From Terriglobia bacterium (lineage in GTDB: Bacteria; Acidobacteriota; Terriglobia; Terriglobales; Acidobacteriaceae), in the NCBI GenBank assembly GCA_020072585.1, contig JAIQGL010000022.1:1-64000 (forward strand): a stretch of DNA of 64,000 nucleotides, read 5' to 3'. A model generated the notes under the pieces. The model had not been told where the DNA came from and searched no databases. It saw only the letters and a program-made list of their open reading frames with translations. Both the position numbers and the translations under genes were made by a program. Positions 1 to 64,000 of this stretch are shown here, piece by piece (within the stretch, counting starts at the first letter, position 1; each line of letters starts with the position of its first letter).

Positions 1-299
1 TTCTGCGGGCTGCAACTCTTCATCCGATCCACAGCTCGTCGCTTGTCTTCCCAACTCCACCGTCGGTATCTCTTCCCACGTTCCATTCGCTGCTCCATGG
101 GGAGTTTCTCTTCTGTCTCATTTTAGGGGTTCACTCCACTGCACATACCGCATCAGGGAGTTCCCACCGGACATCTGCGCAACCTCGGGTTTTCCGATCA
201 CCCGATTCTTACGGCCCTTCCCCCTCACTGGGTCATCCCAGGTTGGCGTGGGTTTGGCGACTGTCATCCCAATCCATTCGGGATTGGCGTGGGGTTGAG

Positions 300-450
300 C
301 CATTACGGTCTGTACCCGTGATGGAGTAGCACCCTCTACCCCTCCCCTGATCCCCATTTCTAAAGGACTTACACGTTTCCTCCCCATCAATCCCCAACCG
401 CAGATGTTGCAAATAAAGCCGCTTATTCGATTCGTCCCCATGTGATCCCC
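300..450. repeat. Dispersed repeat, copy 1 (inverted partner near 61.2 kb)
   Basis: About 150 bp containing GTCTGTACCC, TGATCCCCATTTCTAAA, GACTTACNCG and TCCTCCCCATC in the same order as the reverse complement of 61,199-61,335. Similarity continues through GTTGCAAA and a second ATCCCCATT. The open frames crossing it show no recognisable protein, so I treat it as a non-coding dispersed repeat. The 1-299 stretch before it has no gene I can support; it shares the 16-mer at 191-206 (tttccgatcacccgat) with an insertion in tgt at 31,283. Confidence 0.65.
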
Positions 451-630
451 ATTGCTGAGTGCTGAATGCTTCTTGTCAAAGATCATGCCGCCATAGCGGT
501 TCCTCGCTAGGAGGAAAATGTTTTACTTTACCATTTATTCGCCTCTTGGTCAATGGAAATCGGCGCGATAAGCCCGCCGATTCAACTCTTATTTCGCTTG
601 CGTAACTGTGTAACCACTATAGGCGGTACA

Positions 631-828
631 GGAACCGTGCTCCGCTCCTTCAACGAAAAAGCCGCCGTCACCCGCCCTCTTCGCCGCGGAAGTCGTTCCC
701 CTTCTCGCTCACGGCGTTCTCCGCCCCAACGTCGATAGCGTCTTCCCCATGGCCGAAATCAGCAAAGCCCATCAGCGCCTGGAATTGAATGAGAGACGTT
801 TGGGAAGGTCGTAGTGGTGATGGAATAG
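631..828 (+). pseudogene. Quinone oxidoreductase (zinc-type ADH family) 3'-end remnant, copy 1
   Basis: Translating with one frame change near 675 gives GTVLRS..EKAAVTR then LFAAEVVPLLAHGVLRPNVD and SVFPMAEISKAHQRLE, the C-terminal signature of NAD(P)H:quinone oxidoreductases of the medium-chain dehydrogenase superfamily (helix, then V-F-P-L/M-x-E-x-x-x-A-H-x-x-x-E). A second frameshift near 795-800 is needed to reach the family's final G-K-V-V-V-V-M-E and the stop at 826-828. No catalytic or nucleotide-binding part is present. A second, more decayed copy lies at 1308-1499 with the same trailing repeat, so gene end and intergenic repeat appear to have been duplicated together. Confidence 0.7.
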
Positions 829-887
829 CTGTTTTCAACTTCGCGTCGCTCTCGAAAATGCCATCCCACGCCACATCTCCTCCACCT

Positions 888-980
888 GTCATCCTGACCA
901 AGTCTGAACGACCTTGGGAGTGAGGACGCGCGGAAGGATCCCGACAATCTTTCCTCTGCCATACCGCATCAGGGAGTTCG
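888..980. repeat. Dispersed trailer repeat, copy 1
   Basis: Begins GTCATCCTGACCAAGTC, contains GACCTTGGGAGTGAGGACGC and GGAAGGATCCC, and ends ATACCGCATCAGGGAGTTC. Nearly identical to 1560-1652, and similar in reverse complement to 62,870-62,964. The terminal ATACCGCATCAGGGAGTT also occurs alone at 145-162. Non-coding, of unknown function. Confidence 0.65.
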
Positions 981-1307
981 CACGAGACAATTCTTGCAGT
1001 GCTTTTAAGCCCTGTTTAGTTAATAGTTATTTCGCAAAGGTGGAAATAGTGCAGTGATTCCTTGCATTGTTTGAATTACATCGCGTGCGGTTACTGTTCA
1101 ACCCTCATTGTCCTCATAACTGCCGTCATCCCGACGGACGTTAAGCGAGCACGCGCCTTCATCAGCGTGCGAGTAGGACGGAGGGACCTTGTGTTTACCC
1201 AACAGTTCCGTAAAAGCAACACAAGGTCTCTCGCCGCTACTCCGGCGCTGATGAATGCGCGTCGCAAACCCGACTTGAGAATGACGTCATACCGACTCCA
1301 GATTCAT

Positions 1308-1499
1308 GGGACCGTCCTGCGCTCGCGCTCCTTCAACGAAAAGCCGCGGCCACGCGTCTCTTCGCCGCGGAATTGGCCCCCTTCTCGCTCACGACGTTCC
1401 GTCAAACATCGATAGCGTCTTTCCGTTGTCCAAAATCGGAAAGGCCATCAGCGCCTGGAATCAAATGAGCTTGGGAAGATCGTGGTGGTGATGGAGTAG
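1308..1499 (+). pseudogene. Quinone oxidoreductase 3'-end remnant, copy 2
   Basis: Second copy of the fragment at 631-828. It preserves GTVLRSRSFNEK, then after a frame change AATRLFAAEL, and after another LLAHDVPSNIDSVFPLSKIGKAISAWNQ. The family stop is reached at 1497-1499 (atggagtag), the same end as copy 1. At least two frameshifts make it non-functional. Compared with copy 1 it retains two extra codons (SR) in the TVLRSRS motif, so neither copy is simply derived from the other. Confidence 0.65.
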
Positions 1500-1559
1500 C
1501 CGTTTTCGACCAGCGTCACTTTTCGAAAATGTCGTTCCCACGCCACACCTCCTCCACCT

Positions 1560-1652
1560 GTCATCCTGACCAAGTCCGAGCGACCTTGGGAGTGAGGACG
1601 CGCGGAAGGATCCCGGCAATCTTCCCCCTGCTCATACCGCATCAGGGAGTTC
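1560..1652. repeat. Dispersed trailer repeat, copy 2
   Basis: Near-identical to 888-980 and directly following the second pseudogene copy at the same relative distance, so the duplicated unit is roughly 350 bp: gene remnant, spacer and trailer repeat. Confidence 0.65.
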
Positions 1653-1687
1653 GCACGTGACAACCGGAGCCTTTAGAGGCAGTTGAT

Positions 1688-1716
1688 TTGACAGTTTTTA
1701 CTGAAAACGGTAAAGT
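1688..1716 (+). promoter_or_regulatory. Candidate sigma70-type promoter
   Basis: TTGACA at 1688-1693, a 17-bp spacer, and TAAAGT at 1711-1716, which matches four of six -10 consensus bases. It lies immediately before the ATG at 1726. The predicted transcription start near 1723 would give an almost leaderless message. Confidence 0.45.
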
Positions 1717-1725
1717 TATAGGTAA

Positions 1726-2184
1726 ATGAAACGGGAATACAAAACTGACCTTGAGACAGCGCGTGAAGATTTGGCGGATATGTTTCGCGAAAAGGAAGAA
1801 CTAGAAATTAGGATCGCGAAACAGCAACGCAAAGTAGCAGCACTGGCAATTCTGAGTGACGAGAGTGAAGACACAGATGAACTGCTCGATTTAGGACTCG
1901 GCGGTCTTACAAATGCGTGTCGCTCCGTGTTTCGAGCTTCGACCACTAAACTCCTTACTCCAGTAGAAATCCGCAATCGACTCCGTCAGCTTCAGTTTCC
2001 GATTCATGAATACAAGAACATTCTGGCTTCTGTCCACAACACGCTTAGGCGGCTGGAAGCAAAAGGGGAAGTCAAGGAAAAGATTCGCGATGTCCACGAC
2101 GATCGTGATGAGTCTGTGTATCAGTGGATTGGAGAAAGCTATGGAGATTCCGGCATGAGAGCGGCCCTGAAGCAAACTAAGTGA
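1726..2184 (+). CDS. Coiled-coil protein with winged-helix-like C-terminal half, unknown function
   Basis: 152 aa. Residues 1-45 are highly charged and heptad-like (KTDLETAREDLADMFREKEELEIRIAKQ is the core), predicting a coiled coil. Residues about 70-130 contain LTPVEIRNRLRQLQF and ILASVHNTLRRLEAKGEVKE, the layout of a winged-helix DNA-binding domain in which the second helix and wing are followed by an acidic strand. No catalytic motif is seen. Its stop overlaps the GTG start of the following toxin gene by four bases (GTGA at 2181-2184), so the genes may be translated together. Function unknown; a DNA-binding accessory protein is a guess. Confidence 0.7.
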   Translation: MKREYKTDLETAREDLADMFREKEELEIRIAKQQRKVAALAILSDESEDTDELLDLGLGGLTNACRSVFRASTTKLLTPVEIRNRLRQLQFPIHEYKNILASVHNTLRRLEAKGEVKEKIRDVHDDRDESVYQWIGESYGDSGMRAALKQTK

Positions 2185-2610
2185 AGCCACATACAAAAAA
2201 CCCGTATACAAGCTTGCAGTATACTGATAAACTGGCAGAAGTCGCATGGCTCGGTGATTCCAGGGACGCATTGCGAGCGTTCCCCGCCGGAGTACAGCAA
2301 GACCTTGGGCTATGCGTTGTATCAGGTGCAGCTTGGCCAAATGCCTCTGGACAGCAAGCCCATGCGGACGGTTGGCCCAGGGGTCTACGAACTACGGGAC
2401 CAGGACGACCGCGCATGGTATCGCGTATTTTATTTGAAGAAGATCGCCGGCGTGGTGTATGTCCTGCACTGTTTTGAAAAGCGGACGGCACAGACTGAAC
2501 TGAAAGATATAGAGGTTGCAAGAGAGAGGCTCAAACGGCTCAGTGAACAACAACGTGCAAAAGAGAAGCAAAAAACTGGTCGCCCACAGGACAAGGGGAA
2601 GCGTCCTTGA
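2181..2610 (+). pseudogene. higB: HigB-type (Gp49/DUF891) toxin gene with a one-base frameshift
   Basis: Two overlapping frames together make one RelE/HigB-superfamily toxin. The first (2181 to about 2309) reads VAWLGDSRDALRAFPAGVQQDLG. The second continues YALYQVQLGQMPLDSKPM, then GVYELRD, WYRVFYLKKIAGVVYVLHCF and a Lys/Arg-rich tail ending at 2610. Removing one G from the GGG at 2307-2309 joins them exactly at the family's conserved LGYAL motif. HigB toxins cut mRNA on the ribosome and are neutralised by the HigA protein encoded next. The alternative is an intact gene with a sequencing error at a G run, or recoding. The reconstructed product has a basic C-terminal extension compared with typical family members. 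Confidence 0.7.
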
Positions 2611-2905
2611 TGAGCTGAACATGAGCGAACAGGACCGTTTAGAGCTTAAGCTGAAGGCCGATCTGCATCAGGACATCCTCAAGCTCATTCAAAAGAAAAA
2701 GATCACTCCCCGGCAACTGGAAAAGCTTTTTGATATACCCCAGCCCAGGGTCAGTGAGTTGCTGCGAGGCAAGCTTTCCCTGCTGAGCGTTTCCAAGCTG
2801 TTGTATTACGCCAACCTACTTGGCGCCCGCGCGGACGTGAAACTCAAACCTTCCAGACAGGCCGCATGGCAGGTCCGCAAGCCAAATTCAGCGGAAATTG
2901 CTTAG
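2555..2905 (+). CDS. higA: HigA-type antitoxin, XRE-family helix-turn-helix
   Basis: About 116 aa from the GTG at 2555; a GTG at 2543 and a TTG at 2516 are alternative starts in the same frame. It overlaps the toxin's 3' end, as is usual for higBA operons. The core ADLHQDILKLIQKKKITPRQ, then LEKLFDIPQPRVSELLRGK, is an XRE helix-turn-helix in which QPRVSELLRG is the recognition helix. The upstream segment SVLDELNMSEQDRLELKLKA matches the N-terminal lead of HigA antitoxins that follow Gp49-type toxins. It should bind the toxin and repress the operon. It looks intact although the toxin frame is broken. Confidence 0.8.
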   Translation: MQKRSKKLVAHRTRGSVLDELNMSEQDRLELKLKADLHQDILKLIQKKKITPRQLEKLFDIPQPRVSELLRGKLSLLSVSKLLYYANLLGARADVKLKPSRQAAWQVRKPNSAEIA

Positions 2906-2926
2906 CCTCGAAGCTGCTGCGGCTGA

Positions 2927-3103
2927 TTAGCCCTTTAGGTGTTTACGGATTGTCGCTGCGGAATGCCCGTGCTTCTTTACCAGTTTTTGAAGTTCCGCTT
3001 TGCTTACACCCAATGCCTTGGTCCAGTAGCGTACTTCATAGTCTTCCGTCAGGCTGATTTTGCTCCGGTCAGCAGGACCACGCTTGGTTTTGTCGTCTGC
3101 CAT
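2927..3103 (-). CDS. DUF3606 family small protein
   Basis: 58 aa. MADDKTKRGPADRSKISLTE, then DYEVRYWTKALGVSKAELQK and a C-terminal KHGHSAATIRKHLKG match the DUF3606 family, a compact alpha-helical protein of unknown function often found singly near genome-plasticity regions. The start at 3103 is chosen because a strong Shine-Dalgarno (GGAGGAAAG) lies a few bases upstream, whereas an in-frame ATG at 3124 lies before that site. It converges with higA. Confidence 0.85.
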   Translation of the reverse strand: MADDKTKRGPADRSKISLTEDYEVRYWTKALGVSKAELQKLVKKHGHSAATIRKHLKG

Positions 3104-3525
3104 GTCTTTCCTCCGGCGGCGCATGATTGCGTCAGGGCCATGAATTCAAGGGGGAGCAGCATGTTAGCACCTTTCTGCAAGGTTTCAGCAAGTGTTTCCA
3201 GACATGCTGTATCTGCTCTGCGGTTCCTTTTTGATGCTGTTCCGGAAATGAGACAAGTGTCAGGGCCTGACTTACGCGTTTGGCCGGCCCATAGCGAGCG
3301 GGAATGTGTGCTGTAAACATCTTCAGCGCTGTAGGCGTGATGCGACAGTTAGCCCATCGTGGCCTCCGGCACACGCGGGTTTCGCGCGTTGGGGTGTCAG
3401 CCTGAGGCGAGCGAACGGGGCCCCCGGCGCGCGTTTTTTGCGCGATGGGGTGGGAATGCGAAGCCGGAAAGGTGGGTAGGCAAGAAAAAACGGACAAGCC
3501 CCAGCGGGGCGACACAACTAATACT
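3104..3525. other. Intergenic stretch with no supported gene
   Basis: About 420 bp between DUF3606 and the small gene at 3526. Long open frames on the minus strand here have no recognisable motif and a composition driven by GC-rich runs (GGGGCCCCCGGCGCGCG near 3418-3434). CAAGCCCCAGCGGGGCGACA at 3496-3515 forms a short hairpin (CCCAGCGGGG core). I see no gene, RNA or terminator here that I can name. Confidence 0.5.
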
Positions 3526-3714
3526 TCAGCTCCCCTTCTTTCCCTTCTTCTTCAGGATGTCCCTGGCTCCCAGCTTGGCCAAACCCAGCACGATTCCTGA
3601 ATTCGTCAGCTCCGCGTCCGGCCAAATCGCATCCGCCGCCTTCTTGAGCGTGTCAAAGTCGTGAGGACTCATCTTCACATTGACTTGCACCGTGCGTTTG
3701 GGGCTGGAATCCAT
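3526..3714 (-). CDS. Small basic protein, possibly ribbon-helix-helix-like; unknown
   Basis: 62 aa, starting at the ATG at 3714 (MDSSPKRTVQVNVKMSPHDF) and ending with a lysine-rich tail (ILKKKGKKGS). The strand-then-two-helix pattern (RTVQVNVKMS, then DFDTLKKAADAIWP, then TNSGIVLGLAKLGA) resembles small ribbon-helix-helix DNA-binding proteins, but no family match is certain. The same frame stays open upstream to 4257, but that part is antisense to the gene at 3793 and is rejected. Divergent from that gene across a short spacer containing an inverted repeat. Confidence 0.55.
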   Translation of the reverse strand: MDSSPKRTVQVNVKMSPHDFDTLKKAADAIWPDAELTNSGIVLGLAKLGARDILKKKGKKGS

Positions 3715-3753
3715 CCGGTACCTATACTCATGTCTATAATCGGCTCCGGGCAA

Positions 3754-3779
3754 GGGTATCCGTGGTATCCTTGATACCC
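3754..3779. promoter_or_regulatory. Inverted-repeat operator candidate between divergent genes
   Basis: GGTATC-CTT-GATACC at 3764-3778 is a perfect inverted repeat, and an additional GGGTATC at 3754-3760 pairs alternatively with GATACCC at 3773-3779. It lies in the 78-bp gap between divergent genes. A dimeric repressor site is plausible, and the small basic protein beside it would be a candidate ligand. This is inference only. Confidence 0.35.
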
Positions 3780-3792
3780 ATAGGACTGTGAG

Positions 3793-4296
3793 ATGCTTCT
3801 CTGCGCCATCCTGCTCGCCGCTCTCTGGGCCATCTTCGCTCTGTTTGCTGCCTGGCGACGGCCCGCTTACACCTTTGCCGACTGGCAGCAGACTTCCGAG
3901 CTGATCTGCCACAAAACACGCCGGCTCAAGTCCCCATCCCCATCGAATGACCGGAAAACATGCAATACCCTGCTCAAGGACCTGCTGGCCAATACCGCTT
4001 TTATCCTCAACCTGGTCAATGGCGCATGCCACCATTTCAGCCCGGAGGTCCTGGGCCGTGCCCGCGACGTCCTGAGCCAGAGCGCCGCATTGCTGCTGCG
4101 CCTGCACTACATCCAGTTGCAGCTGCGTTATTGGCCGCCTAAGGCCCCGGTTCTGCGCCAACACTCTCTGGCAGCCGCCGGACGCTACATTGCCCTGTGC
4201 ACGGCTCTGGCGGACTTCCTTGAACATGCGTCTGGTCCTGTCCCTGGCAAACCCCATTTGCCAACCCCTCTATCTTCCTGTAAAATTTACCTTTAA
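3793..4296 (+). CDS. Membrane-anchored hypothetical protein
   Basis: 167 aa. It starts with a hydrophobic helix (LLCAILLAALWAIFALFAAW, residues 2-21) serving as signal anchor, followed by a soluble helical domain rich in Leu and His (LLRLHYIQLQLRYWPP near residue 106). No family recognised. The last 15 or so residues run close to the promoter region of rpmB 56 bp downstream. Coding is favoured because the antisense frame has no start or ribosome-binding site of its own, but confidence is moderate. Confidence 0.45.
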   Translation: MLLCAILLAALWAIFALFAAWRRPAYTFADWQQTSELICHKTRRLKSPSPSNDRKTCNTLLKDLLANTAFILNLVNGACHHFSPEVLGRARDVLSQSAALLLRLHYIQLQLRYWPPKAPVLRQHSLAAAGRYIALCTALADFLEHASGPVPGKPHLPTPLSSCKIYL

Positions 4297-4352
4297 CCAC
4301 ACGACACTGAAGCCTCAAAGCCCTTCTGCGTCAGATATCTGGAGTCATTGCT

Positions 4353-4544
4353 ATGGCACAAGTTTGCGACATCTGCGGCAAAGGCCCGCAATTTGGAAAT
4401 AAGATCAGCCACGCTCACAACGTGAGCCGCCGCCGCTGGAACGTGAATTTGCGGCCTGTGCGCGCCCGCGTGAACGGCGCCAACAAGCGCGTGCGCGTCT
4501 GCACCACCTGCCTGAAGTCCGGCAAGATCGTTAAAGCGTCGTAG
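4353..4544 (+). CDS. rpmB: 50S ribosomal protein bL28
   Basis: 63 aa. Starts MAQVCDICGKGPQFGNKISH and contains SRRRWNVNLRPVRA, the bL28 signature. Cys5/Cys8 and Cys50/Cys53 form two CxxC pairs, the zinc-binding (C+) version of the protein. Full family length. It stands alone as a single-gene unit with a strong terminator directly after it. Confidence 0.97.
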   Translation: MAQVCDICGKGPQFGNKISHAHNVSRRRWNVNLRPVRARVNGANKRVRVCTTCLKSGKIVKAS

Positions 4545-4577
4545 CCGATCGCTTTTCGCGAGCGACCACCAGAATTG

Positions 4578-4605
4578 AAAAAGCCTCCGCACGCGGAGGC
4601 TTTTC
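4578..4605 (+). terminator. Rho-independent terminator of rpmB
   Basis: Stem AAGCCTCCG / CGGAGGCTT with a short CACG loop, followed by TTTTCCTT. It begins 33 bp after the rpmB stop; A-rich sequence on its 5' side could make it work on the other strand too. Confidence 0.85.
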
Positions 4606-4650
4606 CTTGCTTTGCCATAGTCTGGTTTCGCTAAACTCCTGCTCTCTCTG

Positions 4651-5268
4651 CTAGAACCGCAGCACAATTCCGCCGCCGGCCAGAACGTTATGATGTTTCA
4701 AGCCGCCGGCCGTTCCGCTCACTACGCTTCCCAGTCCAAAGTTCGGATCGCCGGTCACAAAGTCGCGCACTTCGGCGCGGAAACCAAGCACCGGTAGTCC
4801 ACTCTTAAAGTCGAGTCCGCCGCCGTACTGCACTGCCGCTTTGCTGGACGTTGTGCCTGAATCCAGCGAATAGCGCGCCCATCCGCCGCCAAAGCTCACC
4901 CAGGGCGAGATCGGCGCCACGGGAAGAAGTTTCAGCTTCAGGCTCGGCGTGATAAACACCGTGGAGATGTGGTCCAGCACCGTGGAAGGCGACGTGGTAA
5001 ACGTGATCTTCTGTGAAGGCAGCCCTGCCACCGGCAGCTCCACATAAAGCGCCGCCACTTTGGCGTTCAGCATGCGCACGCCCAGGGTGCCTTCCAGAAA
5101 GATGTGATTGTCAGTCTTAAGTTTGGTGATGGAGGATGGTCCGGTGGAGAACGTCTGCTGTGAATCTGAAACAAAAGATCCGCCCACCGTAAATGCAACG
5201 TCAGCCTTTTGGGCCAACGCGCAGGTGGAGGCACAGAGTATGACAAACAGAATCGAAAAGCGCTTCAT
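4651..5268 (-). CDS. Outer-membrane beta-barrel protein, paralogue 1
   Basis: 205 aa. Signal peptide MKRFSILFVILCASTCALAQ (cleavage after ALA). The mature part alternates hydrophobic and polar residues in strand-length units, with glycine-rich turns (FGGGWARYSLDSG, VQYGGGLDFKSG), and closes with VLAGGGIVLRF, a C-terminal aromatic beta-signal typical of outer-membrane barrels. About eight strands fit the length. It is a tandem paralogue of 5404-6042 (shared ADVxFxxGGxFVS start, LPVAGxPS, VFxTPSLxxK, FRAEVRDFxTGxPxFG, NVLAGGGIVLRF). Function beyond barrel formation is unknown. Confidence 0.75.
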   Translation of the reverse strand: MKRFSILFVILCASTCALAQKADVAFTVGGSFVSDSQQTFSTGPSSITKLKTDNHIFLEGTLGVRMLNAKVAALYVELPVAGLPSQKITFTTSPSTVLDHISTVFITPSLKLKLLPVAPISPWVSFGGGWARYSLDSGTTSSKAAVQYGGGLDFKSGLPVLGFRAEVRDFVTGDPNFGLGSVVSGTAGGLKHHNVLAGGGIVLRF

Positions 5269-5403
5269 CGAAGCTCCTTGGTGGCTAAGTTTTTTGGTTG
5301 GCTCTGGATTCTGAGATGCAGGGTGCGGGGACGGCGGAACGAAAAAATCCGTTCCGCCGGTGTTTAACTAGTAACCAAAGTCCATGCCTGCGGCGTGGAA
5401 GGA

Positions 5404-6042
5404 TTAGAACCGCAAGACGATTCCTCCGCCTGCAAGCACGTTTTGTCTCCGCCCCAGGCTTGATGAGCCAAGGGTCTGTATGCTCACAATTCCGAAATCC
5501 GGCTGGCCGGTGAAAAAATCGCGCACCTCGGCGCGGAAGCCCAGCAGGGGAATTCTGGTCTTGATGTCCACTCCGCCGCCAAACTGCAGAGCGCCCTTGT
5601 TCATTGACGTGCCGGCCAGGTTGTAATGCGCCCAGCCTCCACCGATGCTGGCAAAAGGAGAAACGGGGAATCCCGGCGCGAACTTCACCCGTAACGATGG
5701 CGTGACAAATACACTTGAGAGTTTCAGCGCGTTCGAAGACGGCGTCCCGGAAAAAACCACCTGCGCCGAGGGGATCCCGGCCACTGGCACCTCTAAATGA
5801 AGCGATGCCAGTTTGAAATTTGCCAGGCGGATGGCCCCTGTCCCTTCGTAGAACACATGAGTGTCGGTCCTGAAATTAAAGGCCAGAGGACAGGGAATCG
5901 TGCAGGTCACTCCGGGCGCGACGTGATCCTCGGAAACGAAAGCTCCGCCAGCCACAAAAGACACGTCCGCTTTTTGCGCCTGGCTGAGTGTTGAAAATGC
6001 GGCTACGACAAGAAGAAGAATAGCGAATCGCCTAAGGCCCAT
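5404..6042 (-). CDS. Outer-membrane beta-barrel protein, paralogue 2
   Basis: 212 aa with signal peptide (MGLRRFAILLLVVAAFSTLS, cleavage near AQ-KAD). Same barrel organisation and motifs as the gene at 4651, diverged along its length, with two cysteines (CTIPC) in an early loop that the paralogue lacks; these may form a disulfide in an exposed loop. It follows ridA by 18 bp on the same strand and may be cotranscribed with it. Confidence 0.75.
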   Translation of the reverse strand: MGLRRFAILLLVVAAFSTLSQAQKADVSFVAGGAFVSEDHVAPGVTCTIPCPLAFNFRTDTHVFYEGTGAIRLANFKLASLHLEVPVAGIPSAQVVFSGTPSSNALKLSSVFVTPSLRVKFAPGFPVSPFASIGGGWAHYNLAGTSMNKGALQFGGGVDIKTRIPLLGFRAEVRDFFTGQPDFGIVSIQTLGSSSLGRRQNVLAGGGIVLRF

Positions 6043-6060
6043 CGATCCTCCAGTGGTGAT

Positions 6061-6450
6061 TTACGCCAGCGCGATAACGTCAATCTCCACTGCAACGTCT
6101 TTCGGCAGGCGGGCTACTTCCACCGTGGAACGCGCAGGCGGAGCGTTCTTGCAAACTTTTCCGTACACCTCGTTCATCTGCCCAAACTCAGACATGTTCT
6201 TCAGGAACACCGTGGTCTTCACCACTTTTTCCCAGCTTGTGCCAGCCGTCGCCAGAATAGCGGAGAGGTTCTGCAACACGCGCTCTGTCTGTGCTTCAAT
6301 CCCGCCTTCAATCAGGTTGTTTGTGGCCGGATCGATCGCCACCTGGCCGGAGATAAAGACAAATCCGTTGGCTTTGATCGCCTGTGAGTACGGTCCGATT
6401 GCTTTGGGTGCGTTAGGAGTGGAAACAACGTCTCGGGTAAAGCCGCTCAT
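6061..6450 (-). CDS. ridA: RidA family enamine/imine deaminase
   Basis: 129 aa, the normal RidA length. It hydrolyses reactive 2-aminoacrylate and related enamines released by PLP enzymes, acting in the cytosol as a trimer. Visible signatures: APKAIGPYSQAIKANGFVFI near the N-terminus, SGQVAIDP, and the C-terminal NAPPARSTVEVARLPKDVAV, whose Arg binds the substrate carboxylate in the archetypal members. A GGAGGG ribosome-binding site precedes the ATG. Downstream is a beta-barrel gene; upstream is palindromic element A and then rel. Confidence 0.95.
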   Translation of the reverse strand: MSGFTRDVVSTPNAPKAIGPYSQAIKANGFVFISGQVAIDPATNNLIEGGIEAQTERVLQNLSAILATAGTSWEKVVKTTVFLKNMSEFGQMNEVYGKVCKNAPPARSTVEVARLPKDVAVEIDVIALA

Positions 6451-6518
6451 GAATGCCCTCCGGAAAAACCTCGCCGCTGATTTTCGCTGATAAATGCTGA
6501 TAAGACAAATTTGGCTTT

Positions 6519-6676
6519 CCTCAATCCCGAGCGCAGCGAGGGACCACTATTGCCACGATGATCTATAGGAAACAGAATTGGAAGAAACTAGGCGGCAGTC
6601 TGGATTTGCAATTCTCGGAAGACCCTGCCCCAACGCAGCCAAGGGTTCCCTCGCTGCGCTCGGGATTTCAGAAAAA
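6519..6676. repeat. Palindromic intergenic element, copy A
   Basis: Left arm AATCCCGAGCGCAGCGAGGG (6523-6542) is the reverse complement of the right arm around CCCTCGCTGCGCTCGGGATT (6648-6667), separated by about 105 bp. The outer end (TTTCAGAAA) finishes one base before the stop codon of rel. Four other copies share the arms: 14,272; 18,375; 38,603; 40,183. No transposase gene is associated. It may act as transcript terminator or processing hairpin. Confidence 0.8.
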
Positions 6677-6677
6677 G

Positions 6678-8915
6678 CTAAACTTTATTCAGCCTCTGCA
6701 CATCATGTATCCCCGGAATCTTTCTCAGGCCGCTGATCACTCGCTCCAGGTGTTTCACGTCTTCAATATCTATCACTATATCGATCGTTGCCTGGCTGTC
6801 AGCAGTGCGGGCCTCAATGTTGCGGATATTGGTGTTGTCATCTGAAATCACGGCAGTCAGCTGTTTCAGCATTGCCGGCCGGTCGTCACAGAAAACCGTC
6901 AGCTTCACCGGATAAGTCCCGCGCCCATCATTCTTGGCCATCTTCGGCGCTTTGGCCCACTCCACACCAATGCGCCGGTCAGCCTCATACATCAGATTGT
7001 TCACGTTAGGACAACTCACGGCATGCACGGCCACGCCTTTGCCGCGGGTCACGTAACCCACAATCGCCTCACCCCGGATCGGATTGCAACATCGCGCGCG
7101 ATAGACCAGCAGATCGTTGTAGCCCTTTACCTTGATCGCTCCGGTGTCCGCGCTCTGTCCAAAGACGCGCCGAATCACGGTGCCAATCGTGCTGCCGGTC
7201 TTGGCCGGCTCCTCATTGGGCACCTGCTCAGAGATCTCCGGTGAGAGCTTGGCCAACACCTGGCGCGCGGAATACTTGCCGTAGCCGATCCCGGCCAGCA
7301 GGTCCTGCCCGCCGCCCAGGCCGTATTCCTTGGCAATCGTCTCCATGGTCTTCTCGTTGAAATCTTTCAGTGCCAGGCGATACTTGCGTGCCTGTTTCTC
7401 CAGGAGCTTTTTGCCAATTTCAATCGCCCGCTCCCTCTGGTGTATGTTCAGCCAGTGGCGGATCTTGTTGCGCGCGCGCGTGGACTTGGCAAAGCCCAGC
7501 CAGTCCCGGCTGGGATTGTGTCCGGGTTGAGTCATGATCTCCACCACGTCGCCATTGCGCAGCTTGTTCCTGAGCGGCACAATGCGCCCATTCACCTTGG
7601 CGCCGATGCACGTATGCCCGATTTCCGTATGGATGGCATATGCGAAATCAATGGCGCTGGCATCACGCGGCAGGATCACCACTTTGCCCATGGGTGTGAA
7701 GCAATATACCTCTTCCGGATACAGGTCCACTTTCAGCGTGGAGAGAAACTCGTTCGGATCTTTTACGTCCTGCTGCCATTCGACCACCTGGCGCAGCCAC
7801 GCCAGCCGTTGCTCGTCTTTAGCGCTGACCGGAGTGCCGTCTTTGTACTTCCAGTGTGCGGCAATGCCTTCCTCCGCCATCTTGTGCATCTCTTCCGTGC
7901 GGATCTGCACTTCAAACTGGTGGCCATCTTCAGTAATCACCGTGGTATGGAGTGACTGGTAGAGATTGGGCCGCGGCATGGCGATAAAATCTTTGATCCG
8001 TCCCGGCAGCGGCCGCCACATCTGGTGGATCGCGCCCAGCGCCGTGTAACAGTCTTTGACTGACTTGGTAATGATGCGCACCGCCAGCAGGTCATACACC
8101 TGGTCCACGGTAATTCTCTGCCGGAGCAGTTTCTGGTGGATGCTATACAGCCGCTTAATACGGCTTTCCACCTTGGCTTCAACGCCGTTCTCTTTCAACT
8201 TCTGCTGTAGGATCTTGACTGCCTTGGCCAGGAAAGACTCGCCTGCTTTGCGGTGCGATTCCACTTCCTTGCGTACCTGGTCATAGCCGATCGGGTCTAC
8301 GTAGCGGAACGAAAGATCTTCCAGCTCGCCTCGCACCTTGCCCATACCCAGGCGATGGGCCAGTGGCGCGTAGATTTCCAGCGTCTCTTTCGCTACCTGC
8401 TGACGCCGCTCTTCCGGCAGATGCTTAAGCGTGCGCATATTGTGCAGCCGGTCCGCCAGTTTGATCAGCACCACGCGGATGTCATCCACCATGGCCAGGA
8501 CCATCTTGCGCACATTTTCCGCCTGGCGCTCTTCCCGGCTGGCCAGATTAATTTTGTCGATCTTGGTAACGCCTTCCACAATGTGCACCACCTGCTCGCC
8601 AAACTCGCGGCGCACATCTTCATGCGTGACGCCCGTGTCTTCAATGGCATCATGCAGCAGCCCGGCGGCAATGGCCGTGGAGTCCAGCTTCATATCAGCC
8701 AGCACCAGTGACACTTCCAGAGGATGAATCAGGTAAGGCTCGCCGGAAGCGCGCGTCTGGCCTTGATGATGTTTGAGCGAAAAGTCGTAGGCCTTGCGGA
8801 TAATTTCCAGATCGTCAGAAGGACGGTTTTCAGCGACTTTGGCCAGCAGTTGCTGGAATTTGCCGGTCAGCAGCTTCAGCTCTTTTTGCGAAGCGGGCTG
8901 CGGGTTTGTCGCCAT
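6678..8915 (-). CDS. rel: Bifunctional (p)ppGpp synthetase/hydrolase (long RSH)
   Basis: 745 aa from the ATG at 8915 (a TTG two codons earlier is unlikely). Makes and degrades the stringent-response alarmone. Order of domains: HD hydrolase (about residues 30-180) with HHQGQTRASGEPYLIHPLEV and the catalytic LLHDAIEDT; synthetase (about 230-350); TGS (about 395-460; VYCFTPMGKVVILPRDASA); a helical and zinc-finger-type region with CCNP; and a C-terminal ACT domain (AMLKQLTAVISDDNTNIRNI). The intact HD residues predict hydrolase activity. It is alone on its transcript, bounded downstream by palindromic element A. Confidence 0.95.
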   Translation of the reverse strand: MATNPQPASQKELKLLTGKFQQLLAKVAENRPSDDLEIIRKAYDFSLKHHQGQTRASGEPYLIHPLEVSLVLADMKLDSTAIAAGLLHDAIEDTGVTHEDVRREFGEQVVHIVEGVTKIDKINLASREERQAENVRKMVLAMVDDIRVVLIKLADRLHNMRTLKHLPEERRQQVAKETLEIYAPLAHRLGMGKVRGELEDLSFRYVDPIGYDQVRKEVESHRKAGESFLAKAVKILQQKLKENGVEAKVESRIKRLYSIHQKLLRQRITVDQVYDLLAVRIITKSVKDCYTALGAIHQMWRPLPGRIKDFIAMPRPNLYQSLHTTVITEDGHQFEVQIRTEEMHKMAEEGIAAHWKYKDGTPVSAKDEQRLAWLRQVVEWQQDVKDPNEFLSTLKVDLYPEEVYCFTPMGKVVILPRDASAIDFAYAIHTEIGHTCIGAKVNGRIVPLRNKLRNGDVVEIMTQPGHNPSRDWLGFAKSTRARNKIRHWLNIHQRERAIEIGKKLLEKQARKYRLALKDFNEKTMETIAKEYGLGGGQDLLAGIGYGKYSARQVLAKLSPEISEQVPNEEPAKTGSTIGTVIRRVFGQSADTGAIKVKGYNDLLVYRARCCNPIRGEAIVGYVTRGKGVAVHAVSCPNVNNLMYEADRRIGVEWAKAPKMAKNDGRGTYPVKLTVFCDDRPAMLKQLTAVISDDNTNIRNIEARTADSQATIDIVIDIEDVKHLERVISGLRKIPGIHDVQRLNKV

Positions 8916-9089
8916 AGTCAATTATAGCGTGAAAAAATACAGTTCTCCGGTGTACCGTGAAAGGCGGCTTTCTGGCGCCCATGGTAAGCAGGCCAGGGCG
9001 CACGCAAGAAGGATTGCCGCCGCTCATTCTAGTTTTATGAATCAATCTGGGTTGATTGAATCAATCCGCGATTTTGAAGGGAGGACGTG

Positions 9090-9512
9090 ATGTCATTACG
9101 CTTACTGGCAGGTTCGCTCTTATTGGGCTCCTTCGCTCTGATGAAAGGTTTCATGCCCTTTTCGGCCTTACAGACGCCTGAAAAGCAAACGATCGCTCCC
9201 AAGTGGGAGTACAAGGCGCTCAAACTGGAGGCAAACCAATGTTCCTATGAAAACCAGGTCGCCACGTCATTGAACTCCGCCGGCGAGGAGGGCTGGGAAC
9301 TGATTAGCTATGAACGATTGTCGATTACATTTCCCAAAGACGCGGAAGGCACGCTCCTTATCAAGCCCGCAGCCACGGGCCCAGGCCGTGAGCACACCCC
9401 GCAAACAGCTGACTCCTTTGAAGGAACCATGACCATGAAGATGGCGCCAGCACAACCGGGAGCGTGCAGGTTCCTGTTTAAGCGTCTTGCACCTCCGCCA
9501 GCCAAACGATAG
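9090..9512 (+). CDS. Secreted DUF4177-like protein
   Basis: 140 aa. The ATG at 9090 is chosen because AGGGAGG lies 5-11 bases before it. A hydrophobic N-terminus (SLRLLAGSLLLGSFALMKGF) acts as signal or anchor. The WEYKALKLEANQ start, then LNSAGEEGWELISYERL, matches the DUF4177-type alpha/beta fold found in small proteins of unknown function, here with an inserted acidic/proline loop before a final CRFLFKRL strand. The leader region holds an inverted repeat AATCAA-6-TTGATT (9040-9057) followed by a further TCAATC, which could be a regulator site. Confidence 0.65.
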   Translation: MSLRLLAGSLLLGSFALMKGFMPFSALQTPEKQTIAPKWEYKALKLEANQCSYENQVATSLNSAGEEGWELISYERLSITFPKDAEGTLLIKPAATGPGREHTPQTADSFEGTMTMKMAPAQPGACRFLFKRLAPPPAKR

Positions 9513-9580
9513 ACAGTCTGCGGAAAAAGCAATTGCCTGTTATTGAGGTGACGGTATGGGTCAGCCTGCGACGTTGACCT

Positions 9581-10483
9581 TCAGTCCTTATGGCTTAAGT
9601 CAGATTGCTCCAGTAATTTCCGCCGGAGGAAGTCGACGGTAAGGTTCCCTGCCTCTGGCCCAATGGAATGCTCTTTGTCCGGAAACAGTTTGATCTCAAA
9701 TTCTTTATGCAGGCTGGTAAGCCGGTCGCGCAAGAGCTTTGCCTGGCGCACCGGAACATTCTTGTCCTTCTCGCCATGAAGAATCAGCACCGGACATTTC
9801 AACTTGTCCATTCGCAAAATGGAAGAACGCTCGCGGACTGCTTCTTTCGTCATACCGGTTTCAGCCTTCATATTCAGCCGAACACCTGGCAGCGTACTGT
9901 CGTCATACAGCTTTTGGAAATCGTAGATGCCAGCGCCTAAGACCGCTGCCTTCACATCATCCAGTTCTTCCACCAGCAGAGAAGCGGCCATCCCTCCGCG
10001 TGAATACCCGTAGATAGCCATGCGCTTCGGATCTACATAGCTTTCCTTCTGCAACTTTCGATATGCCACAGTCAGGACCGCCAGGGTTTTGGGGCCGACA
10101 AAGTCGGCCGGTCCATCCGATTGGCCGAAGCCAGGCTGCGTCACCGCCACAGCTGCAAATCCCTCACGCGCAAGCCGCATGCCGAGCCCAGCCAGATCAC
10201 GCGCTGTTCGTTCATAGCCGGGAATCATCAGCACGCCCGGGAACGGGCCTTTGCCGGCCGGAACAAATGAAATCGCTTCTACATGCTTGCCCTCGACCGA
10301 ATATTCATAGTGGCAGACCTTTGCGCCGGATTCGAGTGAGGCGCAACGGTCCTGGTCCATGCGCTGAAGGACATCGGCAACAACGTTGGGTTGAGCCAGG
10401 AGCGGCTGGACCCACAGAAAAGCAGCAGCAACAACTGCAACCATGCAGGAACAACGGATTCGTCTCGCCGATGAAATGTGCAT
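9581..10483 (-). CDS. Secreted alpha/beta hydrolase (dienelactone hydrolase-like)
   Basis: About 300 aa from the ATG at 10,483 (MHISSARRIR), preceded by GAAAGAAG; in-frame starts at 10,504 and 10,525 are possible. A signal sequence ends near WVQPLLAQP. The fold elements are visible: PFPGVLMIPGYERT (oxyanion strand), the nucleophile elbow GYSRGG (Ser in MAIYGYSRGGMAAS), CPVLILHGEKDKNVP with the acid Asp, and FPDKEHSIG with the catalytic His. This completes a Ser-Asp-His triad. Likely an esterase or peptidase-like hydrolase acting outside the cytoplasm; substrate unknown. Confidence 0.8.
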   Translation of the reverse strand: MHISSARRIRCSCMVAVVAAAFLWVQPLLAQPNVVADVLQRMDQDRCASLESGAKVCHYEYSVEGKHVEAISFVPAGKGPFPGVLMIPGYERTARDLAGLGMRLAREGFAAVAVTQPGFGQSDGPADFVGPKTLAVLTVAYRKLQKESYVDPKRMAIYGYSRGGMAASLLVEELDDVKAAVLGAGIYDFQKLYDDSTLPGVRLNMKAETGMTKEAVRERSSILRMDKLKCPVLILHGEKDKNVPVRQAKLLRDRLTSLHKEFEIKLFPDKEHSIGPEAGNLTVDFLRRKLLEQSDLSHKD

Positions 10484-10521
10484 TTTTCTTCTTTCGTAAT
10501 TCATTTGGATAATGTGCTTCG

Positions 10522-11100
10522 TCACGGCCTCGCCCCACCCGTGTGTTGCCCCGTCTTTAAGTCCACCTCAAACGATACTTCTTTGTCGGCAAGAGCGTCC
10601 CAGCCATGTCCGTGCAATATGTCGTCCTTGATCCCGGTAATCGTCAGACCTTCCCATGAGAGGCGGCCTGTCGTCCACGCAATGCCGGAGTTGCCCACCG
10701 CCGTGATGGAGGTGAAGCCCGCGAAGAGCAGCAGCCCATGGTGCGAGAGCACACGCAAATCCACGACCGGACTTTGCTCCACTCGCAGCCATTGCGCCGG
10801 ATTGCCGGCCTTTACCACGTAGGCATAACCGCCAACCACCGTGCAGAAAGAATCTGCATCAGGAGTGGAGCACACCTCGCTGACAACCTGATCCGAATCA
10901 AAACCCAAAGCAAAGAAACCCACCCAGGCGGGGCCGCTGCTGGGTGTGACGCGCAGATAGGCCCCGCTGCGGTCGCCTTCCTCCATCTCAGCGGGAAAGT
11001 GATAAAGCTTCTCCACTGGATGGACGGGCGGGGCAGCTTCCAGGACCCTTACTTCATAGTTGCGCGGGAAGGTAAAGTCGAAACGGAAGTGCTGTTTCAT
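10522..11100 (-). CDS. Hypothetical protein, unknown
   Basis: About 192 aa from the ATG at 11,100 (MKQHFRFDFTFPRNYEVRVL); a TTG at 11,172 would add a hydrophobic 24-residue lead (LIAFVAVISFAARLVL) that could be a membrane anchor. The choice is uncertain because neither start has a strong ribosome-binding site. The protein alternates short strands with conserved-looking Trp/Gly turns (GLLLFAGFTSITAVGNSGIAW), suggesting a beta-propeller-like or immunity-type fold. No family recognised. It precedes the hydrolase gene on the same strand. Confidence 0.55.
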   Translation of the reverse strand: MKQHFRFDFTFPRNYEVRVLEAAPPVHPVEKLYHFPAEMEEGDRSGAYLRVTPSSGPAWVGFFALGFDSDQVVSEVCSTPDADSFCTVVGGYAYVVKAGNPAQWLRVEQSPVVDLRVLSHHGLLLFAGFTSITAVGNSGIAWTTGRLSWEGLTITGIKDDILHGHGWDALADKEVSFEVDLKTGQHTGGARP

Positions 11101-11350
11101 AAGAACGAGCCTGGCTGCGAACGAAATAACTGCAACAAATGCAATCAACTCTTTTGCTGATGTTGAAACCAACTTCTTGCAGAAAATACATCCAACTCTC
11201 TCGCTGGATTGAAACTCTCTCCGCTTGGGCTCTAGCCTCAGTAGGCCGGGGCCCCAGCCAAGCCCGTCTTTGGCTTGCTGGCGTGAAGCTGCTTAAGCCT
11301 CTGCCGGTATCGGGGCCCGGATCTATCCGTGCCGTCCGCGTCTTAACAGA

Positions 11351-12865
11351 TCAGGATTTCAGCCCCTGCGCCGCAATGAATTCCTGCGCCCGTTCGCGCA
11401 CGCTCTTCACATGCACAGGCAGCTCCAGCCTGCTTCCGTCTTCAAGGAGTGGGATCAGCTTGTTGAAGTCCGGGCCTGAATGCGAACCAATCAACATAAT
11501 CCGCACCGGATGGAACAGGTCTTTTCCCTTTGCGCCGGTCTCCGCTTTGATCTCATCCATGATCGCCTTAAAGCGTTCTGCTGTAAGCGGCGGCTCGTTC
11601 GCCGCACGCTTTCCAAACGACTGAATCACAGCCTTCGCCTTGTCACTGGCAAACACCTCAGCATTCTCAGGCAGGGCAAGCGCCGCGGCGGCGTCATGGT
11701 TGAAAATGATCTTCGCTTTCTCCGGCAGTTGATCAAGCTGATCAACGTAAGGCGCGAACAGATCAATCAAGCTTCCTGTCCAACTGCTCACGCTGCCATT
11801 CGCGCCGGCTGGCAGCAGCCCTGCCCGCTGCAACGCTTCAGCTCCTAGTTGGTGGATTCTCTCAGGCTGCGCCGCCTTGATGTAATACCGGTTCAGCCAG
11901 TGCAACTTCTCCGTATCGAACACCGCAGGAGAAGGCGTGACCCTCTCCAGGGAAAATTCTTTAATCAATTCGTCTTTGGGAAAGATCTCACGATCGCCGC
12001 CGCTCGGCGCCCAGCCCAGCAGCGCCAGATAGTTCATCAACGCCTCGGGTAGGATTCCCATCTCACGGAAGTTCGCCACCGACGTTGCCCCATGCCGCTT
12101 GGACAATCTCTCGCGGTCCGGCCCCAGAATGGTTGAAAGATGCGCGAACTCCGGCACCGGCAGCCCCAGCGCTTCATACACCGCCACCTGTTTTGGCGTG
12201 TTGGAGATATGATCGTCACCGCGGACCACGTGCGTGATTTTCATATCGGCATCGTCAATCACCACCACGTAGTTGTAGGTTGGCATCCCGCTCGAACGGA
12301 CAATAATGGGATCGCTCACCACTTCGTTCGAAAATTCCACATCACCGCGCACAATGTCATGGAAGCGTATGGGGCGTTCCGGAATCTGAAGCCGTATTGC
12401 CGCAGGCTCGCCCGTGGCACGCCGCCGCTCCGCCTCCGCCGGATCAACGTTCCTGCACTTGCCGGAATAGTTTGGCTGGCGCTGCTCCGCCATGGCCTGT
12501 TGGCGGTCGCGCTCCAGCTCTTCCGCGGTGCAAAAGCAGTAATAGGCTTTTTGCTCTTGGATGAGCCGCTCTGCATAGCTGCGGTAAACATCCATCTTGT
12601 CTGACTGGCGGTAGGGCGGATAAGGACCGCCTACGTCCGGCCCTTCGTCCCAGTCAATGCCTAGCCATTTCAGGTCTTCCATGAGCTGGGTTTCGTAGCG
12701 CGCCTCGCTGCGCTCCAGGTCCGTGTCTTCGATCCTTAAAATGAACGTGCCGCCCTTCTGGCGCGCAAACAGCCAGTTAAACAGCGCCGTGCGGACGTTC
12801 CCAATATGCAACTGCCCGGTGGGCGACGGAGCAAAGCGGACGCGAATTTGATCGTTCTGTGCCAT
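11351..12865 (-). CDS. gltX: Glutamyl-tRNA synthetase
   Basis: 504 aa from [20 protein letters not shown]. Class I aminoacyl-tRNA synthetase charging tRNA-Glu. The HIGH-type motif is HIGN at residues 20-23; the KMSKS-type motif is [10 protein letters not shown] near residue 250. [12 protein letters not shown] and the Zn-region-like CFCTAEEL / GKCRNVD segment are also present. Length is normal. The start at 12,865 fits the family N-terminus better than the in-frame start six codons earlier. Divergent from the antiporter gene; no neighbours in the same transcript are evident. Confidence 0.97.
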
Positions 12866-12969
12866 GTATATCCATGGTAACAAAAGCGAATTAGACCCCG
12901 CTGCGGGCCAACGCCGCGGCCGGTGATTTCATCTGAACCAGGGACAGCAGCTCCGGTTCATAAGACTTT

Positions 12970-14268
12970 ATGCCTTCCAGCGCCATCGGCCCACTCATAC
13001 TTTTTATCGCGATCCTGCTCACTGCTGCGCACCTGCTCGGTTATCTGTTTGCACGCCTGCGCCAGCCCCGCGTGATTGGAGAGATTCTGGCTGGTTGCAT
13101 CCTGGGACCGTTTGTGCTGGGGAAATGGGCTGCGTACACGCATTTTCTCCAACTTGATGTAGCTGCTCCACAAAAGAAGGCCGCGCTCGATCTCCTCTAC
13201 TATCTCGGCCTGCTGATGCTTATGTTTCTCTCCGGCGCGGAAACCAAGGCTCTCTTCCAGAAACATGAACGCAAACAGATCGGCTGGCTGGCAGCCGTGG
13301 GCACCGCATTGCCGTTTTTCATCATGCTGGCCCTTGGTTCGGTGCTGCCGCTGGGTTGGTTCATGGGCATTAAATCGAACCGCGCTTCCTTGCTGCTGGT
13401 GATGAGCATCGCGGTCGCCGTGACTTCCATTCCGGTCATCTCGCGCATCTTTTTCGATCTTAAAATCCTGCACACACGTTTTGCCCGGCTGGTGCTGGGA
13501 GTCGCCGTGCTGGAAGACATTGTTCTGTGGGCTGTGCTCGCCGTCGCTACCGCTATCGCCGACTCCTCTGGACTCCCGGCCCGAAAGATTGCCCTGCACA
13601 TTGCCATCACTTTGGCTTACTTCATCCTTGGCCTGGTCCTTTTTCCGCGCGCAACGAAACGAATTTCAAAATCAAAGTTCAATCTGCTGGCCATCAACTC
13701 ACCGGTCACGTTTACGCTATTGATCGCTTTTGCGTACGTGGCAGTGGCTGGCCTGCTGGACGTAAACCTGGTCTTCGCCGCATTCCTGGCTGGCTTTGCC
13801 GTCTCGCGCAAGCGTCTGGGTGATGCGCTGGCAACCATCTCCGGCTTCTCCTTCGCGCTTTTTATCCCCGTCTATTTCGCTCTGGTGGGCTACAGCCTGA
13901 TCTTTGGCAAAGCATTCTCCGTGACGATGCTCATAGCGTTCCTTGCCGGAGCATGCGTGCTGAAGCTGCTGGCAGTGGCGCTGGGAGCGCGACTGGCTGG
14001 CTTCCGCGGCCTTGATATCACCAATCTCGCCGTCGCAACCAATGCCCGTGGTGGGCCTGGAATCGTGCTGGCCAGCGTTGCTTATGAAGCCGGCATCATC
14101 AGCGCCGCGTTCTACACTACGCTGGTGATCGTTGCCGTACTCACGTCACAGGCCGCTGGCGCATGGCTGGAATTTGTTTTGCGCAAAGGCTGGCCGCTGC
14201 TCTCGACGGACGTTACGCCTTCTTCAAACACGGCCGTTGTGGAGAAAGCGCCGGAATTGGTGGCTTAG
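12970..14268 (+). CDS. CPA2-family cation:proton antiporter
   Basis: 432 aa, about 12-13 hydrophobic segments. RLRQPRVIGEILAGCILGPF (residues about 30-49) is the conserved first repeat motif of Na+/H+ exchangers of the KefB/GerN type. GVAVLEDIVLWAVLAV carries the paired acidic site in the ion-binding helix (E-D), and ATNARGGPGIVLASVAYEAG is the matching second-repeat motif. The C-terminus stops after the transport domain, with no RCK/TrkA-N regulator, so it resembles GerN/NapA-like exchangers rather than KefC. Probable role: pH and Na+/K+ homeostasis at the inner membrane. Confidence 0.9.
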   Translation: MPSSAIGPLILFIAILLTAAHLLGYLFARLRQPRVIGEILAGCILGPFVLGKWAAYTHFLQLDVAAPQKKAALDLLYYLGLLMLMFLSGAETKALFQKHERKQIGWLAAVGTALPFFIMLALGSVLPLGWFMGIKSNRASLLLVMSIAVAVTSIPVISRIFFDLKILHTRFARLVLGVAVLEDIVLWAVLAVATAIADSSGLPARKIALHIAITLAYFILGLVLFPRATKRISKSKFNLLAINSPVTFTLLIAFAYVAVAGLLDVNLVFAAFLAGFAVSRKRLGDALATISGFSFALFIPVYFALVGYSLIFGKAFSVTMLIAFLAGACVLKLLAVALGARLAGFRGLDITNLAVATNARGGPGIVLASVAYEAGIISAAFYTTLVIVAVLTSQAAGAWLEFVLRKGWPLLSTDVTPSSNTAVVEKAPELVA

Positions 14269-14271
14269 CTT

Positions 14272-14463
14272 TTTTCTGCAATCCGACCCTGAGCCTGTCG
14301 AAGGGAGGGACCCCTATCGCAATCTCGACTCTTTGGGCCGCGAACTAACGCGAAATGAACACGAATCAGGATGATTCATGTTTCGCACGCATTCGCGGCT
14401 AGATACTGTCTACAAACCCTCATAACTATAGGGATCCCTCGCTTCGCTTCGGGACTTCGGAAG
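14272..14463. repeat. Palindromic intergenic element, copy B (with a nested second repeat)
   Basis: Left arm near TTCTGCAATCCGACCC...GGGAGGGACCCCTAT, right arm TAGGGATCCCTCGCTTCGCTTCGGGA at 14,429-14,454. Between the arms is a copy of a second palindromic family (GCCGCGAACTAACGCGAA...TTCGCACGCATTCGCGGC, 14,338-14,400). The right arm is translated as the C-terminal tail and stop codon of the RDD protein on the minus strand. Confidence 0.7.
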
Positions 14464-15567
14464 ATGCTCTGCCTGAGAACTGTGGGGACAAGCCCGCAGA
14501 TGCGTCTGGCTGATCCGATCATGCCAGCCAAGCTGGTCTTCATCCACCAGCGCCCAGGCGTAGCCCAGTCCTATGGAAAAAGCTGAGAGAGCGCTTGCTA
14601 CGGCGCGGCATTGGCGGTCAAACATTGACGTGGCGGTCCCTGCAAAAGTACACAGCTCAAGCTGTGACATGTTCATGCCCGGCGTTGCACGGCGGTAGGT
14701 GAGAAAGATGTATTGAAAAACCAGCCAGAATATTCCGCCCGCAGCCATCAGGCATACCAGCGTCATGCGTGACTGGGGTATCTCTTCGGCCAGCTCCAGA
14801 AACGTCAGGGCAAAAACTCCGGTGGCGATAAAGACAATTCCGGCGTCGGCCAGTCCGGAAAAAAAACGCTGCCCCAGCGGAGCGGGCCGCGGAATCACGT
14901 CAAAATCATTGTCGACCCGGGCTTCCTCCGGCTCCAGCCGGATGTCAGAAAAGCTTGGCAGCAACTCCATCTGCTGGCCTGCAAACGCAACTGCTCTCAC
15001 TGGCACAGGCGGCGTGGACGAATATACATCCTCCTGGACCAGCTCGGCTTCTGCGGCTTCCAGAATTCGAGGCGTCTCGGGAGCTGGATCAGCCAACTCA
15101 AGCTCATCAAGCCTGACCTCTTCCACCGTCGGAACGTATGCGGGCTGGGTCCTGGGAAAACGTATGATCTTGGGCGGCTCCTGCCTGACCTTGCTCGACC
15201 TGACCACGATCTCATGAAAACGCTCTGGCGGCGGAGGCATGGGACTTTCCTGCGGCGCCGCTCCAAAAGAATGGGGCGTATCCATTGAGAAATCCAGTTC
15301 CATTGCATTTGGGTCTACGGGGCGACCGCGCCGCGCGCGATGTTGCTGCACGCGCGAGACTACCTCTTGCCGCCAAGCCAGCTCAGCCGCCGGGTCTTGC
15401 ATTAAAGAACCCTGGGCTGCCGCGCGAAGCCCACCGGAACCAATGGAGCTCTCCGCAGGCGAGAGCGCAGCTTCATCGCCGGCAAAAATTTCATGGTCAA
15501 GAAGCGCCGAGGTGTTCCTTCGACTGTGAACGCAAGGGAACGCCTTACCGCAAACAGGGCAAGTCAT
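14410..15567 (-). CDS. Zinc-ribbon and RDD-domain membrane protein
   Basis: 385 aa. N-terminal CPVCGKAFPCVHSRRN (residues 3-18) gives Cys/His ligands for a small zinc site. A long proline- and acid-rich, low-complexity linker follows (about 30-225). The RDD domain is at about 228-350: LGQRFFSGLADAGIVFIATG, then transmembrane segments around TLVCLMAAGGIFWLVFQYIF, the RRATPGMNMSQLEL motif, and GYAWALVDEDQLGWHDRISQ, which matches the end of RDD proteins. The last 17 residues (LPKSRSEARDPYSYEGL) are encoded by palindromic element B and are unlikely to be ancestral. Divergent from lptD. Confidence 0.85.
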   Translation of the reverse strand: MTCPVCGKAFPCVHSRRNTSALLDHEIFAGDEAALSPAESSIGSGGLRAAAQGSLMQDPAAELAWRQEVVSRVQQHRARRGRPVDPNAMELDFSMDTPHSFGAAPQESPMPPPPERFHEIVVRSSKVRQEPPKIIRFPRTQPAYVPTVEEVRLDELELADPAPETPRILEAAEAELVQEDVYSSTPPVPVRAVAFAGQQMELLPSFSDIRLEPEEARVDNDFDVIPRPAPLGQRFFSGLADAGIVFIATGVFALTFLELAEEIPQSRMTLVCLMAAGGIFWLVFQYIFLTYRRATPGMNMSQLELCTFAGTATSMFDRQCRAVASALSAFSIGLGYAWALVDEDQLGWHDRISQTHLRACPHSSQAEHLPKSRSEARDPYSYEGL

Positions 15568-15673
15568 GAGCAGGTTCGGAGATTTCGCCAGGAGCGGGAA
15601 TACAGCCGGACTGGGTCAGATTTTGCTTTCAAAAACTTACCGTGTTAACTTGCCAGTCTGGTCTTTCTACGGC

Positions 15674-18370
15674 ATGCGTTCCCAACATAAGTTTGTTATC
15701 ACAGCAGGGCTGCTTTGTCACTTGTTTACCGCCGCGCCGCTAGTGACAAGCCAGGCGCTTGCGAACCAGACTGCGCAAAATTCCACTGTCCCGGCGGAAC
15801 AAGCAACGCCAAGTCCAACCCCTGCTGAGCAGCCCGCCCAGAGCGCTACAGCCCCGGCGGAACAGCCCAGCAATTGTCATTTAATCATCACGGCGCCTCC
15901 TGCCGCGCACCAGCCGTCTCCATCAGGAGCGGCGCCCAAACCTGAGCAGCCCGCCACTGGAACGCAGGGCCCCAAAAAGGTGCGGTTGCCGATCAGTGAA
16001 GAACAGCCTGTCATCATTGATGCCGCCGAATGCGAGAAGGCAGGAGAGGTCTATACGCTGCGCCGTGACGTGGAGGTTCGTTTCGCGGACTATGATTTTC
16101 GCGGCGACATGGTGACCTATGACGCCGCGTCTGGGGATGTCACGGCCAAAGGCCATGTGTCTCTGGATGGTGGCCGGCGCGACATGCACATCAGCGCCAC
16201 AGAAGGCATTTACAACATTCACTCACAGACAGGAAAGTTTTACGACGTCCGCGGCGGCACAGGCGCGCGTTTTAAGGGAAGAAGCGTAACGCTCACTTCA
16301 TCCAGCCCGATTTCCTTTACCGGCAAACTGGTGGAGCAGACCGGCCCGGAGACCTACGTTCTCCACCATGGGTCAGTAACCTCGTGCGAACTGCCGCATC
16401 CCAAGTGGACGTTCAACGCCGAGAAAATCATTTTCAAGGTGGGAAATTCCGCGCACATTTACAACACTACTTTCCGGCTCAAGGGGGTTCCGGTTTTTTA
16501 TCTGCCTTATGCGTCGCCTCCGGTGGAGCGGCTCGGACGCCAGAGTGGTTTTCTTATTCCCAACTTCGGCACCTCCAACACCAAGGGAACTGTGATTGGC
16601 GATTCTTTCTACTGGGCGATCAATCGCAGTATGGACGCCACTCTCGGCGGAGAATATCTTTCCAAGCGAGGCTGGGCGCTGCAGGAAAGCTACCGCTACC
16701 GGCCCAGTGAAATGTCATTCCTTAACCTGAATTATTTTGGCGTGCTTGATCGCGGCATCACCACGAATACAGTGGACCAGGCGGGTAACCCGATTACAAA
16801 AACGGTAAAGCAGGGCGGCGAAGACATAAAACTCAACGCTGAAACCACGTTCGCCAACGGCGTGCGCGGCGTTGCCTCCATCGACTACTTGAGCTCGTTC
16901 ATCTTCCGGCTGGCTTTCACTGAGAATTTTTCCCAGGCCGTGGATTCTGAGGTGAAGTCGGCTGCGTTCCTTTCCAAGAGCCTGCAGGGATTTTCGTTCA
17001 ACACATTCCTCGCCCGCTATCAGAATTTTCAAAGCAAGAACAACGATGATGCGATTACGATTCTCCACACTCCCGGATTTGAAGTTTCCAGCGTGGACCG
17101 CAGGCTTTTCAGTTCGCCCATCTACTGGTCTTATGATGTTGCCGCAGAAGGTCTGCGGCGCAGCCAGCCTGGGTTTGTCACTCCCGGCGTCGTCGGCCGG
17201 TTTGACGTTGATCCTGATGTAAGTCTGCCCATTTTTTATCGGGGTTGGACCTTCCGCGCGGACGCTCAGCTGCGCAACACGATCTACTCCCAACAACAAT
17301 TTTCGGCCCTGTCAGCCACTGTGCCGCCGGTCCCGATTGCGGAGCCCAGGCATGATGTTTTTAACCGCCGTGACATCTCCACCAGCATTGAGCTGCGTCC
17401 GCCAGCTCTCAGCAGGGTTTTCGACAAAACGATTGCCGGCCGCAAGCTCAAGCACACCATTGAACCGCGCCTGGTCTACCGCTACACCAATGGCGTGGAG
17501 AAATTTGGTTCCATCATTCGCTTTGATTTCAGAGACATCCTGAGCAACACGAATGAAGCTGAATTTGGTCTCGTGCAGAGACTTTATCTGAAGAAAGAAC
17601 GCTCAGACTGCGATCAGGAGCCGGATGTCGCCGCGGTACAGACTTTCGTGCGTCCCACACCGTGCGCACCTGCGGGCGCGGACGAGTTTGTAAGCTGGGA
17701 AGTCAAGATGAAGTATTTTGCTGACCCAACCTTCGGTGGGGCTGTCCAGAACACACCAGGCTCAAGCGGAACACGTACCGTGCTGACCACCACGGCAAAC
17801 TTTACGGGAATCGCGTTTGTTACCGACCCTCGGCGGTTCTCTCCTGTCGTCTCCCGGCTGCGTGTGCGCACCAGCAGCAACAGTGATCTGGAATGGCAGC
17901 TGGACTATGACACCAAGAAAGGCCGCATCAACTCCAGCACGTTTTATACCGGCTTCCACTTTGGCGATTTTTTTGTCGGCGCCAGCCATGCTTATTTGCA
18001 GGTCCCGGGCGAGGTAGTTACCGATCCTGCCAACCCCGGCGCCAACCTGAAGACGTGCGTTCCACATGTTTTAAACCAGGCAGCCTGCGTGCCTCCGCTC
18101 TTTGACCAGGTGCGCGCACAGCTTGGCTATGGCAGTCCTACCAAGCGGGGATGGAGCGCCGCCGCTAACATCGGCTTTGACCGCGAGTTCAACCTTCTGC
18201 AATACTCTGCCGCGCAGACGTCTTATAACTGGGATTGCTGCGGCCTCAGCTTTGAATACCGGCGCTTCTCGCTGGGCTCCGTGCGCAATGAGAACCAGTA
18301 CCGCTTCGCTTTCACCCTGGCGAACATTGGATCGTTTGGAAACCTGAAGCGGCAGGAACGGCTTTTCTGA
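15674..18370 (+). CDS. lptD: LPS-assembly protein LptD
   Basis: 898 aa from the ATG at 15,674, chosen because a signal peptide begins there (MRSQHKFVITAGLLCHLFTA... ALA). An upstream in-frame ATG at 15,566 overlaps the divergent gene. Outer-membrane beta-barrel that inserts lipopolysaccharide. A Pro/Ala/Gln-rich linker (about 30-115) precedes an OstA/LptA-like beta-taco (VRFADYDFRGDMVTYDAASG, DVTAKGHVSLDGG), then the barrel (from about RLKGVPVFYLPYASPPVERL), ending with LGSVRNENQYRFAFTLANIG and a terminal Phe as beta-signal. Cysteines are few and placed differently from E. coli. Indicates an LPS-bearing diderm. Followed by palindromic element C. Confidence 0.92.
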   Translation: MRSQHKFVITAGLLCHLFTAAPLVTSQALANQTAQNSTVPAEQATPSPTPAEQPAQSATAPAEQPSNCHLIITAPPAAHQPSPSGAAPKPEQPATGTQGPKKVRLPISEEQPVIIDAAECEKAGEVYTLRRDVEVRFADYDFRGDMVTYDAASGDVTAKGHVSLDGGRRDMHISATEGIYNIHSQTGKFYDVRGGTGARFKGRSVTLTSSSPISFTGKLVEQTGPETYVLHHGSVTSCELPHPKWTFNAEKIIFKVGNSAHIYNTTFRLKGVPVFYLPYASPPVERLGRQSGFLIPNFGTSNTKGTVIGDSFYWAINRSMDATLGGEYLSKRGWALQESYRYRPSEMSFLNLNYFGVLDRGITTNTVDQAGNPITKTVKQGGEDIKLNAETTFANGVRGVASIDYLSSFIFRLAFTENFSQAVDSEVKSAAFLSKSLQGFSFNTFLARYQNFQSKNNDDAITILHTPGFEVSSVDRRLFSSPIYWSYDVAAEGLRRSQPGFVTPGVVGRFDVDPDVSLPIFYRGWTFRADAQLRNTIYSQQQFSALSATVPPVPIAEPRHDVFNRRDISTSIELRPPALSRVFDKTIAGRKLKHTIEPRLVYRYTNGVEKFGSIIRFDFRDILSNTNEAEFGLVQRLYLKKERSDCDQEPDVAAVQTFVRPTPCAPAGADEFVSWEVKMKYFADPTFGGAVQNTPGSSGTRTVLTTTANFTGIAFVTDPRRFSPVVSRLRVRTSSNSDLEWQLDYDTKKGRINSSTFYTGFHFGDFFVGASHAYLQVPGEVVTDPANPGANLKTCVPHVLNQAACVPPLFDQVRAQLGYGSPTKRGWSAAANIGFDREFNLLQYSAAQTSYNWDCCGLSFEYRRFSLGSVRNENQYRFAFTLANIGSFGNLKRQERLF

Positions 18371-18374
18371 TAGT

Positions 18375-18489
18375 TTTCTGTAATCCCGAACGCAGTGAGG
18401 GAACCCTACCCTCACCAAATTCGAATTCTGGCATCCTGCGTCTATTGTGGGGATAGGGATCCCTCGCAAAGCTCGGGATTGCAGAAAAA
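18375..18489. repeat. Palindromic intergenic element, copy C
   Basis: Left arm TTCTGTAATCCCGAACGCAG...GGGAACCCTA (18,376-18,408), right arm TAGGGATCCCTCGCAAAGCT...GGGATTGCAGAAA (18,454-18,487). It begins five bases after the lptD stop and ends 30 bp before larE. The shortest of the five copies. Confidence 0.8.
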
Positions 18490-18518
18490 TGAGACTGCCT
18501 TAGGTTTAAAATCTAATC

Positions 18519-19352
18519 ATGGAATTGTCCGCCAAGCATCAGCATCTCAAAGACGCTCTCCGCGCGCTGGGCCGCACGCTTGTGGCGTACTCTGGCGGCG
18601 TTGATTCGGCTTATCTGGCATGGATCGCACATGAGGTCCTGGCGGACGACATGCTCGCTGTGATTGCCGACTCACCTAGCCTGGCCCGGACACAATTGAA
18701 TGACGCCCTGGCATTCGCCGGGGAGCACGAAATTCCAGTTGAAGTGATCCAGACCGCAGAGATGGACCGCCCGGGATATGTCCGCAATGACCGCCAGCGC
18801 TGCTTTCACTGCAAGGACGAGCTTTTTCAGGTGATGGAAGCCTTCGCCGCAAAGCGCGGTTTCCAGTCGATTGCCTATGGTGTGAATGTCGACGATCAGA
18901 GTGATTTCAGGCCCGGGCAGACGGCAGCGCGTCAGCACCACGTGGCGTCTCCGCTCCTTCAGGCGGGTTTGAGCAAGGCCGAGATTCGCGAACTGGCGCG
19001 GAATGCGGCCCTTCGCGTCTGGGAGAAGCCTGCCTCCGCATGCCTTTCCTCGCGTATTGAATATGGGCGTCCGGTAACCCTGGAGGCGCTCTCTGCCGTG
19101 GAACAAGGGGAAGACGCCCTGCACGGCCTGGGCTTCCGCCAGTGCCGGGTACGGCATCATGGAGAGATTGCCCGGATTGAGATCGCCAGGGACGAACTGG
19201 TGCGCGCCCTTACGCCGCAGATGTTTGCCGAATTCACCCGTATTTTCAAAGGCCTGGGATTTGCCTTTGTTGCTGTCGATACCGAAGGGTTCCGTTCTGG
19301 TTCCATGAATACCGCCATTCCGTCCCAACCGCTGATTAAGCTCATCTCATGA
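18519..19352 (+). CDS. larE: ATP-dependent sacrificial sulfur transferase LarE
   Basis: 277 aa. Adenylylates the pyridinium dicarboxylate precursor and donates sulfur from its own cysteine to build the nickel-pincer cofactor of lactate racemase. The PP-loop SGGVDS is at residues 25-30 (LVAYSGGVDSAYLAWIAHEV). RCFHCKDE has Cys94/Cys97. ASACLSSRI places Cys174 at the position of the sacrificial cysteine of Lactobacillus LarE (Cys176 there). Full family length. The larA, larB and larC partners are not in this window, so the cofactor role is inferred from the protein alone. Confidence 0.9.
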   Translation: MELSAKHQHLKDALRALGRTLVAYSGGVDSAYLAWIAHEVLADDMLAVIADSPSLARTQLNDALAFAGEHEIPVEVIQTAEMDRPGYVRNDRQRCFHCKDELFQVMEAFAAKRGFQSIAYGVNVDDQSDFRPGQTAARQHHVASPLLQAGLSKAEIRELARNAALRVWEKPASACLSSRIEYGRPVTLEALSAVEQGEDALHGLGFRQCRVRHHGEIARIEIARDELVRALTPQMFAEFTRIFKGLGFAFVAVDTEGFRSGSMNTAIPSQPLIKLIS

Positions 19353-19416
19353 ACGCTCCGGCACCCCCTTCATGAGATAATTTAGGCAGGTTAGTTTCTT
19401 TAAAAGGTGGTCTATT

Positions 19417-20448
19417 TTGGCTAGATTCAGTGGCGTTTTATTGAACGTTGTCCTATTCCTGTTGCTTGCTGGCCCGGCTTGCCTGGCGCAAAGTACAGGA
19501 GGGGCGCCCAAGAAGGCGGCTCCTGCGGCCGGTAAGAGCAAGGCGGCTGCCGCACAGAAGAGTAAGCCGGCAGCGGCACAGACCGCGACGGCTGCCAACT
19601 CTAACGAAAAGGCTGAGGCGCTGACGCCAGACGTGATTCACAGAATCCAGACTGAGATTCGCACGCACTATAACGTGCCGCAGCAGATGACGATTTCCCT
19701 TGGAGATCCCAAACCCAGCAACGTACCCGGCTATGACGATCTAGTGGTGACCCTGCTGGGTGGAAGCAAGCCGTCAAACCATGACTTCTTGATCTCCAAA
19801 GACCGCAAGACTCTGGCACACCTGGATAAGTACGACGTTTCCCAGGACTTGATGGCCAAGCTCGATCTGAAAGGCAGACCGGTGCGGGGTAACCCTGATG
19901 CCAAGGTCATGATTGTCAACTTTGACGATTTCCAGTGCCCGTTCTGCTCCCACATGCACTCCACGCTCTTCGCCAACGTGTTCAAGGAGTACGGCGACCG
20001 GGTCAAAGTCGTGTACAAAGACTATCCCCTGATTGAGATTCACCCTTGGGCCATGCACGCCGCCATCGATGGCAATTGCCTGGGTGAGCAGAATAGTCCG
20101 GCCTATTGGGAATTCGCGGATTATGTCCACGCAAACCAGAAGATGGTAGCGGGCAAGTCGCGCGCCGAAGCGTTTGCTAACTTGGATAATCTCACCAAAG
20201 AGCAAGCACAAAAGTATCAACTGGACCAGGACAAGCTGCAAGCCTGTGTGCAGAAGCAGGATGAGACCGGGGTCCGCGCATCCATGGCAGAAGCCGATAA
20301 GCTGGGCATTGACTCCACTCCGACTATGTTCATCAATGGAGAAAAGTTTACCGGCGCGGTGCCGGAAGCGGAGTTGCGCGCCGTCTTGGATCGTGCTTTA
20401 GCGGACAGCGGGCAGGCCCCCGCGGCTCCGTCCAACGCAAAAAAGTAG
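19417..20448 (+). CDS. Secreted DsbA/thioredoxin-fold disulfide protein
   Basis: 343 aa from a TTG start with AAAAGGTGG upstream. Signal peptide (VVLFLLLAGPACLAQ), an Ala/Lys-rich linker (about 28-65), then a small N-terminal domain. The thioredoxin domain is from about 155: AKVMIVNFDDFQCPFCSHMH has the CPFC redox pair at 174-177, and STPTMFINGEKF carries the cis-proline. This is the layout of DsbA-like/BDI-type periplasmic thiol oxidoreductases (Thioredoxin_4). It probably oxidises or isomerises disulfides in exported proteins. It sits directly before a SurA-like folding factor, consistent with an envelope protein-folding unit. Confidence 0.88.
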   Translation: MARFSGVLLNVVLFLLLAGPACLAQSTGGAPKKAAPAAGKSKAAAAQKSKPAAAQTATAANSNEKAEALTPDVIHRIQTEIRTHYNVPQQMTISLGDPKPSNVPGYDDLVVTLLGGSKPSNHDFLISKDRKTLAHLDKYDVSQDLMAKLDLKGRPVRGNPDAKVMIVNFDDFQCPFCSHMHSTLFANVFKEYGDRVKVVYKDYPLIEIHPWAMHAAIDGNCLGEQNSPAYWEFADYVHANQKMVAGKSRAEAFANLDNLTKEQAQKYQLDQDKLQACVQKQDETGVRASMAEADKLGIDSTPTMFINGEKFTGAVPEAELRAVLDRALADSGQAPAAPSNAKK

Positions 20449-20506
20449 CCGGAAATCGCAAAACTCGGGTATCGTACCGTATCGGATTTGCCCAGGGAGG
20501 CAACTG

Positions 20507-21571
20507 TTGATCCAGGCACGCAAATATTGGAGCGGCGTTTTCGTCCTATGTCTTTCGTCGGTGGCAGTGCTTCTTTCCGGATGTCCCGGACGCGGCAATG
20601 ACAAAGAGGTAATGGCGAAGGTCAACGGGTACAAGATCCTGCGGGCGGAAGTGGACAAGACCTACAACACCCAGGTCGCCGGATCTCCGCAAAAGCCCAC
20701 GGCGACCGAAGAAGAAGCCTTGCGCCTGAATGTGCTTGGCCAGATCATTTACAACCAGCTGCAACTCCAGAAAGCGGAGAAGCTCGGCATTGTCGCCACC
20801 GATGATGAGGTGGAGAGCAAATTCAACCAGGCCAAGGCACCGTATTCCCAGGAGCAGTTTCAGAAGCTGTTGAAGGACCGCGGGTTCTCAGAAGAGGATT
20901 ACAAACTGGAAATCCGCCGCAACCTCACCGTGGACAAGCTTCTCAACAAGGAGATTGCCTCCAAGGTCACAATTTCTGATCCTGAGATCCTGAACTATTA
21001 CAACCAGAACAAAGCCGAGTTCAACCTGATCGAGCCGCGCTACAGCCTGGCAACCATCTTTGTGAGTAACCAGGCGCCCAACGAACCAGGCCACACCAGT
21101 GACAAAGCACAGATTGATGCCCAGGCAAGAAAGAAGATCCAGATCATCTATAACCGGCTGGAAAGCGGCGAAGACTTTACTGAACTCGCGCAAAAGTACT
21201 CTGAGGACCCGGATACGGCGCGCTCCGGCGGAGCGATAGGGCCGGTCCCCGAATCACAAATCAAAAACCTTGATCCCACCACCCGGGACGCGGTCCAGAA
21301 GCTGAAGGCTGGGCAGTGGTCACAGGTAATTCCGGCGGTCGATTCCCGCAGCCACCTGCAAAGCGGCTATCAAATTGTGCGGTTGAATGCCAAAGAGAAC
21401 GCCGGGCAGCGCGATTTTAACGATCCCCAGGTGCAACAGTTCATCCGCAACAAGCTGCGCAGCCAGCGTGAACAGATACTGAAAGCCGCCTATGATGAGG
21501 TCCTGCGCGACAACGCTGAGGTCCACAACTACTTCGCGGAGCAGATCCTCAAGAATTCAGGCACAAAGTAA
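20507..21571 (+). CDS. SurA/PpiC-type peptidyl-prolyl isomerase lipoprotein
   Basis: 354 aa from a TTG start with GGGAGG eight bases upstream. The lipobox VLLSGC predicts lipid attachment at the Cys near residue 26. A SurA_N-like helical chaperone domain follows (ILRAEVDKTYNTQ.. to LTVDKLLNKEIASKVTISDP). The parvulin rotamase domain, from about 180, has PRYSLATIFVSNQ, FTELAQKYSEDPDTARSGGA and GPVPESQIKN, then a C-terminal helix. Role: folding of periplasmic and outer-membrane proteins. It converges with the biotin-carrier gene, leaving only three bases between stops. Confidence 0.88.
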   Translation: MIQARKYWSGVFVLCLSSVAVLLSGCPGRGNDKEVMAKVNGYKILRAEVDKTYNTQVAGSPQKPTATEEEALRLNVLGQIIYNQLQLQKAEKLGIVATDDEVESKFNQAKAPYSQEQFQKLLKDRGFSEEDYKLEIRRNLTVDKLLNKEIASKVTISDPEILNYYNQNKAEFNLIEPRYSLATIFVSNQAPNEPGHTSDKAQIDAQARKKIQIIYNRLESGEDFTELAQKYSEDPDTARSGGAIGPVPESQIKNLDPTTRDAVQKLKAGQWSQVIPAVDSRSHLQSGYQIVRLNAKENAGQRDFNDPQVQQFIRNKLRSQREQILKAAYDEVLRDNAEVHNYFAEQILKNSGTK

Positions 21572-21574
21572 AGC

Positions 21575-22072
21575 TTATTCCACTTCAGCCAGTGACTGGC
21601 CCGCTTCAACAGCGGCTCCCTCTGCCACGTTGATCTTTTTTATTACGCCGTTCTTGGGGGCCTTCAGCTCGTTTTGCATCTTCATGGCTTCAATCACGAT
21701 CACGCTCTGCCCCGCCTCCACCGTGGCCCCGATACCGGCAAGAATGCGCACCACTTTGCCCGGCATGGGAGCGGTAATTTTTTTAACGCCCTGCTCGCTG
21801 GCGCCGGCACGGCGTCTTGAACGGAATGAGCGCGGGTCTTGCACTGACACGCTGAACCGCTCAAGGCCCACGACAACGCTGGCTTCCGTCCCCACGGTCT
21901 CTTGTTTTACCTCATACGATTTGCCGTCCAGCAGGAGAGAAAGCACTCCATCCTGAACGGAAACCACATCCAGCGGCCATTCGCGATCGCCCAGCCTGCA
22001 ATTCCATCGATCGCCGTTCCGCATCAGCTCCACGCGATAGGTTTTCTCCGCAATGGTGACTTCGTAGATCAT
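21575..22072 (-). CDS. Biotin/lipoyl attachment (biotin carboxyl carrier) protein
   Basis: 165 aa. A variable N-terminal half (MIYEVTIAEKTYRVELMRNG) is followed by the biotinyl domain: ITAPMPGKVVRILAGIGATV, then VIVIEAMKMQNELKAP, with the biotin-accepting Lys131 in EAMKM. Its ATG overlaps the biotin carboxylase stop by four bases (ATGA), so the two are translationally coupled. The IxAPMPGKVxxI form is closer to acyl-CoA (propionyl/methylcrotonyl) carboxylase carriers than to AccB. No carboxyltransferase gene is in the window. Confidence 0.9.
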   Translation of the reverse strand: MIYEVTIAEKTYRVELMRNGDRWNCRLGDREWPLDVVSVQDGVLSLLLDGKSYEVKQETVGTEASVVVGLERFSVSVQDPRSFRSRRRAGASEQGVKKITAPMPGKVVRILAGIGATVEAGQSVIVIEAMKMQNELKAPKNGVIKKINVAEGAAVEAGQSLAEVE

Positions 22073-23592
22073 TTGTCGCGGACCCCTTCGCTGCGGGCCG
22101 CGCGTTTCCAGGCCGAAACGCCGGATCGTTTGCCGTCTTCAGTTTTTGAACCGCCATTCCGGCCATTTTTTTGTGGAGCAACGGCGGCAAATAGCGCGGC
22201 GGAAACGGCGGCTACCTCTGCCAGACTGTTTGTCCCGCTCGCTGGACCGGGCTTTGCTGCCAGCAGGCGGTCCAGAAAGCCGGTATCAATGCGCGCAGCC
22301 ACAAAATCCGGGTGCTCAAGGATCCGGCGGAACAGCAGCAGATTGGTCTTGATCCCGCCGACGAAATATTCATCCAGCGCGCGTCTCATTCGCGCAATTG
22401 CCATGGTGCGGTTGGCAGCGTACACAATCAGCTTTGACAGCATGGGATCGTAGTCCAGTGGCACCGTCCAACCCTCATAAACCCCGCTGTCTTCACGCAC
22501 GCCCGGGCCTGACGGCCGCAACAGCTTGGTGATCTTTCCCGGTGAAGGAAAGAAATTATTCTCCGGATCTTCCGCGTAAATGCGGCATTCAATGGCATGG
22601 CCGCGCAGGCCCACATCTTCCTGACGGAAAGGCAGTTTCTCTCCGCAGGCAATGCGCAGTTGCAGATGGACAAGGTCCAGCCCCGTAACCAGCTCGGTCA
22701 CAGGATGCTCCACTTGCAGGCGGGTATTCATTTCCAAAAAGTAAAAGTTGCGTTGGGCATCCACCAGAAACTCGATTGTCCCGGCGTTCGTATAACCCGC
22801 TGACCTGGCGGCCTGGACTGCGACTGCACCCATGCGTTGCCGCATGTCTTCGTCCATGATGGCTGACGGCGCTTCCTCAATCACCTTTTGGTGGCGGCGC
22901 TGCACCGAGCACTCGCGCTCGCCCAGGTAGACCACGTTGCCATGCTCATCGCCCAGAACCTGGATCTCAATGTGGCGGGGGTTCTCAATGAATTTTTCCA
23001 GATAAATTTCGCCATCGTTGAAGCTGCGCAGTGCTTCGCTTTGGGCGGTTTCAAAGCTGGACTTCAGCTCCGCCGGCGTCTTCACCAGACGCATTCCCTT
23101 ACCGCCTCCGCCGGCCGCGGCCTTGATCATTACAGGAAAGCCAACCTTGGCCGCCATTTCTTCTGCTTCAGCTACTGAAAGACCCCGCGCTGATCCAGGA
23201 ACCATGGGCACGCCCGCAGCCTGCATGGCCGTGCGTGCACGCGTCTTGGAACCCATAAGCTCCATGGCAGACGGAGCTGGACCGACGAACTTGATTCCGG
23301 CTTCGGCGCAGGCGCGGGCAAACTTGGCGTTTTCAGAAAGAAATCCATATCCGGGATGGATGGCTTCAGCACCGCAACACCTGGCGACTGCCAGAATTTT
23401 TGCCACGTTGAGATACGATTCGCGGGCCGGGGCCGGACCCACCAGATACGCTTCATCTGCCTGAGTGACGTGAAGGGCGCCGCGGTCAACATCAGAAAAG
23501 ATGGCTACGGAAGCAATCCCCATTTCACGGCACGCACGGATGACACGGACTGCAATCTCGCCGCGATTCGCAATGAGGACTTTCTTGAACAT
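22069..23592 (-). CDS. accC: Biotin carboxylase subunit of an acyl-CoA carboxylase
   Basis: 507 aa from MFKKVLIANRGEIAVRVIRA; an upstream in-frame start at 23,661 lies beyond the family N-terminus. ATP- and bicarbonate-dependent carboxylation of biotin on the carrier encoded next. Seen: HPGYGFLSENAKFA, the ATP-grasp glycine loop KAAAGGGGKGMRLV, ERECSVQRRHQKVIEEAPS, and EMNTRLQVEHPVTELVTGLD with the catalytic residues. The C-terminal extra about 50 residues (AAKPGPASGTNSLAEVAAVS...) are low in complexity. The split alpha subunit could serve acetyl-CoA or propionyl-CoA carboxylase. Confidence 0.93.
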   Translation of the reverse strand: MFKKVLIANRGEIAVRVIRACREMGIASVAIFSDVDRGALHVTQADEAYLVGPAPARESYLNVAKILAVARCCGAEAIHPGYGFLSENAKFARACAEAGIKFVGPAPSAMELMGSKTRARTAMQAAGVPMVPGSARGLSVAEAEEMAAKVGFPVMIKAAAGGGGKGMRLVKTPAELKSSFETAQSEALRSFNDGEIYLEKFIENPRHIEIQVLGDEHGNVVYLGERECSVQRRHQKVIEEAPSAIMDEDMRQRMGAVAVQAARSAGYTNAGTIEFLVDAQRNFYFLEMNTRLQVEHPVTELVTGLDLVHLQLRIACGEKLPFRQEDVGLRGHAIECRIYAEDPENNFFPSPGKITKLLRPSGPGVREDSGVYEGWTVPLDYDPMLSKLIVYAANRTMAIARMRRALDEYFVGGIKTNLLLFRRILEHPDFVAARIDTGFLDRLLAAKPGPASGTNSLAEVAAVSAALFAAVAPQKNGRNGGSKTEDGKRSGVSAWKRAARSEGVRDK

Positions 23593-23664
23593 AGAGGAAA
23601 CCTTTGATTGTAACAACAAAGTTGGGACTGTCAGCGCAACCGCAGTGCGCTCCGTCGCCACGGC

Positions 23665-23694
23665 AAAATAAAAAGCCCCTCCCGCAGGAGGGGC
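23665..23694 (-). terminator. Rho-independent terminator of the TPR lipoprotein transcript
   Basis: On the minus strand AGCCCCTCC-TGC-GGGAGGGGCT followed by TTTTATTTT. It lies just past the stop of the TPR gene and before the carboxylase start, so it ends the tonB-exbBD-TPR block. Confidence 0.88.
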
Positions 23695-23715
23695 TGGCCG
23701 TTCCTTAAGAAGTAC

Positions 23716-24552
23716 TTATTTTGATTTAGGCTGGTCCAGCACAATACCGCCGCTGGTTTTTTTAGCTGCTTCTTCCGCTTTCTTTTTGCGCGCAGCCATG
23801 GCCTTATCGCTCCATTCGTTGGCCGTCTTTACGTAATCGGCGCGGGTCTCGGCATCTTCGCAAGTCATGTCATTGGCTTTGCGCCGGTACAGCAGGTTCA
23901 TGTAAGCCATGGCATCATCATAGTCCTGGCGCTTATCGATGGCGGTCTGGAGCATCTTCATGCCTTCCTCCACGTTGGCGCCATCTTTTGCTTTCAATGC
24001 GTCACAGATCTTCTGACTGCCTTTGCCCTTTAGCTCATCGTCAACCTTAAGGCCCTCTTTTGCTTTGACTTCAGCCGCGTCCTTATAAGACGCAGACCAG
24101 TCAATCACGCCGACGGAATAGTAGGTTTCCGGATCGTTAGGATCAGCATCAATGGCCTTTTTGTAGTACTCGCGGGCATCATCGAACTTCTTCTGCTGCA
24201 TGAAGAGGAAGGCGATACCCTTGAGGCTGGTAACGTTGTTCTGGTCTTTTTCCAGTACCTGCTTGTATTGGTCGATCGCCAGTTGCGCGTTGCGCAGGTT
24301 CTCCGGCGTTTCCACGCCGGGAACATACTGCTGGGCATAGGCCGTGGCCAGATACATTTTCGCCACTTTGAGGTCGCTATCGAGATTTACGGCATTCTTG
24401 AAATGCTCAATCGCCTCTTCGTAGTTGGCGCCCCGGAAAGACTGGACGCCCTTGTTGAGTTGATCGCGAGCCTTGAGTTTGTTGCAACCAGCCGTGCTCA
24501 GCAGAGCGGCTGCGACGGCGAATACCGTCACAAGTCGTGCGGTCCTGTTCAT
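23716..24552 (-). CDS. TPR-repeat lipoprotein
   Basis: 278 aa. Signal sequence with lipobox LLSTAGC near residue 23. Tetratricopeptide repeats: about 30-60 (LNKGVQSFRGANYEEAIEHF), about 95-130 (QLAIDQYKQVLEKDQNNVTS), about 128-160 (GIAFLFMQQKKFDDAREYYK then AIDADPNDPETYYSVG), and a partial later unit (MKMLQTAIDKRQDYDDAMAY). A lysine/alanine-rich C-terminus. It lies in the same orientation as and immediately after the exbD genes and may help assemble or couple the TonB-type motor; this is inferred from position only. Confidence 0.85.
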   Translation of the reverse strand: MNRTARLVTVFAVAAALLSTAGCNKLKARDQLNKGVQSFRGANYEEAIEHFKNAVNLDSDLKVAKMYLATAYAQQYVPGVETPENLRNAQLAIDQYKQVLEKDQNNVTSLKGIAFLFMQQKKFDDAREYYKKAIDADPNDPETYYSVGVIDWSASYKDAAEVKAKEGLKVDDELKGKGSQKICDALKAKDGANVEEGMKMLQTAIDKRQDYDDAMAYMNLLYRRKANDMTCEDAETRADYVKTANEWSDKAMAARKKKAEEAAKKTSGGIVLDQPKSK

Positions 24553-24666
24553 CTGTGCTGCTCCTTACCGGAGTCGAGAAATTTTTTTCCGCGTTCTGAG
24601 AAGGACTAAACCCAACGGGGACGCGCCGGTCTGCCGGCCGCCCCCATTTTTCTGAGGAGTTACAAA

Positions 24667-25101
24667 TTACTGTCCAGCTTCGATCTTGGCCGTGATCAGC
24701 CCAATCCGGTCGATTACATTGGTGCCCCTGGCAATATCAATGACCTGGGCCACGTTTTGAAATTCGACGTCATTATCACCCTTCACGAACATCACACGTT
24801 CCGCGCGCGTCTTGAAGATATCAGTAAGCCGCGTCTGGAGGTTCTCCAGCGCCACGTCTTCCTGATTGATCTTCAGCTTCGTCTTGCCGTTTTCCAGCAG
24901 CACCTGGACGACCACCGTGCGGTCCGTCTGGGTCTCTGGCTGGTGCGGCGGAGGCGGCTGAGGAACCAGCGCTTCCAGCCCTTTCGGCGTCAGTGGCGTG
25001 ATGACCATGAAAATGATCAGCAGCACCAGCAACACGTCGATCAGCGGCGTTACGTTGATATCGGCGGTTTGTCCACCGCCACCGCCAGTTGTCATTGCCA
25101 T
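24667..25101 (-). CDS. exbD: Biopolymer transport protein ExbD/TolR, copy 2
   Basis: 144 aa. ADINVTPLIDVLLVLLIIFM is the single transmembrane helix with the conserved Asp that carries protons together with ExbB. A periplasmic domain follows after a proline-rich stretch (PPPPHQPETQ). It lies 22 bp after a first, distinct exbD. Two ExbD genes behind one ExbB suggest heteromeric motors or separate partner specificities. A Gly-Gly-Gly-Gly run sits just before the transmembrane segment. Confidence 0.93.
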   Translation of the reverse strand: MAMTTGGGGGQTADINVTPLIDVLLVLLIIFMVITPLTPKGLEALVPQPPPPHQPETQTDRTVVVQVLLENGKTKLKINQEDVALENLQTRLTDIFKTRAERVMFVKGDNDVEFQNVAQVIDIARGTNVIDRIGLITAKIEAGQ

Positions 25102-25123
25102 AAAATTACCCTCGTCTGGTTTC

Positions 25124-25567
25124 CTATTGCTGCGGCGGCTTGGCCGGGTTCTGTCTCTGTTCCGTCAGCAAACCCACCTGATCAACACCAGCGGAGCGAA
25201 CATCGTCCACCACGTCCACTACCGGCTTGTATTTGGCGCGTGCATCGGCCCGGATAAACACCTGCTTGTTGGTGCGGCCTTGCACGCGGTCCTTGACCTT
25301 TTGCGTGAGTTCTTCCGCTGACACTCTCTGCGAATCAAAAAATACCGCGCCGTCTCGCTGTACCGCCACGATCAGCGCATCTTCTTTGTCCGCATCCGGC
25401 AATGGCATGGGGTTATTGGCCTTGGCCATATCCACAGAAACACCCTTCTGCAGCATAGGCGTGATCACCATGAAAATGATGAGCAGCACCAGCATCACGT
25501 CCACCATGGGTGTAACGTTGATGTTGGAGTTTACCTTCGCCCCTTCATTACGAACTGCTATGGCCAT
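25124..25567 (-). CDS. exbD: Biopolymer transport protein ExbD/TolR, copy 1
   Basis: 147 aa. VNSNINVTPMVDVMLVLLII has the same proton-channel Asp as the second copy. The periplasmic part differs (AKANNPMPLPDADKEDALIV, then KQVFIRADARAKYKPVVDVV), matching the TolR/ExbD dimerisation fold. It lies 14 bp after exbB on the same strand. Confidence 0.94.
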   Translation of the reverse strand: MAIAVRNEGAKVNSNINVTPMVDVMLVLLIIFMVITPMLQKGVSVDMAKANNPMPLPDADKEDALIVAVQRDGAVFFDSQRVSAEELTQKVKDRVQGRTNKQVFIRADARAKYKPVVDVVDDVRSAGVDQVGLLTEQRQNPAKPPQQ

Positions 25568-25581
25568 TTTTAGCTCCCGGC

Positions 25582-26358
25582 TTACCGCCGTACCGCGCTA
25601 CCGGCGGTCCGTTTCAGGAAGTAGTCAACAAGTTCGCTGGATGAGTTGTCCATCTCCACGTCAAAGGCTTCAACTTTGCCGGTGAAATAGTTGAACATCA
25701 TCACGGCGGGGATGGCGACGAACAGTCCCAGAGCGGTGGTTACCAGAGCTTCAGAGATACCGCCGGCGACCGCGCCCAGACCCGTTGCTTTCTGCTCAGA
25801 AATCTTTTTGAAGGCGTTGAGAATTCCGATGACCGTTCCGAACAGACCGACGAACGGCGCTGTGGAACCGATGGTGGCCAACCCGCCCAGCCCACGTTTC
25901 AATTCGGCATGCACAATGGCTTCTGCCCGTTCCAGGGCGCGCTTGCTGGCTTCAATCTGCTCTCCTGGAATCTCGGTGGATTCGCCGTGGGCTTTAAACT
26001 CCTGCAAGCCGGCGGTGACTACCTTGGCCAGGTGGCTTTTCTTGTTGCGCTCGGCAACGCGGATAGCTTCATCCAGCTTGCCTTCACGCAGGGCCCCTGC
26101 GACCACTGGAGCGAACTGGCGTGACTGTTTACGGGCGGCGCTGAAAGCGATCCAGCGATCAATCATGACGCCAATGGACCATGCCGACATAATAAACAGA
26201 ATGATTACGACTACCTGGGCCACCCAGCTCATCTGTTTCCAGAGGTGGATCGGGTCCCATCCGATAGTACCTGCGTCATCCGCTGCCTGCTGGAAAAGCC
26301 AGAAGGCGAACATATGCGCTTTGGCGAGCGTGAGAGTTGCAATGTTTGCGACAAGCAT
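25582..26358 (-). CDS. exbB: MotA/TolQ/ExbB proton-channel protein
   Basis: 258 aa. First helix about 48-68 (VAQVVVIILFIMSAWSIGVM). The family domain (about 130-235) has RGLGGLATIGSTAPFVGLFG and TVIGILNAFKKISEQKATGL, then ISEALVTTALGLFVAIPAVM, the second and third transmembrane helices with the conserved TxxGL/FAIP motifs. GAGGAGG lies upstream of the ATG at 26,358; an internal ATG at 26,313 is a weaker alternative. With ExbD it forms the motor driving TonB. Confidence 0.94.
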   Translation of the reverse strand: MLVANIATLTLAKAHMFAFWLFQQAADDAGTIGWDPIHLWKQMSWVAQVVVIILFIMSAWSIGVMIDRWIAFSAARKQSRQFAPVVAGALREGKLDEAIRVAERNKKSHLAKVVTAGLQEFKAHGESTEIPGEQIEASKRALERAEAIVHAELKRGLGGLATIGSTAPFVGLFGTVIGILNAFKKISEQKATGLGAVAGGISEALVTTALGLFVAIPAVMMFNYFTGKVEAFDVEMDNSSSELVDYFLKRTAGSAVRR

Positions 26359-26535
26359 GAGTTTTAAGTTTTCCTCCTCAGAACTTTTAGAACTTTTTTG
26401 CCGAGAGCGTGCCCCCTCTACAAGGGCCAGGCTAGAACAGAGAACAGCGCGACAATGGACGCGATGGACCTTCTTGTTTCTCAGGGCAAGGACGGCTGGC
26501 TCTGGCCTGCCGTCCCTTTTTGACGAATAGCTGCC

Positions 26536-27252
26536 TTACATGTGGAACTGGACCTTGATCGTTGTTTCCACTTCCACCGGTTCGCCATTCAAGATATAGG
26601 GCTTATATTTCCACTGCTTCACGGCATCCATAGCTGCCTGGATGAGAATAGGATGCCCTTGTACCCCGTGTAGGTTTTCGATCACTCCAGCCTTACTTAT
26701 GGTTGCCTGGAGAAGCACGTCACCCTGAATATGCGCAATGCGGGCCATCTGGGGATACGCCGGCGTTACATCGTGGATCTTCAGACCCTCAGCAACTCCA
26801 GACGATACGCGTAACTTCTGCGGTGTGGCCACCTTAGGCGGCGGCGCGGCTGTTCCAATAATGCCGCCAATCACTCCGCCCGCTGATCCACCCGGTACTC
26901 CGCCTACAACTCCGCCAACAACGCCAGCGCTCGGCGCCGGAGCAGTATCTTCTTCAATCATCTTGACTACTTTGGGGATCTTGGTAGGGGTACGCAGTGA
27001 GCCGTCCACGATTTCGCTGACTTTTTGCACATGCTGAATCACGGGAGCGGCCGGCGGGGGTGGGGGTGGAGGTGGTGGGGGCGCCACCAGCCAGGTTGTG
27101 AGCTGTCCCTTGGGCAGCGCCTCAGTAAAAATAAGAGGCAGCAACACCAAAAACAAGACAAGGCAGATCTGTATAAGGGTTGAAATCAAGGCCGTCCACT
27201 TCTGGTTGGTCTTGATTCTGCCTCCGGATTCCATCAGGCTGTCTTCAAACAT
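26536..27252 (-). CDS. tonB: Energy transducer TonB
   Basis: 238 aa. Cytoplasmic head, one transmembrane helix (LIQICLVLFLVLLPLIFTEA, about 27-46), then a periplasm-spanning spacer with ten consecutive prolines (APPPP.., about 57-67) and a Gly/Val-rich run (GGVVGGVPGGSAGG). The TonB_C domain at about 160-238 has HDVTPAYPQMARIAHIQGDV, GVIENLHGVQGHP and MDAVKQWKYKPYILNGEPVE. It energises outer-membrane receptors. A 177-bp gap to exbB suggests a second promoter there. Confidence 0.93.
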   Translation of the reverse strand: MFEDSLMESGGRIKTNQKWTALISTLIQICLVLFLVLLPLIFTEALPKGQLTTWLVAPPPPPPPPPPAAPVIQHVQKVSEIVDGSLRTPTKIPKVVKMIEEDTAPAPSAGVVGGVVGGVPGGSAGGVIGGIIGTAAPPPKVATPQKLRVSSGVAEGLKIHDVTPAYPQMARIAHIQGDVLLQATISKAGVIENLHGVQGHPILIQAAMDAVKQWKYKPYILNGEPVEVETTIKVQFHM

Positions 27253-27346
27253 GCCTTTTCTCCAATCCTAGGGGACTCGGTCGATACTTTAAATTGGACA
27301 CCGGGACTGCTTGTTTTGCTCCCAGAAACCGGAATTTTTTCCGGCG

Positions 27347-28549
27347 CTATACTTTGACGCGAACTTTACCCTTCGCGCCGGAGGTTGGCAATGGAATTGC
27401 TCCCCGTCCTGACCTGCTGGAGCGCCACTCCGTATATGCCACAAGCATGGGAGCTGCCACGGCAATCGACGAATACGTACCTATTATGATGCCGACTACC
27501 AAGGCAAAGGAGAACCCGTGAAGTACTTCACCACCAAAAAGATACAACGAGAGCACCGTCAGAAAAGTAAGGCCTGAGGTCAAAATCGTCCGGCTCAGGG
27601 TCTGGTTGATGCTCTTATTGACGATCTCTGACAGACTCTCCCGTCGCATGAGCTTAACGTTCTCTCGAATGCGATCAAACACCACAATGGTGTCATTCAT
27701 CGAATATCCAACGAGGGTCAGAATCGCGGCGATAACAGTAAGCGTTATCTCCTGGTTCGTCAAGGAGAAAGCACCTACGGTGATTAAGGTATCGTGAAAA
27801 ACCGCCACCACAGCGGCCACGCCGTAGATCAGTTCAAAACGGAACCACAGATACACCAGCATGGCAATGAGCGAAAACCCTACCGCAAGCGAAGCCTGTT
27901 TCCTCAACTGCCCGCCCACCTGTGGGCCCACAACGTCCCCGCCGCGCACGCCGAAATTGCCGGCGTAAAAGTCCGCCTTCAGCGCTTCCACTACCGGGTC
28001 CGGAACAACGCCCTTCAACTGGTCCAGGCTTCTGATCACGCCGCCATGCTCTTTATCGCGAAAATCCAGCACCCGCCGCGCCTGGCGATCATACTCGGCG
28101 GGCTCGGCATGCATGGGATCGCGGAAAGCCAATGCACCGCGCACCGCGGCAAAGCCGATCCTGTCACTATTATTTATGTTTTGTTTGCCCTGGACCGGGT
28201 TTGTCTCCAGGGCACTGATGATCTGGTTCTTGCCTTTGTCAAGGTCGGCCTCGCTGGTTTCCTTCAGGTCCAGCTTGATCACCACTTCGTTTTCAGAAGC
28301 GGCCCCATAGCGCTGGATCACGGCATTATGCAGCCCGGCCTTATCCAGGTCAGAGCGCATGGCCGAGGTGTCTGGGGCATCAATGAATTTCACGAACACC
28401 AGTGTGCCGCCGCGGAAGTCAACGCCCAGCGGAATGCCGTGCCAGAACATCATGGAAAGGATGCCGGCCACGCTGAACACCAGCGAGAAGCTGAGGAAGT
28501 ACCACTTTTTGCCCAGGAAATCGATGTTTGTATTGCGAAAAAATTCCAC
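27347..28549 (-). CDS. secF: Protein translocase subunit SecF
   Basis: 400 aa, longer than the roughly 320 of E. coli because of an enlarged periplasmic domain (about 80-190, including KGKNQIISALETNPVQGKQN). The SecF signature GIPLGVDFRGGTLVFVKF is at about 38-55, and the transmembrane bundle has LTVIAAILTLVGYSMNDTIV and VFDRIREN with the family's conserved Asp. Works with SecD and YajC to pull exported proteins out of SecYEG using the proton gradient. Confidence 0.95.
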   Translation of the reverse strand: MEFFRNTNIDFLGKKWYFLSFSLVFSVAGILSMMFWHGIPLGVDFRGGTLVFVKFIDAPDTSAMRSDLDKAGLHNAVIQRYGAASENEVVIKLDLKETSEADLDKGKNQIISALETNPVQGKQNINNSDRIGFAAVRGALAFRDPMHAEPAEYDRQARRVLDFRDKEHGGVIRSLDQLKGVVPDPVVEALKADFYAGNFGVRGGDVVGPQVGGQLRKQASLAVGFSLIAMLVYLWFRFELIYGVAAVVAVFHDTLITVGAFSLTNQEITLTVIAAILTLVGYSMNDTIVVFDRIRENVKLMRRESLSEIVNKSINQTLSRTILTSGLTFLTVLSLYLFGGEVLHGFSFALVVGIIIGTYSSIAVAAPMLVAYTEWRSSRSGRGAIPLPTSGAKGKVRVKV

Positions 28550-28567
28550 TGTGTTTGACCTTTTGAA

Positions 28568-30184
28568 CTAGATGCTGAGGGCTTCGCCCCGCCCTTTGCG
28601 GCTAAGGACAGCATCAAAGATTACGCGAGAAACAAAGACCGCGGTAAACAAGTTGGCCAGCAGACCGAAGATCAGCGTAAGTCCAAATCCGCTGACCGGC
28701 CCTGTGCCCACAAAAAACAAAATCAGAGCGGAAACAATCGTGGTGACGTGAGTATCCAGAATCGTGGTCCACGCACGGTCAAAGCCCTGGTCCACTGCCG
28801 CGGCTGGAGCTTTGCCATTGCGCAACTCTTCCCGGATGCGCTCAAAAATCAGCACATTGGAATCCACACCCATACCGACGGTAAGAATCACACCCGCAAT
28901 GCCGGGCAGCGTCAACACCGCACCAAAGAAACCCATGAACCCAAGCAGGATCACCAGGTTCAATACCAGCGCCAGATCAGCATTGATTCCCGCGCCACGG
29001 TAGTAAACCAGCATGAAAATCAGCACGGCCGCCATGCCTGCCATGGCGGCATTTACGCCCGCCCTGATGGAATCCGCTCCCAAAGAAGGGCCAACGTTGC
29101 GCTCCGTGAGATAGTGCAGGCTGGCCGGCAGCGCGCCGGAGCGCAGCAGCATAGCCAGGTCCTTGGCTTTTTCCTGGGTGAAACCACCCTCAATCAGACC
29201 GCTGTCAGTAATCTGGTCACGAATCTCAGGCGCTGAAATCACTCTGTTGTCCAGCACAATGGCCAGATTGGCGGGATCAGGCCCACCCTTTTTATGCGCC
29301 AGCGTGAATTCGCCAAACTTCTTGGCCGGCCCTGGATTCAAATAGAAATTAACGATTGGCTCGTTGGTGTCTGATTTGTTCCCCTCGCGGGCATCGCGGA
29401 TGTCTGTTCCGCTCACTACCGCAAGCTTTGAAACCAGGTACACAACATCGCCGCCGCTACTATCGGCCTTGCCATGGAGCAGTACCGTACCCGGCGGAAG
29501 AATATTGTTATGCTCCCGCATGGCCAGTTCTTCATTGGTATACATGCCGCGTGATTCCCGCAGTTCCAGCCGAGCAGTGGATTGAATAATGTCTTTCACC
29601 CGTCCCGGATCATCCACGCCGGGAAGCTGGACCAGGATCTGGTTCTCGCCCAGGCCGTTTTTCTGGATCAGAGGCTCACTCACGCCCAGGCTGTCCACGC
29701 GCTGGCGGATTGCTTCAATCGACTTCTCCAGCGTGTCTGACTTGAGCTGCGCCAGCCGCTCCGGTTTCAGGGTCAGCACAAAGCTGTTCTCGGCGCCCCC
29801 AACCACGGAGTACTCCTGCAAACGGTCCGATACGATGTTGCGTATCTGGGAAGTAGCATCCAGAGGGACGCCTTTCAGGACGAATTTTTCCGGCTGGTTC
29901 GCATCCGGCTTGCTGATATCGGCATAGGCGATGTGCGCTTTGGTCAGCTCCTGTTTCAGGTTCTCCATGGCGCGGTCCGTTTCTCCGTTGATCGCGTCAC
30001 TGACCTGGACCTCCAGAATCAGGTGTGTTCCACCCTTTAAATCCAGTCCCAGGTGGATCCTGTCCAGCAAAGCCTGCTTCAGCCCTTCTTTGCCAAGGCT
30101 TTTGGGGATTCCCAGCATGCCGTAAAGAAAAACGAGCAGGGTTGCAACAATGAGTCCGGTTTTTATGAGTAAATTTTTCTGCAT
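28568..30184 (-). CDS. secD: Protein translocase subunit SecD
   Basis: 538 aa. First transmembrane helix (LIKTGLIVATLLVFLYGMLG), then RIHLGLDLKGGTHLILEVQV, the SecD signature. The P1 head domain follows with IRQRVDSLGVSEPLIQKNGL and QILVQLPGVDDPGRV. The C-terminal bundle has NVGPSLGADSIRAGVNAAMA and GVILTVGMGVDSNVLIFERI. It lies 18 bp upstream of secF in the classical yajC-secD-secF order, with tgt at the head of the block. Confidence 0.96.
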   Translation of the reverse strand: MQKNLLIKTGLIVATLLVFLYGMLGIPKSLGKEGLKQALLDRIHLGLDLKGGTHLILEVQVSDAINGETDRAMENLKQELTKAHIAYADISKPDANQPEKFVLKGVPLDATSQIRNIVSDRLQEYSVVGGAENSFVLTLKPERLAQLKSDTLEKSIEAIRQRVDSLGVSEPLIQKNGLGENQILVQLPGVDDPGRVKDIIQSTARLELRESRGMYTNEELAMREHNNILPPGTVLLHGKADSSGGDVVYLVSKLAVVSGTDIRDAREGNKSDTNEPIVNFYLNPGPAKKFGEFTLAHKKGGPDPANLAIVLDNRVISAPEIRDQITDSGLIEGGFTQEKAKDLAMLLRSGALPASLHYLTERNVGPSLGADSIRAGVNAAMAGMAAVLIFMLVYYRGAGINADLALVLNLVILLGFMGFFGAVLTLPGIAGVILTVGMGVDSNVLIFERIREELRNGKAPAAAVDQGFDRAWTTILDTHVTTIVSALILFFVGTGPVSGFGLTLIFGLLANLFTAVFVSRVIFDAVLSRKGRGEALSI

Positions 30185-30203
30185 GTTCTATGCGCCACTT
30201 CTT

Positions 30204-30527
30204 TTATGCTGTTTTTTTCTCTTCTTCGTCTCGATTGATGGCTGTGATGGACGTCTTGGCCACTTCCAGCCGCAGATTGTCAGGCGGCACGCGCAGATGG
30301 ACCGCGTCATCCTTAAGCGCGATCACCAATCCCCGGATTCCGCCGCTGGTCGTTACCCGGTCACCATTTTTCAGGTTATTCAATACTTCCTGCCAGCGCT
30401 TTGTCTTGCGCTGCTGAAAGTAAAACGTGGCAGCGATAAAAAGCAAGGGCAGAAGCAGGAAGATGCCCAGACCGCCGCCAGGCGATCCGCCCTGGAACAG
30501 ATACGTATTTATCACGTTATTTATCAT
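30204..30527 (-). CDS. yajC: Preprotein translocase subunit YajC
   Basis: 107 aa from the ATG at 30,527 (MINNVINTYLFQGGSPGGGL). One transmembrane helix (LGIFLLLPLLFIAATFYFQQ) is followed by RKTKRWQEVLNNLKNGDRVT and TTSGGIRGLVIALKDDAVHL, the YajC signature. An upstream in-frame start at 30,632 would add a Cys-rich leader outside the family pattern. It stabilises SecDF. Confidence 0.93.
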   Translation of the reverse strand: MINNVINTYLFQGGSPGGGLGIFLLLPLLFIAATFYFQQRKTKRWQEVLNNLKNGDRVTTSGGIRGLVIALKDDAVHLRVPPDNLRLEVAKTSITAINRDEEEKKTA

Positions 30528-30699
30528 GCAAAGATTGCCTTCACAGCCGCACGCACACTCGCCTCTCTGGAGTGGGAGAGCATTCACCCTGATTTGTGAC
30601 CGCTGATCAAATACCGCCCGGGAACTCCGCACATGGCACGCAGGTGCCGGAGTAATTCGGAGGCTTTACTTTTTTTTGACGCCTTGAAATCAGGGGAGC

Positions 30700-31893
30700 T
30701 CAGACCAAGGACACACTTCCTGACAGCAGCACTCCTGAGAGGTCCCCAAGCGTTATAGCATGACGTACCGCCCGCATGGTGTCAAGGTAGAACGCCAGAT
30801 TGTGAATCGTGTTTAATACCGCCGCAAGGGGCTCCGCCGACACATAAAGGTGCCGCAGGTAGGCGCGGGTGTAGCGCTTACACACCCGGCAGCCGCATCT
30901 GGGATCAGCCGGCCCCTGGTCCTGGGCATAGCGTGCGTTTTTGATGTTGATCCGCCCCTCTGAGGTAAAAAGTAATCCGTGACGGGCCGCTCTGGTCGGC
31001 AGCACACAATCCATCATGTCCACGCCCATGGCGGCATAGCGTACGATCTCCTCCGGATACCCCACACCCATCACATAGCGCGGCTTGTCCTTGGGCAGGA
31101 TTTCCAGCACTGTGGCGATCATTTCCATGGTCTTCTCGCGTGATTCACCCACGCTCAGCCCGCCAATCGCATATCCAGGGAAATCAAGCTCAACCGTCCG
31201 CTCCGCCGATTCCCGCCGCAAATCAGCGTACATGCCTCCCTGGACGATCCCAAACAAAGCGGGTGCCTGCGGCAATTCTGGATTTCCGATCACCCGATCA
31301 CCCGATCTCCCGATCTCCCGATCTTCCCAAGGGACTTCATGCTTGTGCGCCTCAAAATAGTCTTTCGATCGTTTGGCCCAGCGTAACGTCATTTCCATGG
31401 AAGCTCTTGCCCTCTCACGCTCCGCCGGATGCTCCGTGCATTCGTCAAAGGCCATCACAATATCGGCGCCCAGGGCAATCTGTATCTCCATGGACCGCTC
31501 GGGCGTAAACAGATGGGACGTGCCGTCCAGATGCGAGCGGAAGCTCACGCCTTCTTCCGTCACTTTGCGCAGCTCACTCAAGCTGAACACCTGAAAGCCA
31601 CCAGAATCCGTGAGCAACGCCCGATTCCAGCTCATGAACTTGTGCAGCCCGCCCAGCTTCCGCACCAGTTCGTGCCCCGGACGGAGATACAAGTGGTATG
31701 TGTTGCCCAGGATGATCTGCGCACCCAGATTTCCAGAACCAAGGTCTTCTAAAATGTCCTGCGGAACCGCTTTGACAGTTCCGGCAGTGCCAACAGGCAT
31801 AAAAGCGGGGGTCTCCACGTCGCCGTGAGCGGTGTGGATTCGGGCTAAGCGCGCCGGGCCAGCCTGGGATTCGATAGTGAAAGAAAGTGCCAC
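30700..31893 (-). CDS. tgt: tRNA-guanine transglycosylase
   Basis: 397 aa from a GTG start. Exchanges guanine-34 for preQ1 in tRNAs for Asp, Asn, His and Tyr. Seen: HTAHGDVETPAFMPVGTAGT, LLTDSGGFQVFSLSELRKVT with a catalytic Asp, GIVQGGMYADLR, MDCVLPTRAARHGLLFT, and the zinc site CGCRVCKRYTRAYLRHL. About 20 extra residues (HEVPWEDREIGRSGDRVIGN...) lie between the RWAKRSKDYFEAH helix and ALFGIVQGG; they are encoded by an octamer repeat at 31,286-31,325 and are absent from typical homologues. The frame is kept, so the protein is probably active. Confidence 0.95.
   Translation of the reverse strand: MALSFTIESQAGPARLARIHTAHGDVETPAFMPVGTAGTVKAVPQDILEDLGSGNLGAQIILGNTYHLYLRPGHELVRKLGGLHKFMSWNRALLTDSGGFQVFSLSELRKVTEEGVSFRSHLDGTSHLFTPERSMEIQIALGADIVMAFDECTEHPAERERARASMEMTLRWAKRSKDYFEAHKHEVPWEDREIGRSGDRVIGNPELPQAPALFGIVQGGMYADLRRESAERTVELDFPGYAIGGLSVGESREKTMEMIATVLEILPKDKPRYVMGVGYPEEIVRYAAMGVDMMDCVLPTRAARHGLLFTSEGRINIKNARYAQDQGPADPRCGCRVCKRYTRAYLRHLYVSAEPLAAVLNTIHNLAFYLDTMRAVRHAITLGDLSGVLLSGSVSLV
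31286..31325. repeat. Octamer tandem repeat inside tgt
   Basis: Five consecutive units of CCGATCNC (CCGATCAC twice, CCGATCTC twice, CCGATCTT). Three units make 24 bp, so the translation has an eight-residue period (DREIGRSG / DRVIGNPE). The flanking 16-mer tttccgatcacccgat also occurs at 191-206. Confidence 0.85.
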
Positions 31894-31974
31894 GCAAATA
31901 TCCTACAGAAATAGCGTTCTAATTGTGGTTGAGTAGTCATTTTCTGGCGGTTATCGCAAAAGAGGAGTGTCTGG

Positions 31975-32292
31975 ATGAAGAAACGACTGATGGTTATTGC
32001 AATGTTCATGGCAGCGCTCGGGACCGGCTATTCGCAGACGCCGTCATACCAACCCAAAGCAGGCTTTGTACCCAATGCCGAGACTGCCGTAAAAGTTGCT
32101 GAAGCTGTATTGATTCCTGTTTACGGTGAAAAGGTTTTGTCTGAGCGTCCTTTCAAAGCCACCCTGGAAGGAGATGTCTGGACAGTTGAAGGAACCCTTC
32201 ATTGCGGCGCGCCCCGCTGCAACGGTGGAACTGCGGAAGTGAAAATCTCAAAGAGCACTGGACAGATTCTGCACATGATCCATTACAAATAG
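31975..32292 (+). CDS. Secreted NTF2-fold immunity-like protein
   Basis: 105 aa. Signal peptide MKKRLMVIAMFMAALGTGYS. The mature part GFVPNAETAVKVAEAVLIPV, YGEKVLSERPFKATLEGDVW, and TAEVKISKSTGQILHMIHYK follows the NTF2-fold immunity protein pattern (a helix, then four strands). Cys in HCGAPRC may form a disulfide. Members elsewhere accompany polymorphic toxins, but no toxin is next to it, so a true immunity role is unproven. GAGGAG lies before the ATG. Confidence 0.75.
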   Translation: MKKRLMVIAMFMAALGTGYSQTPSYQPKAGFVPNAETAVKVAEAVLIPVYGEKVLSERPFKATLEGDVWTVEGTLHCGAPRCNGGTAEVKISKSTGQILHMIHYK

Positions 32293-32321
32293 GTCAAGTG
32301 AGTCCGCTTTGGCAACGCAGC

Positions 32322-32963
32322 TCACTCCACCCACCACGCCATCAATGCCAGCACAATGTAAGAACCTAAGGCAGTCATCGCGGCAGCATGATCGCTTGTC
32401 GGTGGCGGAAAAAAGAACGTGCCAAAGATTTGCAGGGCAGCCAGAAATACGACAAAACCGGCCAGCCGCGCTTTATGTGCCGCGGTTCGATAAAGAAGCG
32501 CCGCACCAGCGAACAAAACCGCCATCTCCAGCGCAAACGCCGCAGCGCGATAGTTCCACAAACCCAATCCCATCTTGCCCACGCTGTCATAGAGCGCGAG
32601 GTCAGGGCGGTGCACGATGAGGTCGAGAATCCAGTGCGAAAACACTGCTGCCGCAACAATAAGTCCCGTCCGTGTGCCTCGCAACTGCGGAAACAACCGG
32701 CAGACGACGTATGCCAATGCCGACCAGCACAGTACGCCCAGCAGGCTGTGCGTGTACGGCATGTAGTAGAGGTCCAGCGCATTCGATGCGGTGATTCCCG
32801 GAACAATCCGCACCTTCTCAATCCCCAGCAGAACGAAGATGCTCCACATCACATCGATCCATTGCACGGCCAGGAAGAGCACCCAGAGCGGTATCCGCTT
32901 TTCATTGTCTTTACCGGCAAGGGCTTTACCGGCAAAGCTGAAGCTGTAATGGCCTGTGAACAA
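32322..32963 (-). CDS. YdjM/DUF457-like membrane protein
   Basis: 213 aa from a TTG start. About six hydrophobic segments. MPYTHSLLGVLCWSALAYVV and AAVFSHWILDLIVHRPDLAL place histidines and an Asp at membrane edges, as in the YdjM-type inner-membrane metal-dependent hydrolase-like family. Enzymatic activity is uncertain for the family. It follows the thioesterase gene by 12 bp on the same strand and is probably cotranscribed. Confidence 0.7.
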   Translation of the reverse strand: MFTGHYSFSFAGKALAGKDNEKRIPLWVLFLAVQWIDVMWSIFVLLGIEKVRIVPGITASNALDLYYMPYTHSLLGVLCWSALAYVVCRLFPQLRGTRTGLIVAAAVFSHWILDLIVHRPDLALYDSVGKMGLGLWNYRAAAFALEMAVLFAGAALLYRTAAHKARLAGFVVFLAALQIFGTFFFPPPTSDHAAAMTALGSYIVLALMAWWVE

Positions 32964-32975
32964 GAAGATTCGTTC

Positions 32976-33383
32976 CTATTTCTTTTTTCCAGCGTGCCGT
33001 TTCGCGTGCTTCTCCGCGACTTTCGCGGGGTTCACAATCGCCCGAGTCACCGTTCCGCAGCCAATCTCCGCCAGGCCGTTGTGCGCCGTCACCCGGAAAA
33101 TGTAGAAGCGCTCATTGTGCGATTCCAGCACCGCCTCGGACTTGACCAGGGCTCCAATCGTGGTGGGTGCGCGGTGCTCAATGTTGATCGCCGTACCCAC
33201 GCTGATCTCGCCTTCATCCAGAAACGGCAGCATGGCGTTGGAAGCCGCCCATTCCATGAGACCAATCATGTTCGGCGTGGAATAAATGGGCGGCAGCTTG
33301 TCATGGTGATAACTGAGCGTGTGCTTGTGCTCCACTGTCTCTTCAGCCTGGCCGCGAATACCCAGAGGGACCTTTTTTGCCAT
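32976..33383 (-). CDS. FlK-like hotdog thioesterase
   Basis: 135 aa. VEHKHTLSYHHDKLPPIYST, then MIGLMEWAASNAMLPFLDEG, SVGTAINIEHRAPTTIGALV and GLAEIGCGTVTRAIVN follow the single-hotdog pattern of fluoroacetyl-CoA-thioesterase-like proteins. The STPNMIGLME / HRAPT segments carry the Thr, Glu and His used by that family. Cytosolic CoA-thioester hydrolase of unknown natural substrate. Lysine/His-rich tail. Confidence 0.85.
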   Translation of the reverse strand: MAKKVPLGIRGQAEETVEHKHTLSYHHDKLPPIYSTPNMIGLMEWAASNAMLPFLDEGEISVGTAINIEHRAPTTIGALVKSEAVLESHNERFYIFRVTAHNGLAEIGCGTVTRAIVNPAKVAEKHAKRHAGKKK

Positions 33384-33410
33384 GCAAAGAATTTATCAAA
33401 TTCAAAGGCT

Positions 33411-33444
33411 GAAAAAGAAAAGGCCAGACGGCAGAAGCCTGGCC
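33411..33444 (-). terminator. Rho-independent terminator after the Asp/His-rich gene
   Basis: On the minus strand GGCCAGGC-TTCTGCC-GTCTGGCC, then TTTTCTTTTTC. Located 35 bp past the stop of the gene at 33,479. Confidence 0.8.
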
Positions 33445-33478
33445 CATGGCAATAATCGTTGGTCTTGACCGCTTGACC

Positions 33479-33748
33479 CTAGCGACGGTCGTGATCCCGG
33501 TCGTGATCGCCATGGTGGCAGCGTTCACGTGCTTCTTCCAGATCGTGGCGGCGTTTCTGCGCCTGGCGGCTGTGTTCCCCGTGCTTGCGCTCTGCATCAC
33601 GCAGTTTGTCTTCCGCGTTGCGGATTCGCTGCTCGCACTTTCTGTCGCGGTCGCGATCATGGTCGTCAAAGGCCTGCGCAGGAATGGCCCCGGCCAGAAA
33701 CCAGGTAAGTACCAGGGTCGCAATCAGCGTTTTCCACTTCTTCAACAT
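33479..33748 (-). CDS. Small secreted Asp/His/Arg-rich protein
   Basis: 89 aa. Signal peptide (LIATLVLTWFLAGAIPAQA, cleavage AQA-F). The mature chain is extremely charged: DDHDRDRDRKCEQRIRNAED, a helix of Arg/Glu/Lys, then RCHHGDHDRDHDRR. The paired Asp-His runs at both ends and two cysteines suggest periplasmic metal binding, but there is no family match. A GGAGGA ribosome-binding site precedes the ATG; a terminator follows. Confidence 0.7.
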   Translation of the reverse strand: MLKKWKTLIATLVLTWFLAGAIPAQAFDDHDRDRDRKCEQRIRNAEDKLRDAERKHGEHSRQAQKRRHDLEEARERCHHGDHDRDHDRR

Positions 33749-34048
33749 GCTTCCTCCTTGGGTTGAACTCTCATCTTAACCTTAGAATGCATCCAGAGTG
33801 CCCGGAACAGGTAACAAGAACAGCCACCAAAAAAGATTTACTCACGAGGTCACTCGCCGCATACCCTCCGGTAACCCTAAGAAATCACAGGATCAGGGTT
33901 TCAGAGTTTGCTCAATCGGCGGTAGTGTCTCAGTTTGAAAAGTTCGCCTATTGTTTTCCTTCATGAAATCAGCGATAACTCAGTCGGGCCGCGTCCGGTG
34001 TTCAGACCGAACGCTGGCCCTAACCAAAGCACCTGACAAGAGGCGACA

Positions 34049-34321
34049 ATGGCTATCCGTAAGACTAAACGCACACCCAAGCCCCGTTCAAGTTACCACC
34101 GCTTTCCCGAAGTCAAAGGGAAGGTCGTTTCGCTGGTCGAAGTTGATGACAATGCCAGCGCGATCATCATCATGTTCGATGACAACACTGTGCTCGGATT
34201 CGATCTCGATTCCAGCCACGTTGTATTCCCTCAGTTGTTCGACAGGAACAAAGGGAACTGGAAACCACTCAAACACTGGCCACCAATTTACAGCCCAATT
34301 TCTATGGTCAAATGGCCGTAA
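34049..34321 (+). CDS. Element passenger, unknown beta-rich protein
   Basis: 90 aa. A basic start (MAIRKTKRTPKPRSSYHRFP) is followed by VKGKVVSLVEVDDNASAIII, then MFDDNTVLGFDLDSSHVVF and WKPLKHWPPIYSP. The alternating strands and final KxWPP motif look like a compact beta-barrel-type domain, but I do not recognise the family. GAGGCGA lies before the ATG. First gene inside the left end of the element, transcribed inward; no partner is evident. Confidence 0.6.
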   Translation: MAIRKTKRTPKPRSSYHRFPEVKGKVVSLVEVDDNASAIIIMFDDNTVLGFDLDSSHVVFPQLFDRNKGNWKPLKHWPPIYSPISMVKWP

Positions 34322-34383
34322 ATCACTCACACCTTAACCGGGCAGGCCCGCTTTAGCGGCGGGTCTGTCTATTTGGAGGCAAC

Positions 34384-34548
34384 ATGGCAAAGCAAATAAC
34401 AGATAAAGAACTGGCTAAGCTTCTAAGCCGGTCACAATTCCCAAGCGTTTGGCATACGTCAGATACTCTTGCTTCGCGTCTGCGAAAAGCTGCGCATTCG
34501 CATCGAGATCAGAGCGAACCAAGGAATCATAGGCGGCAGGATCGCTAG
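34384..34548 (+). CDS. Short frame with a strong ribosome-binding site, possibly a truncated gene
   Basis: 54 codons, MAKQITDKELAKLLSRSQFP then a Ser/His/Arg-rich tail (HSHRDQSEPRNHRRQDR). GGAGG is placed six bases before the ATG, better than most genes here. The first 15 residues look natural, while the rest is antisense to the 78-aa gene at 34,415. Best reading: the 5' end of a passenger gene cut off where the transposase block begins at about 34,420. Translation is possible but function doubtful. Confidence 0.35.
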   Translation: MAKQITDKELAKLLSRSQFPSVWHTSDTLASRLRKAAHSHRDQSEPRNHRRQDR

Positions 34549-34651
34549 CTTCCAGAATCCCACGACTTTTCATGATTTCTACCAGAGTTTTTATCATCTG
34601 ATTTTGTTTGGCGAAAACAAGAATCATTAGCTGATGTTCTGATTTAGTCAT
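34415..34651 (-). CDS. Element passenger behind the transposase, unknown helical protein
   Basis: 78 aa from the ATG at 34,651 (MTKSEHQLMILVFAKQNQMI). The whole chain is helical (TLVEIMKSRGILEASDPAAY, DLDANAQLFADAKQEYLTYA). It starts 22 bp after the transposase stop on the same strand, so it is probably cotranscribed; a transposition accessory role is conceivable but not shown. An in-frame start at 34,714 would overlap the transposase. Confidence 0.55.
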   Translation of the reverse strand: MTKSEHQLMILVFAKQNQMIKTLVEIMKSRGILEASDPAAYDSLVRSDLDANAQLFADAKQEYLTYAKRLGIVTGLEA

Positions 34652-34673
34652 AGCAGCGCGGATTATACGCCCC

Positions 34674-35495
34674 TTACTCTGCCAATAGAGCGATTTCTTC
34701 CAATGACCAAACATGATCTGAAATCCCGGCAGCCATGGCTGGGGTGATTCTCAGGGTCTTATGAATCCGCGCAAAATTGTAGTGAATGAAGTGAATGGCA
34801 ACTGCCGCGATATGGTTTTCGATTTTCTTGGAAAAGCCATTTGTCAGGCGAGTGAAACGGCGCATTCCCATTCTCATGGTCAAATTTTGCCGCTCTACGT
34901 AGCTGGTAGAAACATGTTTGGGATCTGGATTCCCGCTTACTACTTTCATGTCGCACCCGATACAGCGGGCTGGAGAATAGCGGGTTTCCGGTTCCATCGA
35001 AGCGCCATAGATTTTTTGCAACGTAGCGAAATCAGCATCTCCACCAAAAGCACCTTCGACGGCTTCAAGATAGGCGCGATGTCCGTCCGTGGTGATCTGA
35101 ACGCGGCCAGTGATACGGCTGGCGCAATCGTCCATAAATTCCTTTGCCCAACCTGCATCTCTGCCACCAACCAAATAGCCGACGCAGAGTTTTGTATCTG
35201 CGTCGATTCCTGTCCAAGTCCAAACATCGCCCCAACCAGCTTGCTTCTGCTCTGGCGTGACGTTCTTAGCTTTCGCGCCAACAAAGCACCAAATTTCATC
35301 GCACTGCAAACGGCGAACGCGAACATTGCGGACGTTCTTATCGTGGTACTCCATCGCTGCCGTTGCCACGTCCACCAAGAGCTTTGTAACGGTATTGATG
35401 GAGACATCGCACATCCGGCTAGTGGCTCTGAGGCTGTTCCCCTCGACCAACATCCCAATTATTTTGGCGCGGGTCTCAACTGGCAAGCGGTTCAT
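34674..35495 (-). CDS. IS1-family DDE transposase
   Basis: 273 aa in one uninterrupted frame. An N-terminal helix-turn-helix (EGNSLRATSRMCDVSINTVT, residues 18-37) corresponds to the InsA DNA-binding part. The catalytic domain begins LQCDEIWCFVGAKAKN (Asp66), has TTDGHRAY (Asp137) and SYVERQNLTMRMGMRRFTR (Glu201), then FSKKIENH: the IS1 DDE pattern. Unlike E. coli IS1 it needs no frameshift between insA and insB, and it lacks the N-terminal zinc finger. Predicted to act on the 21-bp ends at 33,921 and 37,501. Confidence 0.95.
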   Translation of the reverse strand: MNRLPVETRAKIIGMLVEGNSLRATSRMCDVSINTVTKLLVDVATAAMEYHDKNVRNVRVRRLQCDEIWCFVGAKAKNVTPEQKQAGWGDVWTWTGIDADTKLCVGYLVGGRDAGWAKEFMDDCASRITGRVQITTDGHRAYLEAVEGAFGGDADFATLQKIYGASMEPETRYSPARCIGCDMKVVSGNPDPKHVSTSYVERQNLTMRMGMRRFTRLTNGFSKKIENHIAAVAIHFIHYNFARIHKTLRITPAMAAGISDHVWSLEEIALLAE

Positions 35496-35502
35496 ATCTT
35501 GA

Positions 35503-35531
35503 ATGATAGCGAATGGTCAATCCTTTGTCAA
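35503..35531 (-). promoter_or_regulatory. Strong sigma70-type promoter of the transposase, nearly leaderless
   Basis: Minus strand: TTGACA (35,531-35,526), a 17-bp spacer, TATCAT (35,508-35,503). The transposase ATG begins only eight bases past the -10 box, so the predicted transcript starts at or next to the start codon. No Shine-Dalgarno is present. Confidence 0.65.
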
Positions 35532-35685
35532 GCATAAAGTTCAGTTTAAATCAATTTAACACGACGGCGACCGCCATAATACCAGATTTGTATATACTTA
35601 CGCGAAAATATTGTTGCCTTACCCGGGTTCCCGAGTTATCCTGCTGCCGTGACAGGGCGGCACAGAAGGATTCCGGGAGGCGTTC

Positions 35686-37254
35686 ATGGGTGACAGCGCT
35701 GAAATCAGGAGACTTAGCAATAAGTGGAATGGCAACACTGGATGGAAGAAGAAGCTGGAATGGATTTCTATCCACAACTTGCGGGGCTGGACAGGACAAA
35801 CATTTAAGTTGGATTACCCGATCATGGCTGTAGTGGGCGAAAACGGTGCTGGCAAAAGCACGATCCTGCAATGCGCTGCCGCTGTTTACAATTCGACTGC
35901 ACCTAAGTTTTTTCTCAAGGGACGCGGATATGCGTCTGACTACTTTCCCAAGACAGCGTGGGATCACTTGAGTGACGTTCAAATCAAATATTCGGCAATC
36001 CACGGAGATAAGCGCGTCACCGATACTATCCGCCGTCCAACGACGCGGTGGCGCGGCAATAGGGAGAGGGTTGAACGCCCGGTTGTTTACATTGACCTCA
36101 GCCGCATTTTGCCAGTTTCGGCGCGAGTTGGATACTCCAAGATTGCCAAGACTCAGCACACCGAAATAAAGGCTGTTGCATTTGAACAATCGCGTCTCGC
36201 CCGATTTAGCCAGATCATGGGGCGTTCATACGAATCGGCAAAGATGGCATCCGCAGATATCGACCCCGAGCGCCCGGTTCCGGTAATGGGGTATGGTGGC
36301 GCTAGATATTCTGGTTTTCATGGTGGCGCAGGTGAGACGACGATTCTCGAATTAATACAAACAGATGTGCCCCCAGGTAGTCTTGTGCTCATAGATGAAT
36401 TAGAGACTTCGCTGCATCCACGCGTACAGCGTAGGGTGATTCGGGATTTGGCTGAGAAGGCTCGGGAAAATGACTTGCAAATCATTCTCACGACGCATTC
36501 TCCATTTATCCTTACGGAACTGCCAGAGACGGCACGCGCACAAATAATGCTAACTAAAGCGGGGCGGCAAATCGTCTATGGCGTAAGCCCAGAATTTGCA
36601 ATGTCGAAAATGGACGACGTTCCTCAATATGAATGTGAGATTTATGTAGAGGATAGACGCGCTCAAGCGCTGGTCATAGAGGTGTTATTTCATCACGCGA
36701 AATCCGAAACAGTCTCCAAATGCAGGACGCTTCCATATGGCGCTGGGTCAGTTGGTAAAGCGCTGGGGATAATGGTTTCGCAAGATCGGTTTCCCCGGCC
36801 CACCGTTGTCTTTATAGATGGCGATCAGGGAGAAGCAATAGGATGCATAACACTGCCGGGGCAGGACGCGCCAGAGCGCGTCGTGTTTGAACAACTCAAG
36901 GATAATAATTGGCGGAACGTTGCCATGCGCACCGGGAGGAATTACACCGATTTAGAGGATGCTCGCATTCAAGCAATGGCGATTAAAGATGCACATGAAT
37001 GGGTTAGATTCTGCGCCAGCAAATTAATCGTTTCGAGCGATCTTTTCTGGCAGGCAATGTGTGCTGAATGGGCTGCAAACTGTATTAGCGCTGAAGAGGC
37101 TAAGGGTATTGTTCAGCCTATTGAGGATGCACTGATCGGAATACGCACTATTCCGAAAGAAGAAATAGCAGCGCCGGGAGTGCCGCCTAAAGCGATTGAA
37201 ACGCCTAGCTATTCGGACGATTCCAGCGAGACTTTGCCGCTTTTTCCGCAATAG
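35686..37254 (+). CDS. AAA/ABC-type ATPase with TOPRIM-like C-terminus (OLD-family-like nuclease)
   Basis: 522 aa. GGGAGG sits five bases before the ATG. Walker A is GENGAGKST (51-59), preceded by the KLEWISIHNLRGW start typical of OLD/RecF-type ATPases. A signature-like GGAGETTILELIQ is at about 213-225, Walker B SLVLIDELETSLHP has Asp237-Glu238, and the switch TTHSPFIL has His271. The C-terminal region carries YECEIYVEDRRAQAL (Glu322) and TVVFIDGDQGE (Asp378, Asp380), the Glu then DxD arrangement of a TOPRIM nuclease. OLD-like proteins act in anti-phage defence in several systems. There is no UvrD-like GajB partner. Defence function is inferred. Confidence 0.85.
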   Translation: MGDSAEIRRLSNKWNGNTGWKKKLEWISIHNLRGWTGQTFKLDYPIMAVVGENGAGKSTILQCAAAVYNSTAPKFFLKGRGYASDYFPKTAWDHLSDVQIKYSAIHGDKRVTDTIRRPTTRWRGNRERVERPVVYIDLSRILPVSARVGYSKIAKTQHTEIKAVAFEQSRLARFSQIMGRSYESAKMASADIDPERPVPVMGYGGARYSGFHGGAGETTILELIQTDVPPGSLVLIDELETSLHPRVQRRVIRDLAEKARENDLQIILTTHSPFILTELPETARAQIMLTKAGRQIVYGVSPEFAMSKMDDVPQYECEIYVEDRRAQALVIEVLFHHAKSETVSKCRTLPYGAGSVGKALGIMVSQDRFPRPTVVFIDGDQGEAIGCITLPGQDAPERVVFEQLKDNNWRNVAMRTGRNYTDLEDARIQAMAIKDAHEWVRFCASKLIVSSDLFWQAMCAEWAANCISAEEAKGIVQPIEDALIGIRTIPKEEIAAPGVPPKAIETPSYSDDSSETLPLFPQ

Positions 37255-37435
37255 CGGAACGGCGAGACGGGCTTAAGGATTTGGCGCGAGCTTTGCCGCC
37301 CTTTAGACCACCTGCCCTGCCGCGTTTTTTGGGGGGATTACGCTTGGACTCGCTTACGGTATCCTCAGCTTCACCAGTGGCAATATCGACTATCATTTTT
37401 GCAAGCTGGTTCGGGTCTCGGGGTCTTTTTGGCAC
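37205..37435 (-). CDS. Small Lys/Arg/Gly-rich basic protein (GGLKGGKARA motif)
   Basis: 76 aa from a GTG start. MPKRPRDPNQLAKMIVDIAT is followed by GRAGGLKGGKARAKSLSPSR and RSAIAEKAAKSRWNRP, a pattern seen in many small uncharacterised bacterial proteins, sometimes labelled histone-like or RNA-binding. Its 3' end overlaps the ATPase 3' end by 50 bp on the opposite strand, inside the mobile element and next to its right inverted repeat. It could be an ancestral passenger of such elements, or a nucleic-acid-binding partner; neither is shown. Confidence 0.6.
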   Translation of the reverse strand: MPKRPRDPNQLAKMIVDIATGEAEDTVSESKRNPPKKRGRAGGLKGGKARAKSLSPSRRSAIAEKAAKSRWNRPNS

Positions 37436-37539
37436 GTCTCTATCCTGCCATATCCCGCGAACGCCCGCCAGTATCCTCGATTTTCAAACTGAGACACTAC
37501 CCAATCGGCGGGTTTACGCGGCAATCGTGGTTCGCGCTG

Positions 37540-37545
37540 TATAAT
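37540..37545 (+). promoter_or_regulatory. -10 box of the hslV promoter
   Basis: A perfect TATAAT 15 bp before the hslV ATG. No convincing -35 hexamer is seen at 16-18 bp; TTTACG lies 21 bp upstream. The mobile element ends 38 bp before the -10, so everything beyond roughly the -35 region was replaced by element DNA. Confidence 0.55.
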
Positions 37546-37559
37546 TAAAAATTGTCCTC

Positions 37560-38171
37560 ATGAGATCGAATCAAGCAGTGAATTCCGCAACAAAAAAGAA
37601 CAAGATACGCTCAACTACGGTTGTGTGCGTGCGCCGTGGCAACAGCGTGGTAATGGCCGCCGATGGCCAGGTTACGCTGGGCGAAAGCGTCATCAAACAT
37701 ACAGCCCGCAAGATTCGCAGGCTTTACAACGAAAAAATCCTTGCCGGATTCGCCGGATCCACGGCGGATGCGTTTTCCCTTTTCGGCCGCTTTGAGGCCA
37801 AACTGGAGCAATATCATGGCAATCTGGGCCGCGCCGCGGTGGAACTGGCCAAAGAGTGGCGGACGGACAAAATGCTGCGCCATCTGGAAGCTCTTCTTCT
37901 TGTGGCCGACGGCAGCTTGACCTTCCTGATCAGCGGGGCCGGCGATGTGATAGAACCGGACGGCGGAGTCGCTGCCATCGGCAGCGGAGGCTCTTACGCC
38001 CTGGCTGCGGCACGGGCCCTGATCGACAACACCGAACTACCGGCACGCAAGATTGCCGAAGAAGCAATGAAGGTCGCCGGGAAAATTTGTATCTTCACCA
38101 ATGAGAATTTCATCGTTGAGGAGCTCTCATCGGTCCCGGAAAAGGCGGGCGCGACCGCTCCCGCACATTGA
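37560..38171 (+). CDS. hslV: ATP-dependent protease subunit HslV
   Basis: 203 aa. Proteolytic core of the HslUV protease. The family N-terminus [20 protein letters not shown] begins at Thr19, which should be the catalytic N-terminal threonine, so the first 18 residues ([18 protein letters not shown]) would be a propeptide unless translation starts later. E. coli HslV has only Met before it. [35 protein letters not shown] and [15 protein letters not shown] are conserved. It is separated from hslU by a DUF3052 gene and palindromic element D. Confidence 0.94.
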
Positions 38172-38176
38172 AGCCC

Positions 38177-38584
38177 ATGGCAGGCTATTCAGGAACGCCG
38201 CTCATCCAGAAAATCGGGATCAAACCCGGACATCGCGTGGTCCTGCGCAACCACCCCGCCAGCTTCCTCAAAGATCTGGGGAAATTTCCTGAGGGAGCCG
38301 CAAGCTCAGACCGGCTCTCCGGCAAGGCCAACGTGGTTGTGTATTTCACGGAGCGGCTGGCCGAGCTGGAAAAAGATTTTCCCCGGCTTGCCGCCGCTCT
38401 GGTCTCCGACGGCATGCTGTGGATCTGCTGGCCCAAAAAAGCCAGCGGCCGCCCCACGGACCTGACGGAAGACATCGTGCGCAAAGTAGGACTTGAATGC
38501 GGATTGGTGGATGTGAAGGTTTGCGCCATTGACGAAACCTGGTCAGGATTGAAGTTTGTGATTCGAGTGAAAGACAGGAAGTAA
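38177..38584 (+). CDS. DUF3052 family protein
   Basis: 135 aa from the ATG at 38,177 (MAGYSGTPLIQKIGIKPGHR); a TTG at 38,168 overlapping the hslV stop is less likely. AALVSDGMLWICWPKKASGR and KVCAIDETWSGLKFVIRVKD match the DUF3052 family, small cytosolic proteins of unknown function. It sits five bases after hslV, so the two are likely cotranscribed, which places an uncharacterised protein in the HslUV operon here. Confidence 0.85.
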   Translation: MAGYSGTPLIQKIGIKPGHRVVLRNHPASFLKDLGKFPEGAASSDRLSGKANVVVYFTERLAELEKDFPRLAAALVSDGMLWICWPKKASGRPTDLTEDIVRKVGLECGLVDVKVCAIDETWSGLKFVIRVKDRK

Positions 38585-38602
38585 GCGGTTAGCAATCGCA
38601 CG

Positions 38603-38762
38603 TTTCTGAAATCCCGAACCCGCAACTTTGTCCAGACGCAATCCGGTATGGAGCTTGTGCGGGTGAGGGAACCCTATCCGCTTCATATCTGGTTGGGCAA
38701 GCGATAGGCACTAGAGATTCTTGAAAAGCGTAGGGGTCCCTCGCTACGCTTCGGGATTTTAG
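38603..38762. repeat. Palindromic intergenic element, copy D
   Basis: Left arm TTCTGAAATCCCGAACC (38,603-38,619), then after an insertion of about 44 bp GTGAGGGAACCCTAT (38,663-38,677). Right arm TAGGGGTCCCTCGCTACGCT...GGGATTTTAG (38,731-38,762). The left arm is interrupted, unlike the other copies. It lies between the DUF3052 gene and hslU and ends 15 bp before the hslU start. Confidence 0.75.
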
Positions 38763-38776
38763 ATGAAGGAGTTGTA

Positions 38777-40174
38777 ATGGCAATTTATTTACCCAGTGTG
38801 GCCGAAGGTAGTGACGTCATTCTGGATGACCTGACCCCCAGAGAAATTGTTGCAGAGCTGGATAAATATGTAGTCGGCCAGCATGACGCGAAGCGTGCCG
38901 TGGCCATCGCGCTGCGCAACCGCATGCGCCGGCAGAAGCTTCCGCCCGATATCGCGGAAGAGATCATGCCGAAAAATATCATCATGATCGGTCCCACTGG
39001 CGTGGGCAAGACGGAGATCGCCCGCCGGCTGGCGCGGCTGGCCAACTCGCCGTTTCTGAAAGTGGAAGCCTCAAAATTTACTGAGGTCGGCTATGTGGGC
39101 CGCGACGTGGAATCGATGATCCGCGACCTGGTGGAAATCGCCATTGATATGGTGCGCGAAGAGAAGCTGGAAGAGGTCACCGAAAAAGCGGAACAGCAGG
39201 CGGAAGAGCGGTTGCTCGATCTCTTGCTGCCTGCTACGCCGGCGCCCGCCAGCTCTACGGCAGGTTTTGCACTGGTAGAAGAGGGCGATTCGGCTTCTCG
39301 CACACGGGAGAAGCTGCGCCACCAGTTGCGTGAAGGCAAGCTGGACGACCGCATGGTGGAGTTGGAAGTGCGTGAGCGCTCAACCCCGGCCTTTGAAATC
39401 ATCTCCAATCAGGGTACCGAGGAGATGGACATCAACATCAAGGACATGCTGCCCAACATCTTCGGCCAGCGCACTAAAAAACGAAAGATGAAAGTCAGCG
39501 AAGCCTTTGAATACCTGATCCAGGAAGAAGAGTCGCGGCTGATTGATATGGACCAGGTAACGCGAATCGCCGTGGAGCGCGTGGAGCAATCCGGCATTAT
39601 TTTTCTCGATGAAATTGACAAGATTGCCGGGCGGGAAAGCGGCCACGGGCCTGACGTCTCGCGTGAAGGCGTGCAGCGTGACATTCTACCCATCGTGGAA
39701 GGCACCACGGTCAACACCCGCTACGGCATGGTGGGCACAGACCACATTCTTTTCATTGCCGCAGGCGCATTCCACGTCTCCAAGCCCAGTGATTTGATTC
39801 CGGAGCTCCAGGGCCGTTTCCCTATCCGCGTGGAGTTGAAATCGCTGACCATGTCTGACTTTATTGCCATTCTCACCGAGCCAAAATCTTCTCTGGTAAA
39901 GCAGTACACTGCGCTGCTGGAGACTGAGGGGCTGAAGCTGGAATTTACGCGCGAATCGCTGGATGAAGTCGCGCGTTTCGCCTTCCAGGTAAATGAAGCC
40001 ACGGAGAACATCGGTGCGCGCCGCCTGCACACGATCATGGAGCGCGTGCTCGACGAGATCAGCTTCAACGCTCCTGATATGGAAAACAAGTCTGTCAATG
40101 TTGATGCCGACTATGTAAGAAAAATGCTGGCCGATATTGTGAAGGACCAGGATTTGTCACGATACATTTTGTAG
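38777..40174 (+). CDS. hslU: ATP-dependent protease ATPase subunit HslU
   Basis: 465 aa. AAA+ unfoldase feeding Hsl[21 protein letters not shown] at about 19-38, Walker A GPTGVGKT at 72-79, pore-loop segment [13 protein letters not shown], an intermediate domain (about 110-240) with an Ala/Pro/Ser-rich stretch ([13 protein letters not shown]), and Walker [15 protein letters not shown] near 270. The C-terminus is DLSRYIL, the tail that inserts into HslV. GAAGGAG lies before the ATG. Confidence 0.97.
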
Positions 40175-40182
40175 TTTTTCTT

Positions 40183-40334
40183 TTTCTGAAATCCCGAAGC
40201 GTAGCTGAGGGAGCCCTATATCCACGAAAGACTGTGGAGACCAACCCGTCTGCTGATAATATTTCGTCTCCCGAGTTCTTTCTAGCTATAGTGCTCCCTC
40301 ACCCCGCTTAGGCGGGGATTCGGGATTGCAGAAA
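40183..40334. repeat. Palindromic intergenic element, copy E
   Basis: Left arm TTCTGAAATCCCGAAGCGTA...GGGAGCCCTATA (40,184-40,220), right arm TATAGTGCTCCCTCACCCCG...TCGGGATTGCAGAAAA (40,287-40,335). It begins 9 bp after hslU and its end is fused to the start codon of the next gene. Confidence 0.8.
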
Positions 40335-40336
40335 AA

Positions 40337-41422
40337 ATGCGCTTACTTATCGCTATCGTTTTTCTTCTCACGCTCACCGGCTGCGGCGTTCCCGGCGCTC
40401 CCATGCCTCCGTCGCTCGATATCCCCAAGTTTGTCGGCGACCTGAAAGCCGTCCGCAAAGGCGAAACCGTCACCCTGACGTGGACGACTCCTACGGAAAC
40501 CACGGACGGAGAGCTCATTCGCAAGCCCGGAAAACTGCTGGTACAACGCGCGCTGACTTCCGGACATGGTGCTGAGCTGCATTTTCAGACGATCTCTGAG
40601 CTGACTCTGGAACCGGCATTGAAAGAAGGACGCGGCGACCAGGTCATGGCTAAAGATTCTCTGAGCGAACTGCTGCGCTCCGGCAGCGCCGAATTTGCCG
40701 TATACAGCGTGCTGGCGCAGGGCCGCAACGGAAAATCTTTTGGCTTGCCGAACCGTGCATCCGTACCGCTGGCGCCGACTCTGTCTCCGCCGCAAAAGGT
40801 ATCAGCAGCGCCCGTTCCTGCGGGGATAATGATTCACTGGGACGAATTTGGGCCGCCGTTAGCGAAAGATTCACGCCTGCCGACGCAGTACGCTTACAAG
40901 GTCATGCGCCGCTTGCAAGGCTCAAATGACGCCGCATTGATAAAGCAGTTGAATGCCGGCAATCAGGAAATGGAATTTGTTGACACAGGTATTGAATGGG
41001 AAAAAATCTATCAATACTGGATTGTCCCGGTAACACTCTGGCAGGACGACAATCGCAAAGGCGAAGTAGAAGGCGACGATTCAGCCATCATCGAGGTGCT
41101 GGCCCACGACTCTTTCCCCCCGGCAACACCCTCAGGCTTGCAGGCCGTCTTTAGCTCCGTGAGCGCAGCATCGCAAAACTCATTTATTGATCTGACCTGG
41201 ACTCCCAACATCGAAAACGATCTGGCAGGGTACAACGTTTATCGCTACACAGCGAATGCCGCTCCGGTAAAGATCAATTCTGAGCTGGTCAAAACCCCGC
41301 GCTTCCCCGATCCGGGAATCCAGCCGGGAATGAAGTACTTTTACTCCGTCACTGCGGTGGATCTGCGCGGCAATGAGAGCGGCAAATCAGAAGAAACATC
41401 AGAAACCGTGCCCAAAGATTAG
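40337..41422 (+). CDS. Lipoprotein with fibronectin type III-like domains
   Basis: 361 aa. Signal and lipobox LTLTGC (Cys15). At least two fibronectin type III-like modules: about 30-150 (FVGDLKAVRKGETVTLTWTT) and about 260-355 (NSFIDLTWTPNIENDLAGYN, VYRYTANAAPVKINSELV, YFYSVTAVDLRGNESG), plus a middle module with WDEFGPPLAKDSRLPTQYAY. Such modules bind other proteins or sugars at the cell envelope. The ATG is two bases past palindromic element E, so its ribosome-binding site must lie in the element end (GGATTGCAGAAAA). Confidence 0.85.
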   Translation: MRLLIAIVFLLTLTGCGVPGAPMPPSLDIPKFVGDLKAVRKGETVTLTWTTPTETTDGELIRKPGKLLVQRALTSGHGAELHFQTISELTLEPALKEGRGDQVMAKDSLSELLRSGSAEFAVYSVLAQGRNGKSFGLPNRASVPLAPTLSPPQKVSAAPVPAGIMIHWDEFGPPLAKDSRLPTQYAYKVMRRLQGSNDAALIKQLNAGNQEMEFVDTGIEWEKIYQYWIVPVTLWQDDNRKGEVEGDDSAIIEVLAHDSFPPATPSGLQAVFSSVSAASQNSFIDLTWTPNIENDLAGYNVYRYTANAAPVKINSELVKTPRFPDPGIQPGMKYFYSVTAVDLRGNESGKSEETSETVPKD

Positions 41423-41619
41423 GTGGCGCTCGTGCTGCCGTGTTGTTGTCTACAGGATTTCTCCCATTTGACTGCCCTGCAATGGGTAAGCTAGCCTCAT
41501 AGACTGGCTATGGGCTCCAGTTTGGAGCTCATGTAAGACCCTGCCTTTGGCGGCAATTAGAGGGTGGTCAGCATGCCTGGCCGGGCTTGCAATCCAGCCT
41601 CGCGGAGGCCGCAATCAAG

Positions 41620-43362
41620 ATGAAAGCTCTGCGTAAATTTCTGATTTTTCAGATAGTTGGCTTCTGTGTGGCGGTTGTCCAATCAGCCCATGCGGAAGGA
41701 CTTAGGCCTGTCCATGCCCGGAAGGCGATGGTGGTCAGTGTCCACCAGGAAGCCTCCAGAGTTGGCGCGGACATCATGCGGCAGGGCGGCAACGCCATAG
41801 ATGCTGCTGTGGCCACGGGATTCGCGCTGGCAGTGGTCCATCCCGCGGCGGGAAACATCGGCGGCGGCGGATTCATGCTGCTGCGCAAAGCCAGCGGTGA
41901 AGTGCATTTTCTCGACTTTCGCGAGAAAGCGCCCAAGGCCGCCAGTCGTGACATGTACCTGGACGCGCAAGGCAATGTAATACCTAAGGCAAGCCTGATT
42001 GGCTACAAAGCCATCGGCGTGCCCGGATCAGTCGCCGGACTGGTCTATGCGCAGCAGCACTGGGGCAAACTTTCGCTCGCGGCCGTGATGGCGCCTGCCA
42101 TCCGGCTGGCGCGGCTGGGCGTGCGCTTGACGTATGAAGAAGCGCAGTCCATGCACTATCCGGAATTGGCACAGTTCCCTGATTCCAGGCGCATCTTTCA
42201 GCGTAATGGCAGGTTTTACGAACAGGGGGAGATCTTCCGCCAGCCAGAACTGGCGCGAACGCTGGAGCGAATCGCGGCCAATCCTAAAGCCAATGAATTT
42301 TACAAAGGCGCAATGGCACGCGAGCTTGCGGCGGAAATCAAGCGTGGCGGCGGCCTCGTCACGGCGGAAGACCTGGCTGAGTATGAGGTAAAGGAACGCC
42401 AGCCGGTCAAAGGCACGTATCGCGGGTATGAAATTATCAGCGCGCCACCGCCCAGCTCCGGCGGCATTACCATGATGGAGACGCTGAACATCCTTGAGGG
42501 ATATGATCTGCACACGATGGGCAACCGCTCAGCGGATGCCATCCATGTGACGGCAGAAGCTTTCCGGCGCGCTTTCTTTGATCGCGCGGAATTGCTCGGG
42601 GACCCGGATTTCAACCAGGTTCCCGTGGCCCAGCTGATCGACAAAAAATACGCCAACGGATGGCGTCAATCGCTGGACATGATGCGCGCCACTGACAGCA
42701 AAGACGTGCATCGTCCTTCAGGGTTCGGGGAGCTCGACCGCTCCGCCGCGCTACATCCGCTTTACACAGGCCACGAATCCAATAACACTACGCATTATTC
42801 CGTGGTTGATCCGCAGGGAAACGCCGTGTCAGTCACTACCACGTTGAATGACAGTTTCGGCTCCGCCGTCACCGCCGGCAAGCTCGGCTTTCTGTTGAAT
42901 GATGAGATGGACGACTTTACTTCCAAACCCGGCGTGCCCAACGGTTACGGGTTGATTCAGGGCGAGGCCAATGCGATTGCTCCGGGAAAGCGCCCGTTGA
43001 GCGCCATGGCTCCTACCATCGTGCTGAAAGACGGCAAGCTGCTCATGGTGCTGGGCTCTCCCGGCGGACCGCGCATCATCAGTACGGTGGCCAACATCCT
43101 GATGGGAGTTCTGGATTACGGGCTGGACATTCAACAGGCGGTAAACGCGCCCCGCTTCCATCATCAATGGCAGCCGGATGAAATTGACGTTGAGAAAAAT
43201 GCCATTTCGCCGGACACGATCAAGCTGCTACAGGCCCGCGGCCACAAGGTCAAAGAACAAGGCTACTGGAGTGACGGCGAGTGTATTGCCGTGGACCCTA
43301 AAACCGGTGATCTGCTGGGCGCGCCGGACGGACGCAACGGGGGGAAGGCGGTCGGCTACTGA
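41620..43362 (+). CDS. ggt: Gamma-glutamyltransferase
   Basis: 580 aa from MKALRKFLIFQIVGFCVAVV, a signal peptide ending near SAHA-E. Hydrolyses or transfers the gamma-glutamyl group of glutathione in the periplasm. Seen: QGGNAIDAAVATGFALAVVH, GNIGGGGFMLL, the autocatalytic processing site NNTTHYSVVDPQGNAVSVTT (the second Thr of TTHYSV becomes the N-terminal nucleophile), LNDEMDDFTSKPG, and SPGGPRIISTVANILMG. An in-frame ATG at 41,587 lacks the signal-peptide fit. The stop overlaps the next gene's ATG. Confidence 0.95.
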   Translation: MKALRKFLIFQIVGFCVAVVQSAHAEGLRPVHARKAMVVSVHQEASRVGADIMRQGGNAIDAAVATGFALAVVHPAAGNIGGGGFMLLRKASGEVHFLDFREKAPKAASRDMYLDAQGNVIPKASLIGYKAIGVPGSVAGLVYAQQHWGKLSLAAVMAPAIRLARLGVRLTYEEAQSMHYPELAQFPDSRRIFQRNGRFYEQGEIFRQPELARTLERIAANPKANEFYKGAMARELAAEIKRGGGLVTAEDLAEYEVKERQPVKGTYRGYEIISAPPPSSGGITMMETLNILEGYDLHTMGNRSADAIHVTAEAFRRAFFDRAELLGDPDFNQVPVAQLIDKKYANGWRQSLDMMRATDSKDVHRPSGFGELDRSAALHPLYTGHESNNTTHYSVVDPQGNAVSVTTTLNDSFGSAVTAGKLGFLLNDEMDDFTSKPGVPNGYGLIQGEANAIAPGKRPLSAMAPTIVLKDGKLLMVLGSPGGPRIISTVANILMGVLDYGLDIQQAVNAPRFHHQWQPDEIDVEKNAISPDTIKLLQARGHKVKEQGYWSDGECIAVDPKTGDLLGAPDGRNGGKAVGY

Positions 43363-44186
43363 TGCTGCGCGCAATGTCAAGTTACGTGTACATCAAGCGG
43401 CGGCTGCATCCTGGCCTGCTGGACAACATGGTCCGTGGCGGGGCGCAGGCGCTTGAATTGTTTGCCGCACGCGGACACTTCAACTATCACGATAAAGAGC
43501 ACGTCAAGGAATTGGGCAGCTGGTTCAAGTCAGAGAAGGTCGCTTTTCACTCGATTCACGCGCCCATCTACATGGACAACAATTTCCATTCAGGCGGTCA
43601 ACCGGTCAACATTATTGATCCGGACAAGCGCAACCGCATTGACGCCATGGACGAGATCAAGCGCGCCATAGAAGTGGCAGAATACGTGCCATTCAAGTAT
43701 CTGATTCAGCACATCGGCAAGCGTGACGAATACGATGATCCGCGCAAGTTTGAGAATGCGCTCAGCGGCATTGAGCATCTGCGCGCTTTTGCGCGACCTC
43801 TGGGTGTGAGCCTGCTGCTGGAAAACATTCCCAACGATCTCTCTACACCGGAAAAGCTCATGGAGTTGATGCGCCTGCTGCGCTATGAAGACCTGGGCGT
43901 CTGCTTTGACACCGGCCACGCGCATCTGATGAGCTCCGTGCACCAGGCGTTCAGCATGCTTGAGAGCCGCATTCGCTCCACTCATATTCATGACAACAAA
44001 CGCGACAAAGACGCGCATCTGTGGCCGGGCGAAGGCACCATTGACTGGGACCAGACCATGCAGTCGTTGCGCTCCGCAACGACGGCGCTGCTGCTGGAAA
44101 TCGAGGACGTGGAAGATATGGACCTCTCCGGCAAGATGGCGGAGATTTATGGAAAGCTGGAGAGCGCGGGCGTGGCAGCAGAGTAG
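43362..44186 (+). CDS. TIM-barrel sugar phosphate isomerase/epimerase-like protein
   Basis: 274 aa; ATG at 43,362 overlaps the ggt stop (TGATG), and an ATG at 43,374 is also possible. Motifs: ALELFAARGHFNYHDKEHVK, KVAFHSIHAPIYM, YLIQHIGKRDEYDDPRKFEN, LLLENIPNDLSTPEKLMELM, GVCFDTGHAHLM, STHIHDNKRDKDAHLWPGEG, LLLEIED. These give the His, Glu, Asp and His metal ligands of the AP-endonuclease-2/xylose-isomerase-like barrel. Substrate is unknown. Translational coupling to ggt suggests shared expression rather than a shared pathway. Confidence 0.85.
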   Translation: MLRAMSSYVYIKRRLHPGLLDNMVRGGAQALELFAARGHFNYHDKEHVKELGSWFKSEKVAFHSIHAPIYMDNNFHSGGQPVNIIDPDKRNRIDAMDEIKRAIEVAEYVPFKYLIQHIGKRDEYDDPRKFENALSGIEHLRAFARPLGVSLLLENIPNDLSTPEKLMELMRLLRYEDLGVCFDTGHAHLMSSVHQAFSMLESRIRSTHIHDNKRDKDAHLWPGEGTIDWDQTMQSLRSATTALLLEIEDVEDMDLSGKMAEIYGKLESAGVAAE

Positions 44187-44286
44187 ACATACGTGCTTTG
44201 CGAACATGGCTTTGCAGATTGAAATGATCGTCATCCCGTCTATGACGATGTTTAAGAGATGATGTTAGGGAATTGAGATTTTAGAA

Positions 44287-45624
44287 ATGGAAACCACAAC
44301 ACAGGCACCAGTAACCACCATCGCGGAAATTGGCCGGCATGATGGCCAGGCCGTTACCATTCGCGGCTGGCTCTATAACAAACGCGAAAGCGGCAAGCTG
44401 ATCTTTCCCATCTTCCGTGATGGCACAGGCGTGATCCAGGGTATAGCGCCCAAGAACCAGGTAACGCCGGAGGTCTTTGATGCACTGAAGGGCCTTACCG
44501 ACGAATCGAGCGTGATCGTCACGGGCAAGGTCCGGGCGGACAAGCGCGCTCCCGGCGGCTTTGAACTGGATGTGATTGACGTGAAGGTCGTGCAGCGGGT
44601 GCCGGAAGACGATCCATTTCCCATCGCAAAAAAAGAACACGGCATTGATTTTCTAATGGAGAACCGCCACCTCTGGGTACGCACGCCACGGCAGACCTCC
44701 ATCCTGCGGGTGCGCGCAGAGATCGTTCGCGCCGCACGAAATTTCTTTGATGAACGCGGCTTCACGCTCACTGATCCGCCAATCCTTACCCCAGCAGCCT
44801 GCGAGGGCACCTCTACGCTTTTTGAAGTGGATTATTTTGACGAACAGGCTTTTCTCACGCAGTCCGGCCAGCTTTATATTGAAGCCACGGCCATGGCGCT
44901 GGGCAAGGTCTATTCGTTTGGGCCCACGTTCCGCGCGGAGAAATCCAAGACGCGCCGCCACCTGACTGAGTTCTGGATGGTGGAACCTGAAATTGCCTAC
45001 GCGCAGCTGGATGACCTCATGCAACTGGCGGAAGAGTTCATCAGCCATGTGGTGCAGAGCGCGGTGGCGAACCGTGCCACCGACCTTGTCACCATTGGCC
45101 GCGATGTAACCAAGCTGGCCAACATCAAACCGCCTTTTCCCCGCATCACGTATGACGAAGCTGTCAAAATGCTGCAGGAAGGACATGCTAAAGGGCAGGT
45201 GGAAGCCCGGTTTGAGTGGGGTGGCGATTTCGGCTCTCCGGACGAGACTTACATCTCGTCACAATTTGAAAAGCCGGTCATGATTCATCGTTACCCGGCA
45301 AAGGTCAAGGCGTTTTACATGGAGCCTGATCCGCAACGGGCCGAACTGGCGCTATGCGTTGATGTGCTGGCGCCGGAAGGCTACGGGGAGATCATCGGCG
45401 GGTCACAGCGCATTGGCGACTACAACCTGCTGCTGAAACGCATTCGGGAGCATGACCTGCCGGAAGCAGCTTTCAAGTGGTACCTGGACCTGCGCAAGTT
45501 TGGCGGCGTGCCGCACTCCGGGTTTGGCATGGGCATTGAACGCGCGGTAGCCTGGGTATGCGGCCTGGAGCACGTACGCGAAACCATTCCATTCGCCCGA
45601 ACCCTCACCCGTATCTATCCATAG
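44287..45624 (+). CDS. asnS: Asparaginyl-tRNA synthetase
   Basis: 445 aa, class II synthetase charging tRNA-Asn. An N-terminal OB anticodon-binding domain ([20 protein letters not shown], residues about 22-41) is followed by motif 2 ([20 protein letters not shown]) and motif 3 ([16 protein letters not shown]). [20 protein letters not shown] and [20 protein letters not shown] distinguish AsnS from AspS. Its presence implies direct charging of tRNA-Asn rather than sole reliance on the GatCAB route. Confidence 0.96.
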
Positions 45625-45649
45625 TCATGAAATCAGAGATCAGGAACGT

Positions 45650-46660
45650 ATGACTCCGGAATCTACAACATCGCTAGCTGCAACTCCCGCTGCAAAAAGC
45701 GAGCCGGTAAGCCGGCCCGTAGTGGCGGACAATATTGTTCCCAAGAAGATCAAAATTCTTGGCGTACCGCTCGATCTGGGGCAGTCACGCCGAGGCGTGG
45801 ACATGGGCCCTTCCGCCGTGCGAGTAGCCGGCCTTGAAGCGCGGCTGGAAGAGCTGGGACACGTGGTGGAAGACGGCGGCAATCTCGCTGTCGCCATTGC
45901 CGAGCAGAAAAAATCCGGCGATCCGCATGCCAAGTATCTGAAAGAGATCACGGCCACCTGCACCAAGCATGCAGAAATCGTCATGAAGACTCTGGAGGCG
46001 GGGAAATTTCCGCTGGTGCTGGGCGGAGATCATTCCGTCGCGGCAGGAACTGTGGCCGGTGTGGCCGAGTTTTTCCGCCAGCAGCGGCGCGTGCAGGAGC
46101 AGAAGATCGGGCTTATCTGGATTGACGCGCATGCTGACATCAATACGCCAGAAACCTCTCCCAGCGGAAACGTGCATGGAATGCCGCTGGCAGCCATCAT
46201 GGGGCTGGGCCCGCCGGAGTTGGCCGATATCTACGGCTTTTCGCCCAAGGTCCACGCGGAAAATTGCGTGCTGGTAGGCGTGCGCGACGTGGACATGCAG
46301 GAAAAAGAAAATATCAAGAAGACCGGAATTGAGGTCTATACCATGCGCGACATCGACGAGCGCGGCATGCGCACGGTGATTGAAGAAGCGCTGCGCATCG
46401 CCGGACGCGGGACCGCCGGCTATCACGTTTCGCTCGATATGGACTGGATCGATCCGGAAGACGCTCCCGGCGTGGGAACACCGGTCCGCGGAGGCGCCAG
46501 CTACCGTGAGGCCCACTTGGCCATGGAGATCATTTCCGACCATGGCCGCATGACCAGCTTTGAGATTGTGGAGGTGAATCCGGTCATTGACGAGCACAAC
46601 CGGACCGCCGACCTGGCCGTGGAACTGGCGCTTTCAGCGTTTGGGAAAAAGATTCTCTGA
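45650..46660 (+). CDS. rocF: Arginase
   Basis: 336 aa. Mn-dependent hydrolysis of arginine to ornithine and urea. The N-terminal about 25 residues (TTSLAATPAAKSEPVSRPVV) are extra. Metal motifs: GGDHSVAAGT, WIDAHADINTPETSPSGNVH and SLDMDWIDPEDAPGVGTPVR, the arginase forms of the ureohydrolase signatures; FEIVEVNPVIDEHNRTADLA closes the fold. GVPLDLGQSRRGVDMGPSAV at the start is arginase- rather than agmatinase-like. 25 bp downstream of asnS; possible cotranscription. Confidence 0.94.
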   Translation: MTPESTTSLAATPAAKSEPVSRPVVADNIVPKKIKILGVPLDLGQSRRGVDMGPSAVRVAGLEARLEELGHVVEDGGNLAVAIAEQKKSGDPHAKYLKEITATCTKHAEIVMKTLEAGKFPLVLGGDHSVAAGTVAGVAEFFRQQRRVQEQKIGLIWIDAHADINTPETSPSGNVHGMPLAAIMGLGPPELADIYGFSPKVHAENCVLVGVRDVDMQEKENIKKTGIEVYTMRDIDERGMRTVIEEALRIAGRGTAGYHVSLDMDWIDPEDAPGVGTPVRGGASYREAHLAMEIISDHGRMTSFEIVEVNPVIDEHNRTADLAVELALSAFGKKIL

Positions 46661-46686
46661 TCTCGTCCATGCAAAGCAACATCTTC

Positions 46687-46813
46687 GAAACGCAGAGGAG
46701 CAGAGTAAGCAGAGGTAGATATTGAAGATGGAATCTGTTCATTGGAAAGCGACTTTTCAGGTGTAAAAAAGGACCTCGTTCATCCTCCGTTTACTCCTTT
46801 CCTCAGTGTTTCA
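46687..46813. repeat. Imperfect inverted repeat between rocF and the next gene
   Basis: GAAACGCAGAGGAGCAGAGT (46,687 on, continuing AAGCAGAGG) pairs with the reverse complement of 46,785-46,813, which reads GAAACACTGAGGAAAGGAGT and AAACGGAGG. Arms of about 29 bp, loop about 70 bp. No gene inside. It resembles the ACGCAGAGG-type dispersed repeats of other genomes. Confidence 0.55.
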
Positions 46814-46898
46814 AGCTTTTTCACGAGAGCTGTTAACGATGCAAGCCATATGTTAAAGTCAGCATCCTGATCACTTCCCTTGGTAGTTGGAGGAAGAA

Positions 46899-47438
46899 AT
46901 GCGTTACTCGCGCGTGGTTCCGTCCTTATTGCTTCTATTGGCTCTTGTTACTGTAGCTTTCGCGCAGGATGAGCCCAAGCGTGCGCCCTCCACCGCGGAA
47001 GAGCGCCAGCGGTTCCTCTCCCTGACGCGCAAGCTGGAGCAGAGCCCTCTGGATAAATCTCTTTACGACGAAAAGAAATGGGCCAAGAAATGGCTTGAGG
47101 ACATTCCCGATATCAACGTGAACATCTGCGCTCCGCTTTTGTTTGGCATGGACTTTGTCAGGGAACAAAACAGGTACACACCCCAGCTTTCGTACCAGGC
47201 CACTTTCGGCAGCGCGGCCTACATCATTGAGCATCCTGACAAAAAGGGCGACACTGAGGCGCAATTTGTAGCCGGGGTTGAAAGCGCGCTCAAGAGCTAC
47301 AGCGCAATCGTAAAAAACGACCCCCTTGCTAAATCCAAGGCCCTGGACGATCTGCTGGAAAAACAAAAACAGGGGAAGCTCGCGGACTTTGTACACGCGG
47401 CCGGCAAAAGTTGCGAAGACAAGAAAGAAGGAATCTGA
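46899..47438 (+). CDS. Secreted hypothetical protein
   Basis: 179 aa from the ATG at 46,899, with GGAGG six bases upstream (the TTG at 46,887 lies before that site). Signal peptide RVVPSLLLLLALVTVAFAQ. The mature part is helical: STAEERQRFLSLTRKLEQSP, KKWAKKWLEDIPDINVNICA, YIIEHPDKKGDTEAQFVAGV, ALDDLLEKQKQGKLADFVHA. Two cysteines (NICAP and KSCED) may pair. No family recognised; frequent in this lineage by appearance only. Confidence 0.7.
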   Translation: MRYSRVVPSLLLLLALVTVAFAQDEPKRAPSTAEERQRFLSLTRKLEQSPLDKSLYDEKKWAKKWLEDIPDINVNICAPLLFGMDFVREQNRYTPQLSYQATFGSAAYIIEHPDKKGDTEAQFVAGVESALKSYSAIVKNDPLAKSKALDDLLEKQKQGKLADFVHAAGKSCEDKKEGI

Positions 47439-47643
47439 GCGGTCTGAAAAAAACGATATTGCGCAAACCAGCTTTAGCCCTGTCTAGCTTTAGCTTGGTC
47501 TATGGATATCGCTTATTTTCGGGACTGCATAAGACAAACGACGCTGGCTACGTCTGCTTTGCTGATAGAACTCTTGCTGACTCATCTTCTTGTTTATGGT
47601 AGATTCTTTCCCCTCATTCATTTGTTAAGGAAAGAACCCAACC

Positions 47644-48210
47644 ATGTTTTGCGCACGATGCGGAGAGCAGATTCCGGACGCCTCTGAAATATGCCAGTTA
47701 TGCGGACAGGAAGCCACGCAGCGAATTGACGCTGTTCCGCCTCCGCCTGCGCCGCCACCGCAGTTCCAGCCCCAGTTTGCCGCACCCAGTTTCAGCTATG
47801 GAAACAATGGTCCACAAGGCGTTGGAGGATGGCTGCTGATCTTTTGCATCGGCATCACCATGGCAAGTCCTCTGCTGGTTTTTGTGCAGATCGCAAACCA
47901 GCCGCACGGTCCGAATCCATACAATCTGGTGGACGTTGCGCGCGTCTTATACGAAGTGGCCGTAGGCATCATGCTATGGATGCGCCGCCCGATCGCTCTC
48001 ATGTTCTTACGGGTTTATTTCATTGTGGTCCTGTTGACCATTCTCCTGGTCATCCTGGTGTTTTTTGCCGCCGCGCTCAGGACCAAGAACACACTGTTTC
48101 TGGGTAGAGGAATCGGCTCGGTATTGCCGCTGGTGATCTATAGCGCGATCTGGTTCTCCTACTTCCAAAAATCGGACCGGGTACGAAACACTTACGGGGC
48201 CACGCTTTAA
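47644..48210 (+). CDS. Zinc-ribbon plus DUF2569-like membrane protein
   Basis: 188 aa. An N-terminal zinc ribbon MFCARCGEQIPDASEICQLC (CxxC, 13 apart, CxxC), a Pro-rich linker (about 28-55), then four hydrophobic helices starting GVGGWLLIFCIGITMASPLL, which is the DUF2569 start, and ending IWFSYFQKSDRVRNTYG. Role unknown, inner membrane. A duplicated but broken paralogue follows at 48,256. Confidence 0.8.
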   Translation: MFCARCGEQIPDASEICQLCGQEATQRIDAVPPPPAPPPQFQPQFAAPSFSYGNNGPQGVGGWLLIFCIGITMASPLLVFVQIANQPHGPNPYNLVDVARVLYEVAVGIMLWMRRPIALMFLRVYFIVVLLTILLVILVFFAAALRTKNTLFLGRGIGSVLPLVIYSAIWFSYFQKSDRVRNTYGATL

Positions 48211-48255
48211 ACACAAAAGTATCGTCAGGTTTGAATTGAGGGCGGAATCACGTTT

Positions 48256-48818
48256 ATGTTTTGCGCGCGATGTGGAGAACAAATCCCGGACGCCTCTGAA
48301 ATCTGCCCAACTCTGCGGACGCGAGGCCACGCTGAAAGTGGACCCTCCACCACCTGTGTCGAAGCCTGCCGCCGCTTACGGACAGATCCATTGGCCATCC
48401 GAACCGGAAACCAGATTCCCTCCTGCGCGCAGTCCTGAGCTGCGAGGTGTTGGCGGGTGGCTGCTTTTCTTTTGCATCTCTTTAACTGTGTTGTCGCCTT
48501 TGCTAAATGTTCGCCCGCGTCTGGGGCAGCGGGTTTGAACTGGAAAGCATGTTCGATCTTGCTTTAACTGCGTTCGGCGTGCTGGCCGGAGCCATGGTGT
48601 GGCACGTGCACCCACGGGCCTTCATATTTCTGTGGATTTACTTTGGGCTCACAGTAGGGCTGTTACTGCTGGGGATTGCGGGCTTCTTCCTTGGGGACGA
48701 AGGTCAGGACAATCAGATGATTATCCAATTGGTTCGTTCACTTTTTTCCACCATCATTTGGTTTCTCTACTTCAAGCAGTCAGACCGCGTGCAGGCGACG
48801 TTTGGAAGGAATCTGTAG
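48256..48818 (+). pseudogene. Frameshifted paralogue of the zinc-ribbon/DUF2569 protein
   Basis: The first frame gives MFCARCGEQIPDASEIC, nearly identical to the intact neighbour. After one extra C near 48,308 the frame shifts to QLCGREATLKVDPPPPVSKP and GVGGWLLFFCISLTVLSPLL. A one-base loss near 48,505 then moves it to FARVWGSGFELESMFDLALT, continuing to WFLYFKQSDRVQATFGRNL, the family end. Two frameshifts in 560 bp imply inactivation, or two sequencing errors. Tandem duplication followed by decay is the simplest history. Confidence 0.8.
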
Positions 48819-48861
48819 TTAAGTAGTCAGCCATCAGCAATCCGCCAAATCAGAAATAATC

Positions 48862-48934
48862 AGCCGCGAATTTTCGCGAATGAACACGAATCAGATCAAG
48901 AATCAATTGGCGTTCTTCGCGTTCATTCGCGGCT
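48862..48934. repeat. Palindromic repeat, GCCGCGAAT family
   Basis: AGCCGCGAATTTTCGCGAAT opens and GCGTTCATTCGCGGCT closes a 73-bp inverted repeat. Related sequences occur nested in element B (14,338-14,400), at 60,727-60,800, and as the CGCTGATTTTCGCTGAT variant at 6,476-6,500. Confidence 0.7.
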
Positions 48935-48983
48935 CATCTTCCCTCAGGGCTTCTCTAGATACAATTTTGTTGTTTGCTCAAAA

Positions 48984-49025
48984 CTGAGTGCCGATTGCTG
49001 AGTGCCGATTGCTGAGCGCCGATTG
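48984..49025. repeat. Three 14-bp tandem repeats before ddl
   Basis: CTGAGTGCCGATTG twice, then CTGAGCGCCGATTG, 20 bp before the ddl start codon. Copy number could affect the leader. Confidence 0.85.
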
Positions 49026-49044
49026 CTGCTTTAAAGTAATCCTG

Positions 49045-50226
49045 ATGAACAAGCTCAGGGTCGGCATTCTCTTTGGCGGGCGCAGTGGTGAGCACGAGGT
49101 TTCATTACTCTCAGCGGCGTCAGTCCTGAAAGCCATCAACACAGAAAAGTACGAAGTGGTGCCGATAGGCATTACCAAAGAAGGCCGCTGGCTTACAGAG
49201 AGCCATGCCGAACGCCTTCTGGGTGGTAAAGGTGAGCCTGCTGAAACCGGCCGCCACCTGCGCGCCGGCGATCCGGAAGCTACGCCGGGAGCAGTGCTGC
49301 TGGCCAAAGGGGAAGCCGTGATTGTTCCACCTGTGCCGCAACTGCACGGACTGATGCCTTTTGAGAGAGCGGCTGGTGCGACGCAAAAAGGCATTGCCGT
49401 GGATGTCATCTTCCCTGTGCTGCATGGCACGTTTGGCGAAGACGGCACCATCCAGGGTTTGCTGGAGCTGGCTGACATTCCTTATGTGGGCGCCGGCGTA
49501 CTCGGTTCCGCCGCCGGGATGGACAAAGACATTATGAAGCAGCTCTTTGCCGCCGCAGGTCTTGCGATCGTGAAGCATGTGACCATCCTACGCAAGCAGT
49601 GGGAAAAAGAACCGAAAAAGGCGACCAAGCTGGTGGAAAGCAAGCTTACGTATCCGGTATTCGTGAAGCCCGCGAACCTGGGATCGTCCGTAGGGATTTC
49701 CAAAGCCCGCGATCGCAAGGAGCTGGGACCGGCCATCGAGGTTGCGGCAGGATACGACCGGAAGATCGTGATTGAGCAGGGCGTCGGCGGGAAAAAGCAC
49801 AAAGCGCGCGAATTGGAGGTATCCGTACTGGGCAACGACGAGCCGCAAGCTTCGACAGTGGGCGAGATTGTGCCGTCAGCGGAATTCTACGATTACAACG
49901 CCAAATACGTGGACGAGGGTTCGCAACCGATAATCCCGGCCAAGATCAGCAAGAAGCAAATGAAGGAAGTGCAGGCAATGGCGATCCGCGCCTTCCAGGC
50001 CGTGGATTGCTCCGGCCTGGCGCGGGTGGACTTCCTGATGGACCCGAAGAGCGGAAAAATCTATTTGAATGAGATTAATACCATGCCGGGCTTTACCTCA
50101 ATCAGTATGTATCCCAAGATGTGGGCGGCCTCGGGCCTTGGGTATTCGGACCTGATTGACCGGCTGATCCAGTTGGCGCTGGAGCGCCACGAGGAAAAAA
50201 AGAAAAACCGGTACAGCAGGAATTGA
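49045..50226 (+). CDS. ddl: D-alanine--D-alanine ligase
   Basis: 393 aa from the ATG at 49,045 (MNKLRVGILFGGRSGEHEVS). ATP-grasp enzyme making D-Ala-D-Ala for peptidoglycan. Seen: DVIFPVLHGTFGEDGTIQGL, YVGAGVLGSAAGMDKDIMKQ, YPVFVKPANLGSSVGISKAR, YDYNAKYVDEGSQPIIPAKI, and FLMDPKSGKIYLNEINTMPG with the Mg ligands. The frame also reaches 48,988 through the tandem repeats; that extension is outside the family. Its last roughly 290 bp reappear, mutated, at 53.1 kb. Confidence 0.95.
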   Translation: MNKLRVGILFGGRSGEHEVSLLSAASVLKAINTEKYEVVPIGITKEGRWLTESHAERLLGGKGEPAETGRHLRAGDPEATPGAVLLAKGEAVIVPPVPQLHGLMPFERAAGATQKGIAVDVIFPVLHGTFGEDGTIQGLLELADIPYVGAGVLGSAAGMDKDIMKQLFAAAGLAIVKHVTILRKQWEKEPKKATKLVESKLTYPVFVKPANLGSSVGISKARDRKELGPAIEVAAGYDRKIVIEQGVGGKKHKARELEVSVLGNDEPQASTVGEIVPSAEFYDYNAKYVDEGSQPIIPAKISKKQMKEVQAMAIRAFQAVDCSGLARVDFLMDPKSGKIYLNEINTMPGFTSISMYPKMWAASGLGYSDLIDRLIQLALERHEEKKKNRYSRN

Positions 50227-50235
50227 TGAAAGTTT

Positions 50236-51036
50236 TTATGAGGTCCTTCGTTCGCTTGCAGCTTCACCCGACGCCGTGTCGCTTGGCGTCATGCCGAAGG
50301 CGGAGGACACACTTGCAACCGCCCGGGCCATCGGCTTGGCCTCCACCGGCTGAACCTCTGCCACAGTCCGATCCGCGAAGTAGAGTCGATAAGAGGTGTA
50401 GATGAAATACATGAACGGCAGCAGCGCCAATGACAGCCCCCACACGGCAAACTGGGTTGCTGCGCATACGACCGCCGCGACCCCGGCACTCAACGCATAG
50501 TAGGGAATTGAGAGCCTGGCCATTGCGCGCCACGTCTTGACCGGCGCAGCACCTTCAGCCAGCCATAAAACCACGGCAATGGGAAGCGTATTGGCAAAAA
50601 AGAACGCAATGCCCGCTGCCGCAATGGACAATGGCAACACCAAACCGCGCTGGGAAGCAAAGCCGAAAGCAAGGGCAGCAGCGGCAACTGCATTGGTAAT
50701 GGTTGCCGAATTGAAAATGGCCTGAACAGGCGCAGTGCGCCACTGAGTACTCGGCATGGATTGGACCAGGCTGGCGAGCGCGGCAATGGCCAACGCTTGG
50801 CTGCTGCTGAGTTGGACCGCCACGATCAACAGAAACGGCACGTTGACTGACATGGTGCCGTTAATCCCAGGTAGTTTTACTCTGAGACGGGAAGCTATGA
50901 CCGTCATGCTGAGAAGAGCCAGGAACTCAAATGGCTTGCTTGCTTTCCAGTCAATCAGGCCCTTCACCAGCACTGCGGCGCCAATCGTGACCACAGCCAC
51001 GATGAAAATCTTTGAACTTGGGGAAAACTTCCGCAT
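50236..51036 (-). CDS. Multi-pass membrane protein, unknown
   Basis: 266 aa from the ATG at 51,036, with GAGGGA just upstream. Six to eight hydrophobic helices: IFIVAVVTIGAAVLVKGLID, FEFLALLSMTVIASRLRVKL, VNVPFLLIVAVQLSSSQALA, VLPLSIAAAGIAFFFANTLP, YYALSAGVAAVVCAATQFAV. The cytoplasmic tail is Ala/Ser-rich (about 225-266). The organisation resembles the sensory membrane modules fused to GGDEF or HD-GYP domains, here as a free-standing protein without an output domain. Convergent with ddl. Confidence 0.7.
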   Translation of the reverse strand: MRKFSPSSKIFIVAVVTIGAAVLVKGLIDWKASKPFEFLALLSMTVIASRLRVKLPGINGTMSVNVPFLLIVAVQLSSSQALAIAALASLVQSMPSTQWRTAPVQAIFNSATITNAVAAAALAFGFASQRGLVLPLSIAAAGIAFFFANTLPIAVVLWLAEGAAPVKTWRAMARLSIPYYALSAGVAAVVCAATQFAVWGLSLALLPFMYFIYTSYRLYFADRTVAEVQPVEAKPMARAVASVSSAFGMTPSDTASGEAASERRTS

Positions 51037-51075
51037 AGTCCCTCGTTTGCCCACACTTTGGCAACGAATTGGTTC

Positions 51076-52779
51076 TTAGTTCTGGTCTGATTCCGCAGCC
51101 TCGGAGAATACCGTAGTCACGCTGTCACCCCAGACAATCGAAGTGCCCCAGACAATGCTGTAACCCTGCTGCGAGCTGTTGCCCCAGACGATTGAATTGC
51201 CCCATATGATCGAATTGGCATTCACAGCATTGCCCCAGACGATGGACGTTCCCCAGACAATCGAGTTACTCCACACCGACGTGCTATCTGCCACTAACAG
51301 CACATTGCCGCTCGCGTCCTGGACGGCAACAGGGGAGAGCGCTGTTCCTGAAGGGAGCTCATTACTGGCGACGGCTGCGTAGGTGTTCAGGTATCCCGAA
51401 CCAACGGTAAAGATGTCATATTGAGAATTAAAGGAAGATCCGCTGGCGGAGGTGGAGGTGCTGTTGGCCGGATAGGTTTTGGTGGCCGTCTTCATCAGCC
51501 GGGCCTTCACCTGATCGGGCGTGAGGCTGGGAATTCTTTCCAGCATCAGGGCAACGGCTCCACTCGCCAGGGGCGCCGCCATGCTGGTGCCGCTCATACG
51601 AAAATAGTAGGCGTTATTGGAATTACTTCCGTACAGAAGCGGATTCACCTCATTGGCGGGGTAGCCCTTGTCTAGGGTGCTGCCCGAAGACAGCAGCGAA
51701 ACCAGGCGATTTCCCGGCGCAACCAGGTCTGGCTTGATCACGTGATCGAGCAGCGTGGGTCCTTTCGAGCTAAAGCTGGTAATTGTATCGTCGGCGGTGC
51801 TGTCGGTCGCATGCGTGTTCGTGGCACCCACGGTGATTACATAGGGATCATTGCCTGGTGCTGTAATCGTGGCATAGCCGCTGGTATTCATGCTGTTGTC
51901 CTGGCCGTAATTTCCTGCCGCCACCACCACCACAATGCCGGACTTCCACGCTTGCTCCACTGCCTGGCACACCGGATCCAGGGCGTAGCTTTCAAACACT
52001 CTCCGACCTAAAGAAAGATTGATGATGCGAATGTTGTAGGTGCTCTTCAGCTGAATGGCGCGCTGAATCGCGGCAATCACAGCGCTGTCCGTGCCGGCGC
52101 CATTTGCATCGAGAACGCGGAGGTTGATCAGATTGACCCTGCTTGCAACCCCCTGCATGTAGCCATAGGAAACGTATCCATTACCGGCGATGATGCCGGC
52201 CACGTGCGTTCCATGGCCGTATTGATCACTGGCATCTAGCCCGGTGATAAAGCTCTGGCTGTAGACCACGCGCGAATAGCCGGTATTAAGATTCATCAGG
52301 TCAGGATGGTTGACGCGAATCCCGCTATCAATGACCGCCACACCGATACCCACGCCGGTATATCCCGCATTGATAACGCCACTGGATTGCGTGGCGTCCA
52401 GAACAAAGTCCTCCTGCGATAAATGGATGCTCTTCCGGTCCGGAGAAACGTAAGTGATGTCGGGATCCTGCTCCAGCACCGGCAGCATAGTGGCGGGAAT
52501 GCGGAACACGGTGCCGTTAATCACGCCGAGGCTGCTCTTATTCGCGGCTCCCAGGCCGATCATCTTTTGGCGATGTTTGTCTAGAGAAGCCCCCGGGCGC
52601 ACCTGCACGATCACATCGATAAGCTCAGCCGGCGCCTGCGTACTAAGCTGTGCGGCAAGCCGTGCGCGCTTCGCATCCAATTCGGGCGAAAGCCTCCTCC
52701 TCTCGCCAAAGGCGAAGCTGGTCGCTAACCAGAGCAGCAGGAGGGAGACGATTTGCAGGTTTCTCTTTTTTATGGTCAT
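51076..52779 (-). CDS. Secreted S8 (subtilisin-like) serine protease with C-terminal SIVWG repeats
   Basis: 567 aa from the ATG at 52,779 (MTIKKRNLQIVSLLLLWLAT, signal peptide). An inhibitor-I9-like propeptide (LIDVIVQVRPGASLDKHRQK) precedes the peptidase domain. Triad: Asp in GVAVIDSGIRVNHPDL, His in YGHGTHVAGIIAGN, Ser in MSGTSMAAPLASGAVA; the oxyanion Asn is in VVVAAGNYG. The C-terminal about 60 residues hold six near-copies of (N/T/Y)SI(V/I)WG, such as NSIVWGTSIVWGN, likely a beta-repeat or surface-attachment tail. An upstream in-frame start at 53,013 is unsupported. Confidence 0.92.
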   Translation of the reverse strand: MTIKKRNLQIVSLLLLWLATSFAFGERRRLSPELDAKRARLAAQLSTQAPAELIDVIVQVRPGASLDKHRQKMIGLGAANKSSLGVINGTVFRIPATMLPVLEQDPDITYVSPDRKSIHLSQEDFVLDATQSSGVINAGYTGVGIGVAVIDSGIRVNHPDLMNLNTGYSRVVYSQSFITGLDASDQYGHGTHVAGIIAGNGYVSYGYMQGVASRVNLINLRVLDANGAGTDSAVIAAIQRAIQLKSTYNIRIINLSLGRRVFESYALDPVCQAVEQAWKSGIVVVVAAGNYGQDNSMNTSGYATITAPGNDPYVITVGATNTHATDSTADDTITSFSSKGPTLLDHVIKPDLVAPGNRLVSLLSSGSTLDKGYPANEVNPLLYGSNSNNAYYFRMSGTSMAAPLASGAVALMLERIPSLTPDQVKARLMKTATKTYPANSTSTSASGSSFNSQYDIFTVGSGYLNTYAAVASNELPSGTALSPVAVQDASGNVLLVADSTSVWSNSIVWGTSIVWGNAVNANSIIWGNSIVWGNSSQQGYSIVWGTSIVWGDSVTTVFSEAAESDQN

Positions 52780-53097
52780 GGCCTTTGTTTGGATCTTTAG
52801 GGTCCTCTTCTCCAGAATTTGTCTATCAGAGTGCAGCTTGACTGCCAAACCATAGATCGTGAACAAGTTATTGATGATTAGAGGTTTATAATGACCCGCC
52901 CAGGCGGAGCGGTGCGCCACCTGTGTCACACCGCTGCCAAAAGCGACGATTTTGGCACTGCCTGGGGGACCTGGAGTTGTATTTAAGCCACAATGGGCCG
53001 GGGCGGATTTCATTGCTTGAAGGAAAGTTCACCCTCTGCTGAGATTTCTGCTTGGCGGTCCGCCGACGCGTTGAAGCCCTAGAAGTTGGAGCCGCGC

Positions 53098-53392
53098 CCA
53101 AGGCTCAGTTAAAAAACAGACGAAGAAAGTGCAAGAAATGGCGGTCCAGGCATTCCAAGCAGTGGATTGTTCCGGGCTAGCGCGTATGGACTTTCTGATG
53201 GATCCTAAAAGGGAAAGCTCTATCTAAATGAGATCAATGCCATGCCTGGTCTTACCTTCGATCAAGCATGTATCCCAAGTTATGGGCGGCTTCTGGATTA
53301 GAATATTCAGACTTGATTGACCGGCTGATAGCTGGCGATGGATCGCTCTGAGGCAAAGAAGAAGAACCGGTACAGGCAGGAATTAACAAGAG
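53098..53392 (+). pseudogene. Duplicated, decayed 3' fragment of ddl
   Basis: Parallels ddl 49,940-50,236 base by base: AAGTGC..ATGGCG, then CCAGGC, GTGGATTG-TCCGG, GACTTTCTGATGGATCC, AATGAGAT, ATGTATCCCAAG, TTGATTGACCGGCTGAT, and ends with AACCGGTACAG. It contains frameshifts (near 53,205 and 53,260) and an in-frame TAA, so it cannot encode the ligase end. The rest of 52,780-53,461 holds the leader of the S8 gene and no other recognisable gene. Confidence 0.85.
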
Positions 53393-53461
53393 TTTTACGC
53401 CGGAGCCGCATAGATCCGGCCCACAATAGACAGCTCGGGGAAACGAGCGAGCAACGCAAGA

Positions 53462-55171
53462 ATGGCAATTGCTCACAGAGCGATTTTTATCACTTTAGTC
53501 TTAGTTCTGGCAGCCACACGCACAGCCAGCGCTCAAGACCAGCAGGCCGTTGACCCGCAGGCCGCTATCATTGAGGGCACAGTCCTTAACATCCAGAACA
53601 GCCGGACGATTCCGCGCGCGATTGTCAGTCTGCGGCAGATGCGGGCAGGGCAACAAGGCAAGTCCACGCGCGCCGACGGCAATGGCCATTTCATTTTCAA
53701 GAATGTTGATCCAGGCATGTACCGGCTGGCGGCGGAGCGTCAGGGATTTTTTTCTGACGACCGCAAGCGGGAGTATCAGCCCCTGGTTGAGGTTTCCGCC
53801 GGCGAGCATGTAAAGAACCTGCCGGTGCGGTTGATGCCCTCAGCGATTCTGGCTGGCGAGATCGTGGACGAATTCAATGATCCCGTACAGGATGTCGAGG
53901 TCAGGGCCCTGGCAGTGCGCGTGCGACTCGGCCAGATGTATCTGACGCCCGCTGGAAAAATGGTAACGGATGATCGCGGACAGTACCGCATCGCTGGACT
54001 CCATCCGGGAAAGTACTACCTGGTGGCGGAGTATAAACATGGCGATGCTACAGCGGAAGCAATAAAGACCCAGATCGCAGGACAACTCGTTGCGGCAACC
54101 CAGGCAAATGCAAAAGTCGGCCAGGAGGTTACTCCGCTGTTTCGACCAGATGTCACTGAGGCCGCATTCACCTACCCACCGCTGTTTTACCCCGCCACCA
54201 ACGATTTTCAGCAGGCCCAGATCCTGGCGCTGAACCCAGGGGATGAGTTTGCTGCAAATTTTCTACTGATCAGTGCTCCTGTGGTGTCGATCCGTGGCCG
54301 GGTTACCAACGGGTTGACCGGGGCTTCGGCGGGAACGGCTTCAGTTTCCGCTTTCTGGACGCCCTACATGGAAGGCGACGGGATGCCTGCGCGGGTTTCT
54401 CCAGATGATGCCACCTTTGAGATTCGCGGCTTGGCGCCCGGTACTTATACGTTGCGCGCCAGCTTTACTGATCACGGGGAGTCTTATACAGGCGAACAGA
54501 CCGTGGAAGTAGGCAATCAGGGAGCGCAAAACGTTGAGGTTGCCGTTCTGCCGGATTTTGCCGCAACAGGACACGTCACAATCACGGGGGGACTGCGCAA
54601 TCCAATGGGACGGGTCGTCATTGAGTTTGCCGGAGAAGGACTGATGCCGCGCATATTCACCAGCGCGCGCGCTCCGGAATATAAATTTGACACGCAACTC
54701 CGCCCGGAACGGCGTTACCGGGCCAATGTCCGCAACTTGCAGGATGACTATTACCTTAAATCCGTGGCTCTCGCGGGCCATGATGTGCCTCCTGATAACG
54801 TGATGGTAAGCGGCAGGCGTGGCGATATAGAACTGGTGCTGAGTCCTTCAGGCGGACACATTGAAGGATTTCTGTTCGACGCAAAAGACCAGCCCACACG
54901 CGGCTCCGTGCTGCTGATGCCTGACGTTCCAGAGCCGGGTCCTGCTGACCTGTTCCGGCGAATCAGCGCCGATTCAAAGGGCAAGTTTACGTTCCGTGGG
55001 ATCGCGCCGGGCAGTTACCGTCTGGTAGCGATGGAGAGCCTGAATCTGGAGACGGAAATCACTAGCCCGGATTTTCTCAGGACCATCGGCAATCGCGGCG
55101 AAGGTCTGCTTGTGGAAGAAAACGGAAGATATGCGGTCTCACTCAAGCTGGACGTTACTGAGAATCACTGA
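53462..55171 (+). CDS. Secreted protein with carboxypeptidase regulatory-like (CnaB-type) domains
   Basis: 569 aa with signal peptide (AIFITLVLVLAATRTASAQD). Repeated beta-sandwich modules: about 35-115 (AAIIEGTVLNIQNSRTIPRA, STRADGNGHFIFKNVDPGMY), about 120-190 (ILAGEIVDEFNDPVQDVEVR, VTDDRGQYRIAGLHPGKYYL), about 270-345 (VSIRGRVTNGLTGASAGTAS, FEIRGLAPGTYTLRASFTDH) and about 460-535 (GHIEGFLFDAKDQPTRGSVL, GKFTFRGIAPGSYRLVAMES). Each has the G-x-Y-x-I/F-x-G-L-x-P-G-x-Y signature. Probably a structural or binding role on the outside of the cell. No catalytic domain. Confidence 0.88.
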   Translation: MAIAHRAIFITLVLVLAATRTASAQDQQAVDPQAAIIEGTVLNIQNSRTIPRAIVSLRQMRAGQQGKSTRADGNGHFIFKNVDPGMYRLAAERQGFFSDDRKREYQPLVEVSAGEHVKNLPVRLMPSAILAGEIVDEFNDPVQDVEVRALAVRVRLGQMYLTPAGKMVTDDRGQYRIAGLHPGKYYLVAEYKHGDATAEAIKTQIAGQLVAATQANAKVGQEVTPLFRPDVTEAAFTYPPLFYPATNDFQQAQILALNPGDEFAANFLLISAPVVSIRGRVTNGLTGASAGTASVSAFWTPYMEGDGMPARVSPDDATFEIRGLAPGTYTLRASFTDHGESYTGEQTVEVGNQGAQNVEVAVLPDFAATGHVTITGGLRNPMGRVVIEFAGEGLMPRIFTSARAPEYKFDTQLRPERRYRANVRNLQDDYYLKSVALAGHDVPPDNVMVSGRRGDIELVLSPSGGHIEGFLFDAKDQPTRGSVLLMPDVPEPGPADLFRRISADSKGKFTFRGIAPGSYRLVAMESLNLETEITSPDFLRTIGNRGEGLLVEENGRYAVSLKLDVTENH

Positions 55172-55177
55172 TCCTTA

Positions 55178-55324
55178 TCAGGCCACGCTCCGGCCCTGGA
55201 ACAGGCGGATGACCAGCACGATCAAGGCAAAAACCAGCAGCAAATGAATGGCGCCACCAAAAGTGTAGCTGCTGATCATTCCCAGGGCCCACATGATGAG
55301 CAAAATAAAGAAAATCGCAAACAT
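55178..55324 (-). CDS. Small lmo0937-family membrane protein
   Basis: 48 aa, MFAIFFILLIMWALGMISSY then TFGGAIHLLLVFALIVLVIR and LFQGRSVA. Two hydrophobic stretches separated by SYTFGG, with an Arg-containing C-terminus, match the lmo0937 (DUF5670) family of tiny membrane proteins. A strong GAGGTGAG precedes the ATG. Same strand as the YtxH-domain gene 71 bp upstream; both families are often stress-induced, which suggests joint regulation (inference). Confidence 0.85.
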   Translation of the reverse strand: MFAIFFILLIMWALGMISSYTFGGAIHLLLVFALIVLVIRLFQGRSVA

Positions 55325-55395
55325 GAAAACTCACCTCGCCAGAATTTGGACGCAGGCAGGGCTGCTGAAGTTGGCTTCAGCAGAAATACTTTGGC

Positions 55396-55698
55396 TTATC
55401 CCCGCTGCGATCTTGGCTCGACTGTGTGACGGCGGCCAAAGTGGAGCAAATTGGAGCCGCGCTGGCGAAGTTCGTGCGCGCCTCGGCTGATTCCGTCGCC
55501 GATTCCATTCAGGGTGCGGCGGTATCCACGGGCAATTGAGCTGCGCACTTCACGGCCATTCGCCGGAGTCAGCAGCAGCGCAGCTCCGGCGCCGATGCCG
55601 ATTCCCACCAGCAGCCATCCGACCGCTCTGCCAGTGGTCCATTCCGCGGAGTTTCTTTCTGGTTCCCATTTCTCTTCATACTGTGCGTGCTCCCTCAT
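55396..55698 (-). CDS. YtxH-domain protein
   Basis: 100 aa from the ATG at 55,698, chosen for AAGGAGGAG just upstream (an earlier in-frame start lies at 55,773). A charged start (MREHAQYEEKWEPERNSAEW) leads to one transmembrane helix with a glycine zipper (VGWLLVGIGIGAGAALLLTP), then GREVRSSIARGYRRTLNGIG, the YtxH form. Tail rich in Arg/His. A general stress-type membrane protein of unknown function. Confidence 0.85.
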   Translation of the reverse strand: MREHAQYEEKWEPERNSAEWTTGRAVGWLLVGIGIGAGAALLLTPANGREVRSSIARGYRRTLNGIGDGISRGAHELRQRGSNLLHFGRRHTVEPRSQRG

Positions 55699-55984
55699 GC
55701 TCTCCTCCTTCAAGTAGCAGGCCGCAGGCCGGGCCCGAAAAGCGTACCTATACTTAGAAAACCGTAGCGGCAAACGTGTTGTCCGGGGGGTGCAACCTCC
55801 CGGGGAAATTAAACGGGTTTAGTGCTGGAAAGCTGCAGAACAGCGTGGGTTTGAGGTAAAATTTTTAGTTCGTCTGCCGCCGGTTCAAAAGATGGAGGCG
55901 CGGCCGTCTGTTTCGCAGTTTCCCGCAAGAAACAGACCAAGACCCATCAATTTCAGCAGCGCGCTCAAGGAGAGAGTTCAAGAC

Positions 55985-56545
55985 ATGGCAATTCCAGCAA
56001 CCCAGATGCGTCCGGGGATGATCATCAAACACAACAATGACCTTCACCTGGTCTTTACCGTGGAGCACCGCACGCCCGGCAACCTGCGCGCATTCATCCA
56101 GGCCAAGCTGCGGAATATCCGCACCGGCGCCATGTTTGAGCACCGCTTCCGCTCCAGCGATCCCATTGAGAAGATTACCGTGGACGAAATCCCTATGGAG
56201 TACCTCTACCAGGATGGCGACAGCTATTGCTTCATGAATACCGAGAACTACGAACAGACCCACCTGAGCAAAGACACTCTTGGCGACTCCGTGGACTACC
56301 TGACGCCGAACCTGCAGATCAAAGTGGAGTTTTATGACGGCAAAGCGGTCGGCATCGAATTGCCGCAGATCGTGGAACTCACCGTGGTGGAGACAGAACC
56401 GGGGCTGAAGTCAGCCACCGCTTCCAGCGTAACCAAGCCGGCGAAGACCGAAACGGGACTTGTGGTGCAGGTCCCGCCTTTCATCAATGAAGGCGAGAAG
56501 ATCCGCGTGGACACGGCCGAGGGAGCGTACCTTTCACGGGCATAA
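55985..56545 (+). CDS. efp: Elongation factor P
   Basis: 186 aa from the ATG at 55,985 (MAIPATQMRPGMIIKHNNDL), preceded by AAGGAGAGAG; the in-frame ATG at 55,892 is outside the family. Relieves ribosome stalling at polyproline. Domain I loop reads HRTPGNLRAFIQAKLRNIRT: the position that is Lys34 in E. coli (PGKG) is Asn33 here, so the usual lysine or arginine modification cannot occur. Domain III ends VQVPPFINEGEKIRVDTAEG, the EF-P C-terminal motif. Ten prolines in the TonB here would be a natural client. Confidence 0.96.
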   Translation: MAIPATQMRPGMIIKHNNDLHLVFTVEHRTPGNLRAFIQAKLRNIRTGAMFEHRFRSSDPIEKITVDEIPMEYLYQDGDSYCFMNTENYEQTHLSKDTLGDSVDYLTPNLQIKVEFYDGKAVGIELPQIVELTVVETEPGLKSATASSVTKPAKTETGLVVQVPPFINEGEKIRVDTAEGAYLSRA

Positions 56546-56572
56546 TCGGGATCGCCATCGCAAACATTTCTT

Positions 56573-56851
56573 ATGATTGCCAAACGTTACATTGTTCGCG
56601 GACGTGTGCAGGGTGTAGGGTTCCGTTGGTTTGTTGACTATGAAGCACGCTCCCTGGGGCTGGCCGGATGGGTCAGGAACAACATTGACGGAACCGTGGA
56701 AGCGCTGGCCATGGGCAGCGACGAGCAACATGCGGCGTTCGGCGGCAAATTGCGCCAGGGGCCGCGGGCCGCTCGCGTGGATGAAGTTACGGAGTTACCG
56801 GCCGAGCCGGTAGATGGTCTAACAACTTTTCGTATTGAAGGAGCATGGTAG
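56573..56851 (+). CDS. acyP: Acylphosphatase
   Basis: 92 aa. [20 protein letters not shown] carries the phosphate-binding loop and the catalytic Arg (GVGFRWFV), and [20 protein letters not shown] the catalytic Asn (RNNIDGTVE). Hydrolyses acyl phosphates. Its stop lies inside the first codons of apt (overlap of seven bases), so the genes are coupled. Confidence 0.95.
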
Positions 56852-57399
56852 AGATGGAGCCGAAACCAGCATCGAGTTGCGAGCACCTGAAGAAGCTTGT
56901 GCGCGAAGTACCCGATTTTCCCAAGCCGGGAATTCTCTTTTATGACATTACGACCCTGCTCAAGGACAAGGTCGGCTTTGCCACGCTGATCGATTCGCTT
57001 TCAGAACACTACCTTGAGCGCGATATCGACCTGGTGCTGGGTATTGAAGCGCGCGGCTTCATCTTTGGCCCGGCGCTCGCCTACCGGCTGAACGCCGGCT
57101 TTGTGCCCATCCGCAAGCCGCGCAAGCTGCCGGCGGAAACCGTGAAATGGACGTATGACCTGGAATACGGCACGGACACTCTGGAGATCCATAAAGACGC
57201 CATTAAGCCGGGCCAGCGCGTGATTATTGTGGACGATCTGCTGGCAACGGGCGGCACCGCGAACGCATGCCTACAGCTGGCACAATCCCTGGGGGCAAAG
57301 GTGGAAGCCCTTGCCTTTGTAGTGGAGCTGGACTTTCTGAACGGACGGAAAAAGTTTGATGGAGCAGAAATTTTCTCGCTTCTGCACTATGACAAGTAA
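56845..57399 (+). CDS. apt: Adenine phosphoribosyltransferase
   Basis: 184 aa; ATG at 56,845 with AAGGAG five bases upstream. Converts adenine and PRPP to [23 protein letters not shown] and [20 protein letters not shown] fit the family, and the PRPP-binding loop is [20 protein letters not shown]. Normal length. Adenine specificity is indicated by [13 protein letters not shown]. Confidence 0.95.
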
Positions 57400-57558
57400 A
57401 CCTCTTTTGCCGCTGATGGACGCAGATCATCGCTGATCGGCAAAATCAGCGGCGCTTCCCTGCTTTTCCCAAGAGCAGAATCCTCTGGCGTAGATTCCGC
57501 CGTGCGTTTAAACTTCCCATCGCGGTTTGGAGCGTGGGGGCTCCGAATCTTTCCTGCC

Positions 57559-58578
57559 ATGACTATCAAAAACTATGTCTTTTCGTTATGTTTTCTGTTC
57601 GTCTTGAGCGCCGGAACGCTTTGCGCCGATGATGCCCGGCCTGAAGCCAAACAACTGTTGGTCGCGGCCCATGCGGCTTCAGATTTGTCGCCAATCCTGC
57701 CCTATACGCTTCAGGGGACCGTGGTGATTAATCCAGGAACCGAGAACCAAAAAAAGGGCAACATCACCATTTATCGCGATCATGAAAGATCGCGGTCAGA
57801 GCTGCACGTGGAGGACTACCTGGAAGTGAAGCTGGTGCGGGACAACAAGCTTTACATCTACCGCTCCACGCCGCTGCCGGTGCCTCTGCTGGGCAAGCTG
57901 GCGGAAACCGACCACTACTGGGACAAGCTGGCCGAGGATGGCGATGCGAAATTAGGGGACGTCGCCAGAAAAAAAGCGCAGAACCAGGCGGCAAATTGTT
58001 TTGACGTGAAAGGTGAGCAGCGGCACAGGCTCTGCTTTGATCCGGAGCGCAATATCCTGCTGGAAGTATTGGATGCCCGCCAGGCGGTTGAATTCACCAA
58101 CTACAGTGAAGTGGATGGGCATTTCTTCCCCGGCAAGATTACGATGCTGCTGGAGCTGGAGAAGCAGGAGAAACCGGTGCTGGTGGTGGAGAATATACAG
58201 GTGCTGAAAGCGCAGTTTGCGGCCACGGCGTTTGCCATTCCTCCACACGCAATGGAATTTGATACCTGTGAAAACATGGTGGCGGCAAAGCCGCTGGAAA
58301 CGCCGCCCCCGGAGTTCTCAACCACGGCAATGCGGAGAAATATGGGTTCTCCGGCCATCAACGTTTATGGGATCATCCGCAAGGATGGAACCCTGGGAAA
58401 CGTGAAGGTCCTGACGGGCGATACGGAAGTGCAACAGACGATCATGGAAACAATCAAGAAATGGCGCTATACGCCGGCCATGTGCGGCGCCTCACCTGTT
58501 GCCAGCGAAAAGGAAATTCAGGTGTCGATCTTCAGAGGAGGCAGCGGCGACGGCGAGGGCGCTCGCCGAGGAAGATAA
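57559..58578 (+). CDS. Secreted protein with TonB-like C-terminal domain
   Basis: 339 aa from the ATG at 57,559 (MTIKNYVFSLCFLFVLSAGT, signal peptide ending CADD); the upstream GTG at 57,502 is not preferred. Residues about 30-230 form a beta-rich domain that reads like an outer-membrane lipoprotein-sorting or LolA-type sheet (YTLQGTVVINPGTENQKKGN, CFDVKGEQRHRLCFDPERNI). The C-terminal about 80 residues (INVYGIIRKDGTLGNVKVLT, MMETIKKWRYTP-type motif) are TonB_C-like but lack a transmembrane anchor for a motor. A gene of unknown role. The gap 57,400-57,558 holds a hairpin (GCCGCTGAT...ATCAGCGGC, 57,410-57,453). Confidence 0.75.
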   Translation: MTIKNYVFSLCFLFVLSAGTLCADDARPEAKQLLVAAHAASDLSPILPYTLQGTVVINPGTENQKKGNITIYRDHERSRSELHVEDYLEVKLVRDNKLYIYRSTPLPVPLLGKLAETDHYWDKLAEDGDAKLGDVARKKAQNQAANCFDVKGEQRHRLCFDPERNILLEVLDARQAVEFTNYSEVDGHFFPGKITMLLELEKQEKPVLVVENIQVLKAQFAATAFAIPPHAMEFDTCENMVAAKPLETPPPEFSTTAMRRNMGSPAINVYGIIRKDGTLGNVKVLTGDTEVQQTIMETIKKWRYTPAMCGASPVASEKEIQVSIFRGGSGDGEGARRGR

Positions 58579-58611
58579 GTTCATGGCCTAAGGGTGAAGG
58601 CGCGTGTTCAC

Positions 58612-59529
58612 TTAGCAGTTGATTCCGGCTTTCTCCCGTTCCGTGTTCCTGTACGCCCACGCCATGCGCGGCGTGTTGTGGGAAATGCCAAAGCGGCCCC
58701 GCTGGTCGAGCAGGATCATGCCGCCATGTCCGTTCAGCCGCTTTTGCAGATACTGCATGGCCTCCTGCACCACGGCATCCGGCGCGCCACCGGTGCGGAC
58801 CTTGTCCGCGGCCCACTTGGCCAGGACCAGCTTCATAATGGGCTCTCCCCACCCGGTGCAGGAGCTGGCAGCACTGAGATTGTCGGCGTAGCAGCCACAG
58901 CCGATCAGTGAAGAATCACCGACGCGTCCGGGATCTTTGTTGAGAGTGCCTCCGGTGGAGGTACCGGCGGCGATGTTGCCATTCGCATCCAGCGCGACAC
59001 AGCCCACGGTGTCATGGCTGGAGAGCGGTCCGGCAAAAGTAAGGTCGGGCTGGCCGGCGGCTTCTTTTTCCTGGGCCTCTTTCAGGCGCTTGATTTCGCG
59101 CTCAATGACCAGCTCTTCATTGCGGCACAACTGCATGCCTTTTTCCTGGGCAAAGCGCTCGGCGCCTTCACCTACGAAGTAAACGTGAGGGCTCTTTTCC
59201 AGGACCAGGCGTGCAGCGAGAATGGGATTGCGAATCCGTTCGACGCAGCCAACGCCGCCGGCACGGAGCGTGGCGCCATCCATCATGAGAGCGTCGAGTT
59301 GGACGCGGCCATCACGGGTAAGAAAGCTGCCGCGACCGGCGTCAAACGTCTCATCATCTTCCATGCAGACGATGGCGGATTCCACGGCATCCAGCGCGGC
59401 GCCACCACTTTCCAGAACATGCCAGCCCTTGGCCAGCGCCTTCTGCACGCCGAGAATATGGGTTTCTACCATGTCATCAGGAATGGCCCAAGCGCCACCA
59501 TGGACCACGAGTACCGGGAGTTGTCTCAA
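58612..59529 (-). CDS. iaaA: Isoaspartyl peptidase/L-asparaginase (N-terminal nucleophile hydrolase)
   Basis: 305 aa. Cleaves beta-aspartyl dipeptides. VLVVHGGAWAIPDDMV at the start, DAGRGSFLTRDGRVQLDALM, and the autoproteolysis site SSHDTVGCVALDANGNIAAG, where Thr of HDTVG becomes the N-terminal nucleophile. GTSTGGTLNKDPGRVGDSSL then GCGCYADNLSAASSCTGWGE are family motifs. No signal peptide, so cytosolic. Extra cysteines (GCGCYAD) near the active site are unusual but conserved-looking. Confidence 0.93.
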   Translation of the reverse strand: MRQLPVLVVHGGAWAIPDDMVETHILGVQKALAKGWHVLESGGAALDAVESAIVCMEDDETFDAGRGSFLTRDGRVQLDALMMDGATLRAGGVGCVERIRNPILAARLVLEKSPHVYFVGEGAERFAQEKGMQLCRNEELVIEREIKRLKEAQEKEAAGQPDLTFAGPLSSHDTVGCVALDANGNIAAGTSTGGTLNKDPGRVGDSSLIGCGCYADNLSAASSCTGWGEPIMKLVLAKWAADKVRTGGAPDAVVQEAMQYLQKRLNGHGGMILLDQRGRFGISHNTPRMAWAYRNTEREKAGINC

Positions 59530-59742
59530 TGTGTTGGTTCCTCTTTGCTGCTGTAGTTTACCAGAGCGGTCGGGGACCAGCGGTCATTGGCGGGTAGCAG
59601 TATTTGGTAATTAGTACTTGGTATTTGGCTAAGAGTTGGAGAAGGCGTGTTCAACGCGGAAGAAGAACCGACCCAATAAGAATCAATTCAGTCCGAGATT
59701 TCCCGCCGCCCAACACGGTAGAATTGGGGCGGAGATTCGCGA

Positions 59743-60717
59743 ATGAAAAAGCGCCAACTGGGACAATCTGCCATTGCAATAGCTCCGCTGATGCTGGGCG
59801 GCAACGTGTTTGGCTGGACAGCCGACGAAGCAACGTCTTTCAAGATACTGGACGCATTCGTTGCGGCTGGGCTCGATTTCATCGACACGGCGGACAGCTA
59901 CTCCACGTGGGTGCCGGGGCACAAAGGCGGCGAGAGCGAGACGATCATCGGCAACTGGATCAAGCGCAGCGGCAAGCGCCAGAAAGTTGTGATCGCAACC
60001 AAGGTGGGATCGGAGATTCCGGGCGAGGGCAAAGGGCTAAGCAGATCGTGGATCATGCGGCAGGCAGAGGCGTCACTCAAGAGATTGCAGACGGACCATA
60101 TTGATCTGTATCAGTCGCATCGCGACGATCCGGATACGCCGGTGGAAGAAACACTGGAAGCGTACGCGCAGTTGGTGAAGCAGGGCAAGGTGCGGGTGAT
60201 TGGCTGCTCAAACTTCACGGCGGAGCGTACCAGGGATTCACTGGCGGCGAGCCACAAAAACGGCTGGCCGCGTTATGAGAGCCTGCAGCCGCATTACAAC
60301 CTGTATGAGCGGGCAACATATGAAACCAAACTGGAACCGCTGGCGCTGCAAGAAAAGCTGGGAGTGATTCCGTATTATTCGCTGGCCGCTGGATTTCTCA
60401 CCGGCAAGTATCGCTCGCAGGGCGATCTTTCCAAGAGTCCGCGAGGGCAAGGCGTGAAGAAGTTCCTGAACGATCGTGGCTTCCGTATCTTGCAGGCGCT
60501 GGACCAGGTGGCGGAGCGGCGCCAGTCAAAACCGGCGCAGGTGGCCCTGGCGTGGCTGATGGCGCGCGAAAGCATTACGGCGCCGATTGCCAGCGCAACC
60601 AGCGTGGAGCAGTTGAATGAACTGGTCGCTGCGACGCAGCTGAAGTTGAACGAGGCTGACATCAAGCTACTCAATACTGCCAGTGCGTATGAGGAGCAGG
60701 CGGAGCGGATCGCGTAA
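59743..60717 (+). CDS. Aldo/keto reductase
   Basis: 324 aa. NADPH-dependent oxidoreductase of the AKR11/AKR12-like group. LGQSAIAIAPLMLGGNVFGW, GLDFIDTADSYSTWVPGHKG (catalytic Asp and Tyr), VVIATKVGSEIPGEG (Lys), DLYQSHRDDPDTPVEETLEA, VRVIGCSNFTAERTRDSLAA and GVIPYYSLAAGFLTGKYRSQ are visible. ITAPIASATSVEQLNELVAA is the cofactor-end motif. Substrate not deducible. Single gene, with a long intergenic tail. Confidence 0.92.
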   Translation: MKKRQLGQSAIAIAPLMLGGNVFGWTADEATSFKILDAFVAAGLDFIDTADSYSTWVPGHKGGESETIIGNWIKRSGKRQKVVIATKVGSEIPGEGKGLSRSWIMRQAEASLKRLQTDHIDLYQSHRDDPDTPVEETLEAYAQLVKQGKVRVIGCSNFTAERTRDSLAASHKNGWPRYESLQPHYNLYERATYETKLEPLALQEKLGVIPYYSLAAGFLTGKYRSQGDLSKSPRGQGVKKFLNDRGFRILQALDQVAERRQSKPAQVALAWLMARESITAPIASATSVEQLNELVAATQLKLNEADIKLLNTASAYEEQAERIA

Positions 60718-60982
60718 AGGGCTTTTCGCCGCAGATTTTCGCAGATAAACGCAGATCAAGAACAGAAATGGCCGCGAATTTCCGCGAAAGCGCGCGAATC
60801 AAAACGATGAGCGGGCAATCTTGCCGGGGTAGGCTGTCAATTGTCCCTGCCTTGTACCAAAAACATGTACCTGTGTCAGGCAGAGGGTCGTAAAAGACAT
60901 GACCGGTACTGGTGAACTACTTCACTGGTGACTACCAGCAGAGAATCGAGTTAAGATTGGCAGGACATCAACGACTAGCGCG

Positions 60983-61109
60983 GTGCCGGTTTTGCGGCAC
61001 GCGAAGATGTGGGAGCGGCTGACGCCGGATCTGGATCGTTCGACTCCCGGTTACACCGGTCGCTCACAATGACAGGTGGTGGCGTGCCGGTTTTGCGGCA
61101 CGCGAAGAT
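60983..61109. repeat. Duplicated hairpin in the intergenic region before moeA
   Basis: The 26-bp sequence starting GTGCCGGTTTTGCGGCACGC occurs at 60,983-61,008 and again, identically, at 61,084-61,109; each contains the hairpin GTGCCG-GTTTTG-CGGCAC. The 60,718-61,403 gap otherwise contains GCGAAT-type repeats (60,727-60,800), a terminator and the dispersed repeat below, and no gene. Confidence 0.75.
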
Positions 61110-61120
61110 ATATATTAAGG

Positions 61121-61144
61121 CGCAACGGTAAACCGTTGCGTTTT
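61121..61144 (+). terminator. Terminator-like hairpin
   Basis: CGCAACGG-TAAA-CCGTTGCG followed by TTTTGTCATTTT. A perfect eight-bp stem. It lies 400 bp past the aldo/keto reductase, so which transcript it ends is unclear. Confidence 0.55.
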
Positions 61145-61198
61145 GTCATTTTGGGGCTGTAACCCTCTGCCGATGCTCTCAGCCGAAGCGGGGAATGG

Positions 61199-61335
61199 GG
61201 ATCAGTTGGGGATGTTTTAGATAAGGCTTGTGTTTGCAACCCGGGTGTCTGGGGATCGATGGGGAGGAATCGCGTAAGTCTTTTAGAAATGGGGATCAAG
61301 GGAGGGGGGTAGGGGATCCGAAGGGGTACAGACAG
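61199..61335. repeat. Dispersed repeat, copy 2 (inverted relative to copy at 300-450)
   Basis: Reverse complement of the repeat at 300-450: GGGGATCGATGGGGAGGAATCGCG, GTAAGTCTTTTAGAAATGGG, GGTACAGAC. Ends about 70 bp before moeA. Confidence 0.65.
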
Positions 61336-61403
61336 AAGGCGACAGGATGCTCTGCGATGATGTAAATACCGGGCTTAGAGTTCCGGAGATTAGAATCAAG
61401 GCT

Positions 61404-62765
61404 ATGAATACGGCTGCACAGTCCACGGAAGTCCTGAGCTTTGAAGCTGCCTATGAGGTGGTGCGGGAGCACTGCCGCCAGATCCTGCAATCGGGAGAGG
61501 TGCGAAGCGAGGAGGCCCTGCTGCTGCAAGCGCTGGGACGTGTGCTGGCTGAGCCGGTGGTTGCCGACCGGGATTTCCCGCCCTTCCCAAGAGCCACACG
61601 CGATGGCTTTGCGCTTCGCGCCCGGGATTTACAGAGCGGCATGACCACTCTGCGCGTGGTTGGGCAGGTGCGCGCGGGAGACACTTACGATCTTCCTCTG
61701 GCAAGCGGCGAAGCCGTGGAAATCATGACCGGTGCGGCCGTACCCGCAGGGGCGGATACGGTGGTAATGGTGGAGTATACGGAGCGGAAAATCTCAGAGA
61801 CTAACCACAAAGGACACGAAGGAACAGAAAGGGAAAGCAGAGAAGACACGGTCGATGATGACCAGATTCTGGATATATCTGGCGGCGAGAAGAGCGCGAT
61901 CGAAAACAAGAGAGTGGAAGAGCTGGTTGAGATCAAGAGAAGCGCCAGCGCTGGTGAAAACATCGTTCCCGCCGGCGCAGAGGCCAAGGCAGGACAGGAG
62001 CTATTGCCACGCGGAATCCGGCTGGGGCCGGCGCAGATTGCCCTGGCAGCCGCTGCCGGCAAGGCCAGCCTGAAGGTTTGCCGCAAGCCCAGAATAGCCA
62101 TTCTCTCTACCGGCGACGAACTGGTGGAGGTAGTGGAGAAGCCCGGAGCAAGCCAGATCCGCAACAGCAACAGCTATTCACTGGCAGCGCTGGTAGCGAA
62201 ATGCGGAGGCGAGCCGGTACAACTGCCAATTGCTCCCGATGAAGAGAGCAAACTGACGGAGTTGATACAGGAAGGGCTGAAGGCGGACATGCTGCTGCTC
62301 TCCGGCGGTGTGTCGATGGGAAAATTTGATCTGGTGGAGCAGGCGCTCAAGAATCTGGGAGCGCAGTTCTTTTTTACCGGAGCACTGATTCAGCCGGGAA
62401 AACCGATCGTGTTTGGCGAGGTCAACGGCGTGCCTTTCTTTGGGCATCCGGGCAATCCGGTTTCAGTGATGGTGACGTTTGAGTTGTTTGCGCGGCAGAT
62501 GGTGGAGACATTGAGTGGAGCCGAGCCGTCACGGCTGACGTCAGCCAGGGCGAGATTGAAAAAAGATTTCAAGACCAAGACGGGGTTAACCAGGTTTTTA
62601 CCGGCGATGCTGGATGGTGAGTTGTTTGATGCGGAAGTGGAGGTTGTGCCGTGGCAGGGATCGGGCGACATGCTGGCGGCGGCGCGGGCGAACTGTTATC
62701 TTGTGGTGCCTCCGGACCGGGAGAAGCTGGCAAAGGATGAGATGGTGACGGTGGTGATGCGGTAG
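61404..62765 (+). CDS. moeA: Molybdopterin molybdenumtransferase MoeA
   Basis: 453 aa from MNTAAQSTEVLSFEAAYEVV; an earlier in-frame start at 61,347 is outside the family. Inserts Mo into molybdopterin. Motifs: FPPFPRATRDGFALRARDL, VEIMTGAAVPAGADTVVMVE, CRKPRIAILSTGDELVEVVE, GVSMGKFDLVEQAL, PGKPIVFGEVNGVPFFGHPG and NPVSVMVTFELF. The region between the two halves (about residues 132-180) is about 45 residues longer than usual and contains TNHKGHEGTERES, encoded by an ACCACAAAGGACACGAAGG repeat at 61,803-61,825. The frame is preserved. Confidence 0.94.
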   Translation: MNTAAQSTEVLSFEAAYEVVREHCRQILQSGEVRSEEALLLQALGRVLAEPVVADRDFPPFPRATRDGFALRARDLQSGMTTLRVVGQVRAGDTYDLPLASGEAVEIMTGAAVPAGADTVVMVEYTERKISETNHKGHEGTERESREDTVDDDQILDISGGEKSAIENKRVEELVEIKRSASAGENIVPAGAEAKAGQELLPRGIRLGPAQIALAAAAGKASLKVCRKPRIAILSTGDELVEVVEKPGASQIRNSNSYSLAALVAKCGGEPVQLPIAPDEESKLTELIQEGLKADMLLLSGGVSMGKFDLVEQALKNLGAQFFFTGALIQPGKPIVFGEVNGVPFFGHPGNPVSVMVTFELFARQMVETLSGAEPSRLTSARARLKKDFKTKTGLTRFLPAMLDGELFDAEVEVVPWQGSGDMLAAARANCYLVVPPDREKLAKDEMVTVVMR

Positions 62766-62869
62766 CAGGGGCTAAAGTCCCAACACTTCTGTAGAGTCGA
62801 TACGGCACGGCTGAAGCCATGCCCTGATACTTACAGAGGCTAAAGCGCAGAAGCTGAGTCCTTGGTGAG

Positions 62870-62964
62870 AACTCCCTGATGCAGCATGGCAGGTGACGCT
62901 CTGCCGGGATCCTTCGACTTTACCTCACGCCTTACAGCGCTCGGTGTCGCTCAGGATGACAAGG
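62870..62964. repeat. Dispersed trailer repeat, copy 3 (inverted)
   Basis: Reverse complement has GTCATCCTGAG..., GAAGGATCCCGG and GCATCAGGGAGTTCTC in the same order as 888-980 and 1560-1652. Lies in the 311-bp gap between moeA and moaC, which holds no gene. Confidence 0.6.
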
Positions 62965-63076
62965 GTTTAGCGGTATCGTTTGACTGGAAAGAGGGTTGCA
63001 AAGAAAACTGTCACAGTGTTGAAGGAGCAATCGCCAGATAGTTCGATAGGTGTAGAAAGATTTACGATCCAATTAC

Positions 63077-63613
63077 ATGAGTAAAGAAAAACCAAGTCGG
63101 CGGAACGCAAACAGTCACAAATCCTCAAGCAAGCTCTCGCACTATGACGCTGCTGGTCGGGCGACGATGGTGGATGTCTCAGCGAAGGCTACAAGCCGGC
63201 GAGAGGCGGAGGCATCGGCGTTCGTGGAGATGTCCGAGGAAGTGCTACGGGCACTGCCGCAGAATCCAAAAGGGAACCCACTGGAAGTGGCGCGATTTGC
63301 CGGGATTTCCGCGGCCAAGAGAACGAGCGACCTGATACCAATGTGCCATCCGCTGCCCCTCTCCTTCATTGATGTGACTACTGAGGTATGCGAAAATGGC
63401 GTGCAGGTCTACTCCAAAGCCGCCACAACTGCCCAGACCGGAGTGGAGATAGAGGCGCTGATGGCAGCTACCGTCGCCGCGCTCACGGTATATGACATGT
63501 GCAAAGCCCTGGATAAAGGCATTGCCATCCGTGAAATTGTTTTAGAGCGTAAATCAGGCGGGAAGAGCGGAGAGTACCGGCGCGGGCGCTCCACCAAACC
63601 CCTGAAGAAATAG
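63077..63613 (+). CDS. moaC: Cyclic pyranopterin monophosphate synthase MoaC
   Basis: 178 aa. Second step of molybdenum-cofactor synthesis. SHYDAAGRATMVDVSAKATS is the start motif, AAKRTSDLIPMCHPLPLSFI holds the His of the active site, and VEIEALMAATVAALTVYDMC and KALDKGIAIREIVLERKSGG complete the family. The N-terminal about 20 residues (KPSRRNANSHKSSSK) and the final RRGRSTKPLKK are extra and basic. With moeA upstream it indicates that the organism makes Mo/W-enzymes. Confidence 0.95.
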   Translation: MSKEKPSRRNANSHKSSSKLSHYDAAGRATMVDVSAKATSRREAEASAFVEMSEEVLRALPQNPKGNPLEVARFAGISAAKRTSDLIPMCHPLPLSFIDVTTEVCENGVQVYSKAATTAQTGVEIEALMAATVAALTVYDMCKALDKGIAIREIVLERKSGGKSGEYRRGRSTKPLKK

Positions 63614-63618
63614 GTTCC

Positions 63619-64000
63619 ATGCCGAGTAACGTCAAGGTACTGCTGGTCGACGACAATCCCATGATCCTGGAAATGTTGCGGCAGGCCCTTGCCCAGTTCT
63701 CGCAAGTGCAGACGCTCAACGACGCGGCGGATGCGCTGCTCAAGGCGATTGAAGACAAGCCGGACCTGATCATCGCCGACTTCGCCATGAACGGAATGGA
63801 TGGACGGCAGTTGCTGCAAAAGATCAAGAGCCGCAACGCGAGCGCCGGGATCCCCGTGATGCTGATGGCGAGCAAGACTGACATCAACGAGAAATTGAAA
63901 GCGGTCCAGGACACGGTGGAAGATTTCATTGAAAAGCCATTCTTCCTGAAAGAGGCCGCGGCGAAGATCAAGAAGGTGATCGATAAAATCTCCCTGGAGA
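63619..64000 (+). CDS. Response regulator receiver domain protein, truncated by the window end
   Basis: 127 codons with no stop before the window ends. MPSNVKVLLVDDNPMILEML has the acidic pair Asp-Asp at about 11-12, LIIADFAMNGMDG the phospho-acceptor Asp (about 53), VMLMASKTD the Ser switch, and DFIEKPFFLKE the conserved Lys. Whether an output domain follows cannot be told. It starts five bases after moaC. Confidence 0.85.
   Translation, partial: MPSNVKVLLVDDNPMILEMLRQALAQFSQVQTLNDAADALLKAIEDKPDLIIADFAMNGMDGRQLLQKIKSRNASAGIPVMLMASKTDINEKLKAVQDTVEDFIEKPFFLKEAAAKIKKVIDKISLE

Follow-up and report, generated by a model that had tools for sequence, protein, structure and literature searches.

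RDD gene and repeat element

The window (the whole stretch of 64,000 nucleotides that was analysed) derives from a bacterium akin to Acidobacteriaceae. An open reading frame (ORF) for an RDD-family membrane protein of 385 aa is located on the minus strand at 14410..15567 (PF06271, residues 228-353, E 1.7e-12) and is faced by a convergent Na/H exchanger ORF on the plus strand (12970..14268). A palindromic element with paired arms, about 197 bases long (~14270-14466), extends across and between the two 3' ends. By repeat matches and arm scoring, the coding-side arm was placed at 14428..14466 (minus strand) and the opposite (distal) arm, of a subtype with CCTGAGCCTGTCGAAGGGAGGGACCCCTAT, at 14270..14317 (plus strand). 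An internal hairpin, GCCGCGAA...TTCGCGGC, was delimited at 14337..14399 using genome matches and folding. It occurs as a stand-alone repeat elsewhere in the genome and was also found at L045, L051, L055 and L121. Copies compared side by side are built alike: TTTTCTGAAATCCCGAGCGNAGCGAGGGANCCCTAT comes first, a variable spacer next, and the reverse complement of TTTTCTGAAATCCCGAGCGNAGCGAGGGANCCCTAT last.

The last 17 codons of the RDD ORF (14413..14463, minus strand) run through the element and, as read from the translation and compared with orthologue ends, spell LPKSRSEARDPYSYEGL, the in-frame translation of one element arm. They are followed by a TAG stop at 14410..14412 (minus strand), inside the spacer between the arms. 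These coordinates match exactly those of the initial annotation, in which the repeat was held to supply both the C-terminus and the stop codon. The tail is indeed read from the repeat. The stop is likewise provided by the element, but its position is in the spacer, immediately internal to the arm, and not in the arm itself. The same annotation had the element inserted before the original stop, which could not be upheld: no displaced RDD stop is visible, because on its far side the element is separated by only ~1 base from the exchanger stop.

Past the WHD motif, the window protein continues as THLRACPHSSQAEHLPKSRSEARDPYSYEGL to its stop, the hydrophilic tail being preceded by the conserved WHDRIxxTxxR end of RDD. 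About 12 tail residues (LPKSRSEARDPY) correspond to the conserved arm, whose conservation drops past CTAT; the residues S-Y-E(-G) come from the weakly conserved inner border of the arm, and the final L and the stop from the spacer. The 10 residues directly before the arm, ACPHSSQAEH, were counted against the explanation preferred below. A plain arm is open in two of three frames, reading LKSRAKRGIPIVTK and EIPSEARDPYSYE, and a variant of the arm that has one more A gives LKSRSEARDPYSYE in one frame, identical to the window tail except for one P.

Copy number and spread of the repeat family

The arm core GGGATCCCTCGCTTCGCTTCGGGA is located at 14431-14454, and a second copy with 2 mismatches at 38733-38756. 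Since 100 shuffles of the window gave 0 matches as against these 2, the arm core is not a product of chance. In the window's own genome (G000), a strict arm pattern had 14 matches and a looser 30-base pattern 45, with 0 matches to the reversed control in both cases; the family is thus real, and its arm is a short palindromic one (20-40 bp) present in many copies. Searches with the whole element returned 49 matches, nearly all of them single arms or the hairpin. Arms formed 24 opposed pairs spaced 20-132 bases, as in REP dimers, and the element has terminal inverted repeats without a gene of its own, as is typical of MITEs. Among 81 genomes searched, the looser pattern was present in 15, including 9/9 of the genus, and was sparse in G134 (4 places), G184 (1) and G200 (1).

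In 78 arm copies, the end adjoining the palindrome was CTAT (ATAG), with the last T in 85%; GTAG was not the tetranucleotide at this position. Genes matching Y1_Tnp (RAYT-like) were found at 11 places in the own genome, and at 8 of these 11 loci no arm was present nearby at <=6 mismatches. On these 8 loci a RAYT as neighbouring mobiliser was rejected. Lacking the GTAG tag and, at the 8 loci, the RAYT neighbour, the family is REP/MITE-like and not a member of the GTAG-REPs.

In L067 (window 38663-38756), L044 and L053, the arms have long additional stems, CCCGAACCCGC...GCGGGTGAGGGA, in which a change on one side is matched on the other. Such matched changes hint that the arm hairpin itself is kept.

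RDD orthologues

The genus comprises 9 genomes here, 7 of which have the RDD protein. For arm scoring, 30 loci (the window and 29 others fetched, out of 189 genomes with a match) were compared with 500 shuffles each; 17 of the 30 served as rows of an RDD tree. The coding-side arm was at 0/500 in two loci, the window (score 63) and G170 (score 44). The distal arm reached this level in five: the window, G106, G170, G050 and G153. In the remaining 25 loci neither arm did.

G170 shares the element of the window, in the equivalent position and with an aligned TAG. Its RDD protein, 67% identical to that of the window, ends in PSAERERYNYDEL and reads THVRASHVPSAERERYNYDEL past the WHD motif. Counting back from the aligned TAG, 30/45 bases are identical between the two, with alignable sequence beyond. 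The event is thus not a strain-level one. The G170 RDD protein recurs in record DAHUXR010000044.1, from an assembly other than that of the window, which makes it improbable that the window was misassembled here.

G134 and G198 lack the element. The RDD protein of G134 ends THLREQSAIQ in the same neighbourhood, with the convergent exchanger retained and only ~46 bases separating the two stops. That of G198 ends THLRKANSK (a stop is reported inside its search match, and it was recovered in two pieces). In these two and in element-free other genera, no more than a few residues separate the stop from the THLR/TYVV motif. The comparison of C-termini proposed by the initial annotation was thus carried out, and it bears out the gain of a new tail: the last 17 residues are absent from all these element-free proteins, which end differently.

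In G106 the coding-side arm is gone (475/500). Its end past the WHD motif, THVRSALSSQPSALSQREIYR, is unrelated, being read from a CAGCACTCAGC-type repeat with the TAA from another palindromic stretch. Repeats of the CAGCACTCAGC / CTGAGTGC type are in frame in the RDD tails of both G106 (L002) and G050 (L004), and similar ones are present in the window at 448-470 and 48977-49027. The RDD proteins of G050 and G153 end in CEEHSEADLPY and FPVQSETDLPY, respectively. In both (L004 and L006) the neighbourhood is rearranged, the frame after RDD being gltX-like and not the exchanger.

That the tail is ancestral protein sequence, resembling the arm by chance or convergence, would fit the likeness of SEADLPY and SETDLPY to SEARDPY, with coding-side arm scores in G050 (85/500) and G153 (25/500) that fall short of significance. 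The scores of the window and G170, unmatched by any shuffle, speak against this, as do the ends of G134, G198 and the other genera close to the THLR/TYVV motif. On these element-free ends an ancestral tail was rejected as very improbable. The same two non-significant scores led us to discard SEADLPY and SETDLPY as proven arm remnants; these SE[AT]DLPY ends may represent a remodelled arm.

The RDD tree unites the window, G106, G170, G050 and G153 in one group (89/86), to which G134 and G198 do not belong. Within it, end branches of 0.06 each make G106 and G170 near sisters.

Other genes ending in arms

The window and 74 further loci of the own genome (75 stretches) were surveyed and yielded 94 distinct arms with 37 arm-ORF overlaps, of which four were kept after Pfam analysis: RDD and three others. 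An ORF at L035 was dropped for want of a Pfam match. The other overlaps, whose coding scores were for the most part low or negative, were left out, which makes 4/94 a minimum, and one obtained from a sample selected for arms.

The three further ORFs with Pfam domains, all from the own genome, encode an aminotransferase ending in SEIPSGARDHYR, an amino-acid permease ending in SEIPKRSEEPL and an ExbD ending in SVTREP, the last with a TAG stop where the arm reads CCCTAG. These arm-derived ends are missing from most orthologues. At 89% identity, the G170 aminotransferase lacks the corresponding tail, and its own end, LAANTRE, is read from the hairpin repeat GCCGCGAA...TTCGCGGC. In G050 the aminotransferase terminates in LERREGSVSRR, for which the arm score was at 0/300, and in G153 an arm (0/300) follows downstream of the aminotransferase stop. 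Neither G170 nor G050 has the permease tail. The permease of G106 also has an arm-derived end, but a different one, SSAAREPYDLKETSGENGPRPK (0/300); among the permease loci, three were cut or interrupted and are uninformative for the end. For ExbD, none of the 11 other rows was at 0/300 at the end, the lowest being 31/300 (G134). Taken with RDD, relatives without the element lack the tail in G134 and G198 (RDD), in the G170 permease (88%) and in the G106 ExbD (77%). The three genes were chosen for having arms and as such yield no rate.

Origin and role of the tail

The observations are best explained by insertion of a repeat element at the RDD 3' end, which would have given the protein a repeat-derived, tolerated tail; from sequence comparison we assign this explanation as a whole a probability of about 0.88. 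A REP-pair or MITE-like element (a variable spacer flanked by two inverted arms, TTTTCTGAAATCCCGAGCGNAGCGAGGGANCCCTAT and its complement) would have landed there in an ancestor within the genus, after the split from G134 and G198. The RDD frame would then run on through one arm to the first stop in the spacer, resulting in a new hydrophilic tail past the conserved WHDRIxxTxxR end. As to the exact step, the element presumably landed either before the RDD stop, or just after it with the stop lost later. That the tail is repeat-derived follows from G134 and G198, which end differently without the element, and from G170 with the same element and aligned TAG.

Judged from the sequences, the insertion is older than the window/G170 split, and it may be ancestral to all five species. 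For a single insertion in all five, the support would come from the distal arm and from a tree fork at no more than 89/86. Independent insertions in the lineages of window/G106/G170 and of G050/G153, by a family favouring gene ends, would account for the different neighbour (the gltX-like reading frame) in G050 and G153; the arms of the aminotransferase and permease genes likewise occur in different species with element-free relatives between them. We nevertheless consider this unlikely, as the RDD tree groups the five together and a single gain takes fewer steps.

The tail itself looks dispensable, probably tolerated rather than needed and lacking function, because the tail of G106, although this species is a close sister to G170, derives from an unrelated repeat. 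The element may have been kept for a role in DNA or RNA, such as a 3'-end hairpin acting on transcript end or stability between the convergent genes, with reading of the arm as a by-product. Folded as RNA, the whole element gave -82.6 kcal/mol (z -5.88), and all five species have retained the distal arm, whereas the coding-side arm is subject to decay or replacement. Neither an intrinsic terminator nor an Rfam family was matched within the element, however: the sole terminator match (14249-14262) lies in the end of the exchanger and one weak Rfam match outside the element, and both identities were discarded. We rate such a role only slightly below an even chance; it is compatible with, and not opposed to, an insertion that gave the tail.

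In a wider and rather doubtful reading, the repeats of the genus would be a standing source of tails, with the RDD tail, the product of one old insertion, remodelled into a kept SE[AT]DLPY coding end in two lineages, tails of sister species swapped in from unrelated repeats, and tail turnover by repeat insertion outpacing domain evolution.

Comparison with known systems

In the passages of PMC3733652 on REP families, REP arms are described as short and palindromic, often in inverted pairs near gene 3' ends, and their termini as often giving TAG stops to flanking ORFs. The GTAG/CGTC-tagged REPs of that source resemble the present family in their short palindromic arms, inverted pairs and location near gene 3' ends. 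They differ in the tetranucleotide adjoining the palindrome, here mostly ATAG and not GTAG, and in the RAYT gene, absent here beside an arm (8 of 11 Y1_Tnp loci). The present family is not named in those passages, and among open-licence papers no report was found on it or on repeat-derived C-termini in Acidobacteria.

Rickettsia palindromic elements are also palindromic repeats read in frame in proteins (PMC2229807, PMC3733652), and in-frame fusions of small repeats have been reviewed (PMC2229807). In the parts of these sources considered, the Rickettsia elements are stressed within proteins, whereas the present arm is at the end and its element supplies the stop.

A further parallel is offered by QMITE1 and QMITE2 of Coxiella burnetii. 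As described in sections of PMC5896051, their 3'-end insertions give new C-terminal residues and a stop, as here, and the functional annotated genes affected were all hit at their 3' ends. The present element has another sequence and is from another phylum, and here one insertion is common to more than one species, with unrelated repeats as the source of other tails in the genus. As far as these accounts go, the supply of C-termini and stops by REP/MITE elements is already in print (PMC3733652, PMC5896051), and the event is of a known kind. The RDD locus adds a case in which a mobile-looking repeat has donated a protein end and relatives free of the element allow a clean comparison, together with a pattern that recurs across genes; judging by the four genes compared, a rate of tail gain may be measurable across the genus.
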